Assembly: GCA_947483795.1 (NCBI GenBank)
Contig: CANKLZ010000007.1
Span: 1 to 35,033 of the forward strand
Reading direction: 5' to 3'
Source: Micrococcales bacterium
GTDB lineage: Bacteria > Actinomycetota > Actinomycetes > Actinomycetales > Microbacteriaceae
DNA: 35,033 nt
Shown here: positions 1-35,033 of the stretch, one piece after another
Layout: every line of letters starts with the position of its first letter
Numbering within the stretch: position 1 is the stretch's first letter
Notes under the pieces: generated by a model
Databases searched by the model: none
Seen by the model: the letters and a program-made list of their open reading frames with translations, nothing else
What the model was told of the DNA's origin: nothing
Made by a program: the position numbers and the translations under genes

Positions 1-24
1 ATCAATCGCTATCGGAGCAGTTGT

Positions 25-531
25 ATGGCTTTAGTAGCAACCACAGTTTTAGAAGGTTCAATTCAAGAAATTCTGGAAGAGATTCATGACACTGCCTTGA
101 CAGAGACCAAACTAACTCCAAGATCAGTTGAGAGCTTGCGAGCGGTAGCACTAGCTGGCGATCTGATAATACTGAAAAGCGATAATCATCTTGTTGGCTG
201 GGGAATCCGGGAAGAACTAAGACCAAGGCTAAAGGAAGTTGGTTTGATGTTCATCAAGACTGAGTTCCGCTCTGCGACTTCATTCATTCTCTTAGCCAGA
301 GAACTGGCCAATGTTCCGGATTCTCTCATTCTGGCTACCTACGATGCTGCTTTGATCAGACAAGCTGTAATTGAATTTGGCTTCAGAGAAGCATCACTTC
401 TGCAAGTCATAATCGCCTCTCGAGGACGCTTTGTTACTAAGCGCTTGAATCGTTCAAGCAGAGCTGCTGTTTCCCAGCACACCAAGACGGGTAGGCCCCT
501 GTTTGCTATTAGAGAAGGGGGGAACGCGTGA
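25..531 (+). CDS. GNAT-like acetyltransferase (tentative)
   Basis: A 168-residue soluble protein. A GNAT fold is suggested by the central order: a VGWG strand (about residues 57-60), a strand ending in LMFIK (74-78), an EFRSAT segment where GNATs bind acetyl-CoA (80-85), a helix, a LILATYD strand and a C-terminal FGF. The RGxGxA motif is not canonical, so the family call is weak and the substrate unknown. The ATG is supported by GGAG at 14-17 with seven bases of spacing, but the frame is open to the window edge and a longer form cannot be excluded. The stop overlaps the next gene's start by four bases (GTGA), so the two are probably co-translated. The basic C-terminal tail has no assigned role. 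Confidence 0.5.
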   Translation: MALVATTVLEGSIQEILEEIHDTALTETKLTPRSVESLRAVALAGDLIILKSDNHLVGWGIREELRPRLKEVGLMFIKTEFRSATSFILLARELANVPDSLILATYDAALIRQAVIEFGFREASLLQVIIASRGRFVTKRLNRSSRAAVSQHTKTGRPLFAIREGGNA

Positions 532-1151
532 CAGATTTTCTAATTGCCCTAGGAATTTCTTTGATTTTCTGTACCAGCTTCGCGGGTATCGAGTTAATCA
601 AACGCATGTTGGGTGTGTCCCCAGAAATTACGCGTCGACTTGCCCACATGATTTCAGGCTGCGTTGTGCTCCTTGAATACATCTACTTACCGCCTACATG
701 GTTTGTGTCACTGATAATTGGTGGCGGAATACTCTTCTACATCTTCAGCAGGTTGAATCTGCTTACTTCGGTCAATGACGTGGAGCGCCAGACCTATGGT
801 CAATATGTTTTGAGTCTTGGGTATCTCTGCACATACATAGTCTCTGTCTCTAACCCAAAAGTTTTCATTCCAGCGTTACTAATAATCACCTTTGCCGATT
901 CGCTGGCTGGCTTAGTTGGAACTTTGCTGAAATCAAAGATCAGAACCTGGGCAGGTAGCATCACATTCTTCCTAGTGGCTCTTGGAATACTTATTGGCTA
1001 TGGTGACAGTCTTACTAACCCGTGGAATGGAATGATTTTTATCGCTGCTGTCATAGCCCTCGGACTCACGGTTGTTGAGAGACATACACCTCTTGGTTTT
1101 GATAATGTGACTGTCCCAGTCGCAGCTGCGTTACTTCTACTTTACTTTTAG
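528..1151 (+). CDS. Phytol/dolichol kinase-like membrane protein
   Basis: A 207-residue protein with about six or seven membrane segments. It resembles the phytol kinase/dolichol kinase family, which uses CTP to phosphorylate isoprenoid alcohols. Family-like features in order are RRLAHMISG (about 36-44), the FADSLAGLVGTL block (about 122-133), the K..TWAGS block (about 138-144), and ERHTPLGFDN followed by a final hydrophobic VPVAAALLLLYF. The GTG start overlaps the preceding stop by four bases and has a strong AGGGGGG ribosome site at 516-522. The end overlaps the convergent CarS-like gene by 15 bases. A role in phytol or polyprenol salvage or activation is inferred; the substrate cannot be read from the sequence. 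Confidence 0.7.
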   Translation: MTDFLIALGISLIFCTSFAGIELIKRMLGVSPEITRRLAHMISGCVVLLEYIYLPPTWFVSLIIGGGILFYIFSRLNLLTSVNDVERQTYGQYVLSLGYLCTYIVSVSNPKVFIPALLIITFADSLAGLVGTLLKSKIRTWAGSITFFLVALGILIGYGDSLTNPWNGMIFIAAVIALGLTVVERHTPLGFDNVTVPVAAALLLLYF

Positions 1152-1718
1152 CTGAAGCCTCCTCATAAGCAAATCAGTGCTGAGGTGAATCAACACTGAT
1201 AAGACAAAAGCTGTTATCAATAGCTCTGCAGAAACTTGATAGATAAAGATGAAAAGCAAACCACTGGAGATTATTCCGTCTACGTTATCGACAATAGATT
1301 GAAATCTAGATCCCAATCGAGATGAAGCTTTGCCACTTGTCGCAATGCCAAACCTACGCTTTATAAAGCTATTTACAATCTCACCGAGTAAATAACTTAA
1401 AGTAATGGCAGGACCTAAAACGAATGTGTTGGTCAGAAATACAGGTGCTACTAGGTTAGTTACCTGAGCTGACAAATTCAGAACCAAAGTAACTATAGTT
1501 GCCACCACTAAATAAACAATCAAACTTCGGAGTGACTTACTCTTTCCAATCAGAGGTTCTCCCCCACACTTTAAGCCACCATCCAAAGGAACATCTAGTT
1601 TTTCTAACCAGCCTTTTCGCATGCAAGCAATTAGACATAGACCAGCAGCCGTAATTGGCAGCAGCAATGTGAAGGCTTGCGACAGTGTTAGCAAGAACTG
1701 GCTCAGCTCTATTGGCAT
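1137..1718 (-). CDS. CarS/CDP-archaeol synthase-like membrane protein
   Basis: A 193-residue multi-pass membrane protein resembling the CarS family (PF01864, formerly DUF46). In archaea CarS transfers CMP from CTP to an unsaturated archaetidic acid. Hallmarks visible are a VPLDGG motif (about 43-48), an IGKSKSLRS stretch (about 57-65) in place of the usual GxxKTWRG, and LGEIVNSFIKRRFGI (about 111-125) followed by VDNVDGIISS (about 143-152). The KTWRG threonine-tryptophan pair is replaced and the usual GD before SFIKRR is GE, so activity may be altered. The ATG has GGGGG about six bases upstream. It converges on the phytol-kinase-like gene; both families use CTP on isoprenoid lipids, so a shared pathway is plausible but inferred. 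Confidence 0.65.
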   Translation of the reverse strand: MPIELSQFLLTLSQAFTLLLPITAAGLCLIACMRKGWLEKLDVPLDGGLKCGGEPLIGKSKSLRSLIVYLVVATIVTLVLNLSAQVTNLVAPVFLTNTFVLGPAITLSYLLGEIVNSFIKRRFGIATSGKASSRLGSRFQSIVDNVDGIISSGLLFIFIYQVSAELLITAFVLSVLIHLSTDLLMRRLQLKVK

Positions 1719-1767
1719 TAGTTACCCCCGTAATTAATAAGAATTGCATTATCTTAACTCTACTTAG

Positions 1768-1992
1768 CTAAATCTACCCCGTGCTAATCTCCAGCGGTGT
1801 CATAGCTACTTACCAGAATTGGTCCGAGTTTTTGCATCTGAGGTAGTGCGTAGAACCAATCAAATCAAATTGGGCTACCACAGCCTGAATAGGGGGGTTG
1901 ATTCAACCCTGACATCGAGGTCGTTTAGTTTGACGAATTCAGCAGCAGGTGCCGCCCCAGCAGTGGTTAAAGTTACTGAGGAGTTGAAGTAA
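1768..1992 (+). other. Open 75-codon stretch with no clear start
   Basis: This lies in the 395-base gap between the CarS-like gene and pntA. The frame is open from a TAG at 1765-1767 to a TAA at 1990-1992 and translates to a plausible helical then Ala/Val-rich sequence ending in VVKVTEELK. There is no ATG; the only GTG (1846) has GAGG too close to serve it. It may be the tail of a decayed gene or chance. I recognise no family. Nothing else is visible in the gap except the pntA promoter. Confidence 0.2.
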
Positions 1993-2078
1993 TCATGAAG
2001 GCAACAATAAGTGGCAAATTTCCAGCCAGTAAGTCCCTGAACATAAAATGTCTGAATGCTTCCATTCCGAAAACGTAC

Positions 2079-2113
2079 TTAGCAAGCAAGAAATCTTAGG
2101 TAAAATTTGAACC
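2079..2113 (+). promoter_or_regulatory. Probable leaderless promoter of pntAB
   Basis: TAAAAT at 2101-2106 fits a -10 box. Its expected transcription start, seven bases on, is the A of the pntA ATG at 2114. TTAGCA at 2079-2084 with a 16-base spacer is a passable -35. The bases before the ATG lack a convincing ribosome site (only TAGG at 2097-2100). Leaderless mRNAs are common in actinobacteria, so this arrangement is credible. Confidence 0.5.
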
Positions 2114-3649
2114 ATGATGAAAATAGGCGTGATCAAAGAGCAAGCAGGAGAAACACGAGTTTCCGCTACCCCGACTACCGTTAAGGCCATTATTGATCTT
2201 GGCTACCAGGTCATAGTTGAGTCCCAAGCGGGATTGCTATCAACCTTTCCTGACTCTGCTTATGTGGAGGCTGGAGCAACCATCGGTTCAACCAAGGAAG
2301 CTTGGGCTAGCCAGGTTGTTCTAAAAGTTGCAGCACCTACCGACGAAGAAATTAATCACCTAAGCGACAACGCAATCATCGTCAGTTTGATGACTCCTTC
2401 TCTGCGTCCAGAACTACTTGAATCACTTGCGACCAGAGGTATCACCGCTCTTGCTTTGGATGCTGTTCCTAGAATCTCAAGAGCACAGTCCATGGACGTA
2501 CTTAGTTCAATGGCCAACATCGCAGGTTACCGAGCAGTTATTGAAGCAGCACATGAGTTCGGTCGTTTCTTCACCGGTCAAGTAACAGCAGCTGGAAAAG
2601 TACCACCAGCCAAAGTTCTAGTTGCAGGTGCCGGTGTTGCAGGACTTGCGGCTATCGGAGCAGCATCAAGCCTTGGATCTATTGTGCGAGCCACCGACCC
2701 AAGACCGGAAGTTGCCGATCAGGTGAAATCAATCGGTGGAACTTACCTAGCAGTTGAAGTTGCCGAGAAGATGGAATCTTCTGATGGTTATGCCAAAGCA
2801 ACTTCAGAAGATTACGACAAACGCGCAGCTGAGATTTACTCTGAGCAAGCAGCTGATGTTGACATCATTATTACTACCGCTTTGATTCCGGGTAGACCTG
2901 CTCCAAAACTAATCACAGCTAAAGACGTTGCAAGCATGAAATCTGGCAGCGTAATTGTAGATATGGCTGCAGCTCAAGGTGGAAACGTCGAAGGCTCGGT
3001 CGCAGGTCAAAAGGTTGTCACCAGTAACGGTGTCACCATCATCGGCTATACCGATCTACCAGGTCGACTCCCAGCTCAAGCCTCACAACTTTTCGGTACG
3101 AACCTAGTGAATCTTTTGAAACTAATTACCCCTGAGAAAAACGGTGAGCTAACTCTCGACTTTGAAGACATTGTGCAGAGATCAGTAACCGTAGTTAAAG
3201 ACGGCTCGATCACTTGGCCACCACCACCTGTTCAAGTATCTGCAGCACCAGTTGCAGCCAAGGTTGCAGCTCCTGTAGTCAAAGAGCAGAAGACCATGTC
3301 GACTAAACGACGTGGTGGCTTGTATGCCCTTGGAATCACAGCGTTGTTCTTGATTTGTGCTTTTGCACCAGCACCACTACCCCAGCACTTCCTAGTGCTG
3401 ACTCTCTCAGTTGTAATTGGTTTCTATGTGATTGGCAAGGTACACCATGCCTTACACACACCATTGATGAGCGTTACCAATGCAATCTCAGGAATCATCG
3501 TGGTTGGAGCTTTGCTTCAGCTAACTACCCCTAACTTGGCAGTTCAAATCCTGGCTGGTGTTGCAGTCACCTTGGCTAGCATCAATATCTTTGGTGGTTT
3601 TGCTGTTACAAGACGAATGCTCAACATGTTCTCGAAGGGAGGCAAATAA
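2114..3649 (+). CDS. pntA: NAD(P) transhydrogenase subunit alpha
   Basis: The 511-residue alpha subunit of the proton-translocating transhydrogenase, which uses the proton gradient to reduce NADP+ with NADH. Residues 1 to about 375 form the NAD(H)-binding domain I, with the ISRAQSMDVLSSMANIAGYR block, the nucleotide-binding GAGVAGLAAIG and GYTDLPGRLP. An Ala/Pro/Lys linker (about 376-398) leads to a membrane part of about four helices ending with HALHTPLMSVTNAISGI. Length and sequence match the fused E. coli PntA (510 residues), not the split PntAa/PntAb of mycobacteria. The stop is followed immediately by the pntB ATG, with GGAGG at the end of pntA. A second ATG follows the first and could also serve as the start. 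Confidence 0.97.
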   Translation: MMKIGVIKEQAGETRVSATPTTVKAIIDLGYQVIVESQAGLLSTFPDSAYVEAGATIGSTKEAWASQVVLKVAAPTDEEINHLSDNAIIVSLMTPSLRPELLESLATRGITALALDAVPRISRAQSMDVLSSMANIAGYRAVIEAAHEFGRFFTGQVTAAGKVPPAKVLVAGAGVAGLAAIGAASSLGSIVRATDPRPEVADQVKSIGGTYLAVEVAEKMESSDGYAKATSEDYDKRAAEIYSEQAADVDIIITTALIPGRPAPKLITAKDVASMKSGSVIVDMAAAQGGNVEGSVAGQKVVTSNGVTIIGYTDLPGRLPAQASQLFGTNLVNLLKLITPEKNGELTLDFEDIVQRSVTVVKDGSITWPPPPVQVSAAPVAAKVAAPVVKEQKTMSTKRRGGLYALGITALFLICAFAPAPLPQHFLVLTLSVVIGFYVIGKVHHALHTPLMSVTNAISGIIVVGALLQLTTPNLAVQILAGVAVTLASINIFGGFAVTRRMLNMFSKGGK

Positions 3650-5065
3650 ATGGAATCCCTTCTAACTATTGCCCCAATGCTAGCTACCGCTGCATACATA
3701 GTTTCATCACTGCTATTCATACTTTCCCTTGCTGGACTCAGCAAGCACGAAAGCGCTAAGGGTGGAATTGTTTACGGTGTCTCTGGTATGGCGCTTGCCC
3801 TGGTTGCAACAACATTCCTAGCAGTTACTTCTGGTTGGAATGATCCAGCTGCTCAAGTCGGTTTGATTCTCTTGGTTGTCGGACTAATCATCGGTGCAGC
3901 TATTGGTCTTTGGCGAGCACGTGTAGTTGAGATGACCGGCATGCCTGAGTTGATTGCAATCCTGCACAGCTTCGTGGGTGTAGCTGCGGTTCTTATTGGT
4001 TGGAACGGTGCACTATACGACACTGGAACACCAGAGAACCTGCTAGGTATTCATCATGCAGAAATCTTTATTGGAGTTTTCATTGGTGGAGTTACCTTTA
4101 CAGGTTCAATCGTTGCAAACCTAAAGCTCTCTGCAAAGATTTCCTCTAAGCCGCTTATGCTCCCTGGCAAGAACTTGCTGAACGTTGGAGCATTAGTTGG
4201 ATTCATAGGACTAACCGTTTGGTATGTAATAACACCAGACATCGGTTTGCTTATCGCCGTCACAGTTCTATCCCTTGCCCTTGGTTGGCACCTAGTCGCA
4301 TCTATCGGTGGTGGAGACATGCCAGTAGTTGTTTCAATGCTTAATAGCTACTCAGGTTGGGCAGCAGCGGCAGCTGGATTCTTGCTAAACAATGATCTTT
4401 TGATTGTTACCGGTGCTCTAGTTGGATCATCCGGTGCTTACCTTTCATACATTATGTGTAAGGCGATGAACCGATCCTTTATCTCTGTTATTGCTGGAGG
4501 CTTCGGTATCGCTGCCCCTAGTGCTGCAGATGAAGAAACCGGTGAACACCGTGAAACAGATGCAGCAGCAGTTGCTGAGCTGCTTAGAAACGCTACCTCG
4601 GTTGTGATCACCCCTGGTTACGGTATGGCTGTTGCTCAGGCCCAATATCCGGTTGCAGACCTTGCAGCAAGGCTTAGAGAAAAGGGTGTGAACGTTAGGT
4701 TTGGTATTCACCCTGTTGCTGGAAGACTTCCTGGACACATGAACGTACTTCTTGCCGAAGCTAAGGTTCCTTACGACATTGTTGATGAGATGGATGAGAT
4801 CAACGATGACTTTGCAACTACTTCAGTAGTTCTAGTTATCGGAGCTAATGACACTGTGAACCCAGCAGCAGCTGAAGACCCAACCAGCCCTATCGCCGGT
4901 ATGCCAGTGCTTAGAGTTTGGGAAGCAGAGAACGTCATCGTCTTCAAGCGCTCAATGGCCTCAGGTTACGCAGGTGTGCAGAACCCACTGTTCTTTAGGG
5001 AGAATGCCGCGATGCTATTCGGTGATGCTAAGCAAAAAGTCGAAGATATTCTGCGAGCACTCTAA
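3650..5065 (+). CDS. pntB: NAD(P) transhydrogenase subunit beta
   Basis: A 471-residue partner of PntA. The N-terminal ~275 residues hold about eight or nine membrane helices forming the proton channel, with [33 protein letters not shown] and [20 protein letters not shown]. The C-terminal domain III binds NADP(H) and shows [33 protein letters not shown] and [14 protein letters not shown], ending near LFGDAK. All are nearly identical to E. coli PntB. The ATG directly follows the pntA stop, giving a tightly coupled two-gene operon. A tRNA-Arg fragment on the opposite strand starts ten bases after the stop. Confidence 0.97.
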
Positions 5066-5074
5066 AGAGATAAA

Positions 5075-5101
5075 AGCGCCCTCGGCAGGAATCGAACCTG
5101 C
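5075..5101. repeat. 27-bp direct repeat, distal copy (att-like)
   Basis: An exact match to 8174-8200. It covers the tRNA-Arg T arm and acceptor 3' strand plus one flanking base. Together the two copies bracket the three island genes. Confidence 0.85.
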
Positions 5102-5118
5102 AATCAGGAGATCAGAAG
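5076..5118 (-). pseudogene. tRNA-Arg(UCU) 3'-half fragment (island att end)
   Basis: On the minus strand this is the 3' half of a tRNA, from the anticodon loop through the T arm to the acceptor strand. Twenty-seven bases (5075-5101) are identical to 8174-8200 in the intact tRNA-Arg. The next 17 bases carry four mismatches, all transitions, and identity is then lost. The T arm (GCAGG TTCGATT CCTGC) and acceptor 3' strand are intact, but the D arm and acceptor 5' strand are missing, so it cannot be a functional tRNA. It is in direct orientation to the intact gene about 3.1 kb away, as left by site-specific integration at a tRNA 3' end. Confidence 0.85.
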
Positions 5119-5193
5119 AACATAAGTAGCCTCTAACAAATGTTCTCTTGAGTTTGGGTCTTTTAGAAATAGCTGACTCAGTTTTAGCCAGCG

Positions 5194-6099
5194 CTAGTAT
5201 CTTGCAACCAAGTTTCCTTTTATTAGCCTATTCATTTCGATAAAAAGACTCTTTTGATCCTCGGTTGAACCATGAACCAATACAATCCAGCCATCACCGT
5301 AAATCATGTACTTTCCTAAATCTGGTGAATTAGACGCTGCCGATGACAAAATATCTCGAACCCCTCTGGTTTCAGATAACCATAATCCACTTGAATTCTT
5401 TATCTCTGGACTACTTCCAGCTTTGTGTTCCGTCAGCTCACAGCCAGATTTCTGAGACCCAACCATGTCACCAATCGAATCAACGCAGAAGCCATTCTCA
5501 TCAAGAATGAGAAGCTGTTCGAGAGAGTCAAGAGAACTCAATAGATTAGGCCCAGGTAAAGATTGATCTTCAACTCTCAAACAGTCAGCCCGTCTGGTTA
5601 GGCAATCTAAGATTTGATCTTCTGAGGCCAATAAGACTTCTGAAGAAGAACTCAAATCATCGACAAAATTAGGGAACCAAACTTCCTCAGGAAGAGATGG
5701 TCTGCATTCATCAATAGAACCAATTAGAACTAACCCGAATTGAGCATAGGAACCTATGTATGTCCAGTTGTCAAAGTACGAGCCGCCGTCATTATCTACA
5801 GCGTGTTGAAAACTGTCGAAAACCCGAATGTTACAGTTTGGCTTGGAGAAAGAGGTGAAGTGATTTGTGTCTGTGCCTGACAACTCAGACCAACTAGCGT
5901 CGACTTGCTCTAAGGCTGCAAGCAGCTGATCTGAGGTTTGTGTCACTCCGTTGTAGTTCGAAGATTTACCAGACGGAGTTGGAACGCTAGTTGGGCTTGA
6001 ACCATCAGGTGTACTTGTGCAAGCTGCAAGCATCACAGTTAGCAACAAGCTGGAGATAGTAAAGAACTTTTTGATTGGATTCCCCTTATAAACTGCCAC
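5194..6099 (-). CDS. Hypothetical lipoprotein (island cargo)
   Basis: A 301-residue predicted lipoprotein. The N-terminus has lysines, a hydrophobic stretch (FFTISSLLLTVML) and a lipobox LAAC with the lipidated cysteine at residue 27. A Ser/Thr/Pro-rich spacer of about 20 residues follows, then a mixed alpha/beta region with several cysteines. I recognise no family. The GTG start is supported by AAAGGG seven bases upstream; the next in-frame ATG lies inside the signal peptide. It sits 32 bases downstream of the DUF4259-like/RraB-like gene on the same strand, probably in one transcript, so an extracellular partner or sensor role is possible but unproven. Confidence 0.75.
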   Translation of the reverse strand: MAVYKGNPIKKFFTISSLLLTVMLAACTSTPDGSSPTSVPTPSGKSSNYNGVTQTSDQLLAALEQVDASWSELSGTDTNHFTSFSKPNCNIRVFDSFQHAVDNDGGSYFDNWTYIGSYAQFGLVLIGSIDECRPSLPEEVWFPNFVDDLSSSSEVLLASEDQILDCLTRRADCLRVEDQSLPGPNLLSSLDSLEQLLILDENGFCVDSIGDMVGSQKSGCELTEHKAGSSPEIKNSSGLWLSETRGVRDILSSAASNSPDLGKYMIYGDGWIVLVHGSTEDQKSLFIEMNRLIKGNLVARY

Positions 6100-6131
6100 T
6101 TTGGTGCCCTTTCAATTGACCTCCGAGCTCT

Positions 6132-6947
6132 TTAGCGTCCGAACCAGGATTTCTTGCCTTTGATGACAAGTGCACCCCACCCGTCATAAGCTGCTCCAGT
6201 TTCGAACGCTACATCGAACATGCGCAAAGTGTATCCCCAGGTGTTTTCGAAATCTGGTGCATAACTCTTGGTCGCAACAACAACCCAACACTCAGCTTGG
6301 CCATCTTCAGCCGGAAGATAGGTTGGCCCTTCAATTGAATAGTTCTCGCCCAAGGATTTGATTACTTCTACAGCCACCTTCTCAGATGGGCAGGCAAAAG
6401 TGTGATCAACATCACGCTCGATTTCAGTGTCATCCTTCATCTTGTCTCTGGTAGCAAGGAGTTGTAAGTTAGCCCAACGTTGGTTCTCCCAAGTGTTAGG
6501 TTGCATTTCCTGCTCGACCGGCGCATTGCCTTCCAGCAAATCGCCAGGCATAGTTTTGTCTGTTGGATCGACCCCAAGAGTTTTACCAATTGCATCTAGT
6601 TGTTCAAGATACTGCCCGTGCACTTCTTCACCAAACACAAGCCAGCGGGCCAAATAGTCAGATGCATACTCCCGGATTACTCTAACTACCGCGCCGGCAG
6701 CCTCAACAAGTTCTTTGGGTGGCTTCAGTGCGAGAGTGTTGGCGTTTACTGCTTCAGAGTCCTTAGAGAGAATACTTGCCACGACAAAGGCAGCAGCGAA
6801 TCCTTCTGCATGTTGCTCTTCACGTGAATCTGAGTATCGAGCGTCTTTGCAGGCACGAGCCAGAGCAGTTAGCCCCGAGCGTTTAATCTCATAAGAAAAA
6901 TCAATTGTGTCGTCACCATCAAATGGATGCATTCCCCAAACAGTCAT
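6132..6947 (-). CDS. DUF4259-like / RraB-like fusion protein
   Basis: A 271-residue soluble protein. The N-terminal part begins TVWGMHPFDGDDTIDF, resembling the start of DUF4259 proteins (WG..xFDNDxAxDF), and continues as helices to about residue 150. The C-terminal ~100 residues resemble RraB, the ribonuclease E inhibitor. Features are RDVDHTFACPS, a central strand ECWVVVATKSYAP, and the diagnostic AYDGWGALV near the end. The combination suggests a regulator or an immunity-type protein; neither is shown. There is no ribosome site before the ATG, but TAATGT at 6954-6959 could be the -10 of a leaderless transcript. The lipoprotein gene follows 32 bases downstream. Confidence 0.65.
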   Translation of the reverse strand: MTVWGMHPFDGDDTIDFSYEIKRSGLTALARACKDARYSDSREEQHAEGFAAAFVVASILSKDSEAVNANTLALKPPKELVEAAGAVVRVIREYASDYLARWLVFGEEVHGQYLEQLDAIGKTLGVDPTDKTMPGDLLEGNAPVEQEMQPNTWENQRWANLQLLATRDKMKDDTEIERDVDHTFACPSEKVAVEVIKSLGENYSIEGPTYLPAEDGQAECWVVVATKSYAPDFENTWGYTLRMFDVAFETGAAYDGWGALVIKGKKSWFGR

Positions 6948-6973
6948 GGGAACACATTACTGGAAACGCGCCA

Positions 6974-7004
6974 CTAATGCGAAGAATTCAAAGCAAGTGT
7001 CAAA
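6974..7004 (-). promoter_or_regulatory. Candidate promoter for the RraB-like gene
   Basis: On the minus strand there is a perfect -35 TTGACA at 6999-7004, but the -10 at a suitable distance (CATTAG, 6974-6979) is poor. TAATGT closer to the start (6954-6959) is a rival -10 that would give a leaderless mRNA. Which one is used cannot be decided from sequence. Confidence 0.25.
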
Positions 7005-7058
7005 GGTATGTTGTAGTGTTCAGCCTCCTGCTAATGCAAGCACTCAGAGGCGAAGCTA

Positions 7059-7736
7059 CTACTTAAGCTTTACGGACTTGGTAGTAACTTTGATAGCTTC
7101 ATACAAAGCGTCTGCAACAGTTGTGACTACTGCTGTGTACGTGCCGGCCTTGTACTTGACCTTGCTGAATTTCACGATGAAGGCACCCTTGGAATCTGTT
7201 TTTCCTGTTAAGGAAGTTACTTTTTTACCGTTGAGGTTCAACTGAACAGAAATGGTCTTGCTCTTAACTACTGTTGCACCCGACTTAATTGTTCCGGAGA
7301 TTGACACAACAGGCTTCTTCTTAAGGGAAGTATTTGTTGTCGCAATCTTTGTGGCCGCTACAGCAATCTTGCCAACGGCGATCTTGCTAGTCAGAGTGGA
7401 AGCAGTTCCGCCTGTGCATTCTGCAGATATTGCGGACGTTGAAAGAGAGTAAGTTCCTGCGACCTTTGGAGACTTAATGGATAAAGATGTGTTGCCCATG
7501 GCGTCTGCTGGACCAGAGACAGCACTGATTCCAAGACCACCATTCCAGCTCAAAGAAACCGTGCAGCCAGTCTTTACTCTCGCAACAAGCACAGTGATAG
7601 TTGAACCTGGAGTCAGACGGTCTGCCGTGACAACTCTTATGGTCGGAGCTTGACCTGCTGGGTAAGCCATTGCAGGCGCGATTGATCCAATCGCCATCGC
7701 CATTGAAACTGTGTAGGTTACAAGTATTCTTTTCAT
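7059..7736 (-). CDS. Secreted Ser/Thr/Lys-rich Ig-like protein
   Basis: A 225-residue secreted protein when read from the ATG at 7736; an upstream in-frame ATG at 7781 would put 15 charged residues before the signal peptide and is unlikely. The signal peptide begins MKRILVTYTVSMAMAIG and ends near APAMA. The mature part has two beta-rich halves: one with two cysteines (CTVSLSW and ECTGG), and a C-terminal half, after a KKKP linker, with ISGTIKSGATV, KGAFIVKFSKV and AGTYTAVVTT, typical of bacterial Ig-like folds. Calling it adhesin-like or cell-wall-associated is inference; there is no LPXTG motif or membrane anchor. TATATA at 7754-7759 is a possible -10 box. Confidence 0.7.
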   Translation of the reverse strand: MKRILVTYTVSMAMAIGSIAPAMAYPAGQAPTIRVVTADRLTPGSTITVLVARVKTGCTVSLSWNGGLGISAVSGPADAMGNTSLSIKSPKVAGTYSLSTSAISAECTGGTASTLTSKIAVGKIAVAATKIATTNTSLKKKPVVSISGTIKSGATVVKSKTISVQLNLNGKKVTSLTGKTDSKGAFIVKFSKVKYKAGTYTAVVTTVADALYEAIKVTTKSVKLK

Positions 7737-7791
7737 TGTTTCTCGCTTCTGGATATATAAAGTAAACGCCCATGACCGCATCTATGAGGTG

Positions 7792-7822
7792 TTGATAAAA
7801 GGAGATAGCTAAATTTTATCAA
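7792..7822. promoter_or_regulatory. 9-bp perfect inverted repeat in island gap
   Basis: TTGATAAAA (7792-7800) and TTTTATCAA (7814-7822) are exact reverse complements separated by 13 bases. It lies 56 bases upstream of the secreted Ig-like gene. It lacks the GC-rich stem of a typical terminator and could be an operator. The rest of the 8.2-kb gap (7823-8173) shows no gene, only AT-rich non-coding sequence up to the tRNA. Confidence 0.3.
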
Positions 7823-8173
7823 AAATGCTTCGGTTATCTCAGGTATTTCTGAAATAGAAGCAACTTTTTTTGAGCGAATTTGTTTAGAGACTCTTAGATA
7901 ATCGCCTGAACGAATGTTTTGCGATTGAACGTGTTGCTCGCCCAAATCAAAATAGACGCATGCTGCAACGGAGACTCGATGTCGTTCCTTTAATGACTTT
8001 CAGCTAATTCGCTTTCACTGCAAAATGATGAAACCTATGCGACGAGTTTAAAAAGGGATGCCCTACGTATTTAGACTTTCGTTTGCTATTCAATAGATTG
8101 CGTTTGCACCTGGTTAGCCACAACACACCAAAAAAGATAGAAGTTGTGCAGACATTGCTGGATCTAAATTTGG

Positions 8174-8200
8174 AGCGCCCTCGGCAGGAATCGAACCTGC
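8174..8200. repeat. 27-bp direct repeat, tRNA copy (att-like)
   Basis: An exact match to 5075-5101, lying inside the 3' end of the intact tRNA-Arg gene. It is the tRNA-proximal boundary of the island. Confidence 0.85.
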
Positions 8201-8248
8201 GACCAAGAGATTAGAAGGCTCTTGCTCTATCCACTGAGCTACGAAGGC
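8176..8248 (-). tRNA. tRNA-Arg (anticodon UCU)
   Basis: A complete 73-base cloverleaf on the minus strand. The acceptor GCCTTCG pairs with CGAGGGC with one G-T wobble. The D arm is GCTC/GAGC, the anticodon loop CTTCTAA gives UCU (reading AGA, Arg), and the T arm is GCAGG TTCGATT CCTGC. The CCA end is not encoded. The top pair of the anticodon stem (31-39) is a C-T mismatch, leaving a four-pair stem extended by A26-T44. Its 3' end is the apparent integration site of the island. Confidence 0.93.
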
Positions 8249-8350
8249 ATTTGGGCTTTAGGCCCTTGTTCATTTTAGACCAAGATGCCTGATCTATGTG
8301 CCACACCTTAGAATTCCCTGCCCCAAAAGGTTTGTTAGCCTTAGAGCAGG

Positions 8351-8383
8351 GGTAAATCATCTACTATTATTTACCTAGGTAAA
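8351..8383 (+). promoter_or_regulatory. RND exporter promoter with palindromic operator
   Basis: TATTAT at 8365-8370 fits a -10 box. A perfect 14-bp palindrome, TTTACCTAGGTAAA, occupies 8370-8383 and so covers the expected start point. A third copy of the half-site GGTAAA lies upstream at 8351-8356. Three copies of one half-site around a -10 is the layout expected for a MarR-, TetR- or PadR-type repressor controlling an efflux gene. No regulator gene is adjacent. Confidence 0.55.
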
Positions 8384-8406
8384 CAAATATCAATAATTGG
8401 AGATCC

Positions 8407-11400
8407 ATGTTCAGCTTGTCAAAAGTAAGTCTCGCTAACCGTTCAGTGGTAGCACTGATAACAGTTATTCTCGCTGTATTCGGCTTCGTGTCAGTTGGCT
8501 CGCTGAAGCAGGAACTATTCCCTTCCCTTGAGTTCCCTCAGGCAGCTATCGTGACGACCTACCCTGGAGCAGCTCCTGAGGTAATTGACACTCAGGTCAG
8601 CCGAGTAATTGAAGGGTCAGTAGAAACACTTGAAGGTGTGACAACTACTTCCTCGACAAGCCAGAGCAGCCTTTCAACTGTTCGAGTTACTTTTGACTTT
8701 GGCATTACCTCAGCTAAGGTGACTGAATCCCTAAACACAGCTTTGGATTCTGTGAAAGCAACACTTCCAACTGGCGCTACTGCAAGAGTGATTAGCGGTG
8801 GACTTGGAAATATTCCAGTCATGGTGCTGAGCGTTGCATCCAACTCAGGTGATAACACTGAGATTTCTAAGCTTCTCCCAGATATTGCTCCTACTCTTTT
8901 CAAGAAGGTTTCTGGTGTAAAGGATGTCCAGGTTGGCGGTATCCGTGAATACCGAGTGAACATGAAACTAAACGCTCCGCTAATGGCTGCTAACGGCATC
9001 TCAACTCAGAGCATATCTAATGCCCTAAAGACAAATGGTTTCGTTCTTCCAGCAGGAACACTTCAGGATAAAGAAGGACAGATTACTGTTCAGGTTGGCA
9101 CACCGGTTGAATCAATCGCTGCACTAAAGTCGTTGCCACTTACTGCAGGCAGCACCCCTGGCATGCCGAGCCTTGGTCGAGTATTGACTATCGGTGATAT
9201 TGCCGCTGTTACCTACGAACTGGCTCCGGTTACCTCAATCTCTAGAGTTGATGGCAAGCCATCTTTGGCTATCTCAATTACTAAGACTCAGGATGGCAAC
9301 ACAGTTTCTATCTCTAAGGGCATCAAGCCTCTCCAAGACGAACTAGCTACCAAGCTTGGAGGAGATGTGACAATCAAGGAAACCTTCAATCAGGCACCTT
9401 TTGTTGAAAAGTCAATATCTGACCTGGTTAAAGAAGGTCTTCTAGGACTTACGTTCGCGATTCTGATTATCTTGGTGTTCCTAAGATCTTGGAGATCAAC
9501 TCTGGTAACAGCAATCTCAATCCCAACATCTCTATTAGTTGCGTTTATTGGTTTATCTGGTTTTGGTTACTCACTGAACCTGTTTACTCTTAGCGCTCTA
9601 ACAATTGCCATTGGTCGAGTAGTGGATGACTCCATTGTGGTTATTGAAAACATTAACCGACACTTGGCCTATGGCGAGAAGAAGGTTGAAGCTATCTTGA
9701 ACTCTGTTCGAGAAGTAGCAGGAGCTATTACAGCCGCTACTTTGACTACAGTTGCTGTATTCTTGCCTATTGCAGTTGTTGGTGGACTCGTTGGTCAGCT
9801 GTTTAGACCATTCGCTCTAACCTTCGCTCTTGCACTTATCGCCTCACTGTTTGTATCTCTAACAATTGTTCCTGTTATCGCCTACTGGTTCCTGAAGACT
9901 CCAGTAGTTGAAGCAGGTATGACTGAAGCTCAGGCTAAGAAGTTTGCAGCTAACGCTCGTAAGGAAGAGGAAGAGCACGAGAGAAAGTCAATCCTTCAGC
10001 GTGCATACATTCCAGTTCTAACCGGAACTCAGAAGCGTCCAGTAATCACTTTGGTTGCTTCTGGTTTGGTTATTGTTTTCACCTTTGGTCTGGTGCCATT
10101 GATCAAGACCAACTTCATTGGAAGCTCAGGCTCGACTACCTTCAGCATCAACCAGGATGTGCCATTGGGCTCTTCTCTTGAAGAGAAGGCACTAGCAGCT
10201 GAAGGCGTTGAGAAACTTCTTCTAGACAGTGGCGACACTGTTGCTGTTACTACCACCATTGGTGGAACAGGTGACAGCCGTGTTGCTTTCGGCCAGTCAG
10301 CCGGTGGAATCCAGATTCAGGTTTCAACTAAAGAATCAGTCAACGGCGATGCCTTCCAAGCCAAGATGCAGAAGCTTTTCGATGCAGAGCCATCACTTGG
10401 AAAAGTTAGCTTCGAATCAGGTCAATCATTTGGTTCAAGTGGAACTATTGACGTAACTGTTACGGCTAAGACTGATGAGCAGCTACGTGCTGGTATCAAG
10501 AAGGTTCAGGATGCTCTAGAAGGCAAGATTGATAACGTCTCTCCTGATGTTGTTACTACCTTGTCTGAGAAGCAGAGAACTCTAAAGGTAACTGTTGATC
10601 GTCTAGCAGCTACTCGTGTTGGACTAAGTGAAATTGCTGTTGCAACAATTGTTTCAAGTGCTATGAGCCCACAGTCTGTTGGCTCAGTCAACATCGCTAA
10701 CAAGCAGACCGATATCTACATCAAGTCTGAAAATGTTCCAGCTACTGTTGCTCAAGTTAAAGCAATCCGTATTCCAACCTTTATGGGTGCTGTGCCATTG
10801 ACTCAACTTGCCAAGGTAGAACTTGTTTCAGTGCCCACCAAGATCACAACCCAGGATGGCGATCGTGCAGCAACAGTTTCACTAACTCCAAACAAGGATG
10901 CCAGCCTAGGTGCTATTACAATGCAGATTGCCGAGAAGGTTGATGCCCTAACTGACAACATGCCAGCAGGAACAACACTTCTTCCTATCGGTGGAGTTTC
11001 AGCTGACCAGGCAGAATCATTTAGTCAGTTGCTACTAGCTCTTCTTGCAGCTATCGCAATTGTTTACCTGATTATGGTGGCAACATTCAGAAGCTTGGCT
11101 CAGCCACTAGTTCTTCTAGTGTCAATTCCATTCGCCGCTACCGGAGCTTTCGTAGCTCTACTAGCAACCAACACAGCCCTTGGTCTTCCAGCCTTAATCG
11201 GAATGTTGCTTCTAGTTGGAATCGTTGTTACTAACGCAATTGTTCTAATTGACCTCATCAACCAGTACCGTATTCAAGGTATGCCGTTTGAAGAAGCAAT
11301 TATCAACGGTGCTCGTCAGAGACTACGTCCTATCTTGATGACTGCTTTAGCAACTATCGGAGCTCTTTCTCCTTTGGCTCTTGGCTTCACCGGTTCCGGT

Positions 11401-11622
11401 GGCTTCATCTCTCAGCCTTTGGGAGTTGTAGTTATCGGTGGTCTGTTCTCTTCAACCATTCTTACTTTGGTTATCGTTCCAGTTCTATACCGCTTAGTTG
11501 AGGGAAGAAAAGAGCGTAAAGCAAACAAGAAGATTGCTAAGACAATCGCTAAGAAGCCTGCTGCCAAAAAGCCAGTTGCGAAGGCAGCTCCAAAGCGTAA
11601 GCCAACCACTAAGACCGCTTAG
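8407..11622 (+). CDS. RND-family efflux transporter (AcrB/SwrC-like)
   Basis: A 1071-residue inner-membrane RND exporter with the classic duplicated layout: a TM helix, a large extracytoplasmic loop, helices 2-6, then the same again. The N-terminus reads VALITVILAVFGFVSVGSLKQELFP. In TM4, GRVVDDSIVVIENI carries the proton-relay pair Asp407/Asp408. In TM10, where AcrB has a lysine (KNA), this protein has VTNAIVLID, as in SwrC-type Gram-positive RND proteins. No periplasmic adaptor or outer-membrane partner is encoded nearby, as expected for a monoderm. The last ~40 residues are a Lys/Ala/Pro-rich cytoplasmic tail. The ATG has GGAG at 8399-8402. Substrates are unknown; drugs or lipids and surfactants are typical of the family. 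Confidence 0.93.
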   Translation: MFSLSKVSLANRSVVALITVILAVFGFVSVGSLKQELFPSLEFPQAAIVTTYPGAAPEVIDTQVSRVIEGSVETLEGVTTTSSTSQSSLSTVRVTFDFGITSAKVTESLNTALDSVKATLPTGATARVISGGLGNIPVMVLSVASNSGDNTEISKLLPDIAPTLFKKVSGVKDVQVGGIREYRVNMKLNAPLMAANGISTQSISNALKTNGFVLPAGTLQDKEGQITVQVGTPVESIAALKSLPLTAGSTPGMPSLGRVLTIGDIAAVTYELAPVTSISRVDGKPSLAISITKTQDGNTVSISKGIKPLQDELATKLGGDVTIKETFNQAPFVEKSISDLVKEGLLGLTFAILIILVFLRSWRSTLVTAISIPTSLLVAFIGLSGFGYSLNLFTLSALTIAIGRVVDDSIVVIENINRHLAYGEKKVEAILNSVREVAGAITAATLTTVAVFLPIAVVGGLVGQLFRPFALTFALALIASLFVSLTIVPVIAYWFLKTPVVEAGMTEAQAKKFAANARKEEEEHERKSILQRAYIPVLTGTQKRPVITLVASGLVIVFTFGLVPLIKTNFIGSSGSTTFSINQDVPLGSSLEEKALAAEGVEKLLLDSGDTVAVTTTIGGTGDSRVAFGQSAGGIQIQVSTKESVNGDAFQAKMQKLFDAEPSLGKVSFESGQSFGSSGTIDVTVTAKTDEQLRAGIKKVQDALEGKIDNVSPDVVTTLSEKQRTLKVTVDRLAATRVGLSEIAVATIVSSAMSPQSVGSVNIANKQTDIYIKSENVPATVAQVKAIRIPTFMGAVPLTQLAKVELVSVPTKITTQDGDRAATVSLTPNKDASLGAITMQIAEKVDALTDNMPAGTTLLPIGGVSADQAESFSQLLLALLAAIAIVYLIMVATFRSLAQPLVLLVSIPFAATGAFVALLATNTALGLPALIGMLLLVGIVVTNAIVLIDLINQYRIQGMPFEEAIINGARQRLRPILMTALATIGALSPLALGFTGSGGFISQPLGVVVIGGLFSSTILTLVIVPVLYRLVEGRKERKANKKIAKTIAKKPAAKKPVAKAAPKRKPTTKTA

Positions 11623-11684
11623 ACCTGAGAGTAAACTGGACGGAGCCTACCGATGTCGGGGGCTCTGTCTAGTTTGAAGGAACG

Positions 11685-12293
11685 ATGAACATACCTGAAT
11701 ACTTAGTCTGGATTGACTGCGAGATGACAGGGCTTAACCCTGAAACAGAGTGTCTAGTCGAAATTGCAGCAGTCATAACTGACTTCGATCTCAATGTTTT
11801 AGACGAGGGCATCGATTTAGTTATCAAGCCTCGCGAAGGCACGGTCGAAGCAATGGGCGACTATGTGCGTAACATGCATACAGAATCTGGGCTCATCAAT
11901 GAATTTGCCTCAGGTATTGATCTAGCTGATGCTGAAGCACAGGTTCTTGAATACATCAAGAAATACATCCCTAACGCCAAGACTGCTCCCCTAGCTGGAA
12001 ACACTATTGGGACAGATCGTATGTTTATCTCTAAATACATGCCCGCTCTAGATAACCACCTGCACTACAGGAACATAGATGTTTCAACTATCAAAGAACT
12101 ATCTAAGCGTTGGTATCCAAGGGCCTACTTCCAAGCCCCTAAGAAAGATGGTGGACACAGGGCCCTAGCGGACATCATTGAATCCATTGAAGAGCTGAAG
12201 TACTACAGACAGGCAGTCTTTGTTGAAGCCCCAGGCCCAACAACTGAAGAAGCTCAGGCACTGGCGCAAGGCATCAAGACTGATAAACTTTAG
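11685..12293 (+). CDS. orn: Oligoribonuclease
   Basis: A 202-residue DEDDh 3'-5' exonuclease that degrades nanoRNAs and pGpG to mononucleotides, the final step of RNA turnover. Exo I is WIDCEMTGL (Asp and Glu near residues 10 and 12), Exo II includes GNTIGTDRMFISKYMP, and Exo III is HRALADI. The length is slightly above the usual ~180-200 residues because of an acidic C-terminal tail. The ATG is preceded by GAAGGA. The 62-base gap after the RND gene contains TAAACT (11632-11637), a possible -10, so it may have its own promoter. Confidence 0.96.
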   Translation: MNIPEYLVWIDCEMTGLNPETECLVEIAAVITDFDLNVLDEGIDLVIKPREGTVEAMGDYVRNMHTESGLINEFASGIDLADAEAQVLEYIKKYIPNAKTAPLAGNTIGTDRMFISKYMPALDNHLHYRNIDVSTIKELSKRWYPRAYFQAPKKDGGHRALADIIESIEELKYYRQAVFVEAPGPTTEEAQALAQGIKTDKL

Positions 12294-12325
12294 AGGTTGA
12301 TTTCGGAGCAATCCGAGAAACACAT

Positions 12326-12402
12326 GGTGGGTATAGCTCAGCTGGTAGAGCGCCTGGTTGTGGTCCAGGATGTCGCGGGTTCAAGTCCCGTTACTCACCC
12401 CA
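12326..12402 (+). tRNA. tRNA-His (anticodon GUG)
   Basis: The acceptor GTGGGTA (12327-12333) pairs with TACTCAC (12392-12398) with one G-T wobble. An extra G at 12326 faces discriminator C 12399, the tRNA-His signature. The anticodon arm CCTGG TTGTGGT CCAGG gives GTG, and the T arm is GCGGG TTCAAGT CCCGT. CCA is encoded at 12400-12402. A hairpin terminator follows ten bases later. Confidence 0.96.
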
Positions 12403-12440
12403 AATAGAGAAAAACCCGAGGTTATTAGCCTCGGGTTTAT
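12398..12440. repeat. 43-bp direct repeat at tRNA-His end, copy 1
   Basis: It spans the last bases of tRNA-His plus its terminator. It matches 14078-14120 at 39 of 43 positions in the same orientation, and the two copies bracket two secreted-protein genes. Confidence 0.8.
12412..12440 (+). terminator. Rho-independent terminator of tRNA-His
   Basis: AAACCCGAGG (12412-12421) and CCTCGGGTTT (12429-12438) form a ten-pair stem with a seven-base loop; the T run is short (TTTAT). It is nearly identical to the hairpin at 14090-14120. Confidence 0.85.
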
Positions 12441-12598
12441 CTACTTCCTCGCTGCTTAGCATCAGACTTCAGGTTTTAAGACATTCACCAGATCGAAATA
12501 TTCAAGGAAATCAAGTTGCGATTCGGTAACAGTCCTGAAAAGTGTGTGGTCGGTTCGAAATCTAGGACTTATGCTCGCAATTAAGGAAGGGGGCTCAA

Positions 12599-13237
12599 AT
12601 GGGGGTCAAATTAATTTTAGCGGCAGCAATAGGAATTACAATTTCAGCAACTGGCGCAACAGGTGCTTTTGCCCTGACAAACGTTGAAGAATGTACAGGA
12701 ACAGCATCAAATAGATATCGTTGTACTGCTGAATGGGGATACGTCGGAGAGGACCCGTACAACGTAGATCGCTTTTCAACGATAGCTAGCGACGGAAGCA
12801 AACATGGCTGTACTTCATTTGCAGCTTACATGGTTGCGCGACTTAGTCCTTGGATGCCCGCAATCTCCACTTTTGACAGCGCACAATACTGGGACACCGA
12901 TGCAGACACTCGAACAGCTGCGGTCTTGAGCGCTGTGCCCAAAGTTGGAGACATTGCCCAATGGAACGCAGACTCACAGTTGACTTTTGGACATGTTGCC
13001 TATGTGATGTCTGTTGAAAAGAGCTCTACCGGAAGAGTTTTATACATATTGGTAGCAGATGATAATGGCGGACGACTCGTTACAACTCAAAGAAAACTCT
13101 ACCCAGGAGTAAGGACAGGAACAATAAGTTGGCCAGATAAGTTCATCACTTTCCCAAAGAATCCACCTGCTCCAGGTGGTAGCGGAGGTGGCGGCGGGGA
13201 TGTCATACCCCTAATCACCCCTATCGGAATAAACTAA
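12599..13237 (+). CDS. Secreted CHAP-domain protein
   Basis: A 212-residue exported protein. The signal peptide (1 to about 25) ends in TGAFA. The CHAP-type cysteine peptidase/amidase core shows HGCTSFAAY (nucleophile Cys71), VGDIAQW (117-123) and FGHVAYV (His132), with Asp154/Asp155/Asn156 as candidate third catalytic residues. CHAP enzymes cleave peptidoglycan peptides or amides. A Gly-rich PGGSGGGGG linker and a short hydrophobic end follow, without a recognisable wall-binding domain. The ATG is supported by GGAAGGGGG at 12585-12593. It sits nine bases before the next secreted protein, so both are likely co-expressed. It could be a remodelling hydrolase or an effector against neighbours; neither is shown. 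Confidence 0.82.
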   Translation: MGVKLILAAAIGITISATGATGAFALTNVEECTGTASNRYRCTAEWGYVGEDPYNVDRFSTIASDGSKHGCTSFAAYMVARLSPWMPAISTFDSAQYWDTDADTRTAAVLSAVPKVGDIAQWNADSQLTFGHVAYVMSVEKSSTGRVLYILVADDNGGRLVTTQRKLYPGVRTGTISWPDKFITFPKNPPAPGGSGGGGGDVIPLITPIGIN

Positions 13238-13246
13238 GGAACCCAA

Positions 13247-14077
13247 ATGAGAGCAAATAGAATTGCTATCTCCTCAGTCCTTGCAGCCGTTGGGGTCCTT
13301 ACCATTGCTCAGTGCGCGTTTGCTGCGGAAAGTTCACCTGTCAAGGTGATAAACGGCACGAAAGTCTTCAAACAGCTTATTCCACAGGATTTAGTTTGGG
13401 GATCTGCTTCACTTAGTGCGTCGACAAAGGCGATTGAATACCAAGCAACTGAAATCAATTCAGCATTGGACAAGTTGGTTGCCAAAGGTGCTGTAAAAGT
13501 CGTGAAGACCTTTGTAAAGACATCCACGACCGCTTACCCCGATTGGAAGTCTTATGTGCCCACTTTCACGCAATACAAATTATCGGGATTGGATGCGAAC
13601 GGCAAAGTAGTAGCGACAAGTGCGAAATTACCTTCTGATTCAGCAAATTTGGCAAGTCGACTTGTTTACCTTAAGCAATCCGAATGCGCTGCAACTGGAA
13701 TGCAACCAAGTTCACTCCCCGTTTGCACGATTAGCAATCCGACTTCGGAAAAGTACCTCAGGGCAGCCCTGAGAACTTCGCTCGGAAATGGGCAATCAGA
13801 AGACCTAGGTGGCTACATTTACCAACAGCTATTCACTTGCCTGAAGGGGAAAAAACCATTTACGGTAAAGAGTGGAGTTTTTGACTGTCCATCCAACGCC
13901 AAAATTTTTGGCGGAGAGCGAAGATTCAAATTGCAAGGGAGCTTCGCAACTCGAAGTTACTCAATAGTAATTAACTCCTCAAAATTTACAGCCACTATGA
14001 CATATGGGCCAGCGAACTACTCAAAATTGGCTCTGACAGGAACCTACGATAGCGGATCTGTGGTCCGGTTCGGATAA
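13247..14077 (+). CDS. Secreted hypothetical protein with four cysteines
   Basis: A 276-residue protein with a signal peptide (MRANRIAISSVLAAVGVL to about AFAAE at 27-28). The mature part is mixed alpha/beta and has four cysteines after the signal, in two pairs (SECAATG with PVCTIS; LFTCLKG with FDCPS), compatible with two disulfides. I recognise no family. It starts nine bases after the CHAP gene and ends just before the second terminator repeat, so the two form a compact two-gene unit. A partner, inhibitor or wall-binding factor for the CHAP protein is a reasonable guess only. Confidence 0.7.
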   Translation: MRANRIAISSVLAAVGVLTIAQCAFAAESSPVKVINGTKVFKQLIPQDLVWGSASLSASTKAIEYQATEINSALDKLVAKGAVKVVKTFVKTSTTAYPDWKSYVPTFTQYKLSGLDANGKVVATSAKLPSDSANLASRLVYLKQSECAATGMQPSSLPVCTISNPTSEKYLRAALRTSLGNGQSEDLGGYIYQQLFTCLKGKKPFTVKSGVFDCPSNAKIFGGERRFKLQGSFATRSYSIVINSSKFTATMTYGPANYSKLALTGTYDSGSVVRFG

Positions 14078-14120
14078 CCCCAATTAGTGAAAAACCCGAG
14101 GTTACTAGCCTCGGGTTTTT
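14078..14120. repeat. 43-bp direct repeat, copy 2
   Basis: It matches 12398-12440 with four mismatches in the same orientation, starting CCCCA directly after the stop of the secreted protein and including the hairpin. Confidence 0.8.
14090..14120. terminator. Bidirectional terminator between insert and gatB
   Basis: An ACCCGAGG/CCTCGGGT stem is flanked by A runs on the left and T runs on the right, so each strand reads a GC-rich hairpin followed by at least five U. It can end both the secreted-protein operon (plus) and gatCAB (minus). Confidence 0.88.
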
Positions 14121-14131
14121 TGCTTTAAGAG

Positions 14132-15634
14132 TTACTGATTTGCTCTTTCAAGAACTAGTTCTCTAACACGAGCAGCATCTGCTTGACCCTTCATGGCTTG
14201 CATGACTGCACCAATGACTGCTCCTGCTGCTTGAACTTTACCTTCACGGATCTTCTCAAGAACATCAGGTTGTTTAGCTAGAGCTTCATCGATAGCTGCG
14301 ATTAGAGCACCGTCGTCTGAAACTACTTCAAGGTTTCTAGAAGAAACAATCTCAGTAGGGGAACCTTCTCCAGCTAATACAGCAGATAGAACTTCACGAG
14401 CAATACGGTCATTGATCTTGCCCGATTCAACCAGTGTTGCAATTTCTGCTACCTGTGCTGGGGTGATGTTCATCTCGGAAACATCTTTATCTTCAGAGTT
14501 AGCGATACGAGCAATCTCACCTGAATACCACTTACGAGCAGCCTGGGGCTTAGCTCCTGCTGCTACTGCTTCTTCAATGAAGTCCATGAGACCTGCGTTA
14601 ACCACATCTCTGAATTCCATCTCAGCAAAGCCCCACTCGGCTGCTAGACGCTTACGTCTATCGGCTGGGTTCTCAGGAAGTAGCGCTCTGAGCTTCTCGA
14701 TTAGTTCAGTTGATGGCTCAACAGGAACTAGATCTGGTTCTGGGAAGTAACGATAGTCATCAGCATCAGACTTAGGTCGTCCAGAACTGGTTGAACCCTT
14801 GTCTTCGTGCCAGTGTCTTGTCTCCTGAGTGATAGTGCCACCAGCAGACAGAATTGCTGCCTGTCTCTGGATTTCATATCTGACTGCACGTTCGATAGAT
14901 CTAAGCGAGTTGACGTTCTTAGTTTCTGTTCTGGTGCCTAGTTTATCTTGACCGTGCGGTCTGATTGAAACGTTAGCGTCACAGCGAACGTTACCTCGCT
15001 CCATGCGAGCATCGCTCACACCAAGGGCTTTAACGATCTCTCTGATTGAACGAACATAAGCAGCTGCTAGTTCAGGAGCTTCTGCACCTGCTCCGAAGAC
15101 TGGCTTGGTAACAATCTCAACTAGTGGAACACCGGCGCGGTTGTAATCAACTAGAGAGTATTCGGCTCCTTGGATACGACCTGTTGCCCCACCGATGTGA
15201 GTTAGCTTTCCAGCATCTTCTTCCATGTGTGCTCGTTCGATTAGAACTGTGAACTTATTACCTGAAGGAACTTCAACATCCAACTGACCATCAAATGCGA
15301 TTGGATCTCTGAACTGAGAGGTCTGGTAGTTCTTAGCTAGATCTGGATAGAAGTAGTTCTTTCTTGAGAACCCACCGGTTGGAGCAATTGAACAACCAAG
15401 AGCAAGACCTATAGAAATAGATGATTCAACAGCCTTGCGGTTAACTACAGGAAGAGATCCAGGTAGACCAATACAGATTGGACAGACATTGGTGTTTGGT
15501 TCATCACCAAAGTCATTCTTACAGCCACAGAACATCTTGGTCTTAGTGTTGAGTTCGATGTGAACTTCAAGACCGATGACTACTTCATAAAGCTCTAGTG
15601 CTTTGTCGTAATCCATCAAGTTAGCTTTAGCCAT
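14132..15634 (-). CDS. gatB: Asp/Glu-tRNA amidotransferase subunit B
   Basis: A 500-residue tRNA-binding and kinase subunit of GatCAB, which converts Glu-tRNA-Gln and/or Asp-tRNA-Asn to the amide. It begins with the family [20 protein letters not shown] and has a zinc-site pattern CGC...CPICIGLPG, then the ENP..RRKRL helix, a YqeY-like tail domain (about 345-495) and an acceptor-binding end. Its ATG overlaps the gatA TGA by one base (TGATG), a classic translationally coupled junction. It is the last gene of gatCAB and ends at the hairpin described at 14090. Confidence 0.97.
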
Positions 15635-17136
15635 CAGTTACCCTCCAACTTAGGTGCGAAGTCCATCATGCGCTTACCCCAAATACCTTCAAGGATTCCT
15701 TCTAGTGCTGCTCCTACTTCATACAACGCTGCATCTTTGTGAGCTGGTGCTAGGAACTGAATACCAACTGGAAGTTGATCTTCATCAGCTAGACCAATAG
15801 GAACAGAGATACCAGGAATACCTGCAAGGTTTGCTGGAATGGTTGCAATGTCATTTAGATACATCGCCAAAGGATCAGCAACCTTCTCACCAAACTTGAA
15901 TGCTGTGGTTGGAGCAGTTGGTGAAACAAGAACATCAGCATTTGCAAAAGCTGCATCAAAGTCTCTTTGAATAAGAGTTCTTACCTTCAGAGCTGCACCG
16001 TAGAACTTGTCGAATGAACCAGCAGATAAAGCGTAGGTTCCAAGAATGATTCTTCTCTTAACCTCAGGACCAAATCCAGCTTCGCGTGTAGCAGCCATAA
16101 CACGTTCAATTGTTGGGTTACCTTCAGGGGTAACTCTCATACCAAAACGAACTGAGTCAAACTTTGCTAGGTTGCTTGATGCTTCTGCAGGAAGGATTAG
16201 ATAGTAAGCATCAATTGCATATTCAAATGAAGGGCAATCAACTTCAACAATCTCGGCCCCTGCATCCGTGATGAGTTTTAGCGCTTCAGCAAACCTGTTT
16301 TGCACACCCTGTTGGAAACCAGCACCAGACAGTTGCTTGATCACACCAACCTTCTTGCCCTTTAAAGATCCAGATTTTGCTGCCTCAACCATTGAACCTA
16401 GAGAGTCCTTGAGTGAGGTGCTATCTCTCGGGTCATAGCCACCGATTACATCTTGAAGTAAAGCAGCGTCAAGAACACTTCTAGCTACAGGTCCAATTTG
16501 ATCAAGAGATGAAGCAAGAGCAATCAAACCGTATCTTGATACAGCACCGTAGGTTGGCTTGATACCAACAGTTCCAGTGACTGCGCCAGGGAATCTAATC
16601 GATCCACCGGTATCTGATCCAATTGCCAAAGGTGATTGAAAAGAAGAAACAACAGAAGATGAGCCACCACCTGAACCACCAGGGATTCTTGTTAGGTCCC
16701 ATGGGTTCTTGCTTGGTCCATATGCTGAGAACTCTGTTGAAGAGCCCATAGCAAATTCATCAAGGTTGGTCTTTCCAAGTATTGGCATCATCTCTTGACG
16801 AAGCCTGGTAACAACAGTTGCATCGTAAGGTGCTATCCAGCCCTCAAGAATCTTTGAACCTGCTGTGGTCGGAGCATCGGTTGTGGTCAGGTTATCTTTG
16901 ACTGCAATTGGCACACCAGCTAAAGCAGGTAGTGATTCTCCTGATGCTCTTCTCCGGTCTACTTCTTTAGCTACTGCAAGAGCGTTCTCTGTTGTTAGGT
17001 GCAGGAATGAGTGAACGGCATCGCCAACCTTTGAGATTTGGTCGATATGGGCTTGGGTAATCTCAACTGAGCTAACCTCACCCTTGGCTAGCATTTCGAC
17101 TAGCTCAGATGCGTTTTTTCTAATAAGTTCAGACAT
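15634..17136 (-). CDS. gatA: Asp/Glu-tRNA amidotransferase subunit A
   Basis: The 500-residue glutaminase subunit of GatCAB. The amidase-signature Ser-cisSer-Lys triad is visible: the lysine in GVPIAVKDN (near 81), and the two serines in GGSGGGSSS and [10 protein letters not shown] (near 156 and 180). Ammonia released from glutamine is channelled to GatB. The ATG follows gatC by five bases, with GAGGAG formed by the last gatC codons. Length is typical for the family. Confidence 0.97.
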
Positions 17137-17141
17137 TTGGC

Positions 17142-17438
17142 TTACTCCTCATCCAAGATAGCTGCTACTCGGAAACGACCTTGACCCTGGTCAGGAGCCC
17201 CTGAAAGAGCCTGTTCTTGGCTCAGTGAAGGCTCAATAATGTCTTCTCTGAATACATTTGTCAGCGGGATTGGATGGCTTGTAGAGGGGGTATTTTCATC
17301 TATTGCTGAAGAGATCTTGGCTACAGAATCAAGAATCAAGCCAAGCTGTTCAGTAAAACGAACTACTTCAGACTCGTCGAGCTCTATTCTGGCCAAATTG
17401 GCTAGATGACGCACTAAATGAGGGGTGACATCTGACAT
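17142..17438 (-). CDS. gatC: Asp/Glu-tRNA amidotransferase subunit C
   Basis: A 98-residue GatC that wraps around and stabilises GatA/GatB. The start [20 protein letters not shown] is typical, followed by the helical part and the [12 protein letters not shown] segment. I chose the ATG at 17438, with GAGGA at 17443-17447, over an in-frame TTG four codons upstream at 17450 that would lie over the ribosome site. It is first in gatCAB. TATACT at 17475-17480 (minus) is a possible -10, giving a short leader. Confidence 0.94.
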
Positions 17439-17572
17439 TGGGTTCCTCAAACTGTTGTATAGGTGGGTTCAATAAGTATATCGGGGCTTACCCTATCCCG
17501 CTGACTCGACTAAACTTACATAGTTGCTTGGTCTGCAAATGGGCTAGGAATTGCTGTTCAGGAGAATAAACA

Positions 17573-18664
17573 ATGGCTGAAGAAGAGAACTTCGACAACG
17601 TTATGCGCGGTTACGACCGCAAAGAATTCGACACTGTCATGCGCGGATACGACCGTGAACAGGTCGATAAGACTATTGATGAAATGCGTCTCGAGATTGA
17701 GCACCAGGCAACTTACAACGAAAAAGCCGCTTCAGAGATTGCGATTCTCAAAGCCGAAGTTGACAATTTAAAGGTTCAGCTAAAGACCGGTGGACCTAAC
17801 GGTTATGCCGCTCTTGGAGCTCAGTTCGAGCAAACTTTGCGCCTAGCTGAAGAGCAGGCTAAAAAGATGATTGCCGATGCTGCCCAGGATGCACTTCGAG
17901 TGCGTGAAGAAGCCAAAGGTGAAGTAGATTCCCTGAAAAGAGTCGCTAAGGACAAAGCTGACCGAGTCGTCCAAGAAGCAGAAATCAGGATGGAAGAAGC
18001 TCGTCTAGAAGCTGTTCGTCGTCACGGTGAAATGTTGAACGCCGCGGCTGCAAGCCTGAGCGAAGCACAAGAGAAAACTCAGACTGCTGAACGTGAAGCT
18101 GCTGCAATCAAATCTGATGGCGAAAGATATGCTGCTGAGCTTCGTTCTCAGGTACACCGCGAAACTGAAGAAGCTCGCGCCTTAGCAACAGAACTTAGCC
18201 AGCGCACGGCTCAGGCAAGAGTTGACCTTGACGCAGAACTAAAAGCTAAGAGAGATCAAGCAGAGCAAGAAGCACTTCGCATCTATCAAACCGCAGTTGG
18301 ACAAGCTCAGGCAATTACTGAAGAAGCTAACCGCTCCCTCGCCGAGTCATCTGCAAGAGCATCTGAGATGCTAGCCGAAGCTGAGCGTATTTCAAGAGAG
18401 GCTCGTAACTTCAGAGACGAAACTCTACAAGACTCACAAAAGCGTTCAACTGACTTGATCAACCAATCTCGTCGTCGTGCAGAAATCTTGAGTCGCAAAG
18501 CTTTGGGTTACGCAGAGAATGCAGTTAAGGATTCTCGCGAACGCCTAAACAGGCTTTCTGAGGAGCGCCAAGAGGTTTCTGACTTCTTAGATTCAATGAG
18601 CAAGTTGATGTCAACCGAAAGCATGGTTGCTGTTGATGAGTCAGAAATTGACGAAGGAAGGTAG
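17573..18664 (+). CDS. DivIVA-family coiled-coil polarity protein
   Basis: A 363-residue protein, almost wholly helical and charged. The N-terminus carries the DivIVA-type motif twice in tandem: NVMRGYDRKEFD then TVMRGYDREQVD, encoded by a 36-base duplication. After that, Ala/Glu/Arg-rich coiled coil runs to about residue 345, without membrane segments. It resembles the actinobacterial DivIVA/Scy/FilP-type scaffold group that organises polar growth and division; which member is uncertain. The ATG has AGGAG upstream. It is divergent from gatC, with TAAACT at 17511-17516 as a possible -10. Its TAG abuts the ligA stop with no gap. A paralogue lies at 25852. Confidence 0.82.
   Translation: MAEEENFDNVMRGYDRKEFDTVMRGYDREQVDKTIDEMRLEIEHQATYNEKAASEIAILKAEVDNLKVQLKTGGPNGYAALGAQFEQTLRLAEEQAKKMIADAAQDALRVREEAKGEVDSLKRVAKDKADRVVQEAEIRMEEARLEAVRRHGEMLNAAAASLSEAQEKTQTAEREAAAIKSDGERYAAELRSQVHRETEEARALATELSQRTAQARVDLDAELKAKRDQAEQEALRIYQTAVGQAQAITEEANRSLAESSARASEMLAEAERISREARNFRDETLQDSQKRSTDLINQSRRRAEILSRKALGYAENAVKDSRERLNRLSEERQEVSDFLDSMSKLMSTESMVAVDESEIDEGR
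17597..17668 (+). repeat. 36-base tandem duplication of the DivIVA motif
   Basis: Two 12-codon units in phase, with MRGYDR in each (its ATG codons at 17603 and 17639). The units are identical over most of the central bases. Confidence 0.85.
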
Positions 18665-20788
<2,124 letters not shown>

Positions 20789-21937
20789 CTAAACATCCCC
20801 ATCGAGGCTTGAGCCGATACTCGCCGAGGCTGTTGAAAAAGAGTCCACGGCTGAAACTGTGTGATCAATAGTGGTTTGAGCCAAAACTCTAGTGCCTAGG
20901 TAAATTACTGCGGTTTGACCAGGAGCAACACCGTAAATAGGTTCATCGCATCTGATTACCATCGCTCCATCAACCACTGCCACCTGACAGGCTACCTGTT
21001 CACCGTGAGCCCTTACTTGAACATGGGCTGCAAAGAACTCTTCGGGGTTCTCTTGAGCCTTGCCACACCAGGTGAACTTGTTTCCTACCAGCTCAACTAC
21101 CGCTAGTGCTTGCTGAGGTCCAACGACTACCTTGTTGGTGTTCACATCAACTGCGAGCACGTATCTAGGCTTGCCATCTGCTGCAGGTTTACCTAGTTGG
21201 AGACCTTTACGCTGGCCAACTGTAAAGCCATGAGCACCTTTGTGCTCGCCCAGGACTGTGCCCTGCATATCAACGATTTCACCGGTGGTGTTTCCAAGAC
21301 GATCAGCTAGCCAATCTTGAGTATCCCCTTCAGGAATAAAGCAGATGTCATATGAGTCTGGCTTGGCTGCTACCGATAGTCCACGTTCAGCAGCTTCTGC
21401 ACGAATCAAATCTTTGCTTGCAGTGTGTCCTAAAGGAAACATTGAATGATTTAGTTGCTCGGCAGTTAAGACACCAAGAACATAGCTCTGGTCTTTAGCT
21501 AGTGCCATGGATCTGTGTAACTCTAGATTGCCTTCATCATCGGTCAAAATACTTGCATAGTGACCAGTGCAGACAGCATCAAAGCCAAGTGCTAAACCTT
21601 TTTCTAGCAGAGCTGCGAACTTGATTCTCTCATTACATCTCATGCAAGGGTTAGGTGTTCTGCCAGCTTGATATTCATTGATGAAGTCATCAACTACCTC
21701 AAGCTTGAATCTCTCACTGAAGTCCCAGACGTAATAAGGGATGCCAATGACATTGGCTGCTCTTTGAGCATCCATGCTGTCTTCAATTGTGCAGCAACCC
21801 CTAGAACCTGTTCTTAGAGTGCCTGGCATTCTCGATAGCGCTAGGTGTACACCGACAACTTCATGCCCTGCTTCAACAGCTCTAGCAGCAGCGACAGCGC
21901 TATCGACGCCACCACTCATTGCTGCTAATACCTTCAT
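20789..21937 (-). CDS. mnmA: tRNA 2-thiouridylase MnmA
   Basis: A 382-residue enzyme that thiolates U34 of tRNA-Lys/Glu/Gln. The PP-loop [10 protein letters not shown] adenylates the tRNA base. The catalytic cysteine pair is in NPCMRCN and in YDICFIPEG. The C-terminal ~25 residues (Ser/Ala-rich [15 protein letters not shown]) extend past the usual end. The ATG has AGGGGAG nine bases upstream. It sits 14 bases after the cysteine desulfurase gene, its likely sulfur donor. Confidence 0.96.
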
Positions 21938-21951
21938 GCTCTTATTCTCCC

Positions 21952-23121
21952 CTAAGTAGTCAAACCAGCACGAAGGGCACCATCAAGAGCTTTAGGAAGT
22001 GCAGACAAGAATGCATCAACATCTGCCTCAGTGCTTTGTTTCCCAAGTGTCATTCGGATGCAACCGTTGGCTTCTCTTTCGGTTCTACCCATAGCTAGAA
22101 GCACATGAGATGGTCCATTCACCCCAGCTTGGCAAGCTGAACCCACAGATACACAAACACCCTGTTGGTCTAATAGGAAAAGTAAAGAATCACCTGAACA
22201 ACCATCAAAGGTGAAGTGCGCGTTATGTGGCATTCTTGGCGACTTGGCTGCAGTGTGATGAGCAAGAGGGGTTATGTTTTTAACTCCTTGAACTAATTTG
22301 TCTCTAAGCGCTTCCAGCCTGAGGTGTTCCTCAGCTAATTCAGAAACCGCTAACTCCGCTGCCACTGCAAAAGCTTTAGCAACAGGAGCGTTCATGGTGC
22401 CAGATCGCATACCTCGTTCTTGGCCACCACCGTGAATGATTGAAACTAGCTTGGTAGATCTAGAAACTATTAGTGCTCCTGCTCCAACTGGTCCACCAAT
22501 CTTATGAGCGGAAACACTCATTGCAGAAAGTCCAGAGCTTGAAAAACTTATCGGGATATGTCCAAAGGTTGCTATCGAATCAGAGTGCACTGGGATTCCA
22601 CAGGGCTTAGTCATAGCGGTCACTCTATTGATGTCCGTGATAACACCGGTTTCATTATTAGCCCACATCAGATTCACGAAGGCTACATTTTCGTGATGTT
22701 CCTGAAGATAGTCCTCTAGAAAATCAAGATCAATGACACCATCTCGGTCAACTGGTAGCCACAGGATTTCTGCTCCATCATGTTTTTCGAGCCACTCCAT
22801 AGGATCAAGTGATGCGTGATGTTCGGTAGCTGCAGAGATGATTACTTTGCGCTTGGAATCCTCGCCTACTCTTTGCCAGAACAAGCCCTTGATTGCTAGG
22901 TTGACACTTTCTGTGCCACCAGCAGTGAAAATAACTTCACTTCTATTACAGTCAACAGATTTAGCTAGCGACTCTCTAGCTTCTTCAAGCGCTTGGCGCA
23001 CAAGTTGCCCTGAGCTATGAACCGAGGATGGGTTACCCAGAGTTTGTAAGTGCTCAACGTAGCAATCAAACACTTCTTTACGAAGTGGTGTGGTGGCCGC
23101 GTAATCAAGATACACAGACAT
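21952..23121 (-). CDS. Cysteine desulfurase (NifS/IscS family)
   Basis: A 389-residue PLP enzyme releasing persulfide sulfur from cysteine. The start [11 protein letters not shown] is the family signature, the PLP lysine is in [14 protein letters not shown], and the catalytic cysteine is in [10 protein letters not shown]. Immediately upstream of mnmA, it most likely supplies sulfur for tRNA thiolation; it could also serve Fe-S assembly. The ATG follows the previous stop by two bases with no strong ribosome site, so it is probably translationally coupled. Subfamily (IscS or a dedicated MnmA partner) is not resolved. Confidence 0.95.
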
Positions 23122-23123
23122 CT

Positions 23124-24053
23124 TTAGAACATCTTCATCGCAAGTAGTTTTCGAGCCTCGGTAACTGCAGGATGAGACTTACCAACAACTGTGAAAAGTT
23201 CTATAAACAAAGATGAAAGAGCTTTTCTTTCCTCAGGATTACCTTTATCGAACCAGCTCAAAAGAAGTGCAAAGGCTTCTTCTGATTGGCCTACGGCTAG
23301 ATGGAAATCGGCTTTACGCATTGCCTCTGAAACTGAAGCAGGATCAACTTGAAGTTCTTTTTCAATGTCTCCGTTGAAGGTGCGCTCTACCAGCTTCACT
23401 TGAGCTAACCGCTCAGCAAGTAGTTCATTACCTGGATTCTGTTTAAGCTCTTCTTCGTAAATCTTTACTGCTGCACCAAAGTCACCCTTATCCATGGCAT
23501 CAAGAGCAGCTTGCTCAGATGCCGATAACTGGGGCTCAACTTCAGCTTTAGCTTCCCCATCAACTTCAAGAGTTCCGTTGAGTCCTTGAGAAGAAGCCAC
23601 TTCAACCAACTTGCCTACGAAGTCAGCTAAAGATGCTTCAAGTTGATCTCCTTGGAACAGAGGTCTTGGTTCACCTTCAAGAATCACAGCTACGGTGGCG
23701 GGTATCTGCACTCCGAAAGCTTCAGCTAGTTTGGCATTGGCTTGGATGTCTACCTTAGCTAATAGAAACTTGCCTTCTGAGGAAAGGGCTAACTTCTCGA
23801 GCTTGGAATTCAATGCCAGGCTATCGGCACTATCTTGAGCATAGAAGCTGACAACTACCGGAACTATTGAAGATAGTTCGATGACTGGCTTTAGATTTGC
23901 CTCGTTTAGTTCAATTAAAAGAGCTGGAACTTTGACTCTTTTTCCTTGATCGACTTGAACTGTACTGGTGCTAGCTAGCTTTTCTTTGACCACCTTGTTA
24001 GCTAAAGCAGAGAGGTCAACTCCCCCTCGCATAGCTGAATTCATGTCACTCAA
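23124..24053 (-). CDS. CnoX/YbbN-like thioredoxin-fold TPR protein
   Basis: A 309-residue soluble protein. The thioredoxin fold (about 55-160) has VVVSFYAQDSADSLAL where thioredoxins carry CxxC, so the redox site is missing, and a VQIPATVAVI cis-proline segment. TPR-like helices follow (about 185-309), including ALDAMDKGDFGAAVKIYEEELKQNPGNELL. This is the layout of the co-chaperones YbbN/CnoX. The TTG start at 24053 overlaps the previous stop; an ATG three codons in (24044) is an alternative. It is co-transcribed with the desulfurase, but no functional link is established. Confidence 0.8.
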   Translation of the reverse strand: MSDMNSAMRGGVDLSALANKVVKEKLASTSTVQVDQGKRVKVPALLIELNEANLKPVIELSSIVPVVVSFYAQDSADSLALNSKLEKLALSSEGKFLLAKVDIQANAKLAEAFGVQIPATVAVILEGEPRPLFQGDQLEASLADFVGKLVEVASSQGLNGTLEVDGEAKAEVEPQLSASEQAALDAMDKGDFGAAVKIYEEELKQNPGNELLAERLAQVKLVERTFNGDIEKELQVDPASVSEAMRKADFHLAVGQSEEAFALLLSWFDKGNPEERKALSSLFIELFTVVGKSHPAVTEARKLLAMKMF

Positions 24054-25777
24054 TTGATTGACCTAACACTCAGTAGACCTTGAGATGCACCCACAAGTCT
24101 TATCTTTTCGGCAGCTCCTGCTACTGGAACATAAAAGAGAAGCATGTTGCTATAGACAATCTTGAGCCCAGTTGCACTACCTGGTGCATTGAGCAGTAAC
24201 TTCTGATCTAGTTGAGTAACCGAAACAGCAGCGCCTCGAACCTTCGGCCTAATGATGGAAGTGTCGTCCATGGTAACTGCAACTAGTCCACCAGATTCAA
24301 CTGTCAGCATTCCAAGGATGTTTGGATTTCCCAATGCATGTTGGAACTGAATGGTTGCGCTTACTTTCTCCACATCAGCTTTCTGTTGAATCTGGGATTC
24401 AGATAGAGATGCGTAAAACTCATCTGAGGTTAGATCGAACTCTGGAGCATACTTACCTTCGAGGCCTCGGTTGAGGGTATTGCCATATTTGAACGGCAGG
24501 CTCTTCAGTGGCGTGACCAGGAATGAGGTGTCTGCCTCAACCGCAAGGGCACCGGTAGCTTGAGCTGCCACTTTAGGGAATTTGGCGGCGGGCAAAAGAT
24601 CAATCAAATACCAGAGTTTGTAGTTGTCTCTAGGTGTTTCTTGCTGCAGGACAAGCATTTGTGGAGCGCTAGTTTCTTCTTCATCTTTAGTGACCACCAT
24701 GATGGTTCTCGGTTGCCAACCAAGTGCTGGATCTGGTAACTCCATCGGAAGAGCCACTGTTATTGGGTTAGCAGTAATGACTGGAAGTTTAGGAATCTTC
24801 TTGCTCTTTGATTGAAGTAGATATTGCACTCTTCTAATTTGTAGTGCTGGCCCAGCGACTCTCGTGACCAGTGCTTTTTCATCCCTAGTGTTATCTGCGT
24901 CTTTCACTGTTGAGGCAACAGCGCTAACGATTCTCTGTAGTTGAGATTCAGCGACCACCACATTGACTGAGTCATACTTAGGTTTGGTTTCTTCAGTTGT
25001 AGGTGCAGGTGCAGAACAGCCTGCAAGAAGTGCGAGAGATACGATTCCGACCGGTGCTGCCATAAATCTTCTTCGGTTCGATTTTCCAACCGCTCTTCTG
25101 CCACGCACAGGAACTTCAGGTCGGATCTTTCTTCGATACTTCGGCCCCGAAGGTGACTTAGGAATCCTTCTTCTAGGGCCACGAAGTTTTCTAATGTGTC
25201 TGAAGGCGATAAAGTTCATCAGAATTGCAGCTACCAATAGTCCTAATCCGCCATAAATTAGCACCATTGGCCAATCGACCAGAGGCTTGGCATCCCAAAT
25301 AACTGAAATCCGGTCAGGCGCACGGCTAAAGCCGTTACTTGCCAAAAGAACCCCGGTGTCATCGAACATGCTGACAACATTCAATAGCTTGTTCTTTACT
25401 GTCAACTGACTGCGCCACATGTCGCTTCCAGCAGGATCTGAGTCCAGTCCACCCGAGGTCACAGCCGTTATGTCAGGTTCGAAGGTTTCAGCCTTGAGAT
25501 TTAGCCGAACATAGTTCGAATCACCTATCCAGTCCTGGATGTCACGTTCACGAGCATCGGCGTAAAAGATCTCATTATTACCGGAGGCTTCAACAGAGAT
25601 CTCGCCCTCAAAAGCGGTCAAAGTGCTATTTGGTATGACAACGTATGAATAAGCCGACTCGACCTGAAAGTCGACTCGATGGCCAGACTCCTGAGCAAAA
25701 GGCCCTTTTATGGCAAAACCAAGTAGAACGCTGACTGCCGAAGCAACTAGGAGCACTGTGGCTATAACAAAACGCAT
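24050..25777 (-). CDS. Large membrane protein with internal lipobox, unknown
   Basis: A 575-residue protein. A TM helix or signal (1-24) leads to an extracytoplasmic domain (25-165), then TM2 (about 170-192) and a strongly basic linker (193-238) with SNRRRFMAA. A third hydrophobic stretch ends in LALLAGC with Cys254, exactly like a lipoprotein (possibly Tat) signal, and a 320-residue domain follows. The layout looks like a two-TM protein fused in frame to a lipoprotein. Alternatively the second part is made separately from an internal ATG (residue 239). The ATG has GAAAGGAG upstream. I recognise no family. It overlaps the TPR gene's start. Confidence 0.6.
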   Translation of the reverse strand: MRFVIATVLLVASAVSVLLGFAIKGPFAQESGHRVDFQVESAYSYVVIPNSTLTAFEGEISVEASGNNEIFYADARERDIQDWIGDSNYVRLNLKAETFEPDITAVTSGGLDSDPAGSDMWRSQLTVKNKLLNVVSMFDDTGVLLASNGFSRAPDRISVIWDAKPLVDWPMVLIYGGLGLLVAAILMNFIAFRHIRKLRGPRRRIPKSPSGPKYRRKIRPEVPVRGRRAVGKSNRRRFMAAPVGIVSLALLAGCSAPAPTTEETKPKYDSVNVVVAESQLQRIVSAVASTVKDADNTRDEKALVTRVAGPALQIRRVQYLLQSKSKKIPKLPVITANPITVALPMELPDPALGWQPRTIMVVTKDEEETSAPQMLVLQQETPRDNYKLWYLIDLLPAAKFPKVAAQATGALAVEADTSFLVTPLKSLPFKYGNTLNRGLEGKYAPEFDLTSDEFYASLSESQIQQKADVEKVSATIQFQHALGNPNILGMLTVESGGLVAVTMDDTSIIRPKVRGAAVSVTQLDQKLLLNAPGSATGLKIVYSNMLLFYVPVAGAAEKIRLVGASQGLLSVRSIN

Positions 25778-25851
25778 AATGCTCCTTTCAGGCTAAACTT
25801 GGGGTTATTGACGACCCCGTCTATTCTACCTAAGCCCTCTGGAGAGCACCC

Positions 25852-26940
25852 TTGGCAGCCGATGAGACCGATTTCCCGCTAGTTATGCGAGGTTATGACC
25901 GTGGCCTGGTTGATGACTCGATAAGAGATTTTCGTAAAGAGCTTATAAATCTAACCAATCTGAACTCTCAGTTAGCCTCTGAGCTAAGAGAAGCGCAGAA
26001 TCGCCTGATTGAACTAGAAAACGATGCTGCTGAGGCTAAAAGTCCTAGCTATGCGGGTGTTGGCGCTAAAGCCGCTCAGATTCTCAGTACTGCTGAAGAA
26101 CTTGCTCTGCGACTAGTTGTTGACGCTGAAGCGGAACGTGAAGGAATTCTCTCTACCGTAAGTGCTGAAGTTGAACAGCAAAAGGCTGATGGTCAGGAAT
26201 ACTACGAAGAATTGGTCGCCGAAGCCCAACGTCGTTCAGAGCGAATCATCAATGCGGCTAAAGCTGACTATGACGAAACATTAGCCAAGGCAACCATTGA
26301 AGCAGAGCGCATCATTGAAGAGGCCACCCGAGAAGCTGGAGCAATCCGCGGTGCCATCTCCACAGAGGTGGCCAGAATGAGAGCAAGCTCAAAGCGAGAG
26401 ATCGAAGTCAAAGAATCTGCCTCAGCCAGAGAACTGGCTGAAAGAAGGCTTATCCTGGAGCGACAGCTAACTCAACCTCTGGATGAAACCCTGAAGAGCG
26501 CTCTGCTAAGTGAACAGGAAAGAATCGATCTTGACCTTGAGCTAACCGCCAGAAGAGCAGAAGCTGAACTTAGCTACCAAAAGAAATACCAGGAAGCTGT
26601 TGCTCAAACACAGAAGTACCTCGATGATGCCAACGCTCAGATTTCAACTGCCCTTACCAGACTTGCTGCTGCCCGCCTCGAAGCTGAAACACTTGAGGCA
26701 GCTGCGAAGTCAGTCAACAAGGCAACCATTGAAGATGCTCGAAACAGGTCAGAGCAAATAATTGTTGCCGCCGAAAATGAAGCTAGAGCAATTCTTTCAG
26801 CAGCACAAACTAAAGTGATCCAAAGATTACGCGTTCTGGAATCGGCTGAACGCAAGCTAACTCATGAACGCGACAGCATCATGGTTTATCTAGACAATCT
26901 AAAACAGGTTATTGATCAGGTAAGTAAAGACATTAACTAA
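25852..26940 (+). CDS. DivIVA-family coiled-coil protein
   Basis: A 362-residue protein, a paralogue of the protein at 17573. It has one N-terminal motif, FPLVMRGYDRGLVDDSI, then a long Ala/Glu/Arg coiled coil (about 25-350) with no TM segment. The TTG start is supported by GGAGAG at 25841-25846 with a short spacer; no ATG lies nearby in frame. A possible -10, TATTCT, is at 25822-25827, divergent from the membrane-protein gene. The AI-2E-family permease follows 15 bases later, presumably co-transcribed. A cytoskeletal polarity or division role is inferred from family only. Confidence 0.8.
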   Translation: MAADETDFPLVMRGYDRGLVDDSIRDFRKELINLTNLNSQLASELREAQNRLIELENDAAEAKSPSYAGVGAKAAQILSTAEELALRLVVDAEAEREGILSTVSAEVEQQKADGQEYYEELVAEAQRRSERIINAAKADYDETLAKATIEAERIIEEATREAGAIRGAISTEVARMRASSKREIEVKESASARELAERRLILERQLTQPLDETLKSALLSEQERIDLDLELTARRAEAELSYQKKYQEAVAQTQKYLDDANAQISTALTRLAAARLEAETLEAAAKSVNKATIEDARNRSEQIIVAAENEARAILSAAQTKVIQRLRVLESAERKLTHERDSIMVYLDNLKQVIDQVSKDIN

Positions 26941-26955
26941 AGCGAAGGAGCGGGG

Positions 26956-28017
26956 ATGCCAGAGTCAAACAATAGAAGAATCACCCATGCCTATCAAATA
27001 GGTTTCTTAGGTGGATTAGGTGTGCTTACCGCTATCGCTCTAGGTAGCGCAGTGATTTCCCTGGCGGGCATCATTACTTCCATCATCACAGCGTTGTTTA
27101 TCACACTAGGACTAGAGCCTCTAATCCAGTTACTGCAGAAAAGAGTTAAACGCCGTGGCCTAGCTATTGGAATAGTGGTCATTGGGCTAGTAGCTGTGTT
27201 TAGTGCAGTTATCTTTGCCATCCTTCCTACATTGATTTCTCAGGCCAGCACTTTCACCACAAACCTGCCAGATCTGATCAAAGAGTTTGTGAAACTACCT
27301 TGGGTTGAGAGCTTGGACAGCAGACTGGGTGGAAGCATTAGTTCAGCGCTAAACACAGCTGGAGAGTTCTTAGTTGATAGCAAGAACTGGCCAAATCTCC
27401 TAGGTGGTGTTGTCCAGGTAGGAATATCGATATTAAATGCAGGTATAGCATTTCTAACCGTGAGCATTCTGACCCTGTACTTTATGAGTGCCCTGCCAAG
27501 CATCAAGCGAGTTGGTGTTTCACTAGTTGCAAAGTCCCAACGTAAAAGAGTTGAAGGTCTAGTCGATCAGGTTATTGGTTCTGTAGGTCGTTACGTAATG
27601 GGACAGGTTGTAGTGGCTACCATCAACACTTCCATCTTGTTCACAGTGCTACTAATTGCAGGTGTTGAGTTTGCAGTAGTCCTAGCCTTCGTAAACTTCC
27701 TCCTTGTCCTAGTCCCAATTATCGGATCTTTCACTGGTGCATCAATTGTGATTTTGGTAGCAGCCGCCACGATGCCTTCTGAGACCACTATCGGTGTTGC
27801 AATAGCACTATTGGTATACATCCAGATTGAGGCATACCTTGTTGCACCGAACATCATGAAGAAGGCAGTAAACGTTCCAACTGCTTTGATTGTGGTCTCA
27901 GCACTGGCAGGTGGTGCTTTAGCTGGAATTCTAGGAGCACTGTTAGCCATTCCGACCGCAGCAACAATTCTTCTCATACTTCGTGAAGTATGGGTTCCTA
28001 GACAAGATAAACGCTAG
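26956..28017 (+). CDS. AI-2E-family transporter / permease
   Basis: A 353-residue integral membrane protein of the AI-2E transporter family (PF01594). It begins with a glycine-rich TM pair (IGFLGGLGVLTAIALGSAVI), has a central loop of about 90 residues, and ends with a hydrophobic block containing LVLVPIIGSFTGA, AIALLVYIQIEAYLVAP and ALAGILGALLAIPTAA. These proteins were named for autoinducer-2 export, but many are sodium/proton antiporters or of unknown substrate. The ATG has GAAGGAG upstream. Its TAG overlaps the convergent hydrolase stop within the palindrome CTAG. Confidence 0.88.
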   Translation: MPESNNRRITHAYQIGFLGGLGVLTAIALGSAVISLAGIITSIITALFITLGLEPLIQLLQKRVKRRGLAIGIVVIGLVAVFSAVIFAILPTLISQASTFTTNLPDLIKEFVKLPWVESLDSRLGGSISSALNTAGEFLVDSKNWPNLLGGVVQVGISILNAGIAFLTVSILTLYFMSALPSIKRVGVSLVAKSQRKRVEGLVDQVIGSVGRYVMGQVVVATINTSILFTVLLIAGVEFAVVLAFVNFLLVLVPIIGSFTGASIVILVAAATMPSETTIGVAIALLVYIQIEAYLVAPNIMKKAVNVPTALIVVSALAGGALAGILGALLAIPTAATILLILREVWVPRQDKR

Positions 28018-28763
28018 GGAGTATAGAAATCAGGTAGTGGGTAACTATCTGGGCTAGTGACTTTCACTATTTCATCAAGCACCCTTTTAGTTGCACTCTC
28101 CCCAACCCAGAGATGTTTAGCATCCAACACATTGATAAGTTCGATTGACTTTATAACTAGAAATCTGGTTGCAGCCTCGTCTGGCTTTAGATAGTCATCC
28201 AATTCTGGAATTAGTGCGATAAGACTTTTATCTGTCAGATTCCATCTTTCAAGCTCATCAACACTGGTTCGGTGCAATGGTGGTGAAAGCAGAATTGCAC
28301 CCAACACATCTAGATCAGGCCCATACTTGAGAGCTAGCTCAGTACCAAAGGACCAGCCAACGAGCCAAATGTTTGGAAGTTTCTCTGAATGTGCATAGGC
28401 GACTGCTGCTTCAACATCCAGTCTTTCTAAGACACCACCATCAAATACACCTTCACTAGTGCCATGTGGTGAAGTGGTGCCACGAGTGTTGAAGCGAAGA
28501 ATAGCCAGATCTGCTAAGGCAGGCAGTCGGTTAGCTGCTTTTCTGTAGATGTGTGAGTCCATAAATCCACCAGCTGTCGGTAGTGGATGCAGCATGACTA
28601 ATGTGGCAACCGGAGTTTTATCGAATGGTAATGCTAGTTCACCGATCAGAGTGAGATTGTCTGAAGTCTTTAATTCAAGCGGAATTCTTTTGGAAGGTAA
28701 CTCTATTGAGGAACGGATTTCTATTTGATTCAAAACAATCGACCTTGAAACTTTTTCCAACAC
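28014..28763 (-). CDS. Alpha/beta hydrolase
   Basis: A protein of up to 249 residues. The alpha/beta-hydrolase core shows VMLHPLPTAGG (oxyanion loop region, about 56-66), LRFNTRGTTSPHG, and the nucleophile elbow GWSFG (Ser near 140). A candidate acid is in the LINVLDAKHLWVG region, where the nearby histidine could complete the triad. Substrate is unknown. The GTG at 28763 overlaps the previous gene by 34 bases; a later start (for example TTG ten codons in) is possible, and I see no clear ribosome site. It is the last gene of a minus-strand run. Confidence 0.72.
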   Translation of the reverse strand: MLEKVSRSIVLNQIEIRSSIELPSKRIPLELKTSDNLTLIGELALPFDKTPVATLVMLHPLPTAGGFMDSHIYRKAANRLPALADLAILRFNTRGTTSPHGTSEGVFDGGVLERLDVEAAVAYAHSEKLPNIWLVGWSFGTELALKYGPDLDVLGAILLSPPLHRTSVDELERWNLTDKSLIALIPELDDYLKPDEAATRFLVIKSIELINVLDAKHLWVGESATKRVLDEIVKVTSPDSYPLPDFYTP

Positions 28764-29032
28764 TGGTCATGAAAGTGACGTCGTTTCTCAGGTCCATAGG
28801 CACTCTCCCAGGCCACAATGTGAGAAATTCCAGTGCCAAAGCTTAGTGAGCAGAAAGGGCAAATCCACTTCTTAGATTCTTCTGCATTGTTGCCAGAGGT
28901 TGTCTGCACATAAAACTCAACACCATTTTTGATAACAGTGGTTTTGATGCCATCTCTTAGTCGAATAATGTCCATAGGTTCATCGTCATCATTGTTTCTT
29001 TGGAACCCTTTAGGTTTGTTGTTTCTACCCAC
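28730..29032 (-). CDS. Small treble-clef zinc protein
   Basis: A 100-residue protein. A basic/acidic N-terminus (RNNDDDEP) precedes a metal-binding core of WICPFC ... SHIVAW ... RRHFHDQCW, that is CxxC plus His/Cys ligands in treble-clef order. I have no function to offer beyond probable zinc and nucleic acid or protein contacts. GTG start, four bases after the transglycosylase-like gene's stop. Confidence 0.68.
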   Translation of the reverse strand: MGRNNKPKGFQRNNDDDEPMDIIRLRDGIKTTVIKNGVEFYVQTTSGNNAEESKKWICPFCSLSFGTGISHIVAWESAYGPEKRRHFHDQCWKKFQGRLF

Positions 29033-29035
29033 GGT

Positions 29036-29701
29036 TTAGTACCAGTTGAACTTATTCGAATGAGCCATCGCTCCACAGGGAGCACCGTAACGACTCTTGA
29101 TGTAACTAACTCCCCAACGAACCTGAGTCTGCGGGTTAGTGGCCCAGTCAGCACCCATCTCTGCCATCTTGCGACCAGGCAGTGACTGAGGGATTCCATA
29201 TGCTCCAGAAGATTTGTTCATGGCGTTCCATTTCCAGTTGGATTCTCTCTCCCAAAGAGCCACTAGACAGGAATACTGATCTCTTCCCCAATTGTTTGAT
29301 TCCACTAAGCCGTAGGCAAACTCTTTGATTGTGCCAACCTCTGGTTCAGCTGCATTGGCTACATAAATAGCTGCTGCTTCATCGCCGGTGACAATAGCCC
29401 AGCCACCGCGTTCAAAACTAATCTTCTGTTGGGTAACCAAGCCATAGATTTGGTCAGCTTCACCTGTGTTTGAGTAGCTTGAGTTAAAGGCATATGCAGA
29501 ATTCAGTGCACCGCCGTAAGGGTCTATAACTGTGACCATGGCATAACTTGCAATGCAAGTGATAGCTAGAAGGTTGGCTGTTGCTAGCTTGACCTTGCGA
29601 CCTAATTGCAGGCTCTCTAGAGCAGGTGAGAGTCGTTTACCAAACATGCGCTGAGTAATGCGTTTTCCTAGAGTTGGTCTAACCAGCTCGTATCTACCCA
29701 T
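29036..29701 (-). CDS. Lytic transglycosylase-like secreted protein
   Basis: A 221-residue protein with an N-terminal basic region and a hydrophobic segment (about 40-62), either an uncleaved anchor or a signal. The C-terminal SLT-like domain has the catalytic glutamate in ALWERESNWKWN (about 146-157), the family SSGAYGIPQSLPG, and a C-terminal GVSYIKSRYGAPCGAMAH. It should cleave peptidoglycan between MurNAc and GlcNAc. The ATG has AAGGCGG upstream. A 67-base gap separates it from the nuclease gene; TAAACT or GATACT there could be a -10, so it may start its own transcript. Confidence 0.85.
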   Translation of the reverse strand: MGRYELVRPTLGKRITQRMFGKRLSPALESLQLGRKVKLATANLLAITCIASYAMVTVIDPYGGALNSAYAFNSSYSNTGEADQIYGLVTQQKISFERGGWAIVTGDEAAAIYVANAAEPEVGTIKEFAYGLVESNNWGRDQYSCLVALWERESNWKWNAMNKSSGAYGIPQSLPGRKMAEMGADWATNPQTQVRWGVSYIKSRYGAPCGAMAHSNKFNWY

Positions 29702-29768
29702 TTGTTCACCGCCTTAGTATCAACTACCAAGTTTACCCGAAGGTGGCCTTGAAGCCTAGAGGTAGTGT

Positions 29769-30443
29769 TTAGCCTTTAGGAATCAACTGATTGGGGCAAC
29801 TCTTGAGAACTCTAGCCATAGCGTCTCGTTCAGCTTTAGTCACCCAGAGCTTGTATTTATGTTTAACAGCAATCTGCCTTGACACATATGAACAGCGATA
29901 ACCCTTGTTTGCCGGTAGCCAGCTAGCTGCATCGCTGTCGCTTTTTTGCATGTTAGCCGGCCCGTCAACAGCCAAAAGGTTTAGAGGGTCGTTATAGAAG
30001 GCATAGCGTTTGGAATACGAGAGCTGTTGCGCCCCCTTTTGCCAGGCATCACTGACAGCCACAACGTGATCTATTTGCACCGCACTTGATGTTTTAACAC
30101 CTCTAACGAAATAGATCTTCCTAGCCGTGTATGGGTCATTCAAGATACCGGTGGCAACTGTGCATCTAGGTGAATCACGCCAGGTAATGGATTTGAGGTC
30201 TCTTCTAAGAATGAAGTTTCTAGCATCGCACTCACCGATGTCTCCCCAGCCATCACTAAACAGTTCTCTGTCGTAACCTGTTTTTGGAGCTCTGCCTTTG
30301 ATAGCTAACTTAGCTAGCACCGAGGTGGCTTTGGTTCCCGAAGCTGCGATAGCGGGTGTTGCCTGAGATTGAGGAAGAATAAGTCCAGTAAGTACAGCTA
30401 AAGCGACTGAACTAGCGACTAACTTTTTGAATGGCTTGTTCAC
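29769..30443 (-). CDS. Secreted HNH nuclease (DUF1524-like)
   Basis: A secreted nuclease of about 224 residues from the GTG at 30443; a longer form from 30497 would add 18 charged residues before the signal and overlap the previous gene more. The signal is VNKPFKKLVASSVALAVLT to about AIAASG. The core has GYDRELFSDGWGD, a DARNFILRRDL stretch, the HNH block VQIDHVVAVSDAW and NLLAVDGPANMQKSDSD. This matches the GmrSD-type/DUF1524 HNH class found in secreted actinobacterial nucleases. Likely roles are DNA scavenging or processing of external DNA; which is not shown. Confidence 0.82.
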   Translation of the reverse strand: MNKPFKKLVASSVALAVLTGLILPQSQATPAIAASGTKATSVLAKLAIKGRAPKTGYDRELFSDGWGDIGECDARNFILRRDLKSITWRDSPRCTVATGILNDPYTARKIYFVRGVKTSSAVQIDHVVAVSDAWQKGAQQLSYSKRYAFYNDPLNLLAVDGPANMQKSDSDAASWLPANKGYRCSYVSRQIAVKHKYKLWVTKAERDAMARVLKSCPNQLIPKG

Positions 30444-30978
30444 GTTGAATTGATTCAACGACTTTCTCGAGGAAAGCGTCAACTTGATATTCTGCATAAC
30501 CGCCTCTTTTGGACTTGAATGTTGCGATGCGAACTTCCTTCACATTCAATCCTGCCTTAGTTTCAATATTTTTCCCCAGTTGAGAACAAAATTTATCTAC
30601 TTGTTTGACACTATAGCCTCGGTTGGGCCAGGCTCTGCGAGTGAATCTTCTTCTTCTTGACCGACTACATCTAGTCAGAAGCATTTCTTTGAGTTGAGCC
30701 AAATCTTCGGAGTATTCAAAGTAACCACTCTTTAGAAGTTCTTGATCACATTCATGAGCTGCGAATACGTCCTCCAACTTCTCCAAAGCCGCATCAACTA
30801 CAGAGATTGAGTAGCCGTTTTTCTCGAGCTCAAAACGAACTGTTCTCACATCGATGGATGTAAGTAATGATTTTGATCTGTCGGTGTATTGCTCACGAGC
30901 AAGCTTGAGAAACTCATCAACTTGGCTAATCTTGTAGCCACGTTTTCGCTTGCCTGACCGGCTAAATTCGTAACTCAC
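30412..30978 (-). CDS. Small DivIVA-repeat protein
   Basis: A 188-residue basic protein of about four repeats of a short helix pair with the DivIVA-like signature GYxxxxVDxFL: RGYKISQVDEFLK, NGYSISVVDAALE, RGYSVKQVDKFCS and GGYAEYQVDAFLE. There is no long coiled coil and no membrane segment, so it is not a filament-former of the usual DivIVA type and might bind DivIVA-family partners (two are in this window). GTG start with a weak GAGAG. Its end overlaps the nuclease start. It heads the minus-strand run of extracellular and hydrolase genes. Confidence 0.72.
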   Translation of the reverse strand: MSYEFSRSGKRKRGYKISQVDEFLKLAREQYTDRSKSLLTSIDVRTVRFELEKNGYSISVVDAALEKLEDVFAAHECDQELLKSGYFEYSEDLAQLKEMLLTRCSRSRRRRFTRRAWPNRGYSVKQVDKFCSQLGKNIETKAGLNVKEVRIATFKSKRGGYAEYQVDAFLEKVVESIQREQAIQKVSR

Positions 30979-30999
30979 GTGTCTATTCTCTCAGTTCCT

Positions 31000-31872
31000 C
31001 TAGAGGAATCGAACACTTAGAGCCATCAACAGATATGAGCTAAGCGCTGCTGGAAGCATAGAGTCAAGGCGATCCATCATGCCACCGTGACCTGGAATAA
31101 GTGAAGACATATCCTTGACTCCAAGGTCACGCTTAATCAGTGACTCTGCAAAGTCTCCCAGAACTGCTGACATCAGAATCACTCCAGCATAAATAACTCC
31201 AAGCCACCAAGGTAACTGCAAGAGCCATACCGTCTGCAGAATTGAACTAGCCAGGCCAAATAGTGCTGAGATAAAGAAACCTTCCCAACTCTTTTTTGGG
31301 CTAACTTTAGGAAGCATCGGGTGCTTGCCCAATTTCCTACCAAACAGATAGGCACTGCTGTCAACAACAATGACTGTAGTAACAAAGGTAATAATCCAAT
31401 ATTTACCCTCAACAAAACCATCATGGGCAGGCTCTCTAAACAACAGCGCTGCAAAGCTCATAGTCAAAGGAAGATAAATCACCACAAAGGCTGAAGCAGA
31501 GAAATCTCTAAAAGCTTCGGCAAAGGTTCGCTTCAGTGTGCCACGTTTGATTAGAAGCTCAACGCTTCGCCAAAGAACTAGTGCGCCAACAATGGCTAGC
31601 ACACCCATCCACTGAGCTCGTTCTCCACCCCAGTAGGTAAGCGGGATAACAATTAGCGAGCCGATAGTCACAGGGATTCTTGGCACATGCCAATTCTTTT
31701 GTCTAAGTGCTGTTGAAAGCTCCCAGCAACCAATGGCAATAGCAGTTGCGATAAAGAAAATGAATAGCTCTTTGACAACCAGAACAGATGCTAGAAACGC
31801 AAAGGAAAGTAGCAGTCCAAAAATAATTGATTTGGAAAGTGATCTGCCGCCTTTGGCTTCTACGTTGCTCAA
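31000..31872 (-). CDS. cdsA: Phosphatidate cytidylyltransferase
   Basis: A 290-residue protein with eight or so TM helices, forming CDP-diacylglycerol from CTP and phosphatidate at the membrane. The signature is the C-terminal block KRDLGVKDMSSLIPGHGGMMDRLDSMLPA, preceded by SPKKSWEG. The TTG start directly follows the frr stop, with GAGG five bases upstream inside frr, so the two are coupled. The neighbourhood pyrH-frr-cdsA is conserved in actinobacteria. Confidence 0.95.
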   Translation of the reverse strand: MSNVEAKGGRSLSKSIIFGLLLSFAFLASVLVVKELFIFFIATAIAIGCWELSTALRQKNWHVPRIPVTIGSLIVIPLTYWGGERAQWMGVLAIVGALVLWRSVELLIKRGTLKRTFAEAFRDFSASAFVVIYLPLTMSFAALLFREPAHDGFVEGKYWIITFVTTVIVVDSSAYLFGRKLGKHPMLPKVSPKKSWEGFFISALFGLASSILQTVWLLQLPWWLGVIYAGVILMSAVLGDFAESLIKRDLGVKDMSSLIPGHGGMMDRLDSMLPAALSSYLLMALSVRFL

Positions 31873-32433
31873 CTAAACCTCGAGTAGTTCTACTTCTTTA
31901 CGCTTTAGAGCCTCGTCAATGTTGTCAACGTTGGTCTTAGTTAGCGCTTCAAGTTCTTTTTCAGCACGGGATAAATCGTCGTCACCGGCAAGGCCATCTT
32001 TCTTCAAAGCATCAAGATCATCTTTAGCCTTACGTCTGATGTTTCTAACCGCTACTCTGTGATCTTCAGCCTTGGTCTTGACAACCTTGACGTATTCCTT
32101 GCGACGCTCTTCAGTTAGGTCAGGCAGAGTTACACGAACAAGTGTTCCATCATTAGTTGGGTTCGCACCTAGGTTAGGCATATCTCTAATTGCCTTCTCA
32201 ATTGCCGCAAGAGCACCCTTGTCATAAGGAGTAACGACGATAGTTCTAGCCTCTGGGTTAGCAATAGAACCAAGAGCAGAAAGTGCAGTTGGTGTGCCAT
32301 AGTAATCGACCATTAGCTTTTGGAAGAGCGCAGGGTTTGCTCGACCAGTTCTAATAGTTGCAAAGTCTTCTTTAGCTGACTCGACGGCTTTACCCATCTT
32401 CTCGCCAGCGGTAGCTAAAATCTCGTTGATCAT
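31873..32433 (-). CDS. frr: Ribosome recycling factor
   Basis: A 186-residue factor that, with EF-G, splits the post-termination ribosome. It begins [19 protein letters not shown] and contains [11 protein letters not shown] and [13 protein letters not shown], then the tRNA-mimic helical ending with [11 protein letters not shown]. Length matches the family (~185). The ATG has AAGGAG six bases upstream, 30 bases after pyrH. Confidence 0.97.
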
Positions 32434-32463
32434 GTTTCTCCTTATTTGTATTTCTTGAAAAGA

Positions 32464-33174
32464 CTACGCTCTTACGCGAGTTCCAATGTTTTTACCTAAC
32501 AGAGCCTTGGTGATGTTACCTTCTGGCTGCATACCAAAGACCACCATAGGCATGTTGTTATCCATGCAAAGGCTAAATGCTGTTGAGTCAACAACCTTTA
32601 GCTTCTTGATTAGAGCTTCCTGGTAGGTAAGTTCATCAATCTTCTTAGCCTTAGGGTCCTTCTTAGGATCTGCTGAGTAAACTCCATCAACACCGTTTTT
32701 GGCTACAAGAACTTCAGAGGCATGAATTTCTAGTGCTCTTTGAGCTGCCACAGTGTCAGTTGAGAAGTAAGGAAGACCAGCTCCTGCACCGAAAATAACT
32801 ACACGACCCTTTTCCATGTGTCTGATAGCGCGAAGAGGAATGTAAGGCTCGGTAACCTGAGCCATTGAGATAGCTGATTGAACTCTTGTGTCACAGCCCT
32901 CTTGCTCTAGAAAGTCCTGCAATGCAAGAGCATTCATGACTGTTCCCAACATACCCATGTAGTCAGCACGAGATCTGTCCATACCTCGTTGGCTTAGTTC
33001 AGCTCCTCTGAAGAAGTTACCACCACCAACAACAATTGCAATTTCAACCTTCTTAGCAGCATCAGCAATCTCTTTAGCAATAGCAGCGACAACATCTGGG
33101 TTCACCCCAAGACTGCCAGCCCCAAAGGCTTCTCCGGATAACTTCAACAAAACGCGACGTGGGGTTGATGGCAT
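32464..33174 (-). CDS. pyrH: UMP kinase
   Basis: A 236-residue hexameric bacterial UMP kinase, UMP to UDP. The N-terminal [14 protein letters not shown] is the phosphate-binding segment. [16 protein letters not shown] and [13 protein letters not shown] follow, with the uridine-binding and C-terminal [17 protein letters not shown] start at the ATG at 33174, with GAGAGGG six bases upstream; the in-frame TTG at 33189 overlaps that site. A hairpin (33228-33251) separates it from tsf, so pyrH probably has its own promoter in the gap. Confidence 0.95.
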
Positions 33175-33227
33175 GTTAATCCCTCTCAAAGACTTATTTA
33201 CCTATAGTTTAGGCCAGCAAAGGAAAA

Positions 33228-33251
33228 GGCTCGGTCTTTAGAGACCGAGCC
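33228..33251 (-). terminator. Terminator between tsf and pyrH
   Basis: On the minus strand, GGCTCGGTCT pairs with AGACCGAGCC over ten bases with a four-base loop, followed by TTTTCC. It should end most rpsB-tsf transcripts before pyrH. Confidence 0.85.
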
Positions 33252-33273
33252 AATTCATTTTGAAGCTATTTAC

Positions 33274-34101
33274 TTATGCGCCTACGCGGTAACGTACGAA
33301 AGCAGAGACGGTTAGACCGTGCTGCTCTAACACCTTGGCAACGCTTAGTTTGTTGTCCTTTGCAAAGTCCTGCTCCAATAGACAGTTTTCCTTGAAGAAT
33401 CCTTTTACGCGTCCTTCAACGATCTTCTCGAGTGCAGCTTCTGGCTTGCCTTCGTTACGAGCAGTCTCTGTTGCAATGCGACGCTCGGTGTCCACGATGT
33501 CCTGAGGAACATCTTCCATGGTTAGGTATGTTGGGCTAAAAGCGGCAATGTGAACTGCAACATCGTGAGCTGTTTCAACATCTGCACCTTTGAACGCAAC
33601 TAGAACACCAACCTGTGGCGGTAGGTCCTTTGAGGTGCGGTGTAGGTACGCGTCGATGTTGTCATCTGCAACAACTGATAGACGTCGAAGTTCAACCTTC
33701 TCGCCCATGATTGCGGCTTCATCAGTGATTGAATCGCCAACGGTTCTGCCAGCTAGTGGAGCAGCTAGAGCTGCTTCAACAGTGTCAGCACCAGCTGCTG
33801 CGATAGCATCAGCAATTGTTTCACCAAGAGCTACGAATTTGTCTGCTTTAGCAACAAAGTCAGTCTCACAAGCTAACTCGATTAGGTATCCTTTGCCTGA
33901 AGCAACACGAGCAAGAACGATTCCGTTACTTGTGGTTCTTCCTTCACGCTTGGTAACACCCTTTAGGCCTTTTAGGCGAAGGAATTCCATCGCCTTATCG
34001 ATGTTGCCATCAGCCTCATCAAGGGCACCCTTGCAGTCCATCATTCCAGCGCCTGAGCGATCGCGCAGAGTCTTCACATCTGCTGCTGTGTAATTAGCCA
34101 T
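33274..34101 (-). CDS. tsf: Elongation factor Ts
   Basis: A 275-residue guanine-nucleotide exchange factor for EF-Tu. The N-terminal UBA-like part is YTAADVKTLRDRSGAGMMDC, followed by the core with LIELACETDFVAK (about 74-86) and HIAAFSPTYLTMEDVP, then the C-terminal FFKENCLLEQDF. It starts two bases after rpsB's stop, with AAGGAA inside the rpsB tail as its ribosome site, so coupled translation is likely. Confidence 0.97.
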   Translation of the reverse strand: MANYTAADVKTLRDRSGAGMMDCKGALDEADGNIDKAMEFLRLKGLKGVTKREGRTTSNGIVLARVASGKGYLIELACETDFVAKADKFVALGETIADAIAAAGADTVEAALAAPLAGRTVGDSITDEAAIMGEKVELRRLSVVADDNIDAYLHRTSKDLPPQVGVLVAFKGADVETAHDVAVHIAAFSPTYLTMEDVPQDIVDTERRIATETARNEGKPEAALEKIVEGRVKGFFKENCLLEQDFAKDNKLSVAKVLEQHGLTVSAFVRYRVGA

Positions 34102-34103
34102 GA

Positions 34104-35033
34104 TTATTCAGCTTCCTTTGTAGTTTCGGTAGTTTCAACAACTTCAGCAGGAGTCTCTACAACTTCTGCAACTGCTTCAGCTTCCTTAGTGGTTTCGGTA
34201 GTCTCGGTTGCTGCAGCAGGCTCTTCAATTACGATAGCTGAACCTACTGGAACTTCAAGAACTTCTTCTTTTGCAACGTACTCAGCAACAGGAGCAGCAT
34301 CAAGTAGGACCTGCTCCCAGTCAGCTAGAGGCTGTGCAGCTTCTGGCTTTGAGTGACGCTCTTTTAGACCTTCAGCAACTGCATCTGCGATAACACGAGT
34401 AAGCAGGTGAACTGAACGAATTGCATCGTCGTTACCTGGAATACCAATAGTTACATCATCAGGGTCACAGTTGGTGTCTAGGATTCCAATTACTGGAATA
34501 CCAAGCTTCTTCGCTTCGGTGATTGCTAGGTGCTCCTTGATTGTGTCAACAACCCAGATAGCTGATGGAACCTTAGTCAGTGTACGAACACCACCAAGAG
34601 TCTTTTCTAGCTTTACCTTTTCACGGCTAAGAATCAAAAGTTCTTTCTTTGTGTATCCGCTGGTCTTCTTGTCGGTGAAGTCCATGACTTCAAGTTCCTT
34701 TAGACGTGCAAGACGCTTAGAGACCGTCTGGAAGTTGGTCAATAGACCACCCAACCAGCGCTCATTGATGTAAGGCATGTTCACACGCTGTGCTTCAGTA
34801 GCAATAGCTTCCTGAGCTTGCTTCTTAGTTCCAACGAACATGATTGAACCGCCAGAGGCAACTAGATCCTTGGTGAATTCATATGCCTTGTCGATGTGTG
34901 TCAGAGACTTAGCTAAGTCAATGATGTAAATGCCAGAACGGTCAGTTAAGATAAATCTCTTCATCTTAGGGTTCCAGCGTCTGGTCTGATGACCAAAGTG
35001 AACACCGCTGTCTAGCAGCTGGCGAACGGTTAC
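34104..35033 (-). CDS. rpsB: 30S ribosomal protein S2 (5' end cut by window)
   Basis: At least 309 residues of S2 are in the window. The frame is open upstream of the ATG at 34964 for 23 codons to the window edge and reads [20 protein letters not shown], the real S2 N-terminus, so the start lies just past 35033. Family blocks include [24 protein letters not shown] and [14 protein letters not shown] long acidic tail (about the last 75 residues) with a repeated TTETTKEAE unit ends the protein; such tails occur in actinobacterial S2. Promoter and leader are outside the window. Confidence 0.95.

Follow-up and report, generated by a model that had tools for sequence, protein, structure and literature searches.

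Comparison of sequences suggests (with a probability of about 0.6) that the 3,099-bp segment lying between an intact tRNA-Arg(UCU) gene and a displaced copy of its 3' half is a non-autonomous unit, or a series of accreted units, inserted at this tRNA by site-specific recombination. This segment belongs to the window, i.e., the whole stretch of 35,033 nucleotides that was analysed. Small units devoid of recombinase appear to move between species at the same tRNA, the strongest evidence being a unit of a single gene, shared by two distant congeners with 99.2% identity. The genus of the window species and of the compared congeners is probably Rhodoluna. The host of the window unit is a freshwater bacterium.

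The intact tRNA-Arg(TCT) (8175-8248, minus strand) was found by ARAGORN and by Rfam (RF00005, 66.1 bits at 8176-8248). The island lies on the side of its 3' end (8175), i.e., the attL side. The displaced 3' half (5075-5118, minus strand; attR side) is located downstream in the same orientation, about 10 nt past the pntB stop. Positions 5076-5118 correspond to tRNA positions 32-74, with 39 of 43 bases matching (4 mismatches) and the last 26 tRNA bases identical. As announced in the preliminary description, 27 nt are identical between 5075-5101 and 8174-8200, the similarity continues to the anticodon loop, and three genes but no recombinase lie between the two copies. The repeat measures 44 nt at 91% identity (5075-5118 vs. 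8174-8217). The anticodon loop begins at position 32 of the tRNA, and this loop is the crossover site for one class of tyrosine integrases. The conserved flanks are pntB (3650-5065, plus strand) on the fragment side and an RND-type transporter gene (8407-11622, plus strand) on the tRNA side.

The three genes are all on the minus strand. g1 (5194-6099; 301 aa), the 3' end of which points towards the fragment, contains a lipobox-like sequence and its product is by inspection a putative lipoprotein. A function for g1 was also sought from structure, but AlphaFold2 on 5 sequences gave a mean pLDDT of 50, and nothing in the PDB matched at E ≤ 0.001. g2 (6132-6947; 271 aa) contains DUF4259 and RraB domains; its homologues in three genomes (G004, G057 and G014) adjoin genes read as cytochrome oxidase, with no tRNA within the stretches fetched. 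g3 (7059-7781; 240 aa) is secreted-looking, with a weak Ig-like similarity under the cut-off, and has a paralogue (47%) at another place in the window's own genome. A spacer of 393 nt (7782-8174) separates g3 from the tRNA 3' end; by blastn against the fetched loci, nothing similar was found except the window's own sequence.

The search for mobility functions in the three genes was negative: (i) the only Pfam domains above cut-offs are DUF4259 and RraB, both in g2, and no recombinase was detected; (ii) PADLOC gave no match, and neither did NCBIfam above cut-offs; (iii) the best match in PHROGs has an E value of just 0.0036, i.e., the phage-related genes expected of a phage satellite were not found; (iv) no conjugation genes were seen in the unit. 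PF00589 has no match on the window's contig. The window genome (82% complete) encodes two PF00589 proteins of about 300 aa each, a size common across the compared genomes, which we take to be Xer-like; no candidate helper integrase was found in this genome beyond these two.

A chance match is excluded as the origin of the repeat, since a control pattern read backwards (≤3 mismatches in 26 nt) gave no match in all 67 genomes and since, in a gapped scan, the window copy scores 35 vs. a maximum of 16 for shuffled sequences (5 shuffles of each of 56 loci). Of the 53 genomes from which an intact tRNA was fetched, 12 have displaced copies of tRNA-Arg downstream on the same strand, and none showed one upstream or on the opposite strand. 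The tRNA-Arg count of record covers 56 of 61 loci, the five omitted (L079, L080, L083, L136 and L145) being without a whole tRNA. When the scan was widened to 99 tRNAs of the fetched loci, displaced 3' ends were found downstream of 12 and upstream of one, a tRNA-Ser(GCT) with a score of 19.5, and none on the opposite strand; no displaced 3' end was found at the 12 tRNA-His genes. It must be stated that this broader scan undercounts tRNA-Arg, since loci with the same tRNA and the same first 200 bases were dropped, annotated tRNAs were masked and the joined G013 locus was omitted.

The gene contents at tRNA-Arg vary among relatives, as in an additive island. In one relative (G025) the pntB-tRNA junction is empty, with 7 nt from the pntB stop to the tRNA, where the preliminary description had predicted about 10 bp; this is a single junction in one of the four relatives with pntB and tRNA-Arg on one contig, and the pntB-tRNA and tRNA-RND junctions were seen empty together in no relative. 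The closest relative (G011; PntB 97%) has a different 6.2-kb gene set at this place and none of g1-g3 there, which speaks against simple vertical inheritance of the three genes. A larger element with an integrase, looked for at this tRNA on the advice of the preliminary description, was found in G013: it is 10,374 bp long; a 401-aa Phage_integrase protein is encoded beside the tRNA, and the opposite end of the element bears a fragment. Among the units at tRNA-Arg in the genus it is the only one with an integrase. A related integrase frame, interrupted by one stop, adjoins tRNA-Arg in G059; G013 and G059 are the only genomes in which an integrase was observed beside this tRNA. A partial relative in G002 lies on a contig end. 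In two viral contigs (L192 and L197), tRNA positions 32-74 are found no farther than about 0.4 kb from an integrase, which is respectively 29% and 24% identical to that of G013. No sequence common to the integrase-less units and the G013 element was recognised by inspection beside the att sites.

The small integrase-less form, described as unusual in the preliminary description, is not exceptional: one-gene units of about 0.5-1.0 kb are repeated in several species of the genus. G100 and G035 share a 750-bp unit at 99.2% identity over 791 nt; the flanks of this unit are unrelated in the two genomes, and their RND proteins are only 54% identical. The gene of the unit is present in 3 of 67 genomes, always at tRNA-Arg. 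A kinase-like gene at tRNA-Arg is 92% identical in G016 and G034 (RND 55%), and a 165-aa gene 88% identical in G103 and G003 (RND 57%); the latter is also found away from tRNA-Arg or at unplaced positions in G011 and G045. Homologues of g1 are one-gene units at tRNA-Arg in two other species (G040 and G103). The identity of g1 is 41% between the window and G040 (RND 78%) and 59% between G040 and G103 (RND 60%), thus the g1 tree departs from the RND tree; the pair G040/G103 taken alone has a divergence equal to that of RND. A pattern-and-tblastn search of viral contigs gave no relative of g1, of a 204-aa gene or of the G013 integrase, such single-protein queries reaching close relatives only. 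Expression of the units by read-through from the tRNA promoter was also considered: a T-run at ≤45 nt from the tRNA is present in 2 of the 11 loci with a unit, in neither of the 2 remnants and in 17 of the 42 loci where no unit was detected (a class that includes G034, G042 and G021, all with related genes).

In the proposed mechanism, a tyrosine recombinase would cross over within the 7-nt anticodon loop, and the incoming circle would rebuild the tRNA 3' half and displace that of the host. Since G013 alone has a unit with a recombinase, the other units would depend on an enzyme supplied in trans by a co-resident element or phage similar to that of G013. Repeated insertion at the restored tRNA would lead to arrays with the newest unit closest to the tRNA. 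The 4 mismatches of the window fragment make a recent insertion of the window unit improbable, and this unit may by now be fixed. Fragments that start (tRNA numbering) at 32 in the window and G040 and at 31 in G003 favour the proposed mechanism; the start is 28 in G024, 29 in G100 and G035, 25 and 34-37 in G103, and 52 in G032 and G043. Other starts vary with the method: 29-35 in G054, 26-47 in G016 and 25-32 in G013, where the letter-by-letter match is unbroken from 32 and scoring extends further. Displaced copies are 3' parts, most of which begin in or near the anticodon stem-loop, except in G105 (a whole second tRNA); the lack of uniformity of the starts counts against the site-specific model.

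The same difficulty arises with the last-but-one tRNA base, which in G100 and G035 is host-specific in the intact tRNA and the fragment alike, and which is not expected from one attP and a single crossover in the anticodon loop. It fits a route by short homology, in which DNA with tRNA, unit and fragment would enter by transformation or transduction and a crossover in each of the tRNA and the fragment would insert the unit at the single tRNA of the host without integrase, an integrase having made the first copy only. In both genomes the unit boundaries lie inside the tRNA and the fragment (homology of 74 nt of tRNA plus a 46-nt fragment), and no integrase was found in G100 (71% complete) or G035 (85% complete) except the Xer-like pair. 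Nevertheless, stretches as short as these usually recombine with low efficiency and integrase-bearing elements use the same tRNA site, and we regard this route as unlikely.

Decay of a larger integrase-bearing element, from which deletions would have removed the integrase and other mobility genes, leaving three passengers between att sites as a classical cis-mobilizable remnant, would account for the mismatches of the window fragment, for the interrupted frame of G059 at the same tRNA and for the non-coding spacer by the tRNA, possibly a scar. However, units of one gene recur and one is nearly identical in two distant congeners, hence the small size is itself transmissible there, and decay seems a rather poor explanation, though it may hold for the window unit taken alone. 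A tandem duplication of the tRNA with decay of one copy and vertical inheritance of the genes in between is suggested by G105, with two whole copies 1.5 kb apart. It is very improbable for the window, where the copy is a 3' half and not a whole gene: the other displaced copies are likewise 3' parts, upstream or opposite-strand copies are absent from the 53 genomes, and the intervening genes differ among close relatives.

Site-specific insertion remains the preferred reading, probably in trans, and the G013 element, as a concrete candidate helper, makes the action in trans testable. For the window unit itself, the data fit movement in trans and loss of an integrase alike. Small, streamlined bacterial genomes still exchange genes by routes that are poorly understood; here blocks down to one gene, without recombinase, appear able to pass from one species to another at one fixed tRNA site. 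More tentatively, the tRNA-Arg(UCU) of the genus, and perhaps its tRNA-Ser(GGA), might be an integron-like platform, i.e., single-gene cassettes of about 0.5-1 kb with a tRNA 3' half and no recombinase would be added beside the tRNA by a tyrosine recombinase acting in trans, stack into arrays whose newest member adjoins the tRNA, and circulate independently between species. The boundary of the window unit consists of a tRNA 3' half. The search of a paper library listed no published description of small recombinase-less units at tRNA-Arg(UCU).

Several known systems are close. CIMEs, described as decayed ICEs or IMEs whose transfer was observed when they lay in tandem with an ICE (PMC5704250), share with the window unit att sites (putative here), the lack of integration and transfer genes, and tandem structures; on the contrary, one-gene units recur here and one seemingly moved between species alone. 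The ssrA islands of Dehalococcoides (PMC3146451) are also arrays downstream of one RNA gene, bounded by its 3'-end repeats, and 15 of them without integration module are suggested to be cis-mobilizable; they involve a serine recombinase and tmRNA, whereas here the site is the anticodon loop of tRNA-Arg and the integrase of tyrosine type. The additive flexible island fGI-2 of the freshwater, streamlined Ca. Methylopumilus (330 bp-42 kb, 1-63 CDS; PMC10872708) also has tRNA-end repeats, limited to the last 20 nt of tRNA-Lys. Here the repeat spans about 43 nt starting in the anticodon loop, one element at the site bears an integrase, and two species share a near-identical unit. Tycheposons of Prochlorococcus are likewise tRNA-associated cargo islands of streamlined aquatic bacteria, but they measure 4-200 kbp and those in PMC10872708 have the tyrosine recombinase xerD, while the window unit (3.1 kb) is below that range and has none. 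Islander islands (PMC4383910) show the same intact tRNA and displaced 3' fragment, with anticodon-centred sites as one of two classes. Among the marks of tRNA-targeted islands, the displaced fragment and an empty site were found here and the integrase required by Islander was not. As Islander rejects candidates without integrase or <2 kb (PMC4383910), the window unit and the one-gene units would fail its filters, and such units may be undercounted.

The minus strand carries the intact tRNA-Arg(UCU) gene (anticodon TCT in DNA) at 8175-8248 and, oriented alike, a displaced copy of its 3' part, the fragment, at 5075-5118. The duplicated tRNA end of the preliminary description, i.e., 27 identical bases, was found again and extends to 44 bases at 91% identity; the fragment corresponds to tRNA positions 32-74 with 4 mismatches. 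Three minus-strand ORFs separate the two copies. The 301-aa product of g1 has, by inspection, a lipobox-like sequence; g2 (6132-6947, 271 aa) scores above the Pfam cut-offs for DUF4259 and RraB, and the 240-aa g3 product shows a weak Ig-like similarity that stays below threshold. As had been described, the three genes include no recombinase; neither a recombinase nor a phage family was matched above cut-off. The island is real, and its first reading as a tRNA-targeted insertion is supported.

PntB was matched in 39 of the 99 genomes searched (the window's included), and pntB and tRNA-Arg(UCU) are seen on one contig in four relatives. The empty site expected in relatives appears in one of these four (G025) as a pntB-tRNA junction of 7 nt, the tRNA-RND junction not being seen there; no single genome has a fully empty site with both junctions. 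One gene lies between pntB and the tRNA in G044, and 6.2 kb of unrelated genes in G011. In G016, pntB is followed by two genes and a short ORF, an exact 28-nt fragment, three genes and the tRNA; collagen-like repeat proteins are encoded between this tRNA and the RND-type transporter gene (L032, 9710-11739, strand -, in a copy oriented with pntB on +). The tRNA-RND gap measures 158 nt in the window, 157 nt in G011 and 120 nt in G044. The relatives do not all carry the same three genes: g1, g2 and g3 are all absent from the tRNA-Arg site of G011, the closest relative (PntB 97%; genome 73% complete). Neither g1 nor g2 has a match anywhere in G011, and g3 has distant homologues there, away from the site. 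The six genes of the G011 pntB-tRNA site (L031 2021-7954), read by eye, resemble a ketoacyl-synthase-like, glycosyltransferase, P450-like, AMP-ligase, epimerase cluster.

A 26-nt tRNA-end match (up to 3 mismatches) is found in 57 of 67 genus genomes, other tRNAs at 2-3 mismatches being counted among the matches; a control pattern gave 0 matches in the same 67. A gapped scan (score of at least 17, shuffle maximum 16; range 12 kb or contig end) covered 56 loci from those 53 of the 67 genomes that have a fetched intact tRNA, the window's included. Downstream same-strand copies occur in 12/53 genomes; upstream and opposite-strand copies, in 0/53 each. The 12 include G105 (a whole second tRNA) and the short remnants of G032 and G043 (G043 at threshold 17). 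G035, with its fragment on another contig, is an additional case. It must be noted that the two whole tRNA copies of G105 (L144), 1.5 kb apart, differ by one T-loop base changed in the second.

Unit length was measured from the tRNA 3' end to the fragment 3' end: 3,099 bp in the window, 4,346 bp in G016, 2,803 bp in G054, 1,518 bp in G105 and 85-88 bp in G032 and G043. Several units are small: G040 (1,048 bp, a g1 homologue as sole gene), G103 (tandem units of 526 and 1,014 bp, holding a 165-aa gene and a g1 homologue in that order), G100 (750 bp, 204-aa gene), G024 (748 bp, same 204-aa family, with another, decayed fragment at 1,236) and G003 (517 bp, 165-aa family). The larger integrase-carrying element sought at this tRNA does exist in a relative: the G013 unit (10,374 bp; L090 9259 to L091 131) is the only one with an internal PF00589 match, a 401-aa protein (Phage_integrase, 1.2e-17). 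AAA, type ISP restriction-modification and T5orf172 proteins are also encoded, and this element is possibly a helper plus defence cargo. An integrase frame with one stop, 44% identical to that of G013, lies beside tRNA-Arg at a contig end in G059.

Across 791 nt, tRNA included, the units of G100 and G035 share 99.2% identity, and the sequences beyond tRNA and fragment are unrelated. The RND proteins of the two genomes are 54% identical (306 positions aligned within the first 330; the G100 RND gene is on a separate contig from its unit). Stray contigs are unlikely to explain this, because most tested genes of G100:C65, C53 and G035:C18 match other members' fetched loci at 65-92%; the exceptions are two C65 genes at only 26-33%, two without match, and one C53 gene without match. 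The 204-aa gene is found in 3/67 genomes (G100, G035, G024), always at tRNA-Arg(UCU). A kinase-like gene is 92% identical in G016 and G034 (RND 55%; the G034 contig stops before any visible fragment), and the 165-aa gene 88% in G103 and G003 (RND 57%). The latter also has matches in G011 and G045, located elsewhere or at unknown positions, which counts against a simple picture.

Homologues of g1 occur in 4/66 other genus genomes: G040 and G103, where tRNA fragments flank them, G042, where g1 adjoins pntB directly without fragment, and G049, a weak one (22-24%) whose contig begins at the tRNA. A g1 pattern scan of 84,980 species genomes gave four loci, apparently the same four; records near the window were possibly omitted. 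The window and G040 share 41% identity in g1 (RND 78%), G040 and G103 59% (RND 60%). The latter pair alone would fit common descent; when both are taken together, the g1 tree does not follow the RND tree. Homologues of g2 (60-71%) in G004, G057 and G014 adjoin genes read by us as cytochrome oxidase genes, which also complicates a simple picture; the island thus seems to hold an acquired ordinary chromosomal gene.

Most fragments start in or near the anticodon stem-loop: position 32 in the window and G040, 31 in G003, 29 in G100/G035, 28 in G024, and, depending on method, 25 and 34-37 in G103, 29-35 in G054 and 25-32 in G013; the others are G016 (26-47, again depending on method) and G032/G043 (52). 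A 7-bp anticodon loop with flanking stem resembles the overlap/core sites of tyrosine recombinases, as a section of PMC8371274 describes them, and the anticodon-centred class is one of two in the part of the Islander account concerned (PMC4383910). An exact 26-nt match is present in 22 viral contigs; in eight chosen by eye as fragment-like, starts are at 32 (three), 31 (one), 17, 26, 45 and 47. Two of those starting at 32 (L192, L197) have an integrase at most ~0.4 kb away, 29% and 24% identical to that of G013. A tyrosine recombinase supplied in trans would insert the units. Recombination across short homologies is a real rival route, and in G100 and G035 the last-but-one tRNA base is host-specific, in intact tRNA and fragment alike, which fits this route at least as well as a trans-acting recombinase.

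In another clade tRNA-Ser(GGA) adjoins pntAB, with merely 11 nt between pntB and tRNA in G021 (L041). Displaced tRNA-Ser(GGA) ends number three in G003 (one weak), one in G056 and two in G041, and their contigs have no PF00589 match. There (L038, L039, L042), the tRNA near pntB heads gene arrays with T-loop-starting 3'-end fragments between genes. In a broader scan of 99 tRNAs, from loci fetched for other reasons and hence a non-random sample, downstream copies are found at 4/8 tRNA-Ser(GGA) loci, all starting at position 64-65 (T-loop), the 12 tRNA-His loci have none, and one of the 99 tRNAs has an upstream copy. Other phage-type integrases lie within ~1 kb of tRNA-Ser(GGA) in G017, G006 and G059 (L101, L103, L106) and of tRNA-Arg(ACG) in G005, G054 and G007 (L092, L099, L100); other tRNAs of the genus are therefore integration sites too.

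The window island is of an already known kind. Like it, the Dehalococcoides islands in a passage of PMC3146451 lack an integrase and have RNA-gene-end repeats, the CIMEs in a section of PMC5704250 are integrase-less, and the Methylopumilus islands in a portion of PMC10872708 adjoin tRNA-end repeats. Two features are a step beyond these known systems: the near-identity of a one-gene unit in two distantly related congeners, and the presence of a candidate helper element at this tRNA.
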